64,000 nt of DNA from an uncultured Alphaproteobacteria bacterium. Its GTDB lineage: Bacteria; Pseudomonadota; Alphaproteobacteria; Rhodobacterales; Rhodobacteraceae. The stretch spans positions 1 to 64,000 of the forward strand of contig CACKLF010000005.1 of assembly GCA_902600895.1 (NCBI GenBank). The letters are read 5' to 3'. The notes under the pieces were generated by a model. That model searched no databases. It saw only the letters and a program-made list of their open reading frames with translations, and had not been told where the DNA came from. The position numbers and the translations under genes are program-made. Below, in pieces: positions 1 through 64,000 of the stretch (positions are counted from its first letter, which is position 1; the number at the start of each line of letters is the position of its first letter).

Positions 1-1
1 T

Positions 2-817
2 CCAATTTATTGCAAAGAATTTCTTTATTCCATTAATTCAGTTAACAAATTGACCCTAGAGATCACAAAAATTATGAAAATAGCAATTAAGAAGCTAGAA
101 GAGGAAGATAGCCTATTAAAAGAAATTGAGATTGCATTTTTTGACTCAACCATAAAAAAAAATCAAATCAAACTAGAACTCAAAAATTCAACGAGAGAAT
201 TAGACCACATAATTTCACTGATAAAAATTAAGGCCTCAGCTATTCAGTTTTCTTCATGCATAAAAAAAATAATCTTAAAAGTTATAAAAACAGAAAAAAA
301 TAATCCTTTACAAGGTGATATAAAATATCTTTCAAATAATCCTTCAAATCTAAAAAATATTAACCAAAATGAAGCATACGCAAAATCAATTTCAAAAATT
401 TCAGCTCGAATTGGAAAAAATAATATTAAAAAAATTCACCCACAAAATACTCATATACCTGAAAAAACCACTTCATTATATTCAATCGACACTAAAAAAA
501 ATAATTCTTCTTGGGAAAAGTCTCCCTCAATTATAAGACCCATATATTTATTTTCACCAAAAAAAATTGAAGTTGAAGGGGTCAAAAAAAACTGTTTTCC
601 CGAAATATTTATATGGGGAGGTGTTAAAAAAAGAGTATCTGTTGCTCTTGGTCCAGAGGTTATTGCTCCCGAGTGGTGGAGTCAGAATTCTATGTGGGAA
701 ATGCATACAAGAAACTATTGGACTGTAGAATTAAGCCAGGGTGAAAAACTTTGGGTTTTTGAATTAAAGAGCAAAGAATTTTCAAATCAGTGGTACATAC
801 ATGGTAATTTTTGTTAG
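2..817 (+). CDS. imuB: ImuB-like Y-family polymerase homologue, C-terminal part (5' end outside window)
   Basis: The frame is open from the first bases of the window, so this is the 3' part of a longer gene and the TTG at 50 is not its start. The last 60 or so residues carry the ImuB tail pattern: a GPEVIAPEWW segment, then NYWTVELSQGEKLWVFEL, ending in WYIHGNFC. This corresponds to the DUF6504-type tail of alphaproteobacterial ImuB. ImuB is a catalytically defective Y-family homologue that bridges the sliding clamp, ImuA and DnaE2 in damage-induced mutagenesis. The middle (about residues 90-160 of the visible part) is Lys/Asn-rich and weakly conserved. A dnaE2 gene downstream supports the call. 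ImuA would be expected upstream of the window. Confidence 0.85.
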   Translation, partial: PIYCKEFLYSINSVNKLTLEITKIMKIAIKKLEEEDSLLKEIEIAFFDSTIKKNQIKLELKNSTRELDHIISLIKIKASAIQFSSCIKKIILKVIKTEKNNPLQGDIKYLSNNPSNLKNINQNEAYAKSISKISARIGKNNIKKIHPQNTHIPEKTTSLYSIDTKKNNSSWEKSPSIIRPIYLFSPKKIEVEGVKKNCFPEIFIWGGVKKRVSVALGPEVIAPEWWSQNSMWEMHTRNYWTVELSQGEKLWVFELKSKEFSNQWYIHGNFC

Positions 818-870
818 CATAAATAAGAAAACTATGTTCTTTACCCTTTAAATTTTTGAGAAGTGTTACG

Positions 871-1770
871 ATGAATGATGATAAAGAAACTAATATAAAT
901 CAAAAGTTATCTCAATCCTTAGGGCTAGATATAGGTCTAATTTTATCAAAGTTAATAACTGGAAAATCTAATTTACACTATGGTATTTGGGACGACCTGG
1001 AAGTTAATTTGGGAAACTTATGTGCAGCGCAAGAGGCTTATACTAGAACACTATTTAGATACCTGCCAAAGAAAGAAAATATGAAAATACTAGATATTGG
1101 CGGTGGCGGTGGAGAAACAGCAAGAGAGCTTTTAAATAAAGGACATGATGTAGACATAATAATACCAAGTAAAGAGCTTTCTAAAGAAGCAAAAAATAAA
1201 ACTGAAGGAAAAGCAAATATATTTGAAACAACTTTTGAAAATTATGCATCAAAAGATAAAAAACTATATGATGTTTGCCTATTTTCTGAAAGCTTTCAAT
1301 ATATACCTATCGATATTTCCTTACCAAAAGCTTCTGCACTTCTTAATAAATCAGGCATAATATTGATATCAGATTGTTTTAGATCTGAATCTTTTATGCA
1401 ATCCAAAACTCGACAGCCTGGAGGAGGACATAGCATAGTCGAAATGGAAGAAAAAGTGAAAAAATTTTCACTAAATGTATTAGACAGAATCGATATAACT
1501 CAATCTGTTTCGCCTTCAATAGACTTAGAGCAAAAAATGTTTAGTTCTTTAGGGGAAATATTATTACATTTATCAAAAACCTTCAAAATAAAAAGAAAGC
1601 TAACCTATTACTTGCTGAAAGTTTTTTATAACCTAATCTTAAAGGAAAGGCGCAGAAAAGACATAGAGCGTAGACTTTTTGATAATAGCAGGACATCAGA
1701 ATTATTCATGACTCACAACAAATATATGATATTTAAACTCACACCATCAAATACTAAGAATGTCGTTTAG
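871..1770 (+). CDS. Class I SAM-dependent methyltransferase, substrate unknown
   Basis: A 299-residue protein. The SAM-binding motif I (ILDIGGGGGETA, about residues 76-87) is preceded by a HYGIWDD segment. That layout recalls small-molecule methyltransferases of the tocopherol/cyclopropane-synthase type. A acidic loop after motif I, a DVCLFSESFQYI strand (motif II/III region) and a basic C-terminal helix (LKERRRKDIERR) follow. I start at the ATG at 871, which has GAGAAG 8 bases upstream; a TTG at 856 is in frame but has no such site. The gene lies 53 bp after imuB and its last 11 bases overlap dnaE2, so it is probably cotranscribed with the mutasome genes. Nothing in the protein shows whether DNA, lipid or a metabolite is methylated. 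Confidence 0.75.
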   Translation: MNDDKETNINQKLSQSLGLDIGLILSKLITGKSNLHYGIWDDLEVNLGNLCAAQEAYTRTLFRYLPKKENMKILDIGGGGGETARELLNKGHDVDIIIPSKELSKEAKNKTEGKANIFETTFENYASKDKKLYDVCLFSESFQYIPIDISLPKASALLNKSGIILISDCFRSESFMQSKTRQPGGGHSIVEMEEKVKKFSLNVLDRIDITQSVSPSIDLEQKMFSSLGEILLHLSKTFKIKRKLTYYLLKVFYNLILKERRRKDIERRLFDNSRTSELFMTHNKYMIFKLTPSNTKNVV

Positions 1771-4615
1771 CGAATTATGTGTAACAACAAATTTTACATT
1801 TCTAACTGGAGCCAGTCATCCTGAAGAATATATAAGGAGAGCGTGTAAATTACACCTAAAGTCTATTGCAATTACAGATATAAACTCAGTAGCAGGAGTA
1901 GTTAGGGGTCACAGAGAACTATTGCGGATACAAGAAGATGTTTCAACAGATCAAAATAATAGAGCTGAAAGCATCAATAAGTATAACAAGAAAATGTCTA
2001 TCCCTAAGTTTATCCCTGGAGCATGCCTAAAAACAAACTCAGGAATTTTTATAACTGCGCTACCAATTAATATTAACGGCTGGTCCAGCCTATGTTCTTT
2101 ACTGTCTAAAGGTTATCTACAATCAGAAAAAAGCAAATGCAATATCGATCTGAAAGAAATTGCTACCTTTTCTAGAAATCTTATTCTTTTACTTCATCCC
2201 CCTTACAGTTTTAAGTCATCACCTTATCAAAATATTTGGAAAAATGCCGCAAAATTTTTTTCATCCCAATGTAAGAAGAGTTATATCATTATTTCTCCTA
2301 GATATAATGGTTTAGACAAAATCTACTTTGAAGAAGTGATTAATATAAGCAAAGAATTAAAACTAAAGCCTGTCGCCTCTGCTACTCCAATCATGCATGA
2401 TAAAAATAGACGAGAGGTTGTAGACATTTTGACATGTATCAGATTAAAAAAAACAATTGATTATATTAATTATGATGCACTACAAAATAATGAACTTTAC
2501 TTAAGAAGCTCTGAAGAAATTGAAGAGATATTCCAGTCACACCCTGAAACCATAAAAAATGCGAATGATGTGAGTAATCAATGTCATTTCTCATTAGATG
2601 AGTTAAAGTATAACTATCCATCAGAAGTCTTGGGAAATGAAGTACCTATAGTTCGTCTTAGGTACATAATGGAAAAAGGGTTAGAAAAACGATATCCAAG
2701 TGGTATCCCAAAAAAAGTTTCCAAACAATCAGAAGAAGAACTACGCTTGATAAAGACTCTTTGTTACGAGCCTTACTTTCTAACCGTGTATGATCTGGTA
2801 AAATTTGCAAAAGAAAGAGGTATTTTATGTCAGGGAAGAGGCTCGGCTGCAAATTCTGTTGTCTGCTATGCTTTAGGCATAACATCTGTAAGCCCTGAAA
2901 TTGGCTCCATGGTCTTTGAGAGGTTTATTTCTGAAGCCAGAAATGAACCCCCAGATATAGACGTAGATTTTGAACATGAAAGAAGAGAAGAAATTATAGA
3001 GTATATATATAATAAATATGGCAGAGAACGAACAGGAATTTGTGCAACAGTAATTCACTATAGAAAAAAGCTTGCTATCAAAGATATTTGTAAAGCAATG
3101 GGCCTTTCAGAAATGCAAAAATCATGCGTTTTAGAATACTTCAATGATCCAATTGCAACAAAGTTCAATCAGGGAAAGTATCAAGTTTTAAAAACTGACA
3201 TACGAATTTTAAAATCTATTCAGTTGATAAATAAGATCACTGGCTTTCCTCGCCATCTTGGCCAGCATGTTGGTGGATTTATAATCACAAAAGAAAAATT
3301 GACAAACTTAGTACCAATAGAGAATACAGGAATGAAAGGTAGAACAATGATATCTTGGGATAAAGATGACATTGATACGCTAAATATATTGAAAGTCGAT
3401 ATTCTAAGTCTAGGCATGCTTACATGCATCCGAAAATCATTCGAATTAATAAGAAAAATCACAAAGTTTAATTACACACTTCATACAATACCCAAGGAAG
3501 ATAGTCTAGTATATGAAATGCTCTGTAAAGCTGACAGTGTAGGTGTTTTCCAGGTAGAAAGTAGAGCACAAATGAATTTTTTACCCCGACTTAAACCAAA
3601 ATGCTTTTATGATTTGGTTATTCAAACTGCAATAGTTAGGCCAGGACCCATTCAGGGTAATATGGTTCACCCATATTTGAAAAGAAGGTCAGGAAGAGAG
3701 AAAGTAACTTTACCACCTGGTGAACTTGAAAATGTTCTTTCTAAAACACTCGGCATACCCCTTTTCCAAGAACAAGTGATGCAAATTGCAATAAAAGGAG
3801 CTAAGTTTACAGCTACAGAAGCAGATAAATTAAGAAGGGCTCTAGCTGCTTTTAAAAAGACAGGAGAAATTAATAAGTTTAGAAATAGATTTATTAAAGG
3901 AATGACTGAAAATGGATATAGCCTAAAATTTAGCAATAATTGCTTTAATCAAATAGAAGGATTTGGGGAGTATGGTTTCCCCGAAAGTCACGCAGCAAGC
4001 TTTGCATTCCTTGTATATGCATCAGCATGGATAAAATTTCACTTCCCATCTATATTTGCATGTGCAATTTTGAACTCACAACCTATGGGTTTTTATGCCC
4101 CATCACAAATAATTAAAGATGCTAAAGAACATGGAGTATGTGTGTTAAAACCATGCATAAACAATAGTTTGTGGGATAATACAGTGGTGAAGGATAAGTC
4201 CACAGGTAAACTTAACTTGCAGTTAGGTTTTAGGCAAATTGTACAGTTTTCAAAAAAGTATAGTGATATTATAGTTTCAAGACGCAAAAATAAGTATACT
4301 AATATAGGTGAGATCCTAGAATTAGGATCAATTCCGTTAGGTGCATTGAACCAACTTGCAAAAGCAGATTGTTTCAAAGACTTAAATCTTACCAGGAGAG
4401 AATCTAAATGGATGCTCAAAGTTTTAAAAAATAATGATCTTCCATTATTTAAAAACAGCATGAAAGAAAATAAAAATAACTGTATCAAACTGCCAAAAAT
4501 GACTTTGGGAGAAGAACTTATAGAAGATTATAAATATCTAAAGCTTAGCCTTAGAGCACACCCGGTTTCACTTATTAGGCACATATTAACGCCTAGGGGT
4601 AGTAGCCAAAATTAG
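1760..4615 (+). CDS. dnaE2: Error-prone DNA polymerase DnaE2 (ImuC), short C-terminus
   Basis: A C-family polymerase alpha subunit that performs lesion bypass with ImuA/ImuB. The N-terminus (ELCVTTNFTFLTGASHPEEY) is the degenerate PHP start typical of alphaproteobacterial DnaE2. The palm shows the catalytic PDIDVDFEHERREE segment (about residue 395), and GRGSAANSVVCYALG lies before it. FPESHAASFAFLVYASAWIK is the conserved late motif. The length is 951 residues where the family is usually 1030-1100. The protein ends at LSLRAHPVSLIRHIL, the point where the C-terminal OB-fold region normally begins. The stop overlaps the stop of the convergent gene by 4 bp, and no remnant of an OB domain is visible beyond. 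The ATG at 1760 overlaps the methyltransferase gene by 11 bp. Confidence 0.93.
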   Translation: MSFSELCVTTNFTFLTGASHPEEYIRRACKLHLKSIAITDINSVAGVVRGHRELLRIQEDVSTDQNNRAESINKYNKKMSIPKFIPGACLKTNSGIFITALPININGWSSLCSLLSKGYLQSEKSKCNIDLKEIATFSRNLILLLHPPYSFKSSPYQNIWKNAAKFFSSQCKKSYIIISPRYNGLDKIYFEEVINISKELKLKPVASATPIMHDKNRREVVDILTCIRLKKTIDYINYDALQNNELYLRSSEEIEEIFQSHPETIKNANDVSNQCHFSLDELKYNYPSEVLGNEVPIVRLRYIMEKGLEKRYPSGIPKKVSKQSEEELRLIKTLCYEPYFLTVYDLVKFAKERGILCQGRGSAANSVVCYALGITSVSPEIGSMVFERFISEARNEPPDIDVDFEHERREEIIEYIYNKYGRERTGICATVIHYRKKLAIKDICKAMGLSEMQKSCVLEYFNDPIATKFNQGKYQVLKTDIRILKSIQLINKITGFPRHLGQHVGGFIITKEKLTNLVPIENTGMKGRTMISWDKDDIDTLNILKVDILSLGMLTCIRKSFELIRKITKFNYTLHTIPKEDSLVYEMLCKADSVGVFQVESRAQMNFLPRLKPKCFYDLVIQTAIVRPGPIQGNMVHPYLKRRSGREKVTLPPGELENVLSKTLGIPLFQEQVMQIAIKGAKFTATEADKLRRALAAFKKTGEINKFRNRFIKGMTENGYSLKFSNNCFNQIEGFGEYGFPESHAASFAFLVYASAWIKFHFPSIFACAILNSQPMGFYAPSQIIKDAKEHGVCVLKPCINNSLWDNTVVKDKSTGKLNLQLGFRQIVQFSKKYSDIIVSRRKNKYTNIGEILELGSIPLGALNQLAKADCFKDLNLTRRESKWMLKVLKNNDLPLFKNSMKENKNNCIKLPKMTLGEELIEDYKYLKLSLRAHPVSLIRHILTPRGSSQN

Positions 4616-5013
4616 CCACAGTATATTTGGATGATTTTATCTGAGTCGTCAAAAATTAAATTCAACCTGTTTGCCACAAAAGTGTCAGATTTTTCTTCAT
4701 CCAAATAAAATAACCTGGTATTATATGGATATTCAATTGCTGCAATTGCGCTTTTAGGCTGACCAATCAAAAATGAAAATACCTCTGCTAAACATTCATG
4801 TTGCAATTCTCCTACTTTTGGGCGAGGTGCCAACTTTAAAACCAGAGGTCTATTTTCTTCTGTCTCATCGATTTCACTAGTTAAAGAGTTTTCATCAATT
4901 TCATAACTCAAGCCCTGTTGACTTGACGCTGTGGTGTTACAACATATCAGCCCAAATAGAAAGATAAAAGACAATACTAGTCTGACAAGAATCAAAACCT
5001 CTCGATAAATCAT
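4612..5013 (-). CDS. Small secreted protein/lipoprotein with peptidase-inhibitor I78-like domain
   Basis: A 133-residue protein with an N-terminal hydrophobic segment (VRLVLSFIFLFGLICCNTT) that is a signal sequence with an imperfect lipobox around CC. The C-terminal 65 residues follow the I78 inhibitor pattern: a Cys, then FLIGQPKSAI, then NRLNLIFDDSDKIIQIYCG ending in Cys-Gly. I78 proteins are small periplasmic or extracellular serine-protease inhibitors. The region between (residues 30-65) is acidic and unrecognised. Its ATG follows directly on the acs stop (TAAATG), so translation is probably coupled to acs. Its 3' end overlaps the end of dnaE2 by 4 bp. The I78 assignment rests on motif recognition only. 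Confidence 0.65.
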   Translation of the reverse strand: MIYREVLILVRLVLSFIFLFGLICCNTTASSQQGLSYEIDENSLTSEIDETEENRPLVLKLAPRPKVGELQHECLAEVFSFLIGQPKSAIAAIEYPYNTRLFYLDEEKSDTFVANRLNLIFDDSDKIIQIYCG

Positions 5014-6954
5014 TTAGCTATTCACTCTATTCTGTATTAAACTTTCTACTACTGTTGGGTCAGCTAAAGTTGAGGTATCACCGAGTTCATCAACCTGATC
5101 TTCAGCTATTTTTCTTAATATACGGCGCATTATCTTACCTGATCGAGTTTTTGGTAACCCTGGCGCCCACTGTATTTTATCCGGCTTTGCAATCGGTCCA
5201 ATTTCTTGAGCAACCCAATTTTTTAGCTCATTTTTTAATTCTTCAGAAGGATCTTTTCCTGCCATTAAAGTCACAAACGCATAAATGGCCTGACCCTTAA
5301 TCTGATGCGGAGAACCCACAACTGCACTCTCTGCAACAGATGGGTGTGATACAAGTGCACTTTCCACTTCCGCTGTTCCCATTCGATGCCCTGAGACATT
5401 CAACACATCATCCACTCTACCCGTAATCCAGTAATATCCATCTTTATCCCTTCTACAACCATCACCAGTAAAATAGAACCCAGGATAATCTTTGAAGTAT
5501 GTGTTAATGAACCTTTCGTGATCACCAAACACTGTTCTCATTTGACCAGGCCAACTATCTCTAATAGCCAATACGCCTTCACACTCAGTTTCTTCAAATA
5601 CTTGCCCCGTACTCGGATCAATAATAACAGGATCTATACCAAAAAAGGGCAAAGTGGCAGACCCAGGTTTGGTAGCCGTGATACCGGGAATTGGGGAAAT
5701 TAATATACCACCTGTTTCAGTTTGCCACCAAGTATCAACAATAGGGCACACTCCTTTACCCACCACCCTATTATACCACTCCCAAGCCTCTGGATTAATG
5801 GGCTCTCCCACCGAACCAAGTAGGCGCAACTTTGACAAATTTGATTTTTCGACAAAATTATCACCTAAACCCATTAATGCTCTTATAGCTGTTGGTGCAG
5901 TATAAAATTGAGATACCCCATATCTCTCACATATTTGCCAAAATCTTGAAGCATCAGGATAGGTTGGAATGCCCTCAAACATAATTGTTTTGGCTCCATT
6001 TGATAACGGACCATAAACTATATAGCTATGTCCTGTTACCCACCCGACATCAGCAGTACACCAATAAACATCACCCTCTTTATAGTCAAAAATATATTTG
6101 TGAGTCAAAGATGCATAGAGAAGATAACCAGCCGAAGAATGCTGGACACCCTTCGGTTTTCCTGTCGAACCAGAGGTATAGAGAATGAATAACGGATCTT
6201 CAGCATTCATAGGTTCCGGAGGGCAGTCTGCAGAACAATTTTGTAAAAGCTCATCATAATCATAATCTCTACCCTCAAACATTGATACTGTAGCACCTGT
6301 GCGGGGCACGACAATTGTCTTTAAAGTTGTAAGATCAGCAAGTGCCTGATCAACATTTGACTTAAGGGAAGTTATTTTACCTCCTCTTGGAGCCTCATCA
6401 GCTGTAATGACAAGCGAGGCTTCACAGTCTAAAATTCGTGCTCTAAGAGCTTCCGGACTAAATCCAGCAAACACAACTGAGTGAATCGCACCTATTCGGG
6501 CAGAAGCTAACATTGCATAAGTTGCTTCAGGTATCATTGGCATATAAATTATGACTCTATCCCCTTTTTTTACTCCCAATGACTTATAAGCATTAGCTAA
6601 TTTAGATACATTCTGGTGCATTTCGTTATAGGTTATGTACTTGCTTTCTGTGGGTTCATCACCTTCCCAAATTATCGCCACCTCATCTCCCTTGTCTGCA
6701 AGATGCCTATCCACACAATTTTCACATACATTTAAAACGCCGTCCTCAAACCATTTGATGGATATATTGGGAAACGAATAGCTGACATTTTTGACTTTTG
6801 AGTAAGGTTCTATCCAATCCAATCTTTCACCCTGCTCCTTCCAAAAGCTATCAGGGTCTTTTCTGGAAAGGCTTAGCATAGATAAATATTCATCTTCCTT
6901 TATTACCGCGCTGTTAGCAAAGCTTGCCGACGGAGGATAGATTTTTTTACTCAT
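5014..6954 (-). CDS. acs: Acetyl-CoA synthetase (AMP-forming)
   Basis: Activates acetate to acetyl-CoA through acetyl-AMP in the cytoplasm. The 646-residue length matches the family (about 650). The AMP-binding P-loop [17 protein letters not shown] is near residue 265, the TWWQTETGG motif near 413, and the [20 protein letters not shown] core follows. The C-terminal [15 protein letters not shown] contains the Lys that is acetylated and catalytic in this family (second Lys of the motif). It lies in a minus-strand run after the aminotransferase gene (23 bp gap) and directly before the I78-like gene. Acetate activation would feed the TCA genes elsewhere in the window. Confidence 0.97.
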
Positions 6955-6977
6955 AAATTTTTCCCATATTTAAGTTT

Positions 6978-8159
6978 CTATAAAACCTTAGCAATTGCAT
7001 TCGACAAAAACTCAACTGTTTGACTATTTAGTCCCGCTATGTTTATCCGACTATCGCCAACCATATAAACAGCATGCTCCTGCCTGAGTGCAATAACTTG
7101 TTTGCTGGATAAGCCCAGGCGAGAAAACATGCCGGTGTGATCAGTCAAAAAAGCAAACCTATCACTTTTCGTGCATCTTCGTAATGCATTTTTTAATTCC
7201 AATCTTAAAGCATTTATGGAGTTCTTTATGCCATTTACTTCATTATCCCAACTCTGTCTCAAATTCTTGTCATACAAAATTGTACTTACCACAGTTGCAC
7301 CCCAATCAGGAGGAAAAGAATATGTTAGTCTATTCACTGACTTTAGGTTACCAGAAACTATTGGTAGCACTTGATTATCTTTGTTGCAGTACAAAACTAC
7401 ACCCACACGGTCACGATATATACCAAAATTCTTTGAACATGATGCTGCTACTGCCAATTCTGGGACCATTGATGCCATTAATCTTAACCCTTCAACATCC
7501 TCATTCAGGCCATGACCAAAACCTTGATATGCTAGATCCACCATTGGCATAACTCCATCTCTTTCACATAACTTTGCCACCTCCTCCCACTGACTAACAG
7601 TTAAGTTTGCACCAGTCGGATTATGGCAGCATCCATGAAGTAGGATGACATCATTTTGTTTTGCTTGTTGCAAATCAGCAAACATACCATCGAAATCAAC
7701 AATGCCGGTCTGCTCAGAAAAATATCTATAATAACTAAAATTTAAACCTAAGTGTTTCAACATTGAAGAGTGGTTTGGCCAAGTTGGATTAGATATCCAA
7801 ACAGTAAGTTCAGGGTTTGCCTGCTTCAACAACAAGAATATTTGATGCAATGATCCAGTGCCTCCTGGAGCCTGAGCACCAACATAATTATAATCAGATA
7901 TCGAGTTGGATAGGATAAGTTCCTTCATTCCTGTGACAAAATCTAAGTTACCCAACAACCCTACATAGCTTTTAGAAATTTGCTTTTTTATCAGTACATT
8001 CTCAGCTTTCTTTACCGCATCCATTATTGGTGTTATTCCATCTGAATTTCTATACACACCTACTCCCAGATCTAGCTTCTTTGTTCTTTTATCACTAGCA
8101 TACATGCCCATTAAAGCTAAAATATTATCGGCTGGTTGCTCTTTTAGTAACTCAAACAT
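6978..8159 (-). CDS. tyrB: Aromatic-amino-acid/aspartate aminotransferase (class I, PLP)
   Basis: A 393-residue class I aminotransferase of the AspC/TyrB branch, transferring amino groups between aspartate or aromatic amino acids and 2-oxoglutarate. The PLP lysine is in SCSKNFGIYRDRVG (about residues 241-254), matching the SxSKxxxxYxxRxG signature. LHGCCHNPTGANLT holds the cofactor-contacting Asn, and SRINIAGLN near the end holds the substrate-carboxylate Arg. LDLGVGVYRNSDG at the N-terminus is typical. It sits 10 bp downstream of the GNAT gene and upstream of acs. Aspartate or tyrosine preference cannot be decided from sequence, so the symbol is provisional. Confidence 0.88.
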   Translation of the reverse strand: MFELLKEQPADNILALMGMYASDKRTKKLDLGVGVYRNSDGITPIMDAVKKAENVLIKKQISKSYVGLLGNLDFVTGMKELILSNSISDYNYVGAQAPGGTGSLHQIFLLLKQANPELTVWISNPTWPNHSSMLKHLGLNFSYYRYFSEQTGIVDFDGMFADLQQAKQNDVILLHGCCHNPTGANLTVSQWEEVAKLCERDGVMPMVDLAYQGFGHGLNEDVEGLRLMASMVPELAVAASCSKNFGIYRDRVGVVLYCNKDNQVLPIVSGNLKSVNRLTYSFPPDWGATVVSTILYDKNLRQSWDNEVNGIKNSINALRLELKNALRRCTKSDRFAFLTDHTGMFSRLGLSSKQVIALRQEHAVYMVGDSRINIAGLNSQTVEFLSNAIAKVL

Positions 8160-8169
8160 TTGACCTCTC

Positions 8170-8739
8170 TTAGTCGGCTACCGAAAACCTTCCATCACAT
8201 ATTCTATCAACGGAAAGAATACGTGTGTGAATTTCGGACCTTATCTTCCGAAAACCGAACTTTTTATATAGCGGTAAAGCTGCTATATGATCAAGTGTAT
8301 TCGTATTAACTGACATTATTTTAATATTACTAGTCCAAGCCATCAAGATTGCATACCTTAACATGTATGAGCCCAACCCTTTACCAAAATATTCCTCAAT
8401 TAATCCAAAATATGCTAAATCACAAACACCTCTTTTTCGGAAATCAAGAATAAAAAAGCCTGCAACCATGCAATCTACATTGAGCTCAAAAAACTTAACT
8501 TTTTGGCTCTTCAGGAAAGCAAATACTTTGTCTGATCCCAAAAAAAATTGGTCTGTCCACTCAAATTTTTTTCCAACTTGACCGTATAAAGATAGAAAGT
8601 ATGACACGGAGCACTGTTTTTTATCAGTCACCTCAATTTTACTAGCGTCGTCATATTTTGGCCAATCAAAGCGAGGGCGGTTCACCATTTCCAAGAATGT
8701 AACTTCATAACTTATCTTCTGACCAGCTAGTATCTTCAT
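8170..8739 (-). CDS. GNAT-family N-acetyltransferase
   Basis: A 189-residue acetyltransferase. The acetyl-CoA-binding motif A is visible as EEYFGKGLGSYMLRYAI (about residues 122-138), followed by the late NTNTLDHIAALPLYKKFGF pattern of GNAT motif B, in which a Tyr usually protonates the leaving thiol. The substrate is unknown. It lies 2 bp after the sulfurtransferase gene and 10 bp before the aminotransferase, within a minus-strand run beginning at smc. Cotranscription is likely, but the neighbours do not fix a function. Confidence 0.8.
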   Translation of the reverse strand: MKILAGQKISYEVTFLEMVNRPRFDWPKYDDASKIEVTDKKQCSVSYFLSLYGQVGKKFEWTDQFFLGSDKVFAFLKSQKVKFFELNVDCMVAGFFILDFRKRGVCDLAYFGLIEEYFGKGLGSYMLRYAILMAWTSNIKIMSVNTNTLDHIAALPLYKKFGFRKIRSEIHTRILSVDRICDGRFSVAD

Positions 8740-8741
8740 AA

Positions 8742-9584
8742 TTAAGTTTCAATCTTAAATTTATCGTCACTTCCCCACTCACACCAAGATCCATCATAAA
8801 GTGAAACTTTTTTGGCATCCAGCTGTTCCAAAGCTAAATTTATGATAGCAGCCGTTACGCCTGAACCACAGGAGGTAATGATTGGCTTATTTAAATTGAC
8901 CCCGGCATCTCTAAAAATATTACTCAACTTGGAAACAGTTTTGAATGTTCCATCATTATTTATTAAACTTTGAAAAGGAATATTTAAAGAGTTTGGTATG
9001 TGGCCACTCCTCAAACCACGCCTGGGTTCAGAAACCTTACCCCAAAAGCGATCGGGAGCTCGAGCATCTAATATTTGCGCTGAACCACTGTTGGATGCCT
9101 CATTAACTTCATCAGAGTCAGAAACCATTGTTGAGTTTTTTCGAACTGAAAAATGATACGTTTGTATTGATTTAATGGTCGTATCAACCTGATAACCAGA
9201 ATTTTTCCAGATGGGAAGTCCACCATTCAAAACGGCAACATTCTCGAATCCAAAAACCTTGAACATCCACCAAACTCTTGCAGCCGAAAATAGACCACTT
9301 CCATCATACACTACGACCCTATGATCATCTCCAATACCAAGCTCTTTTACACAGAATGCAAACTTTTCTGGACTAGGAAGCATATGTGGCAAATCGCTGC
9401 TGAGATCACAAATTTCATCTATGTCAAAGTAAACTGCACCCGGTATATGACCTGAATTATACTCGTCTTTAGGGTTTTTATTAACCGTGGGAAGGTACCA
9501 ACTAGCATCTAATATTTTTATGTCAGGAGAATTCAAACGTGAATTTAACCAATCAGCGGATACAATAGATTTATTAAAAGTCAA
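8742..9584 (-). CDS. sseA: Thiosulfate/3-mercaptopyruvate sulfurtransferase
   Basis: A two-domain rhodanese of 280 residues. The N-terminal domain has SADWLNSRL and IPGAVYFDIDEI; the C-terminal domain has the active-site loop SCGSGVTAA (Cys near residue 241). CG-S-GVTA is the loop type of 3-mercaptopyruvate sulfurtransferases, which move sulfane sulfur from mercaptopyruvate to thiophilic acceptors. The start is a TTG at 9584 with AAGGGAG about 9 bases upstream. The spacing of 14 bp after smc and 2 bp before the GNAT gene indicates one transcript. Confidence 0.9.
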   Translation of the reverse strand: MTFNKSIVSADWLNSRLNSPDIKILDASWYLPTVNKNPKDEYNSGHIPGAVYFDIDEICDLSSDLPHMLPSPEKFAFCVKELGIGDDHRVVVYDGSGLFSAARVWWMFKVFGFENVAVLNGGLPIWKNSGYQVDTTIKSIQTYHFSVRKNSTMVSDSDEVNEASNSGSAQILDARAPDRFWGKVSEPRRGLRSGHIPNSLNIPFQSLINNDGTFKTVSKLSNIFRDAGVNLNKPIITSCGSGVTAAIINLALEQLDAKKVSLYDGSWCEWGSDDKFKIET

Positions 9585-9598
9585 ACTAAATTTCTCCC

Positions 9599-12500
9599 TT
9601 ATTGACTATTCGCCACAAGCTCTTCAGCTGAACCTAAAGAAACACTCACTAACTGACTTACGCCTTTCTCAACCATTGTAACACCTAAAAGCCTATCCAT
9701 TTTTGACATTGTAATAGAATTATGAGTTACCACCAAAAATCTAGTATCTGTCTTCTCGACCATCTCGGATAGCAAACTACAAAACCTGATAGTGTTAGAA
9801 TCATCTAATGGTGCATCTACCTCATCTAGAATACAAAGGGGACTGGGATTAGCCAAAAAAACAGCAAAAATAAGTGATAATGCCGTTAGCGTTTGTTCTC
9901 CACCAGAAAGAAGTGAGATAGTAGAAAGTTTCTTTCCTGGTGGTTGACAAAATATTTCTAACCCTGCTTCAAGAGGATCCGAACTTTCAACAAAAGTGAG
10001 TGTGGCTTCTCCACCTCCAAATAGATCTTTAAAGAGTGACTTGAAATTCTGATTTACTTCTTCAAAAGCATTTTTAAGTCTCTCTCTTCCCTCCTTATTT
10101 AAATTTGATATGCCTGAAGAAAGCTTTATCAGCGCTTTCGATAAGTCATCCTTTTCTGCATTTAAATTGGAAAACTGAGACAGCAATTCTGATGAATCCT
10201 CTTCTGCACGAAGGTTGACGGCACCAAGGCTATCTCTCTTTCTTTTTAATGATGATATGTTTTCTTCTGCAGTTTCTATTGAAGGAAATTGATGCGTTTT
10301 GTCTGCCATTTTTGAAACTAGAATTTCAAAGGAAATTCCCAGAGTTTCATTTATCTCATTTTTTATATGCTCCAATTTCTCTTTAACATTAACTCTGTTA
10401 GCTTCTATAGTTGCTCTCTCTTCTCTGAGGTCTGAGACCTTCTTTTCTAGTTCTTTCTCCTGCTCAAAACAATACCTCAAATCCTGCTCAGCCAACTCTA
10501 GCGCCCTAGAAGCATCTGTATGATTCTTTTTTATTTTTAAAATAGCATCATTCAATGATAATTTATTTTCTTTTATATGGTTTGGCTTAGCTTTAGCAAC
10601 TTGCAGATCCGCAAAAAGTTTCTGCTGTCTATCCTTAATTTCTTTTTCTCTGACCTGTGCTTCTAATAGTCTTTGTGACCAGCCTTGATATGCCAAATCA
10701 ACTTCCTTAACTCTTGTTTCTTGAGATACTCGTTTAAGATTAATCTGGTCAAAAACGGTCTTCTTCTCACGATACTGAAGTCTTGAATATTCAACCTTCA
10801 ATTTCATATTCTCATAACTTGCCCTAGCTTCATCAAGCTCAGAGGCTAGGTCTTGACGAATTGGAGCTTGATCCTCACTCTCAACGAATGAGCTAAGATC
10901 TTTTTCCTTAATTAGAATACTCTCTTCTATGACATTTTGTTTATCACTCAAAATATTTAGTTCTGAAACTTGTCGTCCTATTTGCAGTCTTAAGTTTTCC
11001 ATTTCAGATTGTAACTGTGAGGTTTGATTTTTAATGTCTTGCTCCATCTTACTCATCTTACTGTATCTCTCAGAGGCATCATCAAATTGACTTTTAGCAC
11101 TGACTAGAGAACCTTTTAGGTTTACAAGCTTGCTTTGAGCTATTTTTAATTTATTTCTCCGATCTAGATTTAATTCAGAGCTAGATATTACTTTTTCATC
11201 ATTCTTAATGAATCCATCCCATCGCCAAAAATTTCCATCTTTACTCACCAGTATTTGCCCAACCTTAAGAAATGGCTGTAACTTAGGTCCAAGCTCGTTT
11301 GAAACAAGACCTACAGATTTGAACCTAGGCTTTAAGACTTCTGGACAATCTATTAGTTCGTCTAAGCTCTTAATATTTTCAGGTAAACCTGATAAGCTTA
11401 GATGTTCCATATTCTTCCAACCTGACTTGATACCTAGATCCACCTGAGGATATTCCAGCTCGTCGTGCAGAATTACAGAAACAGCTTTTACGTAATTCTC
11501 TTCTATTTCGAAATGATCCAAGAGTTGGTCATCACTTTTTTTATTTTCAGAAATCGTATTCTGCAAAAATGAACATTCCGATACTAAGAACGAATGTTCT
11601 GCCTCCAATTCTGAAACCTTAATTCTTAAACTTTCTATTTCAGCAAAAGCTACTTCTATCTCAGACTTGTGTGATTTATGTTGTGAATTAGATACTTCAA
11701 ACTCTTTAGAGAGTTTAGTTAATCGCAGCTTATTAACTTCCAATGATTTTTCATTCTTTAGTATAGTATCGAGGTTGATTTGCCTACTTGAGTTCAAGTC
11801 AGTCAAGTTAGCTTTTAATTCTCTTGCCTGATCCTCCTTCCGATTGAGATTAGTGTCGAAAGCATCAAGTCTTTCTTCTAAGCGTGCAAATTTATCTCCA
11901 AATTCTTCGAGGCTTCTCTCACTATTAACAAGAGCAGTTTCTGCCTTTTTTAATTCAGCTCGCAAACCTTCTTCTTTCTTTGTATCAAGAACAGTATTCG
12001 CTAACTCTTGTCTTTCATCGTCTAATTTCCTCCTTTCCAATTTTGCATCATTTAAAAGTTTCTTTTCTCTTTCTTCATTTTGTCTCAATTCTCTCATATT
12101 TTCTTCAATTGATCTTATTGAAATAAATGCAGATTTCTCTTGCTCTTCTAATGTATTAACTTGTGCCATGTGATTAGCTAACTCCCCAGAAAAGCGAGAC
12201 TCAGAACTTCTAAGTGGCCGAATTTTGGTCTCTAATTCAACTCGCTTTCTAGACTCATAGGATGCTAATTCAACCTTTTTTGCTAAGTCAATGGTCAGAT
12301 TTGTAAGCTCATTCTCAACTTTAATCATTTGATCACTGGTAAGAGACAATTTAAGATACAGAAGTACTGCCTCAAGCTCTCTTATTTTAATGCCCAAGTC
12401 TTTATATCTTTTCGCTTGACGGGCTTGCCTTTCAAGAGATTTAATTTGACTATCCAATTGATCAATTACGTCAGATATTCTTGAAATATTTAGCTCAGTG

Positions 12501-13057
12501 CTAGTCAATTTTAACTCAGCTTCATGACGCCTCTGATAGAGACCCGAAATTCCAGCAGCCTCTTCTAGAATACGCCTTCTATCTCTAGGCTTAGCATTTA
12601 TTAATTCAGTAACCTGACCCTGTTTCACAAATGAATTTGATTGCGCTCCTGAGGCAGCATCCGCAAACAAAATTTGAATATCTCTTGCTCTAAATTCTTT
12701 TCCATTGATCTTAAATTGAGAACCTAAATCGCGGACAACCTTCCGAACTATTTCAATTTTTTCGTTATTATTATACTCTTGAGGAGCTGAAAAATCAGTG
12801 TTGTCAAGTGTTAGTGATACTTCAGCTGAGCTTTTAGCTGGACGTGATCCAGCTCCAGCAAATATTACGTCCTCCATTCCACCACTTCTCATAGATTTAG
12901 GTCTAGTTTCACCCATCACCCACTGAATTGCATCAAGGATATTTGATTTTCCACACCCGTTAGGGCCCACTATTCCTGTTAAGCCATCCAAAATTGGCAA
13001 CTCGGTCTTGTCAACAAAACTTTTAAAACCACTTAACCTTAATCGATTGAATTTCAA
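9599..13057 (-). CDS. smc: Chromosome segregation ATPase SMC
   Basis: The condensin ATPase that compacts and resolves sister chromosomes. It has 1152 residues. The N-terminal head carries Walker A GPNGCGKSN (residues 31-39). Two long coiled coils flank a central hinge, roughly residues 520-640. The C-terminal head has the ABC signature LLSGGEQTLTALSL, Walker B LCILDEVDAPLDD and the D-loop/switch region FLVVTHNSITM. The start is a TTG at 13057 and gives the canonical MKFNRLRLSGFKSF; an in-frame stop lies a few codons upstream. No scpA or scpB is in the window. It is the first gene of a minus-strand run reaching acs, and diverges from the EamA gene. Confidence 0.97.
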   Translation of the reverse strand: MKFNRLRLSGFKSFVDKTELPILDGLTGIVGPNGCGKSNILDAIQWVMGETRPKSMRSGGMEDVIFAGAGSRPAKSSAEVSLTLDNTDFSAPQEYNNNEKIEIVRKVVRDLGSQFKINGKEFRARDIQILFADAASGAQSNSFVKQGQVTELINAKPRDRRRILEEAAGISGLYQRRHEAELKLTSTELNISRISDVIDQLDSQIKSLERQARQAKRYKDLGIKIRELEAVLLYLKLSLTSDQMIKVENELTNLTIDLAKKVELASYESRKRVELETKIRPLRSSESRFSGELANHMAQVNTLEEQEKSAFISIRSIEENMRELRQNEEREKKLLNDAKLERRKLDDERQELANTVLDTKKEEGLRAELKKAETALVNSERSLEEFGDKFARLEERLDAFDTNLNRKEDQARELKANLTDLNSSRQINLDTILKNEKSLEVNKLRLTKLSKEFEVSNSQHKSHKSEIEVAFAEIESLRIKVSELEAEHSFLVSECSFLQNTISENKKSDDQLLDHFEIEENYVKAVSVILHDELEYPQVDLGIKSGWKNMEHLSLSGLPENIKSLDELIDCPEVLKPRFKSVGLVSNELGPKLQPFLKVGQILVSKDGNFWRWDGFIKNDEKVISSSELNLDRRNKLKIAQSKLVNLKGSLVSAKSQFDDASERYSKMSKMEQDIKNQTSQLQSEMENLRLQIGRQVSELNILSDKQNVIEESILIKEKDLSSFVESEDQAPIRQDLASELDEARASYENMKLKVEYSRLQYREKKTVFDQINLKRVSQETRVKEVDLAYQGWSQRLLEAQVREKEIKDRQQKLFADLQVAKAKPNHIKENKLSLNDAILKIKKNHTDASRALELAEQDLRYCFEQEKELEKKVSDLREERATIEANRVNVKEKLEHIKNEINETLGISFEILVSKMADKTHQFPSIETAEENISSLKRKRDSLGAVNLRAEEDSSELLSQFSNLNAEKDDLSKALIKLSSGISNLNKEGRERLKNAFEEVNQNFKSLFKDLFGGGEATLTFVESSDPLEAGLEIFCQPPGKKLSTISLLSGGEQTLTALSLIFAVFLANPSPLCILDEVDAPLDDSNTIRFCSLLSEMVEKTDTRFLVVTHNSITMSKMDRLLGVTMVEKGVSQLVSVSLGSAEELVANSQ

Positions 13058-13210
13058 TTCATATACCCAACAATATTACAATATTAATTTGGCGGTCCAA
13101 AACCCTCGATTGAATAAAAGCTTGTTATTTGCATATAATGCAACCCTAAAAAAAATTTTTTTGAAAAAAAGTAGCTAATAGAGATTTCCACCCCTTCAGC
13201 AATACAAGTG

Positions 13211-13235
13211 TAGTGTTTCTTCGAAAGAACTACTA
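13211..13235. promoter_or_regulatory. Imperfect dyad in smc/EamA divergent region
   Basis: Within the 218-bp gap between smc and the EamA gene, TAGTGTTTCTTCGAAAGAACTACTA reads as an interrupted dyad centred on the CG at 13222-13223, with two or three mismatches or bulges. It could be an operator for either gene or chance in AT-rich DNA. The rest of the gap holds A/T runs (13147-13170) and no feature I can name. Confidence 0.25.
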
Positions 13236-13275
13236 GAAGATAGATTTAAAGCACACCACATAAATCAAAACTAAA

Positions 13276-14136
13276 ATGAAAAAAAATAATATAAAACTTG
13301 GCATTCCATTGATGTTACTCACAACATTTACTTTTGCTGTGCAGGACAGCCTTTCACAAATCCTGGCATCTGATTATAACGTTATTTTAATTGTCTCAAT
13401 TAGATATTTTTTTCTTACTTTTTGCATATTTATTTTTTGCTTAATAAATCCAATAAAGTTCAAGAAAGCACTAAGAACAAAGCACCTCTTCTTACAAATT
13501 CTACGAGGCCTCCTTTTAGCTTTAGAAATTTGCGTTATGGTGTATTCCTTCACAAAATTAGGCTTAGCAAAAAGTCATGCTTTTTTTTCCTGCTACCCTT
13601 TACTGGTCTGTCTGCTATCCATTCCTATATTAAACGAAAAAATTGGCTTTCTTCAGTCAATATGTATCCTATTCGGTTTTTTAGGAACGCTAATAGTATT
13701 GCGTCCAGGGACATCAGGTTTTTCCCTAGAGTACCTTATTCCACTCTTGTCAGCCCTTTTATTCGCCCTTTATAGTATTCTCACCCGCTACGTTTCTCAC
13801 AGAGATACCACTGAAACAAGCCTTTTTTGGGTAGGATTAGTCGGCACACTTTTTATGTCAGTTGTTGTTCCCTTCTTCTGGGAACCAATATTAGAAATTG
13901 ACCTTTTATGGATATTAACACTTTGTCTAATTGCCATTTTAGGCCATTTCTTTTTAATAAAAACCTTAGAAATATGTGAAGTTTCTAAAGTTCAACCTTT
14001 TGCTTACTTCCAAGTTGTCTTTGCTTCTTTTTTTGGAATTTACTTTTTTTCAGAGAGCATTGATCTTCTCTCAGCAATAGGAACGGGTATCATAATTTTT
14101 AGTGGCGTGCTGATGTATTTTAGAGAAACTAAATAG
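13276..14136 (+). CDS. EamA/DMT-family inner-membrane transporter
   Basis: A 286-residue protein with about ten hydrophobic segments in two EamA halves, the layout of drug/metabolite transporters. The first half has FTFAVQDSLSQILASDY and the second FALYSILTRYVSHRDTTETS. The glycine-rich end (GTGIIIFSGVLMYFRE) is typical. DMT members export or import metabolites such as amino acids, S-adenosylmethionine or riboflavin; nothing here selects one. It is monocistronic, divergent from smc and convergent with the transglycosylase gene 14 bp away. Confidence 0.85.
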   Translation: MKKNNIKLGIPLMLLTTFTFAVQDSLSQILASDYNVILIVSIRYFFLTFCIFIFCLINPIKFKKALRTKHLFLQILRGLLLALEICVMVYSFTKLGLAKSHAFFSCYPLLVCLLSIPILNEKIGFLQSICILFGFLGTLIVLRPGTSGFSLEYLIPLLSALLFALYSILTRYVSHRDTTETSLFWVGLVGTLFMSVVVPFFWEPILEIDLLWILTLCLIAILGHFFLIKTLEICEVSKVQPFAYFQVVFASFFGIYFFSESIDLLSAIGTGIIIFSGVLMYFRETK

Positions 14137-14150
14137 GAAATTTTTTTGAC

Positions 14151-16208
14151 CTAATTTAAGTAATTTACAAACTTCGTACGCAAGTGATCAAACTTAAAAC
14201 TCTCCCCATTTAGGATCCCTTCATATATTTTACTAGATGCCAAAACACGGGAAACATAGCCTCTTGTTTCATCAAAAGGTATACATTGGATCCATGAAAT
14301 CATATCAATTTCACCTTTTCTAGGGTCTCCAAATGCTTTGAGCCAAGAGTTAACTCGGCTTGGCCCCGCATTATAAGCCGCTATAGCTAGAGGAAAGCTA
14401 TACTGATATCTTTTTAATAGCTTTTCGATATAGTGTACACCAAGAGTAAAATTATAGTTCCAGTCTGACCTTAAACGCTTTGGCAGGTAGGGCAGTCCAA
14501 CTTCCTGCGACATCATTTGTGCTGTTTTGGGCATAAGCTGCATTAAACCTAGCGCACCAGTGGTACTTTTTGAACCCAGATAAAATTTACTTTCCTCTCT
14601 GGCTACGGCCAAATATAATGCCTCATTTGAGACATCACTAGTTTTCCAATAATATGGTATTGGATAACCTAAAAGTAGATTCTCATATCTCAAATTTTCA
14701 TTATTGGCCATAATTGAAATTACTGACAAATGATGTCCAGTTCGATTCAATGAATTTAATAAGTTAATTTTTTCCTCCTGGGTTAGTGACTTAATTGAAT
14801 GCTGTAAAAACCAATCACCCAGCACGATTCGCCCCGCATAACTTAGTAGCAATCCCACTTTAACAGTATCCAACATAATTACCCGACTGAACTCAAAATT
14901 ATTTTCACTTTCTGAGCTTTTTAGATCAGGTTCAACTTTGTTTAAAATTTCGTGAGCCAATTGACCATGTACCGTATCAAAATACTTGGAAGCCTCACTA
15001 AAAGAGTCATTTGCCAAATCTTTTTCTGCATTATTTAAAAATGCTTTCCCAATAAAAAAATTTAGTTTGGATTTAGTTTCAGGTGAGACTGCAACCTTCA
15101 ATGAATTCTGAAAATGTCTAAGTGCTAGATTATGATCACCTAAATATTGATAGGCGATGAAACCAGATAGCCACTCGAGTTGACTATAACTGTCATCATT
15201 CACACTTAGATAATGTTGACTTGCTATTTCATAAGCCTCTAAATATCTTGATTTAGTCGTATTGTGCTTTACCAGACGCACTCTGTAATTTGCCCAAATA
15301 TCTGGTCGTCCAAGTATTTTTTTACCTCTTTTTGAATTAGCAACAATGTATTTGCTCGCTGAGTCTATGAGATTTTTTTCTAACCTAAATCTGAAACGAT
15401 CCAAAATTACCCCAGCCTGATCTATTTGCTCCTCTGAAAGCTGAGCAAGTGCTACATCCACACCTTTTTCTTTTTTTTGCAACTGTAATCTTACTTTTTG
15501 GACTTGAGACAATTCGAATAAACTAAATTTGACAAGTTGTTCAACAGACGAAGTTTTTCCTTTCCATAGTAGTTCCTCAATTCTTTCATTTACATTTAGT
15601 CCATATTTCCCAACGAATTCTTTTAAGAACTCTATTAAGCAACTATCACTAAAATCTACCCAAAGCCATTGATCTGTCAAAACCTTACGAGCTGTTTCTT
15701 TACTTTGAAACTTAGAATAAAACTTAGCATATATAAAAAGGCCCTCACCAGTCTGGGGTTTGTTCTCCAAAAATATTTTTAAAATGTCCTTACTTAAGTT
15801 GAATTTTTTTTCAACAAAATCTTTATATATTTTTCGCTCTCCTTTTTGTCTAAGTAAACGCATTCCAGGCCAATATGGATTGCTCTCAATAAATTCTATG
15901 TACTCTGTAACAGAACCCTCCCCAGACCTTAACTTTAGCCATTCGATTAGGTTCTGAAGAGGCTCTTTAGCATTTGGCCCGATCACCTGAAATGCTTTAT
16001 CCCACAAACCTGCATCAGCATATACCAAAGCTCTTGATATTTTCTGAGATTGATTTTCTATGCCAAGTGCATAGGGGAGTTGGGGAGTTATTACGTAAAA
16101 TAAAAAAGCCAGAAGAAGTAAAACTTTTCTCCTAATCCAAATTAGCCTTTGCTTTCTAGAAAAATTGGGCATTTTTACTACAACAAAATAAAATTTGAAA
16201 AAAAACAT
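14151..16208 (-). CDS. Soluble-type lytic murein transglycosylase
   Basis: A periplasmic enzyme cleaving peptidoglycan glycan strands to 1,6-anhydro products. An N-terminal hydrophobic export segment (KVLLLLAFLFYVITPQLPYA) is followed by a long superhelical alpha-repeat region (about residues 50-510). The C-terminal SLT domain contains AREESKFYLGSKS with the catalytic Glu, then GALGLMQLMPKTA and AIAAYNAGPSRVNSWL. The length of 685 residues fits Slt70-like enzymes. ATG codons at 16208 and 16172 are both possible starts. The second gives a cleaner signal peptide (MPNFSRKQ), but neither has a strong ribosome site. It is divergent from dapA. Confidence 0.92.
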   Translation of the reverse strand: MFFFKFYFVVVKMPNFSRKQRLIWIRRKVLLLLAFLFYVITPQLPYALGIENQSQKISRALVYADAGLWDKAFQVIGPNAKEPLQNLIEWLKLRSGEGSVTEYIEFIESNPYWPGMRLLRQKGERKIYKDFVEKKFNLSKDILKIFLENKPQTGEGLFIYAKFYSKFQSKETARKVLTDQWLWVDFSDSCLIEFLKEFVGKYGLNVNERIEELLWKGKTSSVEQLVKFSLFELSQVQKVRLQLQKKEKGVDVALAQLSEEQIDQAGVILDRFRFRLEKNLIDSASKYIVANSKRGKKILGRPDIWANYRVRLVKHNTTKSRYLEAYEIASQHYLSVNDDSYSQLEWLSGFIAYQYLGDHNLALRHFQNSLKVAVSPETKSKLNFFIGKAFLNNAEKDLANDSFSEASKYFDTVHGQLAHEILNKVEPDLKSSESENNFEFSRVIMLDTVKVGLLLSYAGRIVLGDWFLQHSIKSLTQEEKINLLNSLNRTGHHLSVISIMANNENLRYENLLLGYPIPYYWKTSDVSNEALYLAVAREESKFYLGSKSTTGALGLMQLMPKTAQMMSQEVGLPYLPKRLRSDWNYNFTLGVHYIEKLLKRYQYSFPLAIAAYNAGPSRVNSWLKAFGDPRKGEIDMISWIQCIPFDETRGYVSRVLASSKIYEGILNGESFKFDHLRTKFVNYLN

Positions 16209-16235
16209 TTAATCACTCGAAAGAGTTAGATAAAA

Positions 16236-16257
16236 GATATAGTCTTTATACTATATC
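16236..16257. promoter_or_regulatory. Perfect 8-bp inverted repeat between transglycosylase gene and dapA
   Basis: GATATAGT, six bases, then ACTATATC, a perfect dyad in the middle of the 73-bp divergent gap. It is well placed to bind a regulator of either gene, or to supply overlapping -10-like TATA elements on both strands. No known regulator motif is recognised. Confidence 0.35.
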
Positions 16258-16281
16258 ATTTAAGTTGGAGCCGTAGCAATA

Positions 16282-17154
16282 ATGTTTAAAGGATCTATCC
16301 CAGCGTTAGTAACGCCATTTAAAGACAATAAGATTGACCTTAAAGCTTTGGAAAACCTTGTAGATTGGCACATATCCGAAGGTAGCCATGGATTGGTTGC
16401 GGTAGGTACTACCGGTGAAAGTCCAACGCTTTCCCATGAGGAACATAAAACTGTCGTTGAAGCAGTGGTAAAGTGCTGTTCTGGTAAAATACCAGTGATT
16501 GCAGGAGCTGGTTCAAATAATACCGAAGAATCTATAGATCTTATAAATTTTGCTGAAAAGATTGGTGCTGATGGAGCTCTAGTGGTTACACCGTATTACA
16601 ACAAACCTAATCAGAGGGGACTGATTAAACATTATACGGCGTTACATAATTCTTGTGATTTACCTATCATTATTTACAATATACCAGGTAGATCAGTAAT
16701 TGATATGACTGTCGAAACAATGTCACAACTCTCAAAACTTGAAAGAATAGTGGGAGTTAAAGATGCAACTGGTGATGTAAGCAGAGTTTCAGATGTTCGC
16801 CTTTCTTGTGGAAAAGATTTTATTCAATTGAGCGGAAATGACGAAGTCGCTTTGGGGTTTAACGCTCATGGAGGGGTTGGGTGCATTTCGGTTATAGCAA
16901 ATGTAGCTCCAAAACTTTGTTCTGAATTTCAAAACAGTATGCTCCAAGGCAATTATCAACTCGCTATTACACTTCAAGATAAACTTGTAAAACTTAACAG
17001 GGCGGCATTTTTGGAGCCTAATCCATGTCCAATAAAATATGCGCTGTCTAGGCTTAATTTAACATCGAATGAAGTAAGATCACCTCTGGTTGCAGTAGAT
17101 AAAGAAACAGAAAAGGTGATGGATGAGGCGCTGAGGTGCGCCGGAATTATCTAA
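16282..17154 (+). CDS. dapA: 4-hydroxy-tetrahydrodipicolinate synthase
   Basis: Condenses pyruvate with aspartate semialdehyde, the first committed step of lysine and diaminopimelate synthesis. The 290 residues form a TIM barrel. The Schiff-base Lys is K160 in VGVKDATGD, the catalytic Tyr is Y132 in IYNIPGRS, and the Thr pair of the proton relay is 43-44 in [18 protein letters not shown] (residues 105-113) is also diagnostic. A GGAG lies 11 bases before the ATG. smpB follows 6 bp downstream, an order common in alphaproteobacteria, so the two are probably cotranscribed. Confidence 0.97.
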
Positions 17155-17160
17155 AATATT

Positions 17161-17640
17161 ATGTCTAGAAAAAAACATCAAACTTCAAAAATTTCTCCGA
17201 TCGTAGAAAATCGCAAAGCTAAATTTAATTTTTTTATTGAAGACACTTTAGAGTGTGGAATTTCACTGGAGGGTTCTGAGGTTAAATCGTTAAGAAGTAG
17301 TAAAAGCAGCATAGCTGAAAGTTACGCTGCTGTCGAAAATGGAGAGTTGTGGTTGATTAATAGTTTTATTCCAAATTATTCGCATTCTAAAACTTTTACG
17401 CATGAAGATAAAAGGCCAAGAAAATTACTAGTAAAAAAGAAACAACTCTCAAGACTTTGGCAAGCTACAGGTAGAGATGGTATGACACTCGTTCCACTTC
17501 GAATTTATTTCAATGAAAAAGGTATGGCTAAAACTTTGATAGGAATAGCAAAAGGTAAGAAGGCGCCAGACAAGCGCGAGGTTGAAAAAGCTAGAGATTG
17601 GAAAAAACAGAAGTTGAGGTTGTTAAAAGAAAAGTTCTGA
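17161..17640 (+). CDS. smpB: SsrA-binding protein SmpB
   Basis: Binds tmRNA and brings it to stalled ribosomes for trans-translation. The length of 159 residues is normal. Visible motifs are GISLEGSEVKSLRSSKSSIAESYA (positions about 39-62, given here in part as the family core), YSHSKTFTHEDKRPRKLL, and the Lys/Arg-rich tail (EVEKARDWKKQKLRLLKEKF) that folds in the ribosomal A site. It lies 6 bp behind dapA and converges with the yhhQ-like gene. No tmRNA gene was found in the window. Confidence 0.97.
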   Translation: MSRKKHQTSKISPIVENRKAKFNFFIEDTLECGISLEGSEVKSLRSSKSSIAESYAAVENGELWLINSFIPNYSHSKTFTHEDKRPRKLLVKKKQLSRLWQATGRDGMTLVPLRIYFNEKGMAKTLIGIAKGKKAPDKREVEKARDWKKQKLRLLKEKF

Positions 17641-17653
17641 GCTGAGACCAGTA

Positions 17654-18334
17654 TTATTTAGAAGAAGCGTGTTTATATGTGTCAGTAACAGAGAGCAATC
17701 GTCCTAACAATAGCTTAAATGGTATAAGAGAAACACAGACAACTCCAAATTTTACAATAAAGTCTGCTAAAGCTAAGCTTATCCAGAGTGGTGCTAGGAA
17801 ACCAAGACCTAAGAGCGGCACATCAAGATTAGCCCACGAAACATCATTAGAAACTTCTAAGAAACTAAAATACGAATCAAAGGCTAGCGAGAAAAAAATA
17901 AGTGTGTCAACTAATCCACCAATGAGTGATGATAATAACGGAGCCTTCCACCAATGCTTCAGATCAAAAAACAAAGAAAAAAGTCTTACATCTAGCAATT
18001 GGGAAATTAAAAAAGCAGTGCCAGAGGCGATGGCGACGCGCAATGTCACAAGTGGACCAAACTCTCCAATAATTTGTGTTCCAACAAGGGAACCGATTAT
18101 TCCTGTAAAAAATCCCACTAATACAATTAATCTGGCAACTCTAGGACCGTAAACCCTATTTGAAAGATCAGTGATTAAAAATGCAAAGGGATAAGTAAAA
18201 GCGGCATAAGTTAGCCATTCACCAATCAAAAAATGAACTAAAATATTCGATATCACCACAACTGAAGCCATCGCTATAATTGCTACCAAAATACCAGTAC
18301 GAATAGCCATATCTAATCCACTTTCTATCGACAC
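17654..18334 (-). CDS. yhhQ: Queuosine-precursor transporter of the YhhQ/VUT family
   Basis: A 226-residue integral membrane protein with six or so hydrophobic helices. Family features seen are the FPLTDL-like segment (FAFLITDLSNRVYGPRVARL), an RVAIASGTAFLISQLLDV helix and the conserved WWKAPLLSSLIGGLVDTLIF helix. YhhQ imports 7-cyano-7-deazaguanine or related precursors of the tRNA base queuosine. It is convergent with smpB (13 bp) and lies 15 bp after the HAD gene, so it may be the last gene of the rsmI-gshB-HAD run. Confidence 0.87.
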   Translation of the reverse strand: MSIESGLDMAIRTGILVAIIAMASVVVISNILVHFLIGEWLTYAAFTYPFAFLITDLSNRVYGPRVARLIVLVGFFTGIIGSLVGTQIIGEFGPLVTLRVAIASGTAFLISQLLDVRLFSLFFDLKHWWKAPLLSSLIGGLVDTLIFFSLAFDSYFSFLEVSNDVSWANLDVPLLGLGFLAPLWISLALADFIVKFGVVCVSLIPFKLLLGRLLSVTDTYKHASSK

Positions 18335-18349
18335 TTAATGACTACATAA

Positions 18350-18973
18350 CTACTTTTGATTTTGCAAGAGTATACCCAAAGAATTTAGATGGTTTCTAAG
18401 CCTTTTCCCATCTCTAAATATGTGAATTTGCCAACCTCTCTTTTCTGCTGCAATACAATTTGATTTCCTATCATCAATAAAAAATAAATTGGATGGGGTC
18501 AGCCCAGTTTCCTGCTCCACTTTTTCATAGATCTGCTGATCTGGCTTTACTAAACCTAAATGTCCAGAGATAAAATACTTATCAAAGCTTCGTAGCTCTG
18601 GATATACGTCACACGCCAACTCAAAAGTTTCCTTACCAAAATTCGACAATACGTAAATAGGGTATCCCGCTTGCTTGAGCTCATTAAGTATCAGCCAAGT
18701 ATTGCGAATTTTTGGTCTAAACATCTGAATCCAATTGTCGCGCCAATCTACAAACACAGCTTCGAATTCTGGATAGTTCTTAATATGTTCAGCAATCATA
18801 GCTTTGAATGATTCACCCTTATCAATTCTGACATTCATAATGGCAACGATGGTATCTAATTGCCTGTTTTTTTCAATATTTGTTGATTTATATTTATCGA
18901 TAATCCTTGTGGTGGACCACTGAACCAGGACATTACCTACATCAAAGACGAAGGCTTCAATTTTTCTTTTCAA
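18350..18973 (-). CDS. HAD-superfamily (subfamily IA) phosphatase
   Basis: A 207-residue hydrolase. Motif I is FVFDVGNVLVQW with the nucleophilic Asp near residue 11; the usual second Asp is replaced by Gly, as in the YihX branch (DxGNVL). Motif II is the YVLSNFG segment, motif III the Lys in GLVKPDQQIY, and motif IV FFIDDRKSN. The YihX branch dephosphorylates small sugar phosphates such as alpha-glucose-1-phosphate, but the substrate here is unknown. Its start overlaps the end of gshB by 17 bp, which points to cotranscription. Confidence 0.88.
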   Translation of the reverse strand: MKRKIEAFVFDVGNVLVQWSTTRIIDKYKSTNIEKNRQLDTIVAIMNVRIDKGESFKAMIAEHIKNYPEFEAVFVDWRDNWIQMFRPKIRNTWLILNELKQAGYPIYVLSNFGKETFELACDVYPELRSFDKYFISGHLGLVKPDQQIYEKVEQETGLTPSNLFFIDDRKSNCIAAEKRGWQIHIFRDGKRLRNHLNSLGILLQNQK

Positions 18974-19913
18974 ACTTTACCTTCGCTTCTAATACTTGCC
19001 ATACCTGAGAGGCAATATTAATATTGTCGAACTTTTCAATTTCCTGAATTCCAGTGGGAGAAGTCAGGTTTATTTCAGTTAATTTTTTACCAATGATGTC
19101 AATACCCACTAAAACTTGACCACTTTTTTTCAACGTAGAACCAATAGCTTTACATATTTCTAAATCAGCTCCAGAGAGATTACTTTTTTCGGCTGTTCCC
19201 CCCACGTGCATATTTGACCTAATATCGCCATGCTTTGGAACCCTATTTATTGCTCCGATGGGTTCACCATCAATAAGAATTACCCTTTTATCACCATTCA
19301 TTACTTCTGGTAGATACTGTTGACAAATTAGAGGTTCTCGAGATGTTTTCATAAATAACTCAAAGACCACCGGTAGGTTTGGGTCATCTGCACCCAATTT
19401 AAATATTCCCTCACCACCATTTCCGTACAGCGGTTTAACAATAATATCACCCATACTTTTATGAAATCTCTCCATTGCCCGCAAATCCCGCGAGACTAAT
19501 GTGGGAGGAATTAAATTTGGAAATTTTAAAACTAGGATTTTTTCTGGAAAATTTCTCACCCAAAAAGGGTCATTCACAACTAAAACTTCAGGCGTTAATA
19601 GATCTAAAATATGTGTTGTAGTTATATAAAGCATATCAAAGGGTGGGTCTTGCCTTAGCCAAACAATATCAAAAGCGCTCAATAATAATTCCTGAGGTTC
19701 TTCTATTTGAGCAAATTCAATCAAATCTCTTTGCACTTTTACAAAAGATCCAAAAGCCTTTACTTTTCCGTTGTCGTATTTTAACTGCTCTGGCGAATAA
19801 ACAAAGTTTAGATGCCCTCTTTTTTGTGATTCCTCAATCAACCTGAAGGTTGTATCAGCAGATACATCTATTTGATCAATTGGATCCATTTGAAATGCAA
19901 TTTTCAGTGCCAT
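18957..19913 (-). CDS. gshB: Glutathione synthase
   Basis: Joins gamma-glutamylcysteine and glycine using ATP. The 318-residue length matches the family. The ATP-grasp fold is visible in IIVKPLYGNGGEGIFKLG, QQYLPEVMNGDKRVILIDG, the GAINRVPKHGDIRSNMHVGG loop, and VGIDIIGKKLTEINLTSPTG at the metal site. It is the second gene of the minus-strand run, 9 bp after rsmI. In many proteobacteria yraN lies between rsmI and gshB; here it is absent. Confidence 0.96.
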   Translation of the reverse strand: MALKIAFQMDPIDQIDVSADTTFRLIEESQKRGHLNFVYSPEQLKYDNGKVKAFGSFVKVQRDLIEFAQIEEPQELLLSAFDIVWLRQDPPFDMLYITTTHILDLLTPEVLVVNDPFWVRNFPEKILVLKFPNLIPPTLVSRDLRAMERFHKSMGDIIVKPLYGNGGEGIFKLGADDPNLPVVFELFMKTSREPLICQQYLPEVMNGDKRVILIDGEPIGAINRVPKHGDIRSNMHVGGTAEKSNLSGADLEICKAIGSTLKKSGQVLVGIDIIGKKLTEINLTSPTGIQEIEKFDNINIASQVWQVLEAKVKFEKKN

Positions 19914-19922
19914 CTGATTACC

Positions 19923-20789
19923 TCAAAACTTAGCTTTTATTTTCGCTTTATTTGCTATAGCTCTATCATAAATCATCTTTTTAGGCACAGACAAGGTTTC
20001 TGACAAAAACTTAACAGTATCTTTAACACTTTTACTCTTGAGTTCAAAAAGTAAATACTCATCTATCTGCTGTGTAGTCAACTGATCTTCATTTCTCGGA
20101 CCAATAACTATCACAAATTCTCCTAATATTTTAAGCCTATCTCTAAAATTCTCTAAAATTTTAATTACAGAACCTCTTTGTACCTCTTCAAACTTTTTTG
20201 TCATTTCCCTGCAAATTGCTAAAGGATGCTCAGGACCGAAAACTTTTTTTATCATTTCAAGGGTTACAAGTAGGCGTTTTGGCGACTCATAAATAATGGT
20301 AGTACAAGAGAATGAACTTAACTTTACTAACTCAACTTGGGCTTTAGTCCTTTTTGTTGGCAGAAATCCAAAAAAATAGAATCTATCAGAAGGTAATCCA
20401 GACAACGTTAATGCTGTTATTACCGAATTTGCACCGGGCAAACTATATAAGTTTCCTCCTTCAGTAATTAACTGAGATACCAACTTATAACCTGGATCAG
20501 AAATCAAGGGTGAACCAGCATCAGAAATTAAAGCTACCGATTTCCCATCTTTAATATAGTTTAATATCTTTCTTCGCGTAGATGCATTGCTATTGTCAGA
20601 ATAAGCAATCATTTTGCGCCCCGCTAACATAATTTTATACATAGAAAGCAATTTCTTTGCTGTTTGAATGTCTTCAGATACAATACAATCACAGTTCTTT
20701 AATACGTCTAACACTCTTAATGTTATATCACCTCTATTACCTATCGGAGTACAAAGTAGGTACAAACCTGATTCTAGTTTTGATAGCAT
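19923..20789 (-). CDS. rsmI: 16S rRNA (cytidine-1402-2'-O)-methyltransferase
   Basis: A tetrapyrrole-methylase-fold enzyme that 2'-O-methylates C1402 in the ribosomal decoding centre. The 288 residues begin with the typical LYLLCTPIGNRGDITLR. VSEDIQTAKKLL, LISDAGSPLISDPGYKLV and LPGANSVITALTLSGLPSDRF follow, all diagnostic of RsmI. The last 40 residues are the small C-terminal helical part. It is divergent from the LpoA-like gene (106 bp between start codons), matching the rsmI/lpoA arrangement of other proteobacteria. Confidence 0.96.
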   Translation of the reverse strand: MLSKLESGLYLLCTPIGNRGDITLRVLDVLKNCDCIVSEDIQTAKKLLSMYKIMLAGRKMIAYSDNSNASTRRKILNYIKDGKSVALISDAGSPLISDPGYKLVSQLITEGGNLYSLPGANSVITALTLSGLPSDRFYFFGFLPTKRTKAQVELVKLSSFSCTTIIYESPKRLLVTLEMIKKVFGPEHPLAICREMTKKFEEVQRGSVIKILENFRDRLKILGEFVIVIGPRNEDQLTTQQIDEYLLFELKSKSVKDTVKFLSETLSVPKKMIYDRAIANKAKIKAKF

Positions 20790-20895
20790 TTCAGTCCTTG
20801 CATTAGGATTTTTACTTTTCTTTCAACATAGTTTATCCTTTCATAAACATAACTTGCCACCAATAAACGTACAAATCAAAAAGAAACAAAATTTA

Positions 20896-22107
20896 ATGTT
20901 CAACGAAGGTAATAAATTTTTTCTTTTCCAAAGTTTCATAAAAGGGAAGGGAAAGTTAGTTATTCTTTTATGCTTATTTTTAATTGGCTTTTTAGTTCTG
21001 TGTTCTTGTGTAGAGCAGGGAAATGTAAAAATTTTATCCAATGTAGAAGTACTGCCCCAAACTCGAATTGGAATATTTTTGCCTGTGAATCATAAACAGC
21101 AAGAAATAAATAAAAGAGCCATTCAATACTTTAATTCTGCGAAATTAGCCGTTGAAGATTTAAGGCCACTACCCATTGAAATACTTTTGTACAAGACAGA
21201 CGGAACGCCAGACACCATCAGTAAGGCATTTCAAAATGCTAGAAATGATAATATCAGCATAGCCATTGGCCTAATAGACCATTACGAAACAAAACTGTTA
21301 GCCTCTCACCTTCGTGATACTGACCTAAAATTGATAACTTTTTCCGAAAAAAAGAGTGATTTAGGCCATAACATTTTTCACATGGCGTTAGACAAAAAAA
21401 ATCTTTCAGACCAAATATTAGAATATTCAATGGGTCAAGGATATACAGAATTTTTAATATTAGAGGGTATAAATCCAGAAAATGCTATTAATGCAATTGA
21501 GTTAAAAAAACTGATTAAAAGAAAAAATGGGATTGTTTTAGATTATTTAAAGGTCTCCGAAACTCCAGACTTTCTTCCGAAAATGCAGATGATTATAAAA
21601 AATTATAATAGCAGCCCTAAAAAAGAGGCTATAATATTACTTGGTACTCCTGAACAAAACCTTATATTTACGCTGGCTTCACTTAAAAATTTAATGGGAA
21701 AAGGACGAGGGGAAAGAACACAGGTGATTGGGTTATCACCTTGGGCAGTGGAGCGAAATATCTTAAGTGAACCTGCCTTAGAAGGTGCTTGGTTTCCTTT
21801 TGTAAGCAATCAAAGATTTGGAGAGTTTTCTAGGCGCTATCATAAATTATACGGATCAAAACCCACTAAAGAGTCCGCTGTAGCTTATGACTCAATTGCA
21901 GCAATAGGGGCTTTAATTAGAAACTTGGAGAAAGTAGATATTCCTGATCCTTTTACAGTATCATCAATTACGAATAGATCAGGGTTTTTGGGGGTTTTAG
22001 GGACTTTTCGCCTCCTTGATAACGGCTCGTCTGAAAGATTATTAGGCATTTTAGAAAGTAATAATGATGGCATTCAAATATTAAAAAAACCTCCAAATCG
22101 TTTCTAA
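20896..22107 (+). CDS. LpoA-like lipoprotein, penicillin-binding-protein activator
   Basis: A 403-residue protein whose body has the periplasmic type-1 binding-protein (Leu/Ile/Val receptor) fold used by LpoA-family activators of peptidoglycan synthases. The N-terminal helix KLVILLCLFLIGFLVLCSC ends in a lipobox (LCSC), so it is a lipoprotein. TRIGIFLPVNHKQQEINKRA opens the first lobe and YHKLYGSKPTKESAVAYDSIA lies in the second. I start at the ATG at 20896. An open frame extends upstream to 20668, but it runs into rsmI on the other strand and would bury the signal. The glnD gene follows 20 bp later. Confidence 0.8.
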   Translation: MFNEGNKFFLFQSFIKGKGKLVILLCLFLIGFLVLCSCVEQGNVKILSNVEVLPQTRIGIFLPVNHKQQEINKRAIQYFNSAKLAVEDLRPLPIEILLYKTDGTPDTISKAFQNARNDNISIAIGLIDHYETKLLASHLRDTDLKLITFSEKKSDLGHNIFHMALDKKNLSDQILEYSMGQGYTEFLILEGINPENAINAIELKKLIKRKNGIVLDYLKVSETPDFLPKMQMIIKNYNSSPKKEAIILLGTPEQNLIFTLASLKNLMGKGRGERTQVIGLSPWAVERNILSEPALEGAWFPFVSNQRFGEFSRRYHKLYGSKPTKESAVAYDSIAAIGALIRNLEKVDIPDPFTVSSITNRSGFLGVLGTFRLLDNGSSERLLGILESNNDGIQILKKPPNRF

Positions 22108-22127
22108 TTTAAAAATACTCACTCTCA

Positions 22128-24890
22128 ATGGCTAAAGCACCTAAAACAAATACTTCCATTTTCCCTAGCTTAAAGATTTTAAAGTTAAAATCAGACGTAA
22201 AAAATATCTTTAATCGAGAGAATTTGAACAGAAACCCAGAAAAGGAGGCTTTAGAATTAATTCACAATGAATACGAAAAAGCCAGATCTGAAATTAAATC
22301 AGTCCTTCTTACCCATCCTGAGCTAAGCCAAAAAGCATTACAAGCATATACTAATCTGACAGATAATATCATTTACCTTTCAGTGGAAATTGCAAGAGCT
22401 GCATTCCAACGAGCTAATAATTCTGAACCAAGCCAAATTACAATAATGGCCGTCGGAGGTTATGGTAGGGCGGAAATGGCTCCATTTTCTGATATAGATC
22501 TGCTCTTTTTAATGCCGGAAAATTATGATGCTAAAGAGAAAAACATGATTGAGGCCACTCTATACTCTTTATGGGATATGAAACTAAAAATTGGATATGC
22601 TGTTCGCACTATCTCGGAATGTATTTCACTTGGAAAACAAGATTACACAATTCGAACAGCCCTTCTTGAGCATAGGCACCTAGTAGGTGACCTAAAACTT
22701 TCTAGGCAATTGAAAGAGAGGTTATGGGAAAAGCTCTTTAAAAACTCAGGTTCCGAATTCATTGAGGCAAAGTTGAAAGAAAGAGAAGCGAGACACCTTA
22801 AAAATGGCGAGGCACGTTATGTAGTGGAGCCAAATGTTAAAGAAGGGAAAGGTGGATTAAGAGACCTACAGACCCTTTATTGGATCTTGAAATATATATA
22901 TAAAGCTGAAACTCCTGCAGAACTCATTAAATACAACGTTTTTACATCAGCAGAATTTGAAGTATTTAAAAGAGCCGAAGAATTCCTTTGGGGTGTAAGG
23001 TGCCTACTGCATTTAATTGCAGGCAGAAATGAGGAAGTACTCCATTTCAATTATCAAGTAGAAATCTCAAATTTGCTGCGGTTCAGGAGAAAGGGAGGAA
23101 GACAAAGTGTTGAACTATTTATGCAAAAGTATTTCTTACATGCAAAGCAAGTTGGTGAATTGACGAGAATTTTCCTTACTGCCATGGAAGCTCGACACGT
23201 TCTAAATAAGCCAAATATTAGAAATTCGATAAAAAATATATTTAAGTTCGCATACGAAAATGCTCCTGCAGGTTTTATTTTTGAGCATGGAAGATTAAAC
23301 GTGGCTGATCAAAAAGCCTTTTTAGAAAACCCTCAAAATTTAATTATGCTTTTTAAGAATGGCCTGGAAACTGAAATGCTTATTCATCCAGATGCACTAA
23401 GACTTGTTGCAGGTAATTTGAAACTTATTGATGAGAAATTCAGAAAAAACCCCAAAACAATTAAAGTTTTTTTTCATTTATTGCTTGACTATAATAACCC
23501 TGAAAGAGCGCTTCGACGTATGAACGAGGTTGGGTTTCTAGGAGCATTTATTCCAGAATTTGGACGGATAGTTGCCATGATGCAGTTCAACATGTATCAC
23601 TCATATACTGTCGATGAGCATACTATCCAATGCATCATAAATCTTGCACTAATTGAAAATAAAAAACTTACTGAAGATTTGCCAATTGCATCTGAAATAC
23701 TCGAAAAAGGCGTAAATAGAAAAGTAATTTATCTTGCTCTGTTTCTTCATGATATCGGAAAAGGTTTACCAGAAGATCATTCAATCGCTGGTGCAAAAAT
23801 CGCCAAAAAAGTATCAAGTAGGCTTGGTTTGAATGCGACCGATTCAGAATTAGTTGTCTGGCTAGTTCGTCACCATTTGTTAATGTCAGATGTGGCTCAG
23901 AAAAGAGATATATCAGATCCAAGAACTGTGAAGGAATTTGTGGCTACTGTGAAAAGCAAAAATAGACTAAATCTGCTCACCATTTTGACAGTTTGTGATA
24001 TTAGAGGTGTAGGCCCTAATGCTTGGAACAACTGGAAAGCCGTTTTAATAAGACAACTTTATACTGCTTCAATTATAGCACTGGAAGAGGGATGTTTAGT
24101 CAGCTCTGTTAGTTCAATCAGCAAAGCTAAAGAGAATTTAAGAAGATATTTAAAAGATGCAAAATTAGTCTTTCGCGTGGAAGCTTTTGAAAGGCATTAT
24201 GATCAGTTTTGGCTAGGACTAGATACACTTACACAAGCCACCATACTTTCATTAGTAAATACTTTATCAACAAATCAGGTGCTTTCAGACATTAGGACAG
24301 ACATATCTAGAAGTGCCACTAGGGCCTGCTTCGTTATGCATGATCATCCTGGAATTTTCTCGCGACTTGCTGGATCGATTGCCCTGTTTGGTTCGAATGT
24401 AGTTGATGCGCGAACTTATACTACAAAAGATGGTATTGCGACATCTACATTTTGGGTTCAAAGCAGGGAGCGCAAGCCTCTAGAAACTTTTGAGATTAGC
24501 AAACTTAAGACCATGGTAAAAAGATCTTTAGCAGGCGAGTTTGTAACCAGAGATGAACTTATTGAGAAAGGAAAGATTAGATTAACCGAGCGAGACTTTC
24601 AAATTCCAACAACAATCACCTTTGATAATGAGGGATCAGATATTTTCACAATAATTGAGGTAGATACCAGAGATCGCATGGGCCTTTTATTTGATTTAAC
24701 CAGAACACTTTCTAATTCTAATATTTCCATTTCTTCAGCAATAATTGCTACATATGGAGAGCAAGCGGTTGACAGTTTTTATGTAAAGGACCTTGTTGGG
24801 TTGAAAATTTATAGCGAATTAAGGCAAAAACAAATTACACAGAAATTAAGAGATGCAATTGAATACGGATCAGCCAAAGCGATGAAATGA
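22128..24890 (+). CDS. glnD: Bifunctional PII uridylyltransferase/uridylyl-removing enzyme
   Basis: Senses glutamine and adds or removes UMP on PII proteins. The 920 residues show the full domain order. The nucleotidyltransferase core is GGYGRAEMAPFSDIDLLFL (about residues 109-127), with DxD metal ligands. VEPNVKEGKGGLRDLQTLYW follows (about 231-250), then the HD domain with ALFLHDIGKGLPEDHS (about residue 535). Two C-terminal ACT domains start at HDHPGIFSRLAGSIALFG and VDTRDRMGLLFDLTRTLS. The stop overlaps the murJ start as ATGA. The glnD-murJ-trpS order is common in alphaproteobacteria. Confidence 0.97.
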   Translation: MAKAPKTNTSIFPSLKILKLKSDVKNIFNRENLNRNPEKEALELIHNEYEKARSEIKSVLLTHPELSQKALQAYTNLTDNIIYLSVEIARAAFQRANNSEPSQITIMAVGGYGRAEMAPFSDIDLLFLMPENYDAKEKNMIEATLYSLWDMKLKIGYAVRTISECISLGKQDYTIRTALLEHRHLVGDLKLSRQLKERLWEKLFKNSGSEFIEAKLKEREARHLKNGEARYVVEPNVKEGKGGLRDLQTLYWILKYIYKAETPAELIKYNVFTSAEFEVFKRAEEFLWGVRCLLHLIAGRNEEVLHFNYQVEISNLLRFRRKGGRQSVELFMQKYFLHAKQVGELTRIFLTAMEARHVLNKPNIRNSIKNIFKFAYENAPAGFIFEHGRLNVADQKAFLENPQNLIMLFKNGLETEMLIHPDALRLVAGNLKLIDEKFRKNPKTIKVFFHLLLDYNNPERALRRMNEVGFLGAFIPEFGRIVAMMQFNMYHSYTVDEHTIQCIINLALIENKKLTEDLPIASEILEKGVNRKVIYLALFLHDIGKGLPEDHSIAGAKIAKKVSSRLGLNATDSELVVWLVRHHLLMSDVAQKRDISDPRTVKEFVATVKSKNRLNLLTILTVCDIRGVGPNAWNNWKAVLIRQLYTASIIALEEGCLVSSVSSISKAKENLRRYLKDAKLVFRVEAFERHYDQFWLGLDTLTQATILSLVNTLSTNQVLSDIRTDISRSATRACFVMHDHPGIFSRLAGSIALFGSNVVDARTYTTKDGIATSTFWVQSRERKPLETFEISKLKTMVKRSLAGEFVTRDELIEKGKIRLTERDFQIPTTITFDNEGSDIFTIIEVDTRDRMGLLFDLTRTLSNSNISISSAIIATYGEQAVDSFYVKDLVGLKIYSELRQKQITQKLRDAIEYGSAKAMK

Positions 24891-26452
24891 ATACAAATTC
24901 AAGAAAAATTAATCTGACACTATCAATGTTTACAGTGGGATTTTGGACACTTGGCAGTCGGTTTTTTGGGTTTTTAAGGGACATTCTGATGGCGTCTTTT
25001 CTGGGTTCTGGAGTTGTAGCTGAAGCATTTTTGATTGCTTTCACTCTTCCAAATATGTTTCGACGATTTTTTGCTGAAGGTGCATTAAACTCAGCATTAG
25101 TACCAATGCTCTCAAAACATTTAAATGATGTTAAATCATTAAAATTCTTCGCAGGTAACATCATTTCTTGGCTATTAATTTTACTTATCCTTTTAATTAT
25201 AATTGCCGAAATTTTTATGCCACAGCTAGTGATGTTACTTGCCAGCGGGTTTATTGGTTCAGAAAAATTCGAACTTTCTGTTGGTTATGGACGTGTTATG
25301 TTTCCTTACATTTTTTTAATATCTATTGGCTCTGCATTTGGAGCTATTTTGAACTCTTTAGGCTTCTTTAAAATAACGGCTGCAGCTCCAATTCTCCTTA
25401 ACATCATATTAATAGTGGCTTTAGTTGTATCAAAATTTATGCAACTCGATATTGGTTGGATGATAACATTTGCTGTTCCGTTAGCTGGGGTTCTACAAAT
25501 GACATGCATAATTTTAGTTTGCTACTATAAAGGAGTAATGCCAAAAATTTCCTTGCCAAAAATAAATACAGACACGAAAAAATTTCTTTTATTAGCTGGG
25601 CCAGCAATATTAGCTGGAGGTGTAGTTCAAATTAATCTATTAATCGGTAGGCAAATTTCCTCTTTTTTTGACGGAGCCGTAGCGTGGTTATCTTATGCTG
25701 ACAGAATTTATCAGCTACCGCTAGGAGTAGTGGGAATAGCCTTAGGAGTTGTTCTTCTTCCTGATTTAAGTAGAAAATTCAAAAGTAATGATTCATTAGA
25801 AGCAGAGGAAACCATTAATAAAGCTATTTTATTAAGTTTATCGCTTGTAATACCTGCTACAATTGCATTAATGATTATACCGGATTCGATTATTAGAGTC
25901 TTATTTGAAAGAGGTGCCTTCGAACCAGTTGATACCCGATACACCGCTGACGCATTGTTTATTTTTGCTATTGGTCTACCAGCTTTTGTTTTACACAAAA
26001 TATTCTTACCCATCTTTTTTTCAAAAGATAATACTAAGACACCTTTTCAAATTGCTTTAGTTTGCATGCTAGCAAATCTCATAATTTCGCTGGCTTTAAT
26101 AAAAACACTTGGTTTCCTAGCTACTGCGATGGGTACTACAATTTCCAGCTGGCTGATGTTATATCTCTTAATTCATTTTGCAAAAAAATATTCTTTAAAT
26201 TTTGACAGAAACAAGAGACTAGTTAAGGCAATTTTTGGAATCATTTTTTGTTCGGCAATTATGGGAATTTTTTTATACTATGCCGATTTATACCTCTATA
26301 ACGCATATAACTATGGATTAGCGAAATACCTCGCATTTCTATTTTTGATTGGAAGCGCTGCGTGTATGTATCTTCTTAGCTTATATCTTTTAGGCTTTAA
26401 AAAATATTTGAACTACTTCCTTGAGAAAGGTCTAAAAGCTAGCGATGAATAA
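24887..26452 (+). CDS. murJ: Lipid II flippase MurJ
   Basis: A MOP-superfamily integral membrane protein of 521 residues with about fourteen helices that flips lipid II across the inner membrane for peptidoglycan synthesis. Diagnostic motifs are GSRFFGFLRDILMASFLGSG (about residues 23-42), FRRFFAEGALNSALVPMLS (about 56-74) and ADRIYQLPLGVVGIALGVVLLPDLS (from about 272). It is translationally coupled to glnD by an ATGA overlap. Its 3' end overlaps the convergent rhomboid gene by 14 bp. Confidence 0.96.
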   Translation: MNTNSRKINLTLSMFTVGFWTLGSRFFGFLRDILMASFLGSGVVAEAFLIAFTLPNMFRRFFAEGALNSALVPMLSKHLNDVKSLKFFAGNIISWLLILLILLIIIAEIFMPQLVMLLASGFIGSEKFELSVGYGRVMFPYIFLISIGSAFGAILNSLGFFKITAAAPILLNIILIVALVVSKFMQLDIGWMITFAVPLAGVLQMTCIILVCYYKGVMPKISLPKINTDTKKFLLLAGPAILAGGVVQINLLIGRQISSFFDGAVAWLSYADRIYQLPLGVVGIALGVVLLPDLSRKFKSNDSLEAEETINKAILLSLSLVIPATIALMIIPDSIIRVLFERGAFEPVDTRYTADALFIFAIGLPAFVLHKIFLPIFFSKDNTKTPFQIALVCMLANLIISLALIKTLGFLATAMGTTISSWLMLYLLIHFAKKYSLNFDRNKRLVKAIFGIIFCSAIMGIFLYYADLYLYNAYNYGLAKYLAFLFLIGSAACMYLLSLYLLGFKKYLNYFLEKGLKASDE

Positions 26453-27059
26453 AAGCCACTAATACTCCACATAAGAAACCTCCTAGATGGGCTTGCCACG
26501 CTATAGAAAAGGGAAAAAATAAAACCATAAAAAAATTAGCTAAAATTAAGACTAAGAAAAACATTATTACTGGCTGCAGCGACAACTCTTTTGTCAAACA
26601 AAAAAATAATTCTTTTCCCTTCCAGTAACCTAGAAAACCAAAAGCCGCGCCGCTAGCTCCCAGCATTGGCAAATGCTTGGAGGACGAGGGTACTAAAAGA
26701 AAAAAAAGTGCTCCCAGAATTGAACTTAGCAAAAATAAATTAATCAAACTGATGTAACCGATCTCCTCTTCAATTCTTTTGCCCACTGCAAGAATTATGC
26801 TGACGTTTACTAACATATGAAAAAAATTAATGTGTAAAAATGCATAACTGAAAAATGATATATAAAATTGCCCAGGATATAGATTATAATTTGGGTCCAA
26901 ATTTAAAGGAAAAAATGCCAAATATGTTAGAAGAAATGAACGGAAATCAACTCCAAATATTTGACAAAATACCTCTAGTATAAAGATGACTAAAACTAAA
27001 CCTAAAACTCCTGCCGGTAACCGATTAAAAATGTTCTCACTTTTTTTTCTAGAACTCAT
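26439..27059 (-). CDS. Rhomboid-family intramembrane serine protease
   Basis: A 206-residue membrane protein with six hydrophobic helices. The conserved Asn and His residues are in HINFFHMLVNVSIILAVG. The catalytic Ser is in GASGAAFGFLGYW (GxSG motif), and the catalytic His is in WQAHLGGFLCGVL. Rhomboids cleave transmembrane substrates within the bilayer; the target here is unknown. The gene is inserted on the opposite strand between murJ and trpS, overlapping the murJ end by 14 bp and divergent from trpS (120 bp). Confidence 0.92.
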   Translation of the reverse strand: MSSRKKSENIFNRLPAGVLGLVLVIFILEVFCQIFGVDFRSFLLTYLAFFPLNLDPNYNLYPGQFYISFFSYAFLHINFFHMLVNVSIILAVGKRIEEEIGYISLINLFLLSSILGALFFLLVPSSSKHLPMLGASGAAFGFLGYWKGKELFFCLTKELSLQPVIMFFLVLILANFFMVLFFPFSIAWQAHLGGFLCGVLVAFIHR

Positions 27060-27110
27060 TTACATACTCCACCAAAATGAAAAGTCTTTTTTGAACTTTC
27101 GAATTTAATC

Positions 27111-27149
27111 TGATGGTTGACCGTAGATGCATAAATAATTAAACCATCA
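27111..27149. promoter_or_regulatory. 8-bp inverted repeat in rhomboid/trpS divergent gap
   Basis: TGATGGTT at 27111-27118 and AACCATCA at 27142-27149 are perfect complements 23 bases apart, lying 31-69 bases upstream of the trpS ATG. They could form a hairpin in a trpS leader or mark an operator. A GAGGAAAC ribosome site follows just before the ATG. No known motif is recognised. Confidence 0.25.
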
Positions 27150-27179
27150 TACATTAATATGATTAAATGAGGAAACAAT

Positions 27180-28214
27180 ATGGAAAACCCCTCACATAGC
27201 AAAAGAATTTTCTCCGGTATACAGCCTACAGGAAATTTAACAATTGGTAACTACCTAGGAGCGGTAAAGCGTTGGGTGAAGCTTCAAGCTGAGAAAATTG
27301 ATACTATTTATTGCATTGTCGACCTTCACGCTGCTACTATTTGGCAAGAACCTAGGGAATTGAAAGAGTCTACGAGAGAACTAGTAGCCTCACTTTTAGC
27401 CTGTGGATTGAACCCTGAAGAGTCCACTCTATTTAATCAAAGTCAAGTTTCTGTGCACTCTGAACTCGCCTGGATTTTTAATTGTGTTGCTAGGATAGGC
27501 TGGCTTAATAGAATGACCCAATTCAAAGATAAAGCCGGAAAAGATAGAGAAAAAGCCTCCGTTGGTTTATTTGCCTACCCAACATTAATGGCAGCAGATA
27601 TTCTCGCTTACAAAGCAACTCATGTTCCAGTTGGAGAGGACCAAAAGCAGCATTTAGAATTAACCAGAGATATAGCATCAAAGTTCAATTTAGATTATAA
27701 AGTTAGAAATTTTTTTCCACTCCCTGAACCCTTAATTGAAGGAGCAGCAACCCGAGTAATGAGCCTTAGGGACGGTCAAAAAAAAATGTCCAAATCTGAT
27801 CCATCTGATTTCTCTCGGATTAATTTAAATGATAATAATGACCTAATTAACCAAAAAATTAAAAAGGCAAAAACCGACCCTTACCCACTACCCGACTCAT
27901 TGGTTGAGCTACAGGAAAGGCCAGAAGCTCTTAATCTGATCAACATATACGCTGCCCTTAGTGACAAAACACCTGAAGCGGTATTGATAGAGTTTAGTGG
28001 GAAAACATTCTCATATTTTAAGCCCAAACTTGCCGAATTAACAGTAGATCAAATATGCCCAATTTCAGATAAAATGAAAGCATTACAGAAAGATCCAAGT
28101 TATATTGATTCTGTACTAGAAAATGGTTCTGTTGAAGCAGAAAAAATTGCAAATCCTATTATTGACGAAGTATATGAAATTGTTGGTCTAATACGAAAAA
28201 GGCGCCAACACTAA
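27180..28214 (+). CDS. trpS: Tryptophanyl-tRNA synthetase
   Basis: Charges tRNA-Trp; a class I synthetase of 344 residues. The HIGH-equivalent is TIGNYLGA (residues 21-28) inside [17 protein letters not shown], and the KMSKS loop is [10 protein letters not shown] near residue 202. MTQFKDKAG and [18 protein letters not shown] are further family markers. A strong GAGGAAAC site lies before the ATG. It is the third member of the glnD-murJ-trpS order, here split by the rhomboid gene. Confidence 0.97.
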
Positions 28215-28234
28215 AATATAAGTTTTGGATTAAG

Positions 28235-28263
28235 TTTAATTAATGATATACAGATCTTATAAT
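28235..28263 (+). promoter_or_regulatory. Possible promoter of the universal-stress gene
   Basis: A perfect TATAAT at 28258-28263 has only a weak -35 (TTTAAT at 28235-28240) 17 bases upstream. Transcription would start near 28270, giving a leader of about 20 bases before the ATG at 28292. Confidence 0.35.
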
Positions 28264-28291
28264 ATATTAATTCAAGTTATCTTTTAGAATA

Positions 28292-28750
28292 ATGCGTAAG
28301 TTCCTAGTTGTGATGGACGATAGTCCAGAATTTTTAAATGCTATACATTATGCTGCTGCTAGAGCAGCAAAATCTAGTGGTGCAGTAGAAATTCTTGGTA
28401 TTATAGGACCTGAAGAGTTTCAACATTGGCTTGGTGTGGCGGATGCGATGAGGGCTGAGGCACGACAAAGAATTAAAGATCGTTTTAAAGAATTTTCAAG
28501 CTGGATGGTAGAAAAAGAAGGAATTGAACCCGAATTGGTGATCAGAGAAGGAGAACACGCCACAGAAGTAATAGCCCAAATAAATGCAGATAAAGAAGTC
28601 GGTGTACTTGTATTGGGTGCTGGTACATCGGGGGAAGGGCCAGGACCCTTAGTTACCCAACTCGTATCACGACAAGGTGGAGATCTGCCTGTTCCGGTTA
28701 CAATCGTTCCAGGATCGATGACTAAGGAAGCAATAGAAGCAGTCTCATAA
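28292..28750 (+). CDS. Universal stress protein (UspA family)
   Basis: A single-domain Usp protein of 152 residues. The N-terminus (FLVVMDDSPEFLNAIHYAA) has the expected strand-Asp start. The ATP-binding signature is visible near the C-terminus as VLGAGTSGEGPGPLVTQLV, then VPVTIVPG. Usp proteins bind ATP and modulate survival under stress; the exact role is not predictable. It lies between trpS and nfuA, an order found in other Rhodobacterales as I remember it. Confidence 0.88.
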   Translation: MRKFLVVMDDSPEFLNAIHYAAARAAKSSGAVEILGIIGPEEFQHWLGVADAMRAEARQRIKDRFKEFSSWMVEKEGIEPELVIREGEHATEVIAQINADKEVGVLVLGAGTSGEGPGPLVTQLVSRQGGDLPVPVTIVPGSMTKEAIEAVS

Positions 28751-28759
28751 CCTACTCAA

Positions 28760-28776
28760 TTTAGAACAGTTCTAAA
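28760..28776. promoter_or_regulatory. Perfect 17-bp palindrome resembling an Irr (ICE) box upstream of nfuA
   Basis: TTTAGAACAGTTCTAAA is a perfect palindrome around a central A. As I remember it, the iron-control element bound by alphaproteobacterial Irr has the form TTTAGAA-N3-TTCTAAA, which this matches at every fixed position. It ends 5 bp before the -35 hexamer of the promoter I assign to nfuA. Irr control of an Fe-S carrier would make biological sense. The assignment is by motif alone; no irr gene is in the window. Confidence 0.65.
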
Positions 28777-28781
28777 CAATC

Positions 28782-28810
28782 TTGACAACTTATGATCAAA
28801 AAAGCATAAT
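28782..28810 (+). promoter_or_regulatory. Near-consensus sigma-70 promoter of nfuA
   Basis: TTGACA at 28782-28787, a 17-base spacer, then CATAAT at 28805-28810. This is the best housekeeping promoter I see in the window. The expected start point, 6-8 bases after the -10, falls on or beside the nfuA ATG at 28817, so the mRNA may be leaderless. Confidence 0.6.
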
Positions 28811-28816
28811 AAGAGT

Positions 28817-29386
28817 ATGTATATCCAAACTGAAATGACGCCGAACCCTGCCACTCTTAAATTTCTGCCTGGTGAGAAGGTTCTTGAAGCGGGAAGTATT
28901 GATTTCACTAATAGTGAAAAAGCCAACTCGTCCCCTTTAGCCAAGAGGATTTTTGAAGTAGAAGGTGTTGATGGAGTTTTTTTAGGGCTGGATTTTATCA
29001 CTGTTACTAAATTACAAGAATTTGATTGGGAGCATTTAAAGCCAGGAGTATTAGGAGCGATAATGGATCACTTTCAATCAGAGGAACCAGTTTTACATGA
29101 GGACTCCAGTACAGTTTCTCATGCGGTTCATGAGGGTCCAAACAGTGAGATTGTGGATAAAATAACGGAGTTACTAGACACAAGAATCCGTCCTGCTGTT
29201 GCTCAAGATGGAGGTGACATAACGTTTCATAATTTTGAGAATGGAATAGTATATTTACACATGCAAGGAGCGTGCGCAGGATGTCCCTCTTCCACGATGA
29301 CTTTAAAAATGGGTATAGAAAATCTTTTGAGACATTATATACCAGAAGTATCTGAAGTTCGTCCGATATCCGAACAACCCCTATGA
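28817..29386 (+). CDS. nfuA: Fe-S cluster carrier protein, NfuA/NifU C-terminal type
   Basis: Carries and delivers Fe-S clusters to apoproteins. The 189 residues have two parts. The N-terminal Nfu_N domain opens with MYIQTEMTPNPATLKFLPG, and the C-terminal NifU-like domain (from about 115) carries the cluster-binding CAGCPSSTMTLKMGIENLL, with CxxC near residues 154-157. This two-domain form is the alphaproteobacterial and mitochondrial NFU1 type. Its stop overlaps the tsaB start as ATGA (29383-29386), so the genes are coupled. It is probably iron-regulated through the palindrome upstream. Confidence 0.95.
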   Translation: MYIQTEMTPNPATLKFLPGEKVLEAGSIDFTNSEKANSSPLAKRIFEVEGVDGVFLGLDFITVTKLQEFDWEHLKPGVLGAIMDHFQSEEPVLHEDSSTVSHAVHEGPNSEIVDKITELLDTRIRPAVAQDGGDITFHNFENGIVYLHMQGACAGCPSSTMTLKMGIENLLRHYIPEVSEVRPISEQPL

Positions 29387-30002
29387 ACAATAAATTACTG
29401 GCTATAGATGCTTCAAATGGATTCCTCTCCGTAGGACTCTTTGACTGTGGAAAATTATTGAATAAATCAGTCACTGAGGTGAAAAGGGACGTATCTAACT
29501 TGCTTTTTGATGCTATTGACAAGGTTCTATCAAACGAAAAAAAAAAATTTCTGAAATTGCAAAAATAGCTGTTTGTATTGGACCAGGAAACTTTACCGGC
29601 ATTAGAGCTGCAGTATCTGCCGCCAAAGGCTTATCGCTTGGACTACAAGTGGATTTAGTAGGAGTAAATACTTTTCAAGCTATTGCTGAGCAGAGATGCT
29701 CTGTGATATTTAACAACAATTTCGGCAAATTTTTACTTCAAAGATTTGATGCGGGAAAAGAAATTACTCCGGTGAAACAAATTTCTGAAAATGATGCTGA
29801 GTTAGAAATTTTGAACTCCAATCAAAAAGTTATCGGTTTTCAAATGCATAAGCAGTTTGAAGATTGTTACTTCTATGAGGAGGTAAGACTCATTGACATA
29901 GAAAGAGTGGGGTTGCTGGCTAACAAGAAAAACCCTACTAAGCAGGAGCAAGTTAAACCATTTTATTTTGTATCACCAAGAATTTCAGAACAGAAAAAGT
30001 GA
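29383..30002 (+). CDS. tsaB: tRNA t6A modification protein TsaB, frame broken at an A11 run
   Basis: TsaB is the inactive partner of TsaD in making threonylcarbamoyl-adenosine at position 37 of tRNAs. The first frame (29383-29568) encodes LLAIDASNGFLSVGLFDCG and then stops. The rest of the protein, IGPGNFTGIRAAVSAAKGL and VDLVGVNTFQAIAEQ, is in the -1 frame from the A run at 29537-29547 to 30002. Joined there, the product is about 206 residues and colinear with TsaB. One extra A, or -1 slippage, would restore it. Both halves keep conserved residues and show no other damage. Coupling to nfuA (ATGA) and rimI (GTGA) is intact. It may be a real slippage gene, an assembly error or a recent mutation. 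Confidence 0.82.
29537..29547 (+). repeat. Run of 11 A residues inside tsaB
   Basis: G followed by A11 and then TTTCTG. The frame shift in tsaB happens here. Runs of about 9 or more A are known sites of RNA polymerase slippage in AT-rich bacteria, and also of sequencing error. Confidence 0.9.
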
Positions 30003-30442
30003 CAATAGGTACTTTACAAAAACAAAGTTTAAGGCTCGCAAATTTGCATAAACAATGTTTCAGACATTTACCGCCACCCTATTCGGCAAATTCATTTCAA
30101 GAATTCTTACGAAATGAAACTTACTTTCTAGCAGAAGAAAAATATAAAGGTTTTGCAATTGCAAGACTTGTATCCGAAGTAGCAGAATTAATCACTATAG
30201 CAGTTGACCCAAATTTAAGAAGAAAAGGAATTGGTAAAAAAGTTTTGGACGAGCTTATCAATAAGGTGGCCAACGCAGGTGCGAATCAATTCATATTGGA
30301 GGTTGCTTCTAATAACCAAGCAGCGATTAACCTTTACACTAAACTTGGTTTCACAGCTGTGTGCAAAAGAAAAAATTATTTTCGCTACAAAAATTTTAAT
30401 GTTGATGCCATTGTTTTTAAAAGACTTTTAGAAATGGTTTGA
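29999..30442 (+). CDS. rimI: Ribosomal-protein-alanine N-acetyltransferase RimI-like (GNAT)
   Basis: A 147-residue GNAT protein. Motif A is ITIAVDPNLRRKGIGKKVLDELI (about residues 66-88; RRKGIG binds acetyl-CoA), followed by EVASNNQAAINLYTKLGF, a close match to RimI (EVRxSNxAAxxLYxxxGF). RimI acetylates the N-terminal Ala of ribosomal protein S18. The start is a GTG at 29999 that overlaps the tsaB stop as GTGA. The tsaB-rimI pairing is conserved in alphaproteobacteria and supports both calls. Confidence 0.88.
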   Translation: MTIGTLQKQSLRLANLHKQCFRHLPPPYSANSFQEFLRNETYFLAEEKYKGFAIARLVSEVAELITIAVDPNLRRKGIGKKVLDELINKVANAGANQFILEVASNNQAAINLYTKLGFTAVCKRKNYFRYKNFNVDAIVFKRLLEMV

Positions 30443-30582
30443 TAATACCTAGTCTCATGTGCCTAGATACAAAAAATCAATTGTGTACTTTACTTTTCTT
30501 ATGGTTGCACAAGAATTGGAAAAGTTACATAGTTCTTCTCAGGGGGGCCTTCCCCATTGTATAAATTTTCAAAGGAAGAATA

Positions 30583-31605
30583 ATGAAGACATTAACAAAA
30601 AAAACCATAAGCGCTGCAGTTGTAGCCTCATTAGTGGGTCTATCTTCAGCAGCACATGCTTTTACAGCATGCCAAGTAACCGATATTGGTGGTGTTGACG
30701 ATAAAGGCTTCAATGCTACTGCTTGGAAAGGTGTTCAAGATGCCGTAGCCAAGCATGGAATAGACTCTAAACTTCTTGAATCAAAATCAGAGACAGACTA
30801 CATGCCCCACCTAGGCTCTTTTGTTGCTGAAGGCTGCGATGTGATAGTATCTGTTGGATTCCTAATGGGAGAAGCCACTGCAACTGCAGCAAAGGAGAAC
30901 TCTAATTCTAAGTTTTCCATAGTTGATTTTGCTTATAATCCAACAATCCCGAACGTTGTTGGTCAAGTATTTGCAACGGATCAAGCAGCATTTCTAGCTG
31001 GATATTTAGCAGCGGGAGTATCTAAAACAGGTATTGTGGGAACCTTTGGTGGTATAAATATTCCACCCGTCACCGTATTCATGGACGGGTTTGCGGCAGG
31101 AGTAAGTCACCATAACGAAATGAAGGGAACTAGCGTTCAGGTACTTGGTTGGGACCCTTCGGCAAAAGAAGGGCTATTCACTGGAAACTTTAACTCCCTC
31201 GAGGACGGAAGAGCATTTGCTCAAAACCTTTATGACGAAGGAGCCGATATTGTTATGCCAGTGGCTGGACCAGTGAGCCAAGGCTCAGCAGCTCTAGCAG
31301 CTGAACTTGGAACAGACAACCTAATGATAATTGGTGTAGACGCAGATCAATACATAAAAGACGCAAAAAATAAGTCCGTATATCTGACAAGTGTCTTAAA
31401 AGCTATGGACGCAACAGTGATGGGCGTTATCGAGTCCGTCATGGATGGCTCTTTTGAGGGTGGTTTGACTGTAGGAACATTAGCTAATAACGGCGTCGGA
31501 ATCGCGCCTTTTCATGACTTATCAAGTGCTGTTTCATCAGAGTTAGCAGCTGAAATTGAGTCGATTAGATCTGGAATTATCGACGGATCCATATCTGTAA
31601 ATTAA
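30583..31605 (+). CDS. BMP-family substrate-binding protein of a nucleoside ABC importer
   Basis: A periplasmic protein of 340 residues with a clean signal peptide (AAVVASLVGLSSAAHA, cut before FTACQV). The mature part has the PnrA/BMP opening DIGGVDDKGFNATAWKGVQ, and the ligand-pocket segments VDFAYNP and IIGVDADQY. BMP-type receptors bind purine nucleosides or similar compounds. AGGAAGAA lies before the ATG. The three following genes are its ATPase and two permeases. Upstream (30443-30582) there is a GGGG/CCCC mini-hairpin at about 30541-30555 and nothing else I can name. Confidence 0.92.
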   Translation: MKTLTKKTISAAVVASLVGLSSAAHAFTACQVTDIGGVDDKGFNATAWKGVQDAVAKHGIDSKLLESKSETDYMPHLGSFVAEGCDVIVSVGFLMGEATATAAKENSNSKFSIVDFAYNPTIPNVVGQVFATDQAAFLAGYLAAGVSKTGIVGTFGGINIPPVTVFMDGFAAGVSHHNEMKGTSVQVLGWDPSAKEGLFTGNFNSLEDGRAFAQNLYDEGADIVMPVAGPVSQGSAALAAELGTDNLMIIGVDADQYIKDAKNKSVYLTSVLKAMDATVMGVIESVMDGSFEGGLTVGTLANNGVGIAPFHDLSSAVSSELAAEIESIRSGIIDGSISVN

Positions 31606-31628
31606 AAAAAAACTAGCCGGCCCACAAA

Positions 31629-33134
31629 ATGGTAAGCATTGAGCTAAAAAATATTAGCAAATCATTTGGGCCGGTTACGGCCAACAAAGATATCAATATA
31701 TTTGCCAAGGGTGGTGAAATTCTTGGACTCCTCGGCGAAAATGGAGCAGGAAAAACCACTCTGATGAATGTCCTTAGTGGATTATATCGACCAGATAGCG
31801 GCACTATCAGTATAAATAATGAAGAAAAAACTTTTGATAGTCCGCGTGATGCAATATCAGCCGGGATAGGCATGGTTCATCAGCACTTTATGCTAGTACC
31901 AATTTTTTCTGTGACGGAAAATGTTATACTTGGGAATGAAGAAACTGGATTTGCAAATTTTTTAAAGCTTTCAGAATCTGAAAGGAAAGTAAAAGAAATT
32001 AGTGAGAAATACTCCCTTTTCGTTGATCCAAAAGAGAAAATAGAAAGACTTCCTGTCGGTTCTCAACAAAGGGTAGAAATTATTAAAGTATTATTTAGAT
32101 CTGCAGAGGTTTTAATTTTCGATGAACCAACCGCCGTATTAACGCCACAAGAAGTTGCAGAGCTATTCAATATAATGAATTCTCTTAAAGCTACTGGAAA
32201 AGCAATAATTTTTATAACACATAAATTGCACGAGGTTTTGGAGGTTTGTGATCGAATAAGTATATTAAGGGCAGGTGAAATAGTTGGTGAAGCAGACCCC
32301 AAGGTTGCGTCAAATAAAGAGTTGGCAAATATGATGGTAGGTCGGCCAGTAAACCTTAGTCTAGAACGTCGCTCTTCAAAGCCAGGTAAAATATTGCTAG
32401 ATGTTAAGAACCTCAGTGTCTTAAGCGAAAAACTTGATTTGGCGGTATCAGATATAAGCTTTGATGTAAAAGAAGGTGAAATTGTGGGTGTGGCTGGTGT
32501 CCAAGGAAATGGGCAAACTGAACTTGTCGAAGCGCTTACAGGCTTAAGATCTTCATTGTCTGGAAAAATATCATATTTTGGACAAATGGTACCCAATATG
32601 AACCCTAGAAAGATACATCAGATTGGAGTACGACATATACCCGAAGATAGACAAAAATCTGGAATTATTGGAAATTTTTCTGTTGGTGAAAATTTAATAT
32701 TAAATAATTATTATGCTGCACCTTACTCAAAACACCTAAAAATGGATTGGGACGTAGTTAGCATTGAGTCACAAAAAATTATTAAGAATTTTGATATCCG
32801 AACGCCTTCCAATGACACCCTCGCCCAAAACTTATCAGGTGGAAATCAACAAAAGCTAGTTGTTGGAAGGGAGATGTCCTCCCATGTCGACTTTCTTATA
32901 GCTTCTCAGCCCACACGCGGTATAGATGTAGGCTCGATAGAATATATTCATGAGCAGTTAATAAAGTCTCGCAATGCTGGGAACGGTATCTTACTCGTAT
33001 CGACAGAATTAGAGGAAATATTAGCTCTGTCCGATAGAATAATAGTACTTTTTCGGGGGCGAATTATTAAAGAATTTGAGTCGAACCCAGCGCCCGAACA
33101 AATTGGTTTAGCAATGGCAGGACATTCTATATAA
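31629..33134 (+). CDS. Nucleoside ABC importer, tandem ATPase subunit (NupO/YufO type)
   Basis: A 501-residue fusion of two ABC domains, as in sugar and nucleoside importers of the CUT2/BMP kind. Domain 1 has Walker A LLGENGAGKTTLMN, a variant signature LPVGSQQRVEI and Walker B LIFDEPTAVLTPQE. Domain 2 has a degenerate Walker A (GVQGNGQTELVEAL, missing the GKS/T core) with an intact LSGGNQQKLVVGRE and SQPTRGIDVGS, which is the family norm. It lies 23 bp after the binding-protein gene. No clear ribosome site precedes the ATG. Its stop shares one base with the next start. Confidence 0.93.
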   Translation: MVSIELKNISKSFGPVTANKDINIFAKGGEILGLLGENGAGKTTLMNVLSGLYRPDSGTISINNEEKTFDSPRDAISAGIGMVHQHFMLVPIFSVTENVILGNEETGFANFLKLSESERKVKEISEKYSLFVDPKEKIERLPVGSQQRVEIIKVLFRSAEVLIFDEPTAVLTPQEVAELFNIMNSLKATGKAIIFITHKLHEVLEVCDRISILRAGEIVGEADPKVASNKELANMMVGRPVNLSLERRSSKPGKILLDVKNLSVLSEKLDLAVSDISFDVKEGEIVGVAGVQGNGQTELVEALTGLRSSLSGKISYFGQMVPNMNPRKIHQIGVRHIPEDRQKSGIIGNFSVGENLILNNYYAAPYSKHLKMDWDVVSIESQKIIKNFDIRTPSNDTLAQNLSGGNQQKLVVGREMSSHVDFLIASQPTRGIDVGSIEYIHEQLIKSRNAGNGILLVSTELEEILALSDRIIVLFRGRIIKEFESNPAPEQIGLAMAGHSI

Positions 33135-34243
33135 TGATGGATTACCTAAAGAAAAAATTTGTAAGCGAACACTTGGATGTCAAAGAGATCCTTTTGGTCC
33201 CTATTTTTGCCACGTTTTTTGCTTTAACCATAGGCTGCCTTTTTCTTTTAGCAACTGGAGAAGGTCTCAAAAATATATTTATTGCATATTCAAGTCTGTT
33301 TATAGGGTCACTCGGATCACTAAATGCATTATCAGAAACATTCACCGCAGCTACGCCTTTGATTTTTGCTGCACTCGGGATTGCTTTGGCATTTAGAGCT
33401 GGCCTCTTTAATATTGGGGCTGAAGGTCAAATGATAATAGGTGGAATGGCTGCTGTAATTGTTGGTTTTTCAATAGATTTTTTACCTGTTTGGTTACATT
33501 TACCACTAGCACTCTCAGTTGGTGCTCTATTTGGAGCAATGTATGCTTCCATTGCTGGTTGGCTAAAGGCATCCACGGGTGCACATGAAGTTATATCTAC
33601 AATTATGCTTAATCTTATAGCTATAAGACTTTTGGATTATATGTTGAGAAGCCCGATAATCCAGAAAGAAGGTAGGAATGACCCTATTTCAAAATCTGTT
33701 CTTAATACATCAGAACTTCCACAACTTCTATCATTTATTGATCCTCAATTACGATTACACGCAGGTTTCTTGGTAATGCTAGGTACTGTTCTATTAATTT
33801 ATTGGCTATTATTTCATACAACTATTGGATATGAGTTTCGATCAACCGGAGCAAACCCAAACGCAGCAAAATATGCCGGTATAAAAGCCACTTTTACGAT
33901 AGTTTTGGTCATGTTTATAGCTGGTGCTCTAGCGGGACTAGCTGGGGCAAATCAAATTACTGGGGTTTTGGGACGAGCATCTCCTGGATTTTCTGCAAGT
34001 ATAGGCTTCGATGCAATTGCCGTAGCTCTTTTGGGGCGATCACATCCTATAGGTGTTTTGTTTGCTGGTTTACTCTTTGGAGCATTGATAGCAGGAGGTC
34101 GTCTGATGCAGGTTAAAGCAGGGGTGAGTGTAGATTTGATAACGATAATTCAGGCGCTCATAATAGTTTTTATTGCTGCGCCATTACTTGTTAGAAGAGC
34201 AGTTCCATGGATCTTCAAAGAGGATATTAAAAAAGATAAATGA
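33134..34243 (+). CDS. Nucleoside ABC importer, permease 1 (NupP/YufP type)
   Basis: A 369-residue inner-membrane permease of the BPD_transp_2 family. The conserved RAGLFNIGAEGQMIIGGMAA (about residues 87-106) and TGAHEVISTIMLNLIAIRLL (about 155-174) are diagnostic of BMP-type importers. FRSTGANPNAAKYAGIK carries the coupling region that contacts the ATPase. The start overlaps the ATPase stop (TAATG), and a second ATG follows at once. The stop overlaps permease 2 as ATGA. Confidence 0.93.
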   Translation: MMDYLKKKFVSEHLDVKEILLVPIFATFFALTIGCLFLLATGEGLKNIFIAYSSLFIGSLGSLNALSETFTAATPLIFAALGIALAFRAGLFNIGAEGQMIIGGMAAVIVGFSIDFLPVWLHLPLALSVGALFGAMYASIAGWLKASTGAHEVISTIMLNLIAIRLLDYMLRSPIIQKEGRNDPISKSVLNTSELPQLLSFIDPQLRLHAGFLVMLGTVLLIYWLLFHTTIGYEFRSTGANPNAAKYAGIKATFTIVLVMFIAGALAGLAGANQITGVLGRASPGFSASIGFDAIAVALLGRSHPIGVLFAGLLFGALIAGGRLMQVKAGVSVDLITIIQALIIVFIAAPLLVRRAVPWIFKEDIKKDK

Positions 34244-35487
34244 ACATGGAAGTTAAAAGCTCATATCATCAAATAAAGCAAACTCAACTCATTGGCTATA
34301 TTCTAATTGCCTTGGGAATATTTTCCACATTTGTTTTTAGCGTTGGTGTCGAAGGAGACGCAGTATTTAGATTATCTCGCCCAAGAGATCCTCTCGCCTT
34401 ACAAAACTTGGTTGTCCCCGCTAGTCCCTACAATTTCTTTGTTTCATTTGTCCTCACATTTCTTGGAATACGTCTTTTAATAAAGAGAATGAGTAATTAT
34501 TCTTCATTATATTTAGGTCTTGGGTTCTTCCTCTTAATTACATGCTTTTTAGTGTGGGCAACTGCAGGAAAATCTTTTTCACTAACAGGAATGTTGCAAG
34601 CCACTGTGGTGAGAGCTACTCCAATAGCGTTGGCCGGGCTAGCTGGTGTTCTTTCAGAGCGGGTAGCGGTAATAAATATTGGGATTGAAGGAATGCTATT
34701 GGTTGGTGCATTTGCAGGTGCCGTATTTGGATCCATTTTTGGAGGATTAATAGGACTGATCTTCGCTATCTTCGTTGGTGCACTTTTTGGGTTACTCTTA
34801 GCCGTGCTTGTAATTACATATAGGGTTGACCAAATCATAGCGGGAGTTGCAATCAATATTTTAGCGTTAGGTACTACTAGCTTTTTAACATCTCACCTTC
34901 TTAAATCACATCCTCACCTCAATGATGCTCCCATATTTAAACCAATAAAGATTCCATTTATTAGCGATCTTCCTGTGATAGGACCAACATTCTTCCAACA
35001 TAATTTTTTCGTGTATGGTGCTTTAATATTAATTATAGCGTCAACTTTTTACTTATTTAACACTGGCATAGGTCTTCGACTGAGAGCGGTTGGTGAACAT
35101 CCTAAAGCAGCGGATACGCTTGGTGTAAACGTTTTAAAACTAAGATATTTAAATGTAACTCTAGCTGGTATGGTAGCTGGATTTGGAGGAGCTTGGTTTA
35201 CGATTGGAAGCGTGGGTAGATTTGATGAGGCCATGACAGGTGGACGTGGTTTTATTGGCCTGGCAGCTATGATATTTGGCAGATGGCATCCAGTAGGAGC
35301 CTTAATGGCAGCATTGGTATTTGGCTTTGCAGACTCACTACAACAAAAGCTAGCAATATTAAAAACACCTATTCCCTCCGAGTTCCTAGCAATGGCTCCC
35401 TATATCGCCACCATTGTTCTTGTAGCAGGTCTTATTGGGCGTGCTAGGGCTCCAAACGCGATAGGCAAACCTTACATAAAAGAATAG
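34240..35487 (+). CDS. Nucleoside ABC importer, permease 2 (NupQ/YufQ type)
   Basis: A 415-residue permease paralogous to permease 1. It has the markers LSERVAVINIGIEGMLLVGA, RLRAVGEHPKAADTLGVN (coupling loop) and GRWHPVGALMAALVFGFADS. An N-terminal extension of about 100 residues with extra hydrophobic segments precedes the core. The two permeases probably form a heterodimer over the tandem ATPase. It is coupled by ATGA to permease 1. The run of four genes ends here, followed by a 107-bp gap. Confidence 0.93.
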   Translation: MNMEVKSSYHQIKQTQLIGYILIALGIFSTFVFSVGVEGDAVFRLSRPRDPLALQNLVVPASPYNFFVSFVLTFLGIRLLIKRMSNYSSLYLGLGFFLLITCFLVWATAGKSFSLTGMLQATVVRATPIALAGLAGVLSERVAVINIGIEGMLLVGAFAGAVFGSIFGGLIGLIFAIFVGALFGLLLAVLVITYRVDQIIAGVAINILALGTTSFLTSHLLKSHPHLNDAPIFKPIKIPFISDLPVIGPTFFQHNFFVYGALILIIASTFYLFNTGIGLRLRAVGEHPKAADTLGVNVLKLRYLNVTLAGMVAGFGGAWFTIGSVGRFDEAMTGGRGFIGLAAMIFGRWHPVGALMAALVFGFADSLQQKLAILKTPIPSEFLAMAPYIATIVLVAGLIGRARAPNAIGKPYIKE

Positions 35488-35536
35488 AAACAATTTTTAA
35501 GAATAAGTTGAAAAAAATTTAAAAATATACTTGCTG

Positions 35537-35554
35537 ATTTTCTAATTAGAGAAT
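35537..35554. promoter_or_regulatory. 18-bp near-palindrome upstream of a TauE/SafE gene
   Basis: ATTTTCTAATTAGAGAAT is an 18-bp dyad with one mismatched pair around the perfect core TCTAATTAGA, 41-58 bases before the ATG at 35595. A TTTC-N8-GAAT reading within it is one base off the ATTC-N8-GAAT consensus that I recall for the sulfide-responsive repressor SqrR. I do not assert that link. Confidence 0.4.
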
Positions 35555-35594
35555 ATTGGATTTGATAACGTAAACAAATACATCTCAAAACAGT

Positions 35595-36509
35595 ATGCAA
35601 ATTTACCTGCCTATAGCTGAAGTATCCGTCAACATTTTTTTATTGATAGGCTTAGGTGGTTTAGTTGGAATATTATCTGGCCTTTTTGGGGTTGGAGGTG
35701 GCTTTCTAATGACGCCACTTTTGTTTTTTATTGGTATCCCCCCTGCTGTGGCAGTAGCCACTGAAGCAAATCAAATTGTAGCATCATCTTTTTCTGGTGC
35801 CCTTGCACATTTTCGACGAAGAACAATAGACATAAAAATGGGTTGGTTTCTCGTAGCAGGAGGGCTAATTGGTTCAGCATTTGGTGTGCAAATATTCAAA
35901 ATATTGAGGGATATTGGACAAGTAGACCTTTTGGTGAAGCTCTGTTACGTAATTTTTTTAGGAATTATTGGCTCACTTATGCTTTGGGAAAGTATTCGTG
36001 CTTTAGTTAGATCCAGTAAAAAGAATCGACATATTAGAATAAGGCGTCACAACTGGGTTCATCGTTTACCTTTGAAAGTACGTTTCAGAGCTTCAAACTT
36101 GTACATTAGCTGCATACCTCCGTTCATTATTGGAGTAATTGTAGGCTTTTTAGCGGCGATAATGGGAGTAGGTGGAGGATTTATTTTGGTTCCAGTAATG
36201 ATCTATATTATCGGTATGCCTACAAAAGTAGTAATAGGCACATCACTTTTCCAAATCATTTTTGTAACTGGCTTTACTACCCTACTACATTCAACTCAAA
36301 ATTATAGCGTTGATGCCCTACTAGCTCTGATATTATTAATTGGGGGAGTGGTCGGTGCACAAATTGGAACTCGGCTTGGGGTTTATCTGAAAGCTGAGCA
36401 ACTTCGAATTCTGTTAGCATTACTCGTTTTAGTTGTTTGTGTGAAACTCGGACTTGAGTTACTGTTAATGCCTGAAGAACTCTTTTCATTACAAGAGATA
36501 ACAAGATGA
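35595..36509 (+). CDS. TauE/SafE-family membrane permease
   Basis: A 304-residue membrane protein with two homologous halves of about four helices. Each has the glycine-rich family motif: GILSGLFGVGGGFLMTPLL in the first and GFLAAIMGVGGGFILVPVMI in the second. Members export sulfite, sulfonates or organic anions. An Arg/Lys-rich cytoplasmic loop (SSKKNRHIRIRRHNWVHR) separates the halves. Its stop overlaps the next gene as ATGA. The pairing with an Alph_Pro_TM protein is recurrent in alphaproteobacteria and suggests a working complex. Confidence 0.88.
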   Translation: MQIYLPIAEVSVNIFLLIGLGGLVGILSGLFGVGGGFLMTPLLFFIGIPPAVAVATEANQIVASSFSGALAHFRRRTIDIKMGWFLVAGGLIGSAFGVQIFKILRDIGQVDLLVKLCYVIFLGIIGSLMLWESIRALVRSSKKNRHIRIRRHNWVHRLPLKVRFRASNLYISCIPPFIIGVIVGFLAAIMGVGGGFILVPVMIYIIGMPTKVVIGTSLFQIIFVTGFTTLLHSTQNYSVDALLALILLIGGVVGAQIGTRLGVYLKAEQLRILLALLVLVVCVKLGLELLLMPEELFSLQEITR

Positions 36510-37273
36510 TAAGGAGCTGTTTGACAATCATAATGCTCTTATTTTTAGGTGCCAAAAATGCCTATGCCGAAGAAAGTTCTAACAAATTAGTATCTGATCT
36601 GGAAAATAAAGTTATTGATATTACCTCAAACTTTGATGGCTCCGAATTATTTATTTTTGGTGCAAGTAGAAATCCTGTGAACCAAGTCAGTGACACTAAA
36701 AGAGGTATTATCATAGAAGTGATTGGGACCACTAAAAGCCGGATAGTTCGAAAGAAAGAAAAAAAATTTGGTATTTGGGTAAATGGCACCAAAGAAGTTT
36801 TAGCAGGTGTTCCTGATTTCTATCACATAACAAGTACAAGAGAGATTAACGAACTTTTAACTGCCTCTAATCAACAAAATAATGCTATCGGAATTATTAA
36901 TCACCTGCAAAAAGAAAATAGCCACGTTAATCATGATATTTTAAATGCTTTGATTAAAATAAAGGAGCAAAAAAACCTTTACCAATTTAATGAGGGTACA
37001 TTGGAGTTGAAAGAAAACATGTTATTTTCAACCAAAGTTTCATTACCTAACAATATCGCCGAAGGTTTTTATATTATAAAAACCCATTTAACTGCTAGAA
37101 ATAAAGTGATAGATGTAACAAAACAACTTTTGGTCGTCAAAAAGGTCGGTATAGGTAACTTTTTGTTTAACATGGCTCACAACTCTCCATTCACATACGG
37201 AATTTTTTCTATACTTGTTGCCCTTATCTCTGGTTGGGCTGCATCTGAAGTTTTCAGAAGACTTCGAGGATAA
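36506..37273 (+). CDS. Alph_Pro_TM (TIGR02186) family membrane-anchored protein
   Basis: A 255-residue protein with an N-terminal signal sequence (SCLTIIMLLFLGAKNAYA), a periplasmic beta-rich body and one C-terminal transmembrane helix (YGIFSILVALISGWAA). The family core is visible: FDGSELFIFGASRNP, KEKKFGIWVNGTKEVLAGVP and DFYHITSTREINELL. The family has no known biochemical role. It is translationally coupled to the TauE/SafE permease (ATGA), so it is probably an accessory subunit of that transporter. Confidence 0.82.
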   Translation: MIRSCLTIIMLLFLGAKNAYAEESSNKLVSDLENKVIDITSNFDGSELFIFGASRNPVNQVSDTKRGIIIEVIGTTKSRIVRKKEKKFGIWVNGTKEVLAGVPDFYHITSTREINELLTASNQQNNAIGIINHLQKENSHVNHDILNALIKIKEQKNLYQFNEGTLELKENMLFSTKVSLPNNIAEGFYIIKTHLTARNKVIDVTKQLLVVKKVGIGNFLFNMAHNSPFTYGIFSILVALISGWAASEVFRRLRG

Positions 37274-37525
37274 CTTATACTAAAAGCTTCACCCAATCAC
37301 ATAGTACAATGTAAGAAGTCCTATACGTTGCCGAGATACAAAAACCACCATACTTCCTGGTTTGTGCTGATGTTTTGTATTTTCACGTCCGAAGCAGGAA
37401 TTTGTTCCCATGAAAAAACCAAAGACATACAAGATTCCAGGGGTCACTCAACCAGTAACTGATTTGAATCACTTACCCATAAAAGAATTTTAAATCAATA
37501 ACCTTAAGCCTCTTTTAATTCCTCC
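37274..37525. other. Non-coding stretch with no recognised feature
   Basis: Part of the longest gene-free gap in the window (37274-37752). I see no tRNA, clear promoter or strong terminator. Short stop-ridden frames such as the one opening at 37410 (MKKPKTYKIPGVTQPVTDLN) look like possible coding debris, but I cannot assign them. The right half of the gap holds the mutase fragment listed next; 37691-37752 shows nothing. Confidence 0.6.
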
Positions 37526-37690
37526 AGAGATATCTGGTATCTAGGGTCAGGTCATATGGATTTGATGAGAGAATTTGCTAAGGAATTAAAACATTATTAG
37601 ATGGAAAATGTCACTTTAATCGTTGGAGGTATTATTCCCGAGAATGATATTCCAAAACAAACGGAGTTGGGAGTAAATTTATGCCCTTAA
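37526..37690 (+). pseudogene. Decayed B12-binding-domain fragment of an acyl-CoA mutase (ecm/mcm type)
   Basis: Read in one frame, this stretch gives GSGHMDLMREFAKELKHY, a TAG stop at 37598-37600, then MENVTLIVGGIIPENDIPKQ and ELGVNLCP before a TAA. The order and spacing of the SGH motif, the amphipathic helix, VVGGIIPxxD and xxxGV match the end of the cobalamin-binding domain of methylmalonyl- or ethylmalonyl-CoA mutases. The normal following YTP/FGPGT segment is lost. Only about 50 codons remain, with an internal stop and no upstream domain, so it is a remnant. VGGIIP (two Ile) suggests the ethylmalonyl type, but this is weak. Confidence 0.62.
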
Positions 37691-37752
37691 ATACTACAAT
37701 ATGAAAAGTTTTATGTCAGCTATAATTAAAATAGTAAAAAACAGCTGACTAC

Positions 37753-38535
37753 TTATGCTCGTTTCCTATCGACCATCATTTTCTTTATTTCTGCTATAGC
37801 TTTTGCTGGGTTTAAGTCTTTTGGACACGTTTTTGTACAATTCATAATGGTATGACATCTGTATAATTTAAATGAATCTTCTAAAGCATCTAATCTCTCA
37901 TCTTTATCTTCATCCCTGCTATCAATGATCCATCGGTATGCATGCAGTAATGCTGCTGGCCCAAGATATTCATCTCCATTCCACCAGTAGCTTGGGCACG
38001 ATGTTGAACAGGATGCGCACATTACACACTCATATAACCCATCAAGTTTCTTACGATCTTCTATAGACTGTTTCCACTCTTTTTCGGGTGTTTTTGATTT
38101 TGTTTCTAACCAGGGCATAATACTGGCATGCTGTGCATAAAACTGGGTCAAATCTGGCACTAAATCTTTTACTACACGACAGTGTGGCAATGGATAAATT
38201 TTTACGTCGCCCTTAATCTTATCCAACCCATAGGTGCAGGCCAACGTATTTATTCCATCGATGTTCATGGAACAAGAACCACATATTCCCTCCCTACAGG
38301 AACGCCGGAATGTTAAAGAGGGATCAATCTCATTTTTTATTTTAATAATGGCGTCTAATACCATAGGTCCACAGGTGTCAAGATCCACATAATACGTATC
38401 CCTGCTTGGATTCTCACCAGTTTCTGGGTTATACCGATAAATATGAAATACCTTCAGATTTGTGACTTTTTCAGGTTTTGGCCACACTTTTCCTTGAGTT
38501 ATCTGTGAGTTTTTTGGGAGCCGGAATTCTGCCAC
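37753..38535 (-). CDS. sdhB: Succinate dehydrogenase iron-sulfur subunit
   Basis: The electron-transfer subunit of complex II, 260 residues. The [2Fe-2S] ligands are in [21 protein letters not shown] (about residues 60-80; the first Cys opens the motif). The [4Fe-4S] and [3Fe-4S] ligands are in [16 protein letters not shown] and [17 protein letters not shown]. The start is a GTG at 38535 with GAGGAAAA about 7 bases upstream. It is the last gene of the minus-strand operon mcl2-mch-sdhC-sdhD-sdhA-lipoprotein-sdhB. Confidence 0.97.
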
Positions 38536-38547
38536 TGAAATTTTCCT

Positions 38548-38826
38548 CTATACTTTTTTGATTCTAGAACTTAGCTGGAACATGCAGTCTAAATAGACAC
38601 TATTTGGATCTTTGCCAACCAAATAATCACTATGAAAATTAAGCTTTACACCAGCCGAAGAGCCCCTAGATCCTGTTGAAAATGAAATAGCACCCGTTGG
38701 TCCTTCTGCAGATCTTTTTTTACCGAGACAAATTTTTTGAGCCTCAGCGTTTGTAATCAAATTATCACTAGTTCCAACACAGCTAATTAATATCATCAAC
38801 AAGCCTAAAGTTACAATAGCTTTCAT
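38548..38826 (-). CDS. Small putative lipoprotein between sdhA and sdhB
   Basis: A 92-residue protein. A short N-terminal helix ends in a lipobox (LGLLMILISC), so it is probably a lipoprotein. The body has NAEAQKICLGKKR, a Gly/Ser-rich FSTGSRGSSAGVKLNFHSDYL and a second Cys pair-like position (LDCMFQL). I do not recognise a family. It is tightly packed, 4 bp after sdhA and 12 bp before sdhB. A small gene at this place occurs in other Rhodobacterales sdh operons as I recall, so a complex II-related role is possible but unproven. Confidence 0.75.
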   Translation of the reverse strand: MKAIVTLGLLMILISCVGTSDNLITNAEAQKICLGKKRSAEGPTGAISFSTGSRGSSAGVKLNFHSDYLVGKDPNSVYLDCMFQLSSRIKKV

Positions 38827-38830
38827 GGGA

Positions 38831-40639
38831 CTAATACACCCTCGCTTTGGGCTCTATTTTTTTTGGATCAATACCTCCATCTTCCACCCTTGATAGAGGT
38901 TTCTCATGAACAGACCGAAACGATATATTTACGTATCCATTATCATTTACTGTAGCCAGAGTATGCTTACGCCAATTTTTGTCATCTCTTTCTGGATAAT
39001 CCTCATGAGCATGGGCTCCCCGACTTTCCTTTCGAGCTTCAGCTGAAAAAATGGTAGTTAAGGCATTCGGCATTAAATTGCTAAGTTCAAGGGTTTCCAT
39101 TAGGTCAGAATTCCATACTAGTGTACGGTCAGACACTTTAACGTCCGAAAAGTTGGATGCAATCTTTTCCATCTTTTTGCATCCATCAGCGAGAGTGGAG
39201 TCAGATCTAAAAACTGCCGCATCTGCCTGCATTGTTTTTTGCATATCCAACCGCAATTTTGCTGTTGGTGTTTGTCCATTTGCTGCTCTTAGACCATCGA
39301 AGCGATCCATTGCTTTTTCAATGGACCGGGAGTCCAAATCTCTATTTTTTTCTTCACGCTTAATAATCTGTCCTGCCTTTATGGCAGCTGCCCTTCCAAA
39401 AACAACAAGATCAATAAGAGAGTTGGAACCAAGACGGTTGGCTCCGTGTACACTGGCACAGCCCGCCTCACCAACAGCCATTAGCCCTGGTAAGATTGCG
39501 TCCTCATCATCTTGAGTAGGGTTCAAAACTTCACCCCAATAGTTAGTCGGAATACCCCCCATATTATAATGAACTGTAGGTAAAACTGGAATTGGATCAG
39601 TAGAGAGATCTACACCCGCAAAAATTTTTGCACTCTCTGATATTCCAGGCAATCTGGTTGCCAGTGTCTCAGGCGGCAAATGATCAAGATGCAAAAAAAT
39701 GTGATCTTTAGACGGGCCCACCCCTCTACCCTCTTTTATCTCCATAGTCATACAGCGAGACACCACATCTCTAGAAGCCAAATCCTTGTATGTAGGAGCA
39801 TATCTTTCCATAAATCTCTCTCCTTCCGAATTCGTCAAATAACCACCCTCACCTCGCGCTCCTTCAGTTATTAAACACCCTGCCCCATAAATCCCAGTTG
39901 GATGAAATTGAACAAATTCCATGTCTTGGAGCGGAAGTCCTTGTCTAGCTACCATACCCGAACCATCACCAGTGCAAGTATGCGCAGAAGTAGCCGAAAA
40001 GTAAGCTCGACCGTACCCGCCAGTTGCCAAAACCACCATTTTTGCATTAAATCGATGAATTGTCCCATCATCTAGCTTCCAAGCGATAATCCCTTGACAG
40101 GTGCCATCTTCCGTCATTATCAAATCTGTAGCAAAGTACTCTATAAAGAATTCTGCATTATGTTTCAGAGATTGACCATACAGAGTATGTAGTATGGCAT
40201 GACCAGTTCTATCGGCTGCCGCACATGTACGTTGAACAGGAGGGCCTTCTCCAAATTCTGTTGTATGTCCACCAAAAGGTCTCTGATAAATCTTACCTTC
40301 CTCCGTCCTTGAAAAAGGAACTCCATAATGTTCTAATTCATAAACTGCTTTTGGAGCTTCCCTGGCTAAGTACTCCATGGCATCAGCATCTCCAAGCCAA
40401 TCTGACCCTTTTACAGTGTCATACATATGCCATTGCCAATTGTCCGGTCCCATATTTGATAGTGACGCGGCTATACCACCCTGAGCAGCTACTGTATGAC
40501 TTCGTGTTGGAAAAACTTTTGATATGCACGCTGTCTTTAAGCCTTGCTCCGCCATACCTAAAGTGGCTCGCAACCCAGATCCCCCTGCCCCTACTATAAC
40601 CACGTCATAAGTGTGGTCGATATATTCATATGCTGGCAT
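38831..40639 (-). CDS. sdhA: Succinate dehydrogenase flavoprotein subunit
   Basis: The catalytic subunit oxidising succinate to fumarate. It has 602 residues. The FAD-binding start is [19 protein letters not shown], and the covalent-FAD His is H48 in [38 protein letters not shown] and [21 protein letters not shown] are the conserved active-site and flavin segments. A clear AGGGGAGA ribosome site precedes the ATG. It lies 9 bp after sdhD. Confidence 0.98.
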
Positions 40640-40648
40640 CTTTCTCCC

Positions 40649-41032
40649 CTAATTTTCCACAAAGTACAGAGACAATAGTGAAAATGTACTAATAACCGCT
40701 ATCAAAACACAAAAAATATCATTAATCGTTTTGATCTTCTTTCTAGCGCTTGTGTCAGATATATAATCTTCTATAACAACTTCAAGACCCTGTTTCAGGT
40801 GAAGAGCGGTTACTAAAAAAAAGATTATAGTTGAAATATTGACAAATGGTTTTGTAAAATAAATTCTAACTTGATAATAATCTAATCCAAAGTTCAGAAA
40901 GAAGAATACAAAGAAGAGACAAGTCAATGGCAACATTGCCACAGAAGTTATTCTCTGAGCCAACCAATGATCTGTGCCTTTCCCATGGTCAGTACTAAAT
41001 ACAGAATTAACGAGAATGATTAGTGTTCTCAT
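40649..41032 (-). CDS. sdhD: Succinate dehydrogenase membrane anchor subunit D
   Basis: A 127-residue membrane anchor with three hydrophobic helices. HGKGTDHWLAQRITSVAM gives the typical start with the quinone-site Arg/Ser region, and ALHLKQGLEVVIEDYI contains the heme-ligand His and the conserved EDYI. I start at the ATG at 41032, which overlaps the sdhC stop as TAATG. A longer open frame reaching 41095 would lie entirely within sdhC. Confidence 0.9.
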   Translation of the reverse strand: MRTLIILVNSVFSTDHGKGTDHWLAQRITSVAMLPLTCLFFVFFFLNFGLDYYQVRIYFTKPFVNISTIIFFLVTALHLKQGLEVVIEDYISDTSARKKIKTINDIFCVLIAVISTFSLLSLYFVEN

Positions 41033-41421
41033 TAATTTGCACCCACCGCAACTATGATGCCGCTTGCACCAAAAGATCCAATTATTATAAACCAACTAGA
41101 TAAATCTACCCACTTGATGTCCACACCAATTCCGAGATCCCAAATTAGATGTCTGATACCCGTCAGTGTATGATATATTAGAGCCCACAAAGACAGAGTC
41201 AAAAATATTTTTCCAATTATCGACTCGAAAAAAAGAGTTACAAGATTGAAGTAAGATGGCCCTAAAGGAATACAAATTAGCCATACTAATATTATCAGCG
41301 TCGGGAAAACTAAACCAATACCCGTGAGCCGATGAAAAATTGAAAGAACAGACGTATTCTGTGGTCTATAAACCGTCAGGTGTGGTGATAGGGGTCTTTT
41401 TTCACTAGTGACATTTCGCAT
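41032..41421 (-). CDS. sdhC: Succinate dehydrogenase cytochrome b556 subunit C
   Basis: A 129-residue anchor with three helices. RPLSPHLTVYRPQNTSVLSI and FHRLTGIGL form the SdhC signature (the Ser and Arg lie at the quinone site), and IYHTLTGIRHLIWDLG carries the heme-ligand His. It lies 14 bp after mch and its stop is fused to the sdhD start (TAATG). Confidence 0.95.
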   Translation of the reverse strand: MRNVTSEKRPLSPHLTVYRPQNTSVLSIFHRLTGIGLVFPTLIILVWLICIPLGPSYFNLVTLFFESIIGKIFLTLSLWALIYHTLTGIRHLIWDLGIGVDIKWVDLSSWFIIIGSFGASGIIVAVGAN

Positions 41422-41435
41422 TTCATCTCAGCCTA

Positions 41436-42476
41436 TTAGTAGGGAATAGAAGCCCAGTAATCCAAATCTAAAACAATATTGCTATTGTAATTTTCATTAT
41501 CGTCTTTTATTTCAAAAGTTTCAACCTTTCCTTTAGAGGCAATTAATCGCAACCGTAGTAGGCCATAATTAGGCAGATCCGTTTTATACTTATCTAAAAC
41601 TTCGCTCCAAAAATAAAGAGTATCTCCCGAAAAACATGGATTAGCATGAGTTCCTGAATTTATTGCATTGATCACTTGTGCGTTGGCTAACCCATTAAAG
41701 CTATAAGCCCTAGCCATAGAAATTATGTGACCACCATATATTAATCTCTTACCATCTCTTCTTTCATTCACATTGAAATGAACCAGAGAAGTATTCTGCC
41801 AAAGTCTAGTAATTAGGATATGTTCTGACTCATCTAGAGTTATACCACCACCATGGACAATTTTTTCACCTATAGTATAGTCATTTAATGTGAAATTTTC
41901 TCCAGAAAGGTGATAATCAAACTTATCAAACTTCAATGTGCTATTGGTTGGCACGTCCTTTGCTGAAAGGCAGTCTTTAAAAGATGGAATAATAGCCTTT
42001 TTACCCAACAATTTACTGCTACTCTTTCTCACCATAACCCATCTTATAAATTTAATAATTAGTTCATTTTTTTGATTAAAGCCTTTGGTCTCAACGTAAA
42101 CTATGCCTGATTTACCATTAGAGTTTTCTTTTAGACCAATTACTTTTGACTCTGCTGTTATGGTATCACCTGGAAAAACAGGATCAAAAAATTTGACTTC
42201 GGCATACCCTAGGTTTGCAATTGCATTAAATGAAATATCAGGTACAGTTCTTCCAAAAACCATATGAAATACTGCAAGGTCCTCTAAAGGAAAGCCTTGA
42301 AAGCCAATTTTTTTTGCAAATTGAGACGAGCAATATGAAGCAAATCGACTGGAATATACACTTATATATAAAGACCGGTCACCATCAGTCATTGTTCGCG
42401 GTGTAGAATGATAAATAGCGTCACCTAGTTGAAAATCTTCGAAAAATCTTCCTTTATTGCTTTTTTCTTGTGTCAC
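41436..42476 (-). CDS. mch: Mesaconyl-CoA (2-methylfumaryl-CoA) hydratase, double MaoC domain
   Basis: Hydrates mesaconyl-CoA to beta-methylmalyl-CoA in the ethylmalonyl-CoA pathway. The 346 residues have two hot-dog/MaoC halves. KGRFFEDFQLGDAIYHSTPR, FGRTVPDISFNAIANLGYAE and VIGLKENSNGKSGIVYVET match the Rhodobacter Mch sequence as I remember it, as do LIYGGHIISMARAYSFNGLA and INSGTHANPCFSGDTLYFWS. The start is a GTG at 42476. It lies between mcl2 (50 bp) and sdhC (14 bp), the order found in Rhodobacter sphaeroides. Confidence 0.9.
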   Translation of the reverse strand: MTQEKSNKGRFFEDFQLGDAIYHSTPRTMTDGDRSLYISVYSSRFASYCSSQFAKKIGFQGFPLEDLAVFHMVFGRTVPDISFNAIANLGYAEVKFFDPVFPGDTITAESKVIGLKENSNGKSGIVYVETKGFNQKNELIIKFIRWVMVRKSSSKLLGKKAIIPSFKDCLSAKDVPTNSTLKFDKFDYHLSGENFTLNDYTIGEKIVHGGGITLDESEHILITRLWQNTSLVHFNVNERRDGKRLIYGGHIISMARAYSFNGLANAQVINAINSGTHANPCFSGDTLYFWSEVLDKYKTDLPNYGLLRLRLIASKGKVETFEIKDDNENYNSNIVLDLDYWASIPY

Positions 42477-42526
42477 AAATAACTCTAATTGACTTTTTAC
42501 TAACGGTTAATAATTCTATTTGCAGA

Positions 42527-43402
42527 TTAATTGTTTCTCTTTTTTATGAGTTTAGCTCTGGCTAATAAATCTAAAGCCATTTCCAAATGAAGATTTTCAA
42601 CTATTTTGCCATTTAAAACTGCTATCCCAGAGCCAGATTGCTTTGCCTCATTAAAGGCATTAACCTGCATCTTAGCATTTTCGATCTCCTCATTAGTTGG
42701 GGAAAAGGCTTCATTTGCAACTTTGATTTGGGATGGGTGAATAAGTGTCTTTCCATCGAACCCAAATCGCTTTGCTTGGTTGCACTCTTCCTGAAAACCT
42801 AACAGATCATTAAATTTGTTATATACCCCATCTAAACATAATATGCCATGAGCCTTTGCAAAAATATTCGTTATGCTTAGTGCGGTTCCAATGGCTTGTC
42901 TATCTACGTCATTGGCGATATTAAGCTCTTTTGCTAAATCATTTGTGCCCATCACGAACGCTTCTAAATTCTCTGTAGTAGTTGCAATGTCTTTAATATT
43001 TACCAAAGAAGCAGACGTTTCTATCATTACCCAGATTTTAATGCCAGGTTCTATGTCACACTTTATCATGTCTAAATACTTTTTGGAGTCACCCGCATAA
43101 CTTATCTTTGGTAAAAGTATTGCGTGTGGAGCCATTTCAACTGCGGCAATAAAGTCATCTTTTCCCCAAACTGTGTCCCAAGAATTCACCCGCACAATTA
43201 ATTTTTTATTACCGTAGGCATGTCTGTCTTTGGTAAGGTATTTTCTGACAATAATCCTTGCTTCATCTTTCTTATAAGAGCTAACTGCGTCCTCCAAGTC
43301 GAAAATCAAACCATCGCAGTCAAGTTCTTTTGCTTTTTCCAAAGCCTTGGTGTTCGACCCTGGCATAAATAATATACTTCTGAAAAGTTCCGATTTCTTC
43401 AT
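42527..43402 (-). CDS. mcl2: CitE-like CoA-ester lyase/thioesterase, probable (3S)-malyl-CoA thioesterase
   Basis: An HpcH/HpaI-CitE family TIM-barrel protein of 291 residues. RSILFMPGSNTKALEKA, LIFDLEDAV, RVNSWDTVWGKDD, the metal-ligand Glu in MIETSASL and the Asp in MGTNDLAKEL are visible. By sequence style and by position between mdh and mch it corresponds to Rhodobacter Mcl2, which hydrolyses (3S)-malyl-CoA to malate, more than to the longer Mcl1 lyase. Lyase activity on beta-methylmalyl-CoA cannot be excluded. I start at the ATG at 43402, with GGAAG 5-9 bases upstream. The TTG at 43414 also in frame coincides with that site. Confidence 0.75.
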   Translation of the reverse strand: MKKSELFRSILFMPGSNTKALEKAKELDCDGLIFDLEDAVSSYKKDEARIIVRKYLTKDRHAYGNKKLIVRVNSWDTVWGKDDFIAAVEMAPHAILLPKISYAGDSKKYLDMIKCDIEPGIKIWVMIETSASLVNIKDIATTTENLEAFVMGTNDLAKELNIANDVDRQAIGTALSITNIFAKAHGILCLDGVYNKFNDLLGFQEECNQAKRFGFDGKTLIHPSQIKVANEAFSPTNEEIENAKMQVNAFNEAKQSGSGIAVLNGKIVENLHLEMALDLLARAKLIKKRNN

Positions 43403-43482
43403 AATTACTTCCAAGCAAACCCTAGAGGAAAATAAATTTCTTTTTATAATGTCTTGACGTTATTTCTTTAACTTAAGCCCAA

Positions 43483-45374
<1,892 letters not shown>

Positions 45375-45386
45375 ATTATATATATT

Positions 45387-45400
45387 TTTGTGATCACAAA
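45387..45400. promoter_or_regulatory. Perfect palindrome TTTGTGATCACAAA, operator 1 of the suc operon
   Basis: A perfect 14-bp palindrome 13 bases after the mdh stop and 111 bases before the sucC ATG. The same core, TGTGATCACA, occurs before the GntR gene at 53830. It is followed by a second copy centred 21 bp downstream. Confidence 0.7.
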
Positions 45401-45407
45401 TTATATT

Positions 45408-45421
45408 TTTGTGATCATAAA
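45408..45421. promoter_or_regulatory. Near-palindrome TTTGTGATCATAAA, operator 2 of the suc operon
   Basis: Identical to operator 1 except for one base in the right arm. Its centre is exactly 21 bp, two helical turns, from that of operator 1, so two dimers would lie on the same face of the helix. A weak promoter (TTGTTT at 45433, TAGATT at 45455) could start just downstream. Confidence 0.65.
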
Positions 45422-45451
45422 ATAAAAAGGTCTTGTTTTTTGCACTAAAAA

Positions 45452-45472
45452 CTGTAGATTGGTTGTCTACAG
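45452..45472 (+). promoter_or_regulatory. Hairpin-forming repeat in sucC leader region
   Basis: CTGTAGA, seven bases, TCTACAG: a perfect 7-bp stem. A smaller stem (CACTT/AAGTG, 45481-45496) follows before the AGGGGGG ribosome site. No U-run follows, so it is not an intrinsic terminator. It could be a leader structure or an operator. Confidence 0.35.
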
Positions 45473-45510
45473 GGTGTTGGCACTTTTAAGCAAGTGTATA
45501 AGGGGGGATA

Positions 45511-46710
45511 ATGAATATCCATGAGTATCAAGCGAAACAGTTATTGAAAGATTATGGGGCGCCAGTCTCTGAGGGTAGAATTGTACTTAAAGCAGAAGAT
45601 GCCAAAACAGCAGCTGGCGAATTAGAAGGGCCTGTTTGGGTGATCAAAGCTCAAATTCACGCAGGTGGACGTGGGAAGGGACATTTTTTGGAAGCTGAGG
45701 CTGGCGAATCAGGTGGTGTTAGAATTGCTACATCAGCCACCAAAGCTGCGGAAGAGGCTCAGAAAATGCTCGGAAGAACACTTGTTACCAAACAAACAGG
45801 TAATAATGGAAAGCATGTTGGTAGAATATATATCGAGCAAGGAGCCAACATAGAAAAAGAACTCTATTTGGCGGCACTTGTTGATAGAAGTACATCTCGC
45901 ATTTCCTTCGTATGCTCTACCGAAGGTGGAATGGATATTGAAGATGTTGCCAGTGCGACACCTGAAAAAATTCATACAATATCTGTCGACCCAGCGTCTG
46001 AGCTGTCCAGCTTTCATGGCCGAACAATAGCATTCTCGCTGAATCTTTCTGGGAAGCAAGTAAAGCAGTGTGTCGCACTAGTGGCTGCAGTTTACAAATT
46101 ATTTAAAGAGAAAGACTGTGAAATGCTTGAAATTAATCCACTTATAGTGACCAAGGAAGGAAACCTTAACTGCCTCGATTGCAAAATGTCATTCGATGGA
46201 AATGCCCTGTACAGACAACAAGCCATACTAAGTCTAAGGGATGAGTCTGAGGAAGACCCCAAAGAATTAGCTGCATCAAAATTTGATCTAAATTATATCA
46301 CCTTGGATGGCGAAATTGGTTGCATGGTCAATGGGGCGGGTCTTGCAATGGCCACCATGGATATAATTAAATATTTTGGTTCTGAACCTGCCAATTTTCT
46401 TGATGTTGGCGGCGCTGCAACTAAAGAAAAAGTAACTGAAGCTTTCAAAATAATTACTGCTGACAAAAATGTTAAGGGCATATTGGTAAATATTTTTGGA
46501 GGCATAATGAGATGTGATGTCATTGCTGATGGAGTAGTTTCGGCTGTAAAAGAAGTTGGTTTAAAAGTACCACTTGTGGTTCGTCTAGAGGGTACAAACG
46601 TTGATCTGGGCAAGACTATCCTGAATGATAGTGGTTTAAACGTGATTGCAGCGGACAACCTCGGAGATGCAGCAGAAAAAATTGTTATGGCTGTAAAAGG
46701 GAATAGATAA
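45511..46710 (+). CDS. sucC: Succinyl-CoA synthetase, beta subunit
   Basis: The ATP-grasp subunit making ATP or GTP from succinyl-CoA. It has 399 residues. [20 protein letters not shown] is the standard start, [20 protein letters not shown] the nucleotide-binding loop, [12 protein letters not shown] the metal site, and [15 protein letters not shown] with [12 protein letters not shown] the subunit-contact part. A strong AGGGGGG site precedes the ATG. sucD follows 3 bp later. It heads sucC-sucD-sucA-sucB-lpd, with paired palindromes upstream. Confidence 0.98.
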
Positions 46711-46713
46711 AAT

Positions 46714-47601
46714 ATGGCGATATTAGTAAATAATGATACTAAAGTTATCTGTCAGGGCATTACTGGCAGCCAAGGGACGTTTCATTCAGAGCAAGCAATT
46801 GAATATGGCACAAAGATGGTTGGAGGAGTAACACCAGGAAAAGGGGGTAGCACTCACCTTGGCCTTCCAATTTTTGATACAGTAAAAGATGCTCACGAAA
46901 AAACAAATGCTGATGCCACAGCTATATATGTTCCGCCACCATTTGCGGCTGATGCAATACTCGAGGCTGTTGACTGTGAAATACCTCTAATTGTTTGCAT
47001 TACAGAAGGAATACCAGTTGCTGATATGATTAAAGTAAAAAGATCTCTTGAAAACTCCCCTTCGCGATTAATAGGACCAAATTGTCCAGGAATAATTACG
47101 CCTTCAGCGTGCAAAATAGGAATTATGCCAGGACATATCCATCAAAGAGGAACAGTTGGAGTGGTTTCCAGATCTGGCACATTAACTTATGAAGCTGTTG
47201 CACAGACCAGCATTGCAGGTTTAGGTCAATCAACATGTGTTGGTATCGGAGGAGATCCAATAAAGGGGACTGAACACATAGACGTCTTAGAACTAATGCT
47301 TAAAGACCCAGAGACGAAGTCTATCATTATGATTGGGGAAATTGGAGGATCAGCAGAAGAGGAGGCGGCTGATTTCATAAAAAATGAAAAAAAACATGGT
47401 AGAGCAAAACCAATCGCTGGCTTCATAGCGGGACGTACCGCTCCCAAAGGTAGAAGAATGGGACACGCTGGAGCAATTGTTGCCGGTGGCAAAGGAGGAG
47501 CGGAGGATAAGATTGAGGCTATGAAATCAGCAGGGATAGTTGTGGCTGATAGTCCAGCAGAACTTGGCAAAGCTGTTTTAAAAGCCATTAATCAGTCATA
47601 G
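46714..47601 (+). CDS. sucD: Succinyl-CoA synthetase, alpha subunit
   Basis: Binds CoA and carries the phospho-histidine intermediate. Of 295 residues, the CoA site is [20 protein letters not shown], and the phosphorylated His is H251 in [37 protein letters not shown] and [16 protein letters not shown] are conserved. It lies 3 bp after sucC and 15 bp before sucA. Confidence 0.98.
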
Positions 47602-47616
47602 AGATGAGTATCAGTT

Positions 47617-50541
47617 TTGACAAAAGATAATAAAATCAAATCCGGTGAAGACGACTCTTTCTTAGAACTTGGAAGTGTAGCTTTTATGGAAACTATGTTG
47701 GAAAAGTACCTCAATAAACCATCAAGTGTAGATAGCTCGTGGCAAAAGTATTTTAATTCAATTGATTTATTGGAAGAAAGAAACGAAAGAATTAGCCTTC
47801 AAAAACCTTCGTGGCATAGAAACGATTGGCCAATTAAAGTAACACAGAGCGGTATCCCTCAAACAAAAACTAATTTACCCCAGAAAATTACGAATGAAAT
47901 AACAAAATTCTCTAAAGAACCTTCTGCTTCCATTACAGAACAAAAAGTTACAGATAGCATCAGAGCTCTGATGTTAATCCGAGCATATCGCATCAGGGGC
48001 CATTTAGCTGCAGATCTTGACCCATTAAACATAAATTCTGGGTCTAACAGACCAGAATTAGACCCAAAGAACTTTGGCTTTACAAATGAGGACCTTGATC
48101 GCCCTATTTTTCTCGATGATGTACTTGGACTCAAGTTTGCAACGTTAAGAGAAATAATTGAAATTGTTAAGAGGACATATTGCGGTACTTTTGCATTACA
48201 ATATATGCATATATCAGATCCTGAACAATCTAGCTGGCTGAAGGAAAGGATAGAAGGCTTAGGTAAAGAGATTCAGTTCACGAAAGAAGGCAGGAAGGCC
48301 ATTTTGAATAAACTTGTTCAAGCAGAGGGTCTAGAGAAATTTCTTCACATAAAATATATGGGAACAAAGAGATTTGGTTTAGATGGTGGAGAGTCCTTGA
48401 TACCGGCAATGGAGCAAATTATCAAAAGAGGTGGAAATTTGGGTGTTAAAGAAATTGTCATCGGAATGCCTCATCGTGGAAGATTATCTGTGCTTGCAAA
48501 TGTTATGGAAAAACCTTTTAAAGCTATATTTAATGAGTTTCAGGGTGGCAGTTACAAGCCAGATGAAGTTGAGGGGTCTGGCGATGTAAAATATCATCTT
48601 GGCGCCTCTTCTGATAGAGAGTTTGATGGAAACAAAGTGCACCTATCATTGACAGCCAACCCAAGTCATCTTGAGGCTGTAAACCCAGTTGTATTGGGTA
48701 AAGTAAGAGCGAAGCAAGAGCAACTTAATGACAAATTGCGGACCGAAGTTCTTCCGATCCTCCTTCATGGAGACGCAGCATTTGCTGGGCAAGGGGTGGT
48801 AGCTGAATGCTTTGGTCTATCAGGCCTAAAAGGTCATAAAACCGGGGGAACAATACACATAATAATTAATAATCAAATCGGATTCACAACATCTCCAAGT
48901 AATTCGAGGTCTTCCCCCTATCCCACCGACATTTCATTAATGGTCGAAGCCCCCATTTTTCATGTTAATGGGGATGATCCAGAAGCAGTTGTTCATGCAG
49001 CCAAAGTTGCAACTGAATTCAGACAAAAATTCCGAAAAGACGTGGTGATAGACATTTTCTGTTATAGGCGCTTTGGACACAATGAAGGCGATGAACCCAT
49101 GTTTACTCAGCCTAACATGTACTCGAAAATAAAATCTCAACCCACTTCTTTAGAGAAATATACCAAAAGATTAATTGAAGATGGATTAATTCCTGAAGGA
49201 GAGATAGAAGATATGAAAGCCAGATTCCAGAATTTCCTAAATGACGAATTCCAAGCAAGTAAATCATATAGGCCGAATAAAGCTGATTGGCTTGACGGAA
49301 AATGGTCAGGTGTAAAAAGTAGGGAACAACTATATCAAAGAGGAAAAACATCTTTGACTGAGGCACAATACAAAGAGATAGGTGATGCTTTAACAAGAGT
49401 ACCCAAAGGTTTCAATATTCATAAAACAATATCTAGAATGCTAGATAATAAGCGGGTGGCAATAACCATGGGGGAGAATATTGATTGGGCGACTGCGGAA
49501 GCCTTTGCATTTGGCAGTTTATTAGTGGAAGGTTTTCCAGTCAGGCTTTCTGGGCAAGACTGCACCAGAGGGACATTTAGCCAGAGACATTGCGCATTTG
49601 TAGACCAAAAAACTGAGGAGCGATACTACCCACTCAATAACATAAGTGGTTCTCAGAGCGAGCTAGAGGTTATTGATTCCATGTTATCAGAGTACGCGGT
49701 GTTAGGTTATGAATATGGATACTCTCTGGCAGAACCAAATACTTTATGTCTTTGGGAGGCGCAATTTGGAGACTTCGCTAACGGGGCCCAGATAATGTTC
49801 GATCAGTTTATATCAAGTGGTGAAAGAAAATGGCTTCGAATGTCAGGCCTTACAGTGCTCCTTCCACATGGGTTTGAAGGTCAAGGCCCTGAGCACTCTT
49901 CAGCCAGACTTGAAAGATTTCTTCAAATGTCAGCTGAGGATAACTGGATAATTGCCAATTGCACCACGCCGGCAAATTACTTTCATATATTGAGAAGGCA
50001 ACTACATAGAAAGCTCCGAAAACCTTTAATTATCATGACGCCTAAATCTCTACTCAGACATAAGAAAGCTGTAAGTATAAAATCTGACTTTATCAATGGA
50101 TCAAGCTTTCACAGGGTACTATGGGATGATGGTTTTGGAGACAAAAATAAAGAACTGCTTGCAGACATTCTTATCGAAAGAGTTATTATTTGCTCTGGAA
50201 AGATTTATTTTGATATTCTTGAAAAACGCAATGCGGAGGAATTACTTGGAATTTACATACTTAGAATAGAGCAACTATATCCTTTTCCTGAAAAATCTTT
50301 TTGCAAGGAGCTGAAGCGTTTCCCAAATGCAAATTTTGTTTGGTGCCAAGAGGAACCAAAAAATCAAGGAGCATGGTCCTATATATCCACTCTAATTTTA
50401 GAACAATTGCTTAAATTAAAAATGAAAAATAAGAATTTGCAATATGCGGGACGATCTCCCTCTGCCTCACCAGCAACTGGATTGGCTCAGCAGCACAAAA
50501 AAGAACAAGAAGAGCTAATAAAAGCAGCTCTGGGCATTTAA
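47617..50541 (+). CDS. sucA: 2-oxoglutarate dehydrogenase E1 component
   Basis: The thiamine-diphosphate decarboxylase of the 2-oxoglutarate dehydrogenase complex, 974 residues. [32 protein letters not shown] and [18 protein letters not shown] lie in the ThDP-binding half. [17 protein letters not shown] and [19 protein letters not shown] lie in the pyrimidine and C-terminal parts. The predicted start is a TTG at 47617, preceded by GAGATGAG; the ATG at 47604 is out of frame and stops at once. sucB follows 10 bp after. Confidence 0.97.
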
Positions 50542-50551
50542 AGGAGAACTT

Positions 50552-51766
50552 ATGATTGATATTATAGTACCAACTCTTGGTGAAAGCGTAACAGAAGCGA
50601 CTGTTGCAACCTGGTTCAAAAAAAAGGGGGACTACGTTGAAGTTGATGAAATGATATGTGAATTAGAAACTGATAAAGTCGCGATTGAAGTTCCAAGTAC
50701 AGTATCTGGTGTTCTTTTCGAAATAGTAGCTCAAGAAGGTTCCATAGTTGCACTAGATGGGGTATTAGCAAAAATTTCCAAAGAAGAAGCCACTAAAACT
50801 AGTAATAAAGTTACTGATAAAAAAGAGGTAAATATCAATATATCTGGTAAAAAAATAACTGATATTGAACATTCCCCTTCTGCAAAAAAGATGATGGTGG
50901 AAAATAATATAAGTTCTGAAGACATAAATGGATCAGGCAAAGAGGGAAGAATTCTAAAGGAAGACGTTACAAACTTTTTAGATAATACGAAGGTTTTAAC
51001 GCCCCGCAATCAAAATGACCTCAAGAGTTCTACGTCGACAATTCAACCTGAAATGAAACCCTCAGAAAATTTAGAAGAAGTTAAGAGAATGTCCCGCCTT
51101 AGACAAACTATAGCAGAAAGGTTAAAAGATGCCCAAAATACTGCTGCAATTTTAACTACCTACAACGAGGTAGACATGACAGAAATACTAAATATCCGAA
51201 AAACTTTTGGGCAGGACTTTGAGATTAAACACTCTGTAAAGCTGGGTTTTATGTCATTTTTCATTAAAGCTTGCTGCCATGCGCTGCTTGAAGTTCCAGA
51301 GGTCAATGCCGAAATACGAGGCTTAGATGTGGTTTATAAAAAATTTGTAAATATGGGTGTTGCTGTAGGTACAGAAAATGGTTTGGTTGTACCAGTGATT
51401 AAAAATGCAGACCAACTTAATTTTGCAAATTTAGAAACTAAATTAAACGAACTAGGCAGACGGGCTAGAAATGGTGAGCTTACTATCCCCGAAATGAGTG
51501 GTGGTACATTTACAATATCAAATGGTGGAATTTATGGATCACTAATGTCATCACCCATACTTAATCCACCACAATCTGGAATTTTGGGAATGCACAAAAT
51601 ACAGGACAGACCGATTGCACTTGCAGGTAACGTGGTGGTCAGACCCATGATGTATGTTGCCTTAAGTTATGATCATAGAATTGTGGATGGTAAAGGAGCT
51701 GTGACTTTTTTAGTGAGAGTAAAAGATGCTTTAGAGGATCCTAGGCGTTTGCTAATAGATCTTTAA
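50552..51766 (+). CDS. sucB: 2-oxoglutarate dehydrogenase E2, dihydrolipoyl succinyltransferase
   Basis: A 404-residue core enzyme of the complex. The N-terminal lipoyl domain has the lipoylated Lys42 in [14 protein letters not shown] Lys/Ser-rich linker leads to the peripheral-subunit-binding domain ([20 protein letters not shown]). The catalytic acyltransferase domain ends with [16 protein letters not shown], with His375 and Asp379. [20 protein letters not shown] is typical of succinyl rather than acetyl transferases. AAGGAG precedes the ATG. Confidence 0.97.
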
Positions 51767-51786
51767 ATTTAAAATGGAAAAAATTT

Positions 51787-53175
51787 ATGTCTGAATACGA
51801 TGTTATAGTGATTGGGAGTGGACCAGGCGGTTACGTAGCAGCCATTAAATCTGCACAGTTAGGGTTAAAAGTAGCTTGTATTGAATCAAGATCTTCCTTA
51901 GGAGGGACATGTCTTAATGTAGGCTGCATACCTTCAAAAGCCTTACTATATTCTTCTGAAAAGTATTCTGAAAGTATTAACAAATTTTCCAAAATGGGAA
52001 TACATATACCCAAACCATCTTTTGATTGGTCAAAGATGTTAGACTACAAACAGTCAATGATAGATCAAAACACGAAAGGTATTTCGTATTTATTTAAAAA
52101 AAATAATATTGATTGCATTATAGGAACGGGAAAAATAAAGAACAAAAATGAAGTGCAAGTAAACGACCAGTCCCTAAAAACAAAAAATATCATAATTGCC
52201 ACTGGCTCTGAACCGTCAGCTCTTGGTAAAATCAAATTTGATGAAAAAAGAATTGTAAGCTCAACTGGTATTTTAGAATTAGAAAAGGTTCCCAAAAAAC
52301 TTACAATAGTAGGTGCTGGAGTAATTGGCATCGAAATGGGATCCGTTTTTTCCCGTTTAGGATCAGAGGTCACAATAATCGAATATCTTAATCAGATCGT
52401 ACCTGGTTTTGACTTAGAAATATCAAAATCTTTTCAGAAAATTTTAAAAAGACAAGGCCTTAAATTTATCCTTGGGGCTTCTGTCCATAACGTAAACAAG
52501 GTTAAAAATGGACTTTCATTAACGTACCAAGAAAATAATAATGACGTTGAAAAAAGTATACACAGTTGCATCACTCTAATTTCAACTGGTAGAAAAGCTT
52601 ACACGCAAGGATTAGGACTCAATGAGGTTTCAATAAGAATGTCAGATAATGGTAAAATTAAAATAAATGAAAATTGGCAAACAAACATTGAAAATGTATT
52701 CGCAATTGGTGATGTTGTAGATGGACCTATGCTAGCTCACAAAGCTGAAGACGAGGGAATAGCTGTGGCTGAGATAATTGCAGGTCAAGCTGGACATGTT
52801 AACTATAATCTTATTCCTAGTGTAATTTATTCATCTCCCGAAGTTGCTTGCGTGGGAAAAACAGAAGAAAATTTAAAAGAAGAAAAAATAGATTATAAAA
52901 TAGGAAAATTTTCATTCCTTGGAAATGGAAGAGCAAAAACTAGTTTTGCGTCGGATGGTTTAGTAAAAATATTAAGTCATAAAACAACAGATCGCATCTT
53001 AGGCGCCCATATAATTGGACCATCAGCAGGCGACTTAATTCATGAAATTTGTTTGGCAATGGAATTTGGAGCAAGCGCCGAAGATATAGCTAGAACATGT
53101 CATGCACATCCTACCTATTCCGAAGCGATCAGAGAAGCAGCCTTAGCATGTGGTGACGGTCCAATACACTCCTAA
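51787..53175 (+). CDS. lpd: Dihydrolipoyl dehydrogenase (E3)
   Basis: Reoxidises lipoyl groups with NAD. The 462 residues contain the FAD-binding VIVIGSGPGGYVAAIKSAQLG (in part), the redox-active disulfide C42/C47 in GGTCLNVGCIPSKALL, the NAD-binding VGAGVIGIEMGSVFSRLG, and the catalytic His441/Glu446 in HAHPTYSEA. It ends the mdh-suc run. Its stop overlaps the end of the convergent GntR gene by 4 bp. Confidence 0.97.
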   Translation: MSEYDVIVIGSGPGGYVAAIKSAQLGLKVACIESRSSLGGTCLNVGCIPSKALLYSSEKYSESINKFSKMGIHIPKPSFDWSKMLDYKQSMIDQNTKGISYLFKKNNIDCIIGTGKIKNKNEVQVNDQSLKTKNIIIATGSEPSALGKIKFDEKRIVSSTGILELEKVPKKLTIVGAGVIGIEMGSVFSRLGSEVTIIEYLNQIVPGFDLEISKSFQKILKRQGLKFILGASVHNVNKVKNGLSLTYQENNNDVEKSIHSCITLISTGRKAYTQGLGLNEVSIRMSDNGKIKINENWQTNIENVFAIGDVVDGPMLAHKAEDEGIAVAEIIAGQAGHVNYNLIPSVIYSSPEVACVGKTEENLKEEKIDYKIGKFSFLGNGRAKTSFASDGLVKILSHKTTDRILGAHIIGPSAGDLIHEICLAMEFGASAEDIARTCHAHPTYSEAIREAALACGDGPIHS

Positions 53176-53819
53176 AATAAAAGAAATAAGTTTTCACATA
53201 TAGATACATCTTTATCAATAAGTATACTTAAGTCTTCTGAGTCCTTTTTTTTGAGAGCTTTGAGTATATAATCGTGTTCATTTTTATCTAGCAAGTTCCA
53301 ATTTTCTGAAAGGCCAAACCTAATTGTGGGACTTAGCTGCAGCCACACTGTCTCGAGAATTGATAGCATGACTGGGGATTGAGCTCTGAGGTATAAGGTT
53401 CTATGAAATTCCATGTTTGCACCAATATATAAGCTAGCTTCGCGTGATTTGGCAAAAAATTCCATTTTCCCATTTATTAATTCTAACCTATCAATAAGCG
53501 CTTTATGAGCTCGTGGCATTGCTTTAACTGCTAGCTCAGTTTCAATAATTTTTCGAAGCCGTATTAATTCATTAAACTTATCTGAATTTAGAGTTGGTAT
53601 CGATATTCTACCAGACACAGATAACTTAAGTGCACCCTCTGACCACAACCTACGAACTGACTCCCGTACAGGCATCACACTAGTAGAAAATTCAGATGCT
53701 AAACCCCTCAAAGTCAAGACATCACCCGGTCGTAAAAATCCATATAGAATATTGTCGCGAAGTTTCTTATAAACTTCATCATGTACAAGAGAATTACTAT
53801 CTTTTTTTCTTACTATCAT
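53172..53819 (-). CDS. GntR-family transcriptional regulator with FCD ligand domain
   Basis: A 215-residue regulator. The N-terminal winged helix-turn-helix has the recognition region SVMPVRESVRRLWSEGAL (about residues 47-64). The C-terminal all-helical FCD domain has EFHRTLYLRAQSPVMLSIL and NEHDYILKALKKKD, whose His residues are likely metal or ligand contacts. FCD regulators usually sense small organic acids (for example PdhR-pyruvate, LldR-lactate, GlcC-glycolate). It is convergent with lpd. A TGTGATCACA palindrome lies 10 bp before its ATG, and two versions lie before sucC, so it probably regulates itself and the suc operon. Confidence 0.88.
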   Translation of the reverse strand: MIVRKKDSNSLVHDEVYKKLRDNILYGFLRPGDVLTLRGLASEFSTSVMPVRESVRRLWSEGALKLSVSGRISIPTLNSDKFNELIRLRKIIETELAVKAMPRAHKALIDRLELINGKMEFFAKSREASLYIGANMEFHRTLYLRAQSPVMLSILETVWLQLSPTIRFGLSENWNLLDKNEHDYILKALKKKDSEDLSILIDKDVSICENLFLLF

Positions 53820-53829
53820 GAATTTTATA

Positions 53830-53839
53830 TGTGATCACA
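53830..53839. promoter_or_regulatory. TGTGATCACA palindrome before the GntR gene (autoregulatory operator)
   Basis: A 10-bp perfect palindrome, ending 11 bases upstream of the gntR ATG and overlapping or adjoining a possible -10 (TATAAA at 53829-53824 on the minus strand). The core is identical to the operator pair at 45387-45421. A T/A tract follows on the far side. Confidence 0.65.
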
Positions 53840-53878
53840 AAAAAAAATTAAACAACCTTAACGTAAGTCATTTCTAAA

Positions 53879-54568
53879 TTAAACAAATTTATAGAGAAAA
53901 AGGTTTCCACCCTTACATCGTATCCAATTTCTCATAATCTTATAATCCTTACATAAAAGGCATACTGTTTTCCAAAAGGTTTTACCGTGATTCATATGTA
54001 ATAAATGAGCAGCTTCATGAGCTAAAACGTAATTTAATACCTCTTCTGGTGCCATTATCAATCTCCAAGATATCATTATCGATCTATCGTGTGTGCACGA
54101 GCCCCATCGGGACCTGGTATCTTTAAATTTTATGCCCTTATAGTTCTTTCCTAGAAAATTTGAGTGAGCATCAAGCATAGGCACCGCCACTTTCCCTACC
54201 TCCTTTATAAAAAAATTCATTATTTGGATGCCTGCCGGTCCATTATCTAATGGTACAAAAATTTTCTGGCCGACAATTGAACATGTATCTAAGGATTTGT
54301 TACCCCAACAGATTTTGAAAAACTTGCCCTTAAAAGGAATTTTAAGACCTACTTCCACCTTTTTGACAGAATCTATTAGGTTCTTCTTCTCAAGAAGCCA
54401 ATGCTCATTTTTTTTTACAAATTCTTTTACTATTGTATCAGAAATATCTTCTGGGCAGGAAAGAAGAATTTTATCTGGAGGGGAGAACCTCATAGTAATT
54501 TTCTTACTAAGTTTAGAGTTCCGAACCGCAATCTTTATATTTTTTGGTCCATTAATTATTGATGGCAT
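53879..54568 (-). CDS. YgjP/SprT-like zinc metallopeptidase (DUF45)
   Basis: A 229-residue protein. The C-terminal catalytic core is NYVLAHEAAHLLHMNHGKTF, with the HExxH-type zinc motif written as HEAAH and the third ligand expected in NHGKTFW. RSRWGSCTHDRSIMISWRLI is the conserved segment before it. Members are called M48-like or YgjP-like; substrates are unknown. It lies 59 bp upstream of gntR on the same strand and diverges from the TIGR02300 gene. Confidence 0.87.
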   Translation of the reverse strand: MPSIINGPKNIKIAVRNSKLSKKITMRFSPPDKILLSCPEDISDTIVKEFVKKNEHWLLEKKNLIDSVKKVEVGLKIPFKGKFFKICWGNKSLDTCSIVGQKIFVPLDNGPAGIQIMNFFIKEVGKVAVPMLDAHSNFLGKNYKGIKFKDTRSRWGSCTHDRSIMISWRLIMAPEEVLNYVLAHEAAHLLHMNHGKTFWKTVCLLCKDYKIMRNWIRCKGGNLFLYKFV

Positions 54569-54735
54569 TTTTTAACCCTTGGCTCTCTGAAATAAGATCA
54601 AAAAAAAGATATTATCGCAGAGAAAATATTTAACAAAACATTAAATATGAATTTTTTTCGTAAATTCTTTGACAAAAGCACCAAAAATATGGCACTTGGC
54701 ATTATAAATTTTATTAATTCAATGTGTGGAAAAAA

Positions 54736-55086
54736 ATGCGAAAAGAAGAGTGGGGTGAAAAGCGCCTTTGCCTATGCAAGAAAATCAAGTTTTATGATTT
54801 AAACACGAACCCTATGACTTGTCCTGAGTGTGGAGACACCTTTACTCTTGATCAATTACTTGGCAATAAGACGAAGATCTCGAAGGACCCTTCACAAGCA
54901 AGTAAAGGTAAAGAGGAATTAAAAGAAGCAATTGTTGATGATATTGATGCAGATGGGCTTCTCTTGGATGAAGAAAATGACTCCATGTCGGACGAGCTGG
55001 ACGAAACTTTACTTGAAGAAGAAGATGATGAAACTGTAAGCTTTGAGGAAATTACAGATGTGTCAACACCAGATGACGATTCATAG
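54736..55086 (+). CDS. TIGR02300-family protein (FYDLN acid domain)
   Basis: A 116-residue alphaproteobacterial protein of unknown function. The N-terminal EEWGEKRLCLCKKIKFYDLN and the following MTCPECGDTF match the family, with the invariant FYDLN; the rest is a very acidic tail (EEDDETVSFEE). The first metal-type pair is CxC instead of CxxC, while the second is CPEC. I start at the ATG at 54736; a GTG at 54724 is possible. The tRNA-Ala gene lies 19 bp downstream, a pairing seen in other alphaproteobacteria. Confidence 0.85.
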   Translation: MRKEEWGEKRLCLCKKIKFYDLNTNPMTCPECGDTFTLDQLLGNKTKISKDPSQASKGKEELKEAIVDDIDADGLLLDEENDSMSDELDETLLEEEDDETVSFEEITDVSTPDDDS

Positions 55087-55105
55087 TTTTTGAGTACTAA
55101 GATTA

Positions 55106-55181
<76 letters not shown>

Positions 55182-55220
55182 ACAACCTATTATATTAAAA
55201 ATTGACGAATTTAAGCTATT

Positions 55221-55787
55221 ATGACCAGAGTGATACTACTCACTATTCTCTCTTTAAGTATAATGTTTCCAGGAAAAGGGGTAAGCCAAAGTATCAGTAT
55301 CGATGACCTGATTATTCGTAATAACCTTTTCTACAAAAAATTTACAGATATACCTTATAGTGGCAAAGTATCTGGAATACAAAATGGGAGGCTTGTTGTT
55401 GGAGAGAGGCAGGGTATGTGGACTTTCTACTATAAAAGTGGGCAGCTTGAAAAGAAAGGCTCATATAATTTCGGAATAAAAAAGGGCTTTTGGGAAATTT
55501 ACTGGCTCAGCGGCCAAATCTTTCGACAAGGCAACTATGTAAATGGTAAAAAGGAAGGCCTGTGGCTGGATTATCATGAAAATGGTCAGTTATGGGATAT
55601 TGGAAGCTATAAGCTTGGAAATAAAAATGGCTCTTGGAAGACTTACTGGGATCATGGAGGTCTATATAGCAAAGGTGAATTTAAATTGGGTAAAGCAGAA
55701 GGCTTTTGGACATATTTCAAAACAGATGGGACACTAGATCATCTATTTACAGGGAAATATAGTGAGGGGAAAAAAATATCAAATTGA
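55221..55787 (+). CDS. Secreted MORN_2/YwqK-like repeat protein
   Basis: A 188-residue protein with a signal peptide (VILLTILSLSIMFPGKGVSQ). The body has five tandem repeats of 24 residues with the pattern GxWxxYxxxGxLxxxGxYxxGKxx (first unit GMWTFYYKSGQLEKKGSYNF), starting near residue 63. The fifth copy is 25 residues and slightly degenerate. Such repeats occur in proteins annotated as YwqK-family antitoxins, but no toxin gene is adjacent and the signal peptide argues for an envelope role. The ATG at 55221 follows tRNA-Ala by 39 bp. Function unknown. Confidence 0.78.
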   Translation: MTRVILLTILSLSIMFPGKGVSQSISIDDLIIRNNLFYKKFTDIPYSGKVSGIQNGRLVVGERQGMWTFYYKSGQLEKKGSYNFGIKKGFWEIYWLSGQIFRQGNYVNGKKEGLWLDYHENGQLWDIGSYKLGNKNGSWKTYWDHGGLYSKGEFKLGKAEGFWTYFKTDGTLDHLFTGKYSEGKKISN

Positions 55788-55895
55788 AAAATTTAAGTTT
55801 TTAATCATTTTCTCATACTAAATAATTAATTAGATAAAAATACAAAGAAGACGAAGCTAAGTTAATATATTTTCATAAACTGAAAATAGAGGTAA

Positions 55896-55976
55896 ATGAT
55901 GAAGTGTATTATGCTGTTCAGAGCTATTTTTTTGTATTCTTTTTTGATTTTTATGCAAATTTATATAGTTCCATAA
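55896..55976 (+). CDS. Possible 26-residue hydrophobic micro-protein
   Basis: An ATG preceded by GAGGTAA opens a frame reading MMKCIMLFRAIFLYSFLIFM and ending QIYIVP before TAA. It would form a single transmembrane helix. It lies in the 271-bp gap between the MORN-repeat gene and the Ldh-family gene, which otherwise holds only AT-rich sequence. AT-rich DNA gives hydrophobic frames by chance, so this is tentative. Confidence 0.3.
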   Translation: MMKCIMLFRAIFLYSFLIFMQIYIVP

Positions 55977-56058
55977 TGTGTTTGATTAAATAAAACTATT
56001 GGAGATAATAGAGGTATGCTTTGTAAAAATTTAAACTGTACTTTAATAGGGCTCTAGT

Positions 56059-57057
56059 ATGACATTAATTAGTTTAGATCTCAATGAAATCTATAAACTT
56101 GCCTATGACGCTATGAAATCTAATGGCTGTGATGAGGCAAATGCAAAGGCTTTAGCACAAATAATCTATTCAGCAGAGAGGGATGGTTCTCACTCGCACG
56201 GCCTATTTAGGGTTCCAGGTTATGTAAAAGCTCTTCGCAGTGGAAAAGTAAACGGAAAAGCTAAACCTATTGTGGAAAGCTTAACATCCTCTGTAATTAG
56301 AGTGAAGGGTGGAAATTGCTTTGCTCCTTTGGCACAAAAAATTGGTCTAAAAAAACTAGTTGCAGTTACTAGTGAGCTTGGAATAGGCTTACTCTCCCTA
56401 ACTGAAATCCATCACTTTGCGGCACTATGGCCTGAAGTTGAGTACCTTGCTGAGAATAAATTGGTAGGTATTGCTTGCACAGCATATATGCCGTCGGTAG
56501 CACCTGCAGGAGGAAAAAAGCCTTTCTTTGGGACGAACCCAATTGCTTTTTCTTACCCAATACCTGGTGAAGATCCTATAGTTTATGATATGGCCACCGC
56601 TGCCATGGCCCAAGGAGAAGTTCAATTAGCTGCAAGAGATGGGAAAAGAGTGCCAGCCGGCACCGGATTAGACATTAATGGAGAGCTAACAGATGATCCA
56701 AAAAAAATATTAAAGGGAGTACTTTTGCCATTTGGAGGTTACAAAGGCTCTGCCATAGCATTAATGGTTGAGTTATTAGCTGCAGGAGTTACTGGTGAGC
56801 AGTTTAGCTATGAGGCAAAAGAAAACGATAATGGAGATGGTGGCCCACCTCAAGGGGGACAACTCATTATTGCCATTTCGCCAAAATTAATTGCTGGAAA
56901 AAATTGGGTTAAACATAGCAAAGATTTTGTTGCTCGCTTGTCAGCAATAGATGGAGTACGTGTTCCTGGAAAACGACGGCACCAGAATAGATTGAATAAT
57001 GGACCAAGAAAGATAAATGCCGATTTGATAGAAACCATAAAAAGCCTTCTGGTTTAA
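56059..57057 (+). CDS. Ldh-family NAD(P)H-dependent oxidoreductase (DpkA-like)
   Basis: A 332-residue member of the malate/L-lactate/delta1-piperideine-2-carboxylate reductase family. The active-site His is in DGSHSHGLFRVPGYV (about residues 36-50), and the dinucleotide-binding region includes GKKPFFGTNPIAFSYP and VYDMATAAMAQGEV. The late GGYKGSAIALMVELLAAGVTG is conserved. The absence of a typical L-lactate or ureidoglycolate context and the EVQLAARDGK segment fit the piperideine/pyrroline-2-carboxylate reductase branch, involved in cyclic imino-acid or hydroxyproline catabolism. The exact substrate is not certain. Confidence 0.8.
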   Translation: MTLISLDLNEIYKLAYDAMKSNGCDEANAKALAQIIYSAERDGSHSHGLFRVPGYVKALRSGKVNGKAKPIVESLTSSVIRVKGGNCFAPLAQKIGLKKLVAVTSELGIGLLSLTEIHHFAALWPEVEYLAENKLVGIACTAYMPSVAPAGGKKPFFGTNPIAFSYPIPGEDPIVYDMATAAMAQGEVQLAARDGKRVPAGTGLDINGELTDDPKKILKGVLLPFGGYKGSAIALMVELLAAGVTGEQFSYEAKENDNGDGGPPQGGQLIIAISPKLIAGKNWVKHSKDFVARLSAIDGVRVPGKRRHQNRLNNGPRKINADLIETIKSLLV

Positions 57058-57068
57058 GAATGTAATTT

Positions 57069-57806
57069 CTAAATGAAATTCAAAGCTAAAATTATTAGAC
57101 CAAAAAATACTGGCTGGTGAATTAAATAGATATAGAGCGCATACGAAGACAAAAATAGTAATCCTTTCTTTGCAACGTTAAAAACAAAATTATATTGACT
57201 CTTATTCTCCAAAATTCCTTTTTGGATATCCGAATTTTCATCACATTGATGAGGGTATCTATAAAAAGCTTTACCAAATGCCAAACCAAATATGTAAGGA
57301 GCCGCCCAAGGGAAGAAAGGATAAAAGTCTACTGTACCAATGTAACCAGAGTATAAACCAATCCAATAGCATAATCTTGATTCACAAACCTCAAACGAGA
57401 AATAATTTGTGAAAAATAAGATAAATAACGAAAGTACGAGAAGAAAAACCGATGGCATTCTTACAAGAAGTAAAGCAAGGAGAGTGCAAACAGCTAAAAG
57501 GTGTAAAATTCCAAAAAAGATAAAATACTCCCCATAAGCTATAAAGCTGCCAATTGTCACGAGAATTGAAGCAGCAAAGAGCTTGCCAAGCCTATTAAGG
57601 AAACGCTTCTGGTTTTTACTATATATCCAAAATAACCAAAAACTTAACCCTGAAATGAATAAAAACGAACTGCCAATAAACTGAGCAAATAGTCGCCAAC
57701 CACCCGAATTTACTGTCAAGCTATCCATTATTCCAAACTCCCCAAGATCCCAACAAAAGTGGTAAAACACCATTGCTAAAATGGCTAATCCCCGAGCAAC
57801 ATCCAC
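57069..57806 (-). CDS. DUF1624/HGSNAT-like membrane protein
   Basis: A membrane protein of 245 residues from the GTG at 57806, with about six helices. DVARGLAILAMVFYHFCWDL and FIGSSFLFISGLSFWLFWI match the DUF1624 (heparan-alpha-glucosaminide acetyltransferase-like) pattern, with the conserved HFCWDL. The homologous start is usually about ten residues earlier. In frame, ten more codons reach an ATT at 57836 with AAGGTG 7 bases upstream, whereas the GTG has only a GAGG placed too close. A stop lies further upstream, so an ATT start is plausible. It follows the RluA-type gene on the same strand. Confidence 0.8.
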   Translation of the reverse strand: MDVARGLAILAMVFYHFCWDLGEFGIMDSLTVNSGGWRLFAQFIGSSFLFISGLSFWLFWIYSKNQKRFLNRLGKLFAASILVTIGSFIAYGEYFIFFGILHLLAVCTLLALLLVRMPSVFLLVLSLFILFFTNYFSFEVCESRLCYWIGLYSGYIGTVDFYPFFPWAAPYIFGLAFGKAFYRYPHQCDENSDIQKGILENKSQYNFVFNVAKKGLLFLSSYALYIYLIHQPVFFGLIILALNFI

Positions 57807-57837
57807 TGCCTCACTTCTAAAATACTTTTCCCGAATA

Positions 57838-58548
57838 TTAATTCACCTTTAGATTATTATAAACCCAAGAGATAATCTCTTGGTGGCAGTTAGACTTAAC
57901 AAACAATCTTTTACCTAAAGCACTGTGGTAAAAATTTATTGAGCAGGCATGCAGGTTTAGACGTGTATCAACATTCATACTCATATTATTTCCATAAAAC
58001 CTATCCCCAACAATAGGGTACCCCAATCCCGCAAAATGTATTCTGATTTGATGACTTCTCCCAGTGATTGGCTTAATTGCAAGGTACGAAAAGCTTCTCT
58101 CCTTTTCATCCTTATGGAATCCAAGTTTTTTCCATATGGTTGTAGAGGCCTTTCCAGTGCTGCGGCAAATTTTCTGCAGAGGCCTGTTAGGCCAATCTTT
58201 TGCTAAAGGATAGTTAATAATACCCGACATCTTAGTTACATTTCCAAAAACTCTAGCTAAATATATTTTTTTTACCCTTCTATTTGCAAATTCAGCTGAT
58301 AAACTTGACTGTGAAAATTTGTTTTTCGCAAACAAAACCACCCCTGAAGTATCCATATCCAACCGATGAACCACCAGTAAATTTTCGTATCTATATCTTA
58401 GCCGTGAAACCAGGGAGTCTTTATGCTCAAGCTTTCTTCCTGGAACGGTGAGCAGTCCAGGTGGCTTATCTACGGCAACAAAATAGTCATCTTCAAATAC
58501 AATTTTCACATCTTCTTTTGGAGGGTTATAAATAAATTTACTTGCCAT
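57838..58548 (-). CDS. RluA-family pseudouridine synthase
   Basis: A 236-residue enzyme converting uridine to pseudouridine in rRNA or tRNA. The catalytic Asp lies in VVHRLDMDTSGVVLFAKN (HRLDMDTSG), and PITGRSHQIRIHFAGLGYPI is the second signature. DKPPGLLTVPGR marks the N-terminal strand. There is no S4 domain at the N-terminus. It follows pgi with only 1 bp between. The target (RluA, RluC or TruC type) cannot be decided here. Confidence 0.93.
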   Translation of the reverse strand: MASKFIYNPPKEDVKIVFEDDYFVAVDKPPGLLTVPGRKLEHKDSLVSRLRYRYENLLVVHRLDMDTSGVVLFAKNKFSQSSLSAEFANRRVKKIYLARVFGNVTKMSGIINYPLAKDWPNRPLQKICRSTGKASTTIWKKLGFHKDEKERSFSYLAIKPITGRSHQIRIHFAGLGYPIVGDRFYGNNMSMNVDTRLNLHACSINFYHSALGKRLFVKSNCHQEIISWVYNNLKVN

Positions 58549-58549
58549 A

Positions 58550-60124
58550 TTAACAAAAGAGTTTTTTGATAAGATGATAACTATAATGAGATCCCGTGCT
58601 CTTACCTAAGTTGTTATTTTTTAACTCCTTCTCATATTTTTCCACTAGGCTTTTTCCTAGTTCTACCCCAAATTGGTCAAAGGAATTTACTTCCAACAAA
58701 ACTCCCTCAACAAAAACTCTATGTTCATAAAGAGCACTTAATGCACCCAAATTAAAAGGGCACAACTTATCATATATTACTGTAAATGAGGGTCTATTCC
58801 CGTGAATATTTTTATGAGATGACTGCTTATCGTTAACATTCCCAAGCATCAACGCTTCTGATTGTGCCAAACAGTTTAATTTAAGTAAATCATGATTACG
58901 TCTCGACAGATTAGTACTACTTTCTTTTCCTATGAGAAATTCACACGGCACTACCTGCATGCCCTGATGCAAATACTGAAAAAATGAATGTTGTGAATTT
59001 GTTCCTACATCCCCCCAAACTACTGGACTACTTAAATTCGATAAGTACTTTCCGTCTTTTTTAACAGATTTCCCATTGCTTTCCATTTGTAATTGCTGAA
59101 TATATTTTGGAAAAACTTCGAGCCTTTTTTCATATGGTATGATTGCAAGGCTACGAAAATTACAAAAGGAAGAATGCCAAAATCCAATCAAACCAAGTAG
59201 TACAGGCAAATTTTTACTCAGCTTGGCATTTTGGAAATGGGAATCCATACTTGAGGCTCCTTTCAATAGCTTTTCAAAATTTTGGACCCCCAATGCCAAC
59301 ATTATGGAAATTCCAGCTGGGCCCCAAAGAGAATATCTACCACCCACAAATTTATGAATTTTAAACTTTTCCCTGAAGGTGATCGAGCTTTTTTCAACAT
59401 TAGTGTGCTCAGATGAAACAGCTATAAAATGGTCCTCTAATTTGCTCTTTACAGGAAGATGCCGTTCTAACCAATCCTCCACGAATTTAGCATTAGTTAA
59501 TGTCTCTAGTGTATTAAAACTTTTTGACACTACGATAAATAGGGTCCTCTCAGGATTAATACTGGTAAGTATATCATCCATGTCTGATGGATCGATATTA
59601 GATAGGAAATGCATATTTAATTTAGTTCTGAAAGATTTAAGTGCTTTTACAACCATTTCAGGTCCGGTCTGGGACCCACCTATGCCAATGTTGACAATCT
59701 CAGTAAAAGCTTGACCTGTTGATCCAGTAATTTTTCCAGATAATAGTTTTTTACAAAAGAGCGACATTCTTTTATGTTCTCTATTTATTTCCTTTTTAAT
59801 ATCTCCAGTATTAATAGGCAATGAACCTACTTGCGACCTTATCAAAGTATGCACTGCTGGCTGATTTTCCGTTATATTAACTATATTTCCATAAAAAAGG
59901 TCGTTTCTTAAGTCCACAAATGAATTCTCTATTAGTAAATTATTGAGCAAACTTAATAATTCATTATCCACATTTGTTTTTGAAAAATCTAATGTTATGC
60001 CGGATGCAGCTAAAGTATAATTCTCTGCCCTAGATTCGTCCTTGAATAAAGTTTCTATACGACGCTCCTGTATCTTTTGTGTATATAACTTAATCTTAGC
60101 AATTATATCAATTTTTGAATTCAT
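58550..60124 (-). CDS. pgi: Glucose-6-phosphate isomerase
   Basis: Interconverts glucose-6-phosphate and fructose-6-phosphate. The 524-residue length fits the family. The signature FVGGRYSLWGPAGISIMLAL contains the sugar-phosphate site, and GDVGTNSQHSFFQYLHQG holds the catalytic Glu/His region. SFDQFGVELGKSL near the end contains the conserved Lys. GGSQTGPEMVVKAL is the typical GIGGS loop. It lies 54 bp after mutT's end on the same strand and 1 bp before the pseudouridine synthase gene. Confidence 0.97.
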   Translation of the reverse strand: MNSKIDIIAKIKLYTQKIQERRIETLFKDESRAENYTLAASGITLDFSKTNVDNELLSLLNNLLIENSFVDLRNDLFYGNIVNITENQPAVHTLIRSQVGSLPINTGDIKKEINREHKRMSLFCKKLLSGKITGSTGQAFTEIVNIGIGGSQTGPEMVVKALKSFRTKLNMHFLSNIDPSDMDDILTSINPERTLFIVVSKSFNTLETLTNAKFVEDWLERHLPVKSKLEDHFIAVSSEHTNVEKSSITFREKFKIHKFVGGRYSLWGPAGISIMLALGVQNFEKLLKGASSMDSHFQNAKLSKNLPVLLGLIGFWHSSFCNFRSLAIIPYEKRLEVFPKYIQQLQMESNGKSVKKDGKYLSNLSSPVVWGDVGTNSQHSFFQYLHQGMQVVPCEFLIGKESSTNLSRRNHDLLKLNCLAQSEALMLGNVNDKQSSHKNIHGNRPSFTVIYDKLCPFNLGALSALYEHRVFVEGVLLEVNSFDQFGVELGKSLVEKYEKELKNNNLGKSTGSHYSYHLIKKLFC

Positions 60125-60178
60125 GTTGTACTAGTGATTATATGAAAGAGCATTTTTAAAATATCTTTGGCACACATA

Positions 60179-60577
60179 TTAAATCCAATCTCTTAAAATA
60201 GCTACTAGATAAGAATTAGCTTCCGGCATTTTGTAGCTTCTCAAAGCCCTTTTGGTGACCCACGAAATCTGCTGACCCTCTAATGGCTTTATAATTCCTT
60301 CCCACTTTCGACAAATAAAAAGGAATAAAATGATATTAAGTTTTTCATATTGATGAATAACGAATGTCACAGGCGCCAAGCAGCTTAACGAAGTTTCAAT
60401 ACATAATTCCTCAGAAAGCTCCCTTACTAAAGCTTGATTCGGCAGCTCCCCGTCCTCTACCTTACCACCTGGAAATTCCCACAAATTAGGCATCGTTTTG
60501 AACTTTGGGCGCTGGGTAATTAGCACCCTACCATCAGGATCAACCAAAGCACATATAGCTACCTGCTGATTTATCAC
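60179..60577 (-). CDS. mutT: Nudix hydrolase MutT (8-oxo-dGTP diphosphatase)
   Basis: Removes 8-oxo-dGTP from the nucleotide pool. A 132-residue protein whose Nudix box is GGKVEDGELPNQALVRELSE followed by ELCI, fitting GX5EX7REUXEEXGU except that the final Gly is Cys. RVLITQRPK and LWEFPGGK are the usual MutT segments. Its start overlaps the argJ stop as ATGA, so the two are coupled. argJ-mutT is a standing pair in alphaproteobacteria. Confidence 0.93.
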   Translation of the reverse strand: MINQQVAICALVDPDGRVLITQRPKFKTMPNLWEFPGGKVEDGELPNQALVRELSEELCIETSLSCLAPVTFVIHQYEKLNIILFLFICRKWEGIIKPLEGQQISWVTKRALRSYKMPEANSYLVAILRDWI

Positions 60578-61893
60578 GATCTGTAATCTGCATTAATTGA
60601 TACATATTCATCTGAAAAGTCACAAGTCCAAAATGTGGCAGAATATCCGCCCATTGCCAAATCGACACTGAACTTTAAATTATCGCTTTTCATGTAATTT
60701 GACCCTAGCTCTTCGGTATAGGACGGTGCCACCCAACCATTCTCAGCTACAAGTATTTCTCCAAACTTTATCTTTATTTTATCTCTATCTACTGCTTCCC
60801 CAGATTTACCAACTGCCATAACTATTCTTCCCCAATTTGGATCCTCTCCATTTATAGCGGTCTTGACAAGTGGTGAATTTGCAATTGCCTTACAGACTGC
60901 CTTTGCTGATCTGTAGGATAATGCTCCAGTTACTTCAATTTCTATAAATTTCGTTGCCCCTTCACCATCTTTGACAATCAAGTGACTTAATTCCTTCATA
61001 ACTTCACAAAGGTTTTTAAAAAAGTCACTATAACCAATATCCATCGAGTTTGACAAATGTAAATCCGCTACTGCTCCAGTTGCAGCCAAAAAAACAGAGT
61101 CTGATGTTGAAGTATCACTATCTACGCTGATACTATTAAAGGTAGTCTCAACAGCCTTAGATAAACTTTCTTGCAAAAGCTCTTCACAAATCGATATATC
61201 AGTAAAAATAAAGCCGAGCATTGTTGCCATATCTGGAGCTATCATACCAGAACCTTTTGCAATACCAGCAATAGAAATTTTTTTTCCTTTAATTAAAAAC
61301 TCTCTAAATACTCCTTTTGGAAAGGTGTCAGTTGTCATAATAGCTTCGGCAGATTTGGCAAACGCATCAGCTGAAAGCTCTGTACACAAATAAGGAATCT
61401 TATTAATGATTTTTTCAACCGGCAATAATTCTCCAATAACACCAGTTGAAGCAATAAAAACATTTTTTTTTTCACAATCTAAATTTCTTGAAACCACCTC
61501 TGCTGTTTGTGTGACAGCCTTTTCCCCATGACTACCAGTAAAGGCATTGGCATTTCCAGAATTGACTAAAATTGCTAATTTTCCACTTGGCTCACTTTCC
61601 TTCCTCTCCTGTAAAGCCTTCTCACACCATTTAACCGGAGAAGAACGGGTTTCAGACTTGGTAAAGACACCTGAAAAACTGGATCCTTCAACTAATTCAA
61701 TCAAAGTAAGATCAAGCTTTTCACTTGGTTTTATATTAGCACAAACAGATGAAAATTTTACACCCTCAAGGCTTGCTTTTTCTGGGAAACTATAATCTTC
61801 CAAAAAGGACTTCGACAGCTTGTTATTTTTTCTCAATCTAGCTAGCTCTATTTTTAAAGACTGTATTTTGTTTTGTATATCGGATTTTGTCAT
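60574..61893 (-). CDS. argJ: Bifunctional ornithine/glutamate N-acetyltransferase ArgJ
   Basis: Recycles acetyl groups between acetylornithine and glutamate in arginine synthesis. The precursor cleaves itself before the Thr of KGSGMIAPDMATMLGF (the Thr follows MA; the usual Asn before MA is Asp here). GEDPNWGRIVMAVGKSGE and ILVNSGNANAFTGSHGE are further markers. At 439 residues it carries an N-terminal extension of about 30 residues (a Lys-rich helix) compared with the usual 405-410. mutT follows with a 4-bp overlap; the parvulin gene lies 14 bp upstream. Confidence 0.95.
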   Translation of the reverse strand: MTKSDIQNKIQSLKIELARLRKNNKLSKSFLEDYSFPEKASLEGVKFSSVCANIKPSEKLDLTLIELVEGSSFSGVFTKSETRSSPVKWCEKALQERKESEPSGKLAILVNSGNANAFTGSHGEKAVTQTAEVVSRNLDCEKKNVFIASTGVIGELLPVEKIINKIPYLCTELSADAFAKSAEAIMTTDTFPKGVFREFLIKGKKISIAGIAKGSGMIAPDMATMLGFIFTDISICEELLQESLSKAVETTFNSISVDSDTSTSDSVFLAATGAVADLHLSNSMDIGYSDFFKNLCEVMKELSHLIVKDGEGATKFIEIEVTGALSYRSAKAVCKAIANSPLVKTAINGEDPNWGRIVMAVGKSGEAVDRDKIKIKFGEILVAENGWVAPSYTEELGSNYMKSDNLKFSVDLAMGGYSATFWTCDFSDEYVSINADYRS

Positions 61894-61907
61894 AACAGCC
61901 TTACAAA

Positions 61908-62771
61908 TTACTTATCCTTAAAAAGCAAGCTACTGTCTTTGATAATAGCTTTATCTACTCCAGTATCAATAAAATTAATCACAGCATCTTTCTTCAACTC
62001 TTGTAACTTTTTCTCTAAATATCGTTCCTTTAATTTCACCTCTAGCTTTGGCCTAAGCTCTTCAAGGGTTGGTGCTGACTGAATTCTTTCACCATTTAAT
62101 TTAATAAGGTGCCAACCAAACTCAGTTTGAATTGGTCGAGAAACCATTCCTATTTCAAGCGACAATACTGCAGCCTCAAAATCAGGAACCATTTGCCCAG
62201 GAACAAACCAACCTAAATAGCCTCCATTTTTTGCGGAAGGCCCAATTGAAAACTCAGATGCTAATGACACGAAATTTTCTCCTTCACTTAGCCTCTCCGA
62301 TATGTTTTCGGCTTCATCTTTTGTGCCTACAAGTATGTGCGAGGCAGAATACTCTGTTTCGGGAGTATAATTCTCTATTGTTTGTTCATACAAAATCGCC
62401 AAATTATCGTAGGTGGGTATATCAGTTAATAGATTTTCGATATATTCAGACGCTCTTACTGCTCGGATTTGGTTTTCAATTAATATCGATGTACTATAAC
62501 TTTCTTCTGCATTTTCACTCAACAGTACCTCATTTACTAACTTCTCTAACAAGTTGTCATAAAGGAACTCGTCACTCAAATCTAGGTACTCAGGCGATAA
62601 ACTAGCTACTTCGGCCATCAAATGTGCCAAAGTTAAAACTTTACCATTCACATTTGCCACTTCAGTTTGCAAATCAATATTCTGTGCGTAGCCAAAACTT
62701 GAATATAACAAAGGCATAATAATTGTGGTCATAAAGATCAAAAATTTGGTCATTAAGTTGCATTTTGTCAT
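61908..62771 (-). CDS. Periplasmic parvulin-type peptidyl-prolyl isomerase (PrsA/SurA-like)
   Basis: A secreted 287-residue foldase with a signal peptide (FLIFMTTIIMPLLYSSFGYA). The SurA_N-like helical chaperone part (about residues 35-120) precedes one parvulin domain: YSASHILVGTKDEAENI, LASEFSIGPSAKNGGYLGWF and GMVSRPIQTEFGWHLIKL contain the family's conserved His and Phe/Leu positions. It helps fold exported proteins. It is divergent from secA, so export and periplasmic folding genes share a 193-bp control region. Confidence 0.9.
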   Translation of the reverse strand: MTKCNLMTKFLIFMTTIIMPLLYSSFGYAQNIDLQTEVANVNGKVLTLAHLMAEVASLSPEYLDLSDEFLYDNLLEKLVNEVLLSENAEESYSTSILIENQIRAVRASEYIENLLTDIPTYDNLAILYEQTIENYTPETEYSASHILVGTKDEAENISERLSEGENFVSLASEFSIGPSAKNGGYLGWFVPGQMVPDFEAAVLSLEIGMVSRPIQTEFGWHLIKLNGERIQSAPTLEELRPKLEVKLKERYLEKKLQELKKDAVINFIDTGVDKAIIKDSSLLFKDK

Positions 62772-62964
62772 TTAAAGTCTCAATCGATATTATATAACGA
62801 AGTTATACTAATAACATTTATCAAATTTTATTCTTTTTTTTCAAGTAATGAATTAAATATGTCACAATGGATAAAGGGCTCACTATACTATTTCAATACC
62901 CAAATAAACATGTTAAACCGTCTAGTATCTTCGTTTTTTTAATAAATTTTGGACAATCAACTTA

Positions 62965-64000
62965 ATGTTTGGTATCGGGAATCTGGCAAAGAGAGTATTT
63001 GGGACGCAAAATGATAGGCTTCTAAAAACAAAAACTGTGCTGGTTCAGAAAGTTGCAGAACAAGAAAGTGAACTTTCAAAATTTTCTGACAAGAAACTAA
63101 AGGCGCAAACAGCAAAATTTAGAGAGCGGTTAAAAAATGGCGAAGGTATTGATAACCTTTTAGTGGAGGCATTTGCTTCAGTAAGAGAAGCATCAAAGCG
63201 TACTCTGGGATTAAGGCATTTTGACGAGCAAATCCTGGGTGGTATATTTTTACACCAGGGATTCATATCGGAAATGAAAACGGGAGAAGGAAAAACACTC
63301 ACTGCTGTCCTTCCAGCTTACCTAAATGCGTTAGAGGAAAAAGGAGTGCATATCGTCACTGTCAACGATTATCTTGCAAAAAGAGATGCCGAATGGATGG
63401 GAATAATTTATAACTTTTTAGATGTTTCTGTTGGTGCAGTATATCCTGGTATGGACGAGGTTGAAAAAAAGGAAGCCTATAATTCAGACATCACCTATGC
63501 AACGAATAACGAATTGGGGTTTGATTACCTTAGGGATAATATGAAAAGTGACCTTGGAGAATTAGCTCAAAGAGGGCACAACTATGCTATAGTAGACGAA
63601 GTTGACAGTATTTTAATAGATGAAGCGCGGACCCCTCTCATAATTTCTGGACCAACTGAGGACAAGTCTTCTCTTTACCAGAAAATAGATAAAATAATTC
63701 CACTCCTCAATAGAAGCCATTATGAAATTGAAGAAAAATCTAGATCTGCAAATCTAACTGACACCGGTAATGACTTTATTGAGGAGCTCCTCCGCAAAGA
63801 TAATTTGCTTGACGATAACAAAAATCTGTATGATCCAGAAAGTACAAGTTTAGTTCATCATGTAAACCAAGCTTTACTAGCTCATAAACTTTTTAATAAA
63901 AATAAAGAATACGTTATCAAAAATAACAACATTATTTTAATTGATGAATTTACGGGTCGCATGATGCAAGGTAGGCGACTATCTGACGGCTTACATCAGG
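62965..64000 (+). CDS. secA: Preprotein translocase ATPase SecA, N-terminal part (runs off window)
   Basis: The motor of Sec export. The first 345 codons are visible. [18 protein letters not shown] opens the protein and [20 protein letters not shown] is Walker A (about residues 101-120). [19 protein letters not shown] and [19 protein letters not shown] (DEAD-type Walker B) follow, and [20 protein letters not shown] starts the linker to the second ATPase half. There is no stop before the window end. No strong ribosome site precedes the ATG (ATCAACTTA). It is divergent from the parvulin gene, the usual alphaproteobacterial order. Confidence 0.98.

Follow-up and report, generated by a model that had tools for sequence, protein, structure and literature searches.

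What once stood in the short gap beside sdhB, and what remains of the pathway that it served, are the questions raised by this locus. The gap measures 480 bp and lies between an intact gene and sdhB in the window (the whole stretch of 64,000 nucleotides that was analysed). The window belongs to a draft genome (G000) assigned by gene content and named relatives to the Rhodobacteraceae/Roseobacteraceae, here called the family, and has been compared with the one same-genus genome available (G001) as well as with other family members. The draft comprises 1.59 Mb in 76 contigs and is 60% complete, so gene absences in it are suggestive only. Judged from the sequence comparisons, the gap is almost certainly the scar of one internal deletion in a divergent ccr-ecm gene pair. 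The features on which this reading is based, together with the other genes discussed, are collected in the table.

Table. Features of the scar, its borders and related genes; positions are those of the window unless a contig is named.
Feature	Position	Strand	Description
Left-border gene, intact	36506..37273	+	Ortholog of the gene beyond ccr in G001 (L014 9803-10639); putative TIGR02186-like
Decayed 3' ccr tail	37316..37556	-	Corresponds to about residues 338-418 of the 429-residue Ccr; broken by two frameshifts and at least three in-frame stops
Decayed 3' ecm tail	37541..37678	+	Corresponds to about residues 583-628 of the 656-residue Ecm; interrupted by a single in-frame TAG
Deletion junction	37550..37564	.	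Range of the best split points when the DNA is aligned to the G001 locus from both sides
sdhB, right border, intact	37753..38535	-	Open reading frame
mch (mesaconyl-CoA hydratase), intact	41436..42476	-	346 aa; synteny, 68% identity to G001
mcl2 (malyl-CoA thioesterase type), intact	42527..43414	-	295 aa; CitE/RipC-type family matches, synteny
GntR-type regulator beyond lpd	53172..53819	-	Putative, read from sequence
mcd (methylsuccinyl-CoA dehydrogenase), intact	G000:C35 (L151 289-1953)		555 aa; full-length match to 6ES9
Second crotonyl-CoA carboxylase/reductase gene	G000:C40 3724-4974 (L134)		416 aa; family score 539 bits, cut-off 378.55

The plus-strand frame of the ecm tail translates as LGSGHMDLMREFAKELKHY, an in-frame TAG and MENVTLIVGGIIPENDIPKQTELGVN. 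With the stop written as X, this fragment is matched by TIGR00640 (E 1.6e-8, model positions 59-107), a model of the methylmalonyl-CoA mutase C-terminal domain by which Ecm is matched as well. The match to the Pfam B12-binding model is weak (E 0.011), and a comparison with solved structures gives methylmalonyl-CoA mutase chains as its top matches, which are also weak. When the 64-kb window is searched by tblastn with the Ecm of G001, the fragment is the sole credible match (E 1e-6, the next being 0.18), and a tblastn search of plasmids with the fragment returns distant mutase matches only. The mutase-tail score of 43.1 bits is reached by none of 1000 dinucleotide-shuffled versions of the gap, the best of which scores 23.5. 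The preliminary description had seen here about 50 codons from the end of a B12-binding domain, broken by a TAG. This holds, with the mutase-homologous part trimmed to ~42-46 codons; the true ecm homology probably begins near 37553, and the LGSG ahead of it probably comes from ccr, translated from the wrong strand.

The fragment has been assigned to ecm on the basis of profile scores and synteny. The Ecm profile, made from 44 C-terminal domains, gives it 31.8-33.5 bits and the Mcm profile, made from 12, gives 20.8; its top single Ecm match is the Ecm of G001, with which it aligns at residues 583-628, a C-terminal stretch of the B12 domain in this adenosylcobalamin-dependent acyl-CoA mutase family. 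Methylmalonyl-CoA mutase has been rejected as the source on account of its lower profile score and of the sister genome G001, which carries ecm, not mcm, in the syntenic place. The fossil of a cobalamin-dependent mutase that had been proposed is thereby supported and narrowed to ecm. The tail is short and 40% identical to G001 Ecm, and the same stretch is variable among intact Ecms too (47% identity between G001 and G020). Unlike a functional Ecm, the fragment has neither the PF01642 catalytic domain (MM_CoA_mutase, with no match at the scar locus) nor the beginning of the B12 domain, whose GLDGH stretch lies upstream of the tail, and it contains the internal stop. About 89% of the gene is gone from the 5' end.

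The fragment had also been described as lacking everything upstream. This is correct for the 5' part of ecm, but the decayed tail of ccr on the opposite strand had been overlooked. A tblastn search of the window with G001 Ccr (crotonyl-CoA carboxylase/reductase) finds three collinear minus-strand pieces in three frames, interrupted by stops, with a joint E of 4e-14, and none of the 1000 shuffles of the gap reaches the best piece. Some 80 codons near the C-terminus can be aligned to G001 Ccr; compared with an intact Ccr, the copy in the scar is mostly gone and carries frameshifts and stops. The tail scores 249 with the ccr of G001, at most 205 with other ccr genes of the family, and 87 with a second ccr found elsewhere in G000. 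By these scores, the remnant derives from the native ccr.

The gene order mcl2, mch, sdhC, second small membrane subunit, sdhA, small gene, sdhB is the same in G001 and in the window. The small gene between sdhA and sdhB (38548-38826, minus strand) encodes 92 aa with a lipoprotein-like start, and its G001 counterpart encodes 93 aa. Beyond sdhB, G001 carries an intact, convergent ecm (656 aa, L014 6370-8340) that overlaps sdhB by 4 bp at the stops, an intact ccr (429 aa) divergent from ecm, and then the ortholog of the left-border gene; no unrelated gene occupies the place. This arrangement, mcl2-mch-sdhA-sdhB followed by a convergent ecm and usually by ccr, is found across the family, in at least 47 of the 80 named loci that have sdhB, many of the remaining loci being incomplete. 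The flanks and orientations of the pair in Roseobacter-type genomes are alike in G000, where the interiors of both genes are deleted.

The sdhB end, which had been taken as an odd position for a mutase, is thus the common place of ecm in the family, and no relocation is needed. Of the two fates that the preliminary description had offered, lost or moved, the first stands, as ecm was lost in place, and ccr was lost as well. Its statement that ccr and ecm lie beyond lpd in the same TCA cluster in Rhodobacter sphaeroides is consistent with the locus tags published for that species (ccr RSP_0960, ecm RSP_0961, mcl-2 RSP_0970, mch RSP_0973; PMC6747724), and the GntR-type gene that it noted beyond lpd is present.

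The DNA alignment to G001 is unbroken from the left-border gene through the ccr tail; near 37557 it switches to the ecm tail, with about 2.9 kb of the G001 locus absent at the junction. The ecm-ccr place takes up 3.4 kb in G001 against the 480 bp in the window, and the expected tail lengths of about 276 and 222 bp fill the whole gap, so that no third gene is needed. Based on the continuous alignment, the single jump and the filled gap, one internal deletion of ~2.9 kb is the simplest history, although this rests on one comparison with one same-genus genome and several smaller deletions could look alike. By the comparison with G001, the ancestor had the divergent pair as it is in that genome, with ccr on the minus strand and ecm on the plus strand. 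The deletion took out the promoter region that the two genes shared, along with ~337 codons from the start of ccr and ~583-586 from the start of ecm. The two 3' tails were thereby joined, and they have since eroded through frameshifts and stops. The scar DNA is presumably functionless, and the ethylmalonyl-CoA pathway would have lost native Ccr and Ecm, two of its signature enzymes, from the ancestral site. Chance similarity or an assembly artefact, suggested by the shortness of the fragment and by the draft state of the genome (76 contigs, 60% complete), is highly improbable, as two independent tails lie on opposite strands in the syntenic place and orientation, each beyond 1000 shuffles, and have accumulated stops and frameshifts not expected of a fresh mis-join.

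Several partner genes of the pathway are still present. The genes mch and mcl2, which had been said to survive, are both intact, and so are mcd and epi (epimerase). The top solved relative of the mcd product, over its full length, is P. denitrificans Mcd 6ES9 (E 1.6e-202), a methylsuccinyl-CoA dehydrogenase (PMC5798300). Of the ethylmalonyl-CoA pathway set, epi, mcd, mch and the divergent second ccr are seen in the 60%-complete assembly; ecm and mcl1 are not found in it, and a candidate mcl1 is present in G001. No PF01642 mutase has been found in the 60%-complete assembly, and isocitrate lyase (PF00463), the enzyme looked for as the sign of a glyoxylate bypass that might act as a substitute, has no match in the assembled 60% of G000 or in the other 36 family genomes searched. 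The only PF02310 protein of the assembly is a free-standing corrinoid (B12-binding) protein of 233 aa (G000:C3 858-1559, L001), and therefore no methionine-synthase B12 domain is seen in the assembled part. This protein has been considered as a moved mutase and rejected, being another type of B12 protein. In a different part of the window, the gene at 5014-6954 (minus strand) appears by eye to encode an acetyl-CoA synthetase; acetate could be activated, though no isocitrate lyase or complete ethylmalonyl-CoA pathway has been found.

The second ccr lies downstream of two genes without an NCBIfam match. It is 54% identical to the ccr of G001 and is placed in a different clade (support 100/100), the other members found belonging to other families of the class and none to the Rhodobacteraceae/Roseobacteraceae. 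A relocated native copy is rejected on these grounds, and the gene is, by its place in the tree, of foreign type. Its product might stand in for the lost Ccr. Neither this gene nor its homologues have a mutase gene as neighbour, and nothing has been found in the literature on a second ccr with DUF1326 or on incomplete pathways.

The neutral divergence since the deletion has been estimated from the ccr tail, in which 20% of the second codon positions differ from G001; two intact ccr genes from the family differ from each other at 8%. Over the 79 codons used for the estimate, the excess is taken to represent neutral change of roughly 0.1 per site after the gene was lost. At this level, ~9 stops would be expected without constraint in mcd, ~5 in mch and ~4 in mcl2. 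Each has none, so all three most likely remained under selection after the deletion. Given the decayed tails, mcd, epi, mch and mcl2 have apparently all been kept in this way. The signals for relaxed selection on mch, mcl2 and mcd are mixed: in the trees, mcl2 and mch have longer branches to G000 than the sdh genes do, but a unique-change test against sdh controls does not confirm this, with no significant acceleration (p 0.27 for mcl2, 0.20 for mch, 0.08 for mcd and 0.06 pooled). Pairwise dN/dS is uninformative since the synonymous sites are saturated.

A mutase is found in 389 of 394 family genomes, nearly all of different genera, and none in G000 and four others (G174, G196, G333 and G335). 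These four represent four genera and have no mch either, and G000 is the odd one, with mch retained and no mutase seen. Retention of mch without a mutase can mean that ecm lies in the unsequenced part of the genome or that the pathway has been caught between loss and decay. Since mch is absent from the other four mutase-less genera, its retention in G000 hints at a mutase that still exists. Three readings of the state of the pathway compete with one another, and none of them with the scar itself. One reading is that, after or around the time of the deletion, the pathway was kept running through the horizontally acquired second ccr and an ecm located in the unsequenced 40%, which is quite possible, though it falls short of being probable. 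A running pathway would keep mcd, epi, mch and mcl2 under selection, in agreement with the intact state of all four, with the missing stops in mcd, mch and mcl2 (about 9, 5 and 4 expected), and with a full-length second ccr on another contig that scores above its family cut-off. On the other hand, the assembled 60% contains no mutase, none lies near the second ccr or its homologues, mcl1 has been found as a candidate in G001 but not in G000, and the second ccr may belong to a different route.

In a second reading, the pathway came to an end with the deletion, and its remaining genes, mcd, epi, mch and mcl2, have not been lost yet, as expected under genome streamlining. According to an extract of PMC12661815, the ethylmalonyl-CoA pathway is missing from two Roseobacter clusters, TCR and AAR, which are likewise streamlined, low-GC members of the family. 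What this extract reports is absence and not relics, whereas G000 retains mcd, epi, mch and mcl2. The lack of mch in the four other mutase-less genera, the failure to find mcl1 in the assembly of G000, and the longer branches of mcl2 and mch relative to those of the sdh genes all agree with an ended pathway. The reading is nevertheless on the unlikely side, as the unique-change test gives no significant acceleration and the reading frames have stayed intact while the tails decayed.

It is less likely still that Mcd, Mch and Mcl2 have been redeployed, for example to degrade methylsuccinate or mesaconate, with glyoxylate and propionyl-CoA as products, independently of Ccr and Ecm. The intact frames of mcd, mch and mcl2 would fit such a use, and the enzymes kept are those of consecutive steps (Mcd, Mch) together with Mcl2, the removed ones acting upstream in the pathway. 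However, no gene for the uptake or CoA activation of such acids has been noticed next to them, mcl1 has not been found, and propionyl-CoA would be unusable by the methylmalonyl route, as the assembled 60% contains no mcm. A related and rather doubtful proposal is that the lineage swapped the entry enzymes of the pathway: the native ccr-ecm pair would have been deleted and selection would have maintained mcd, epi, mch and mcl2, while the work of the lost pair passed to a foreign ccr, assisted by a mutase that is unlinked or of a still unknown kind, unless the remaining steps are used in a way that needs no mutase.

The scar itself is ordinary gene loss, an event of a known type, the exception being that several partner genes of the pathway are intact. 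The retained mch and mcl2 are no proof of a working pathway, and any interest for specialists would lie solely in what has become of the remaining steps. At the level of single bases, the locus documents the dismantling of a central carbon pathway in a marine bacterium with a small genome: a single deletion removed both signature genes of a divergent pair, and the enzymes of the later steps, encoded mostly at other loci, are intact. What the literature gives as presence or absence becomes a case in which partial loss of the pathway, or replacement of its enzymes, can be tested.
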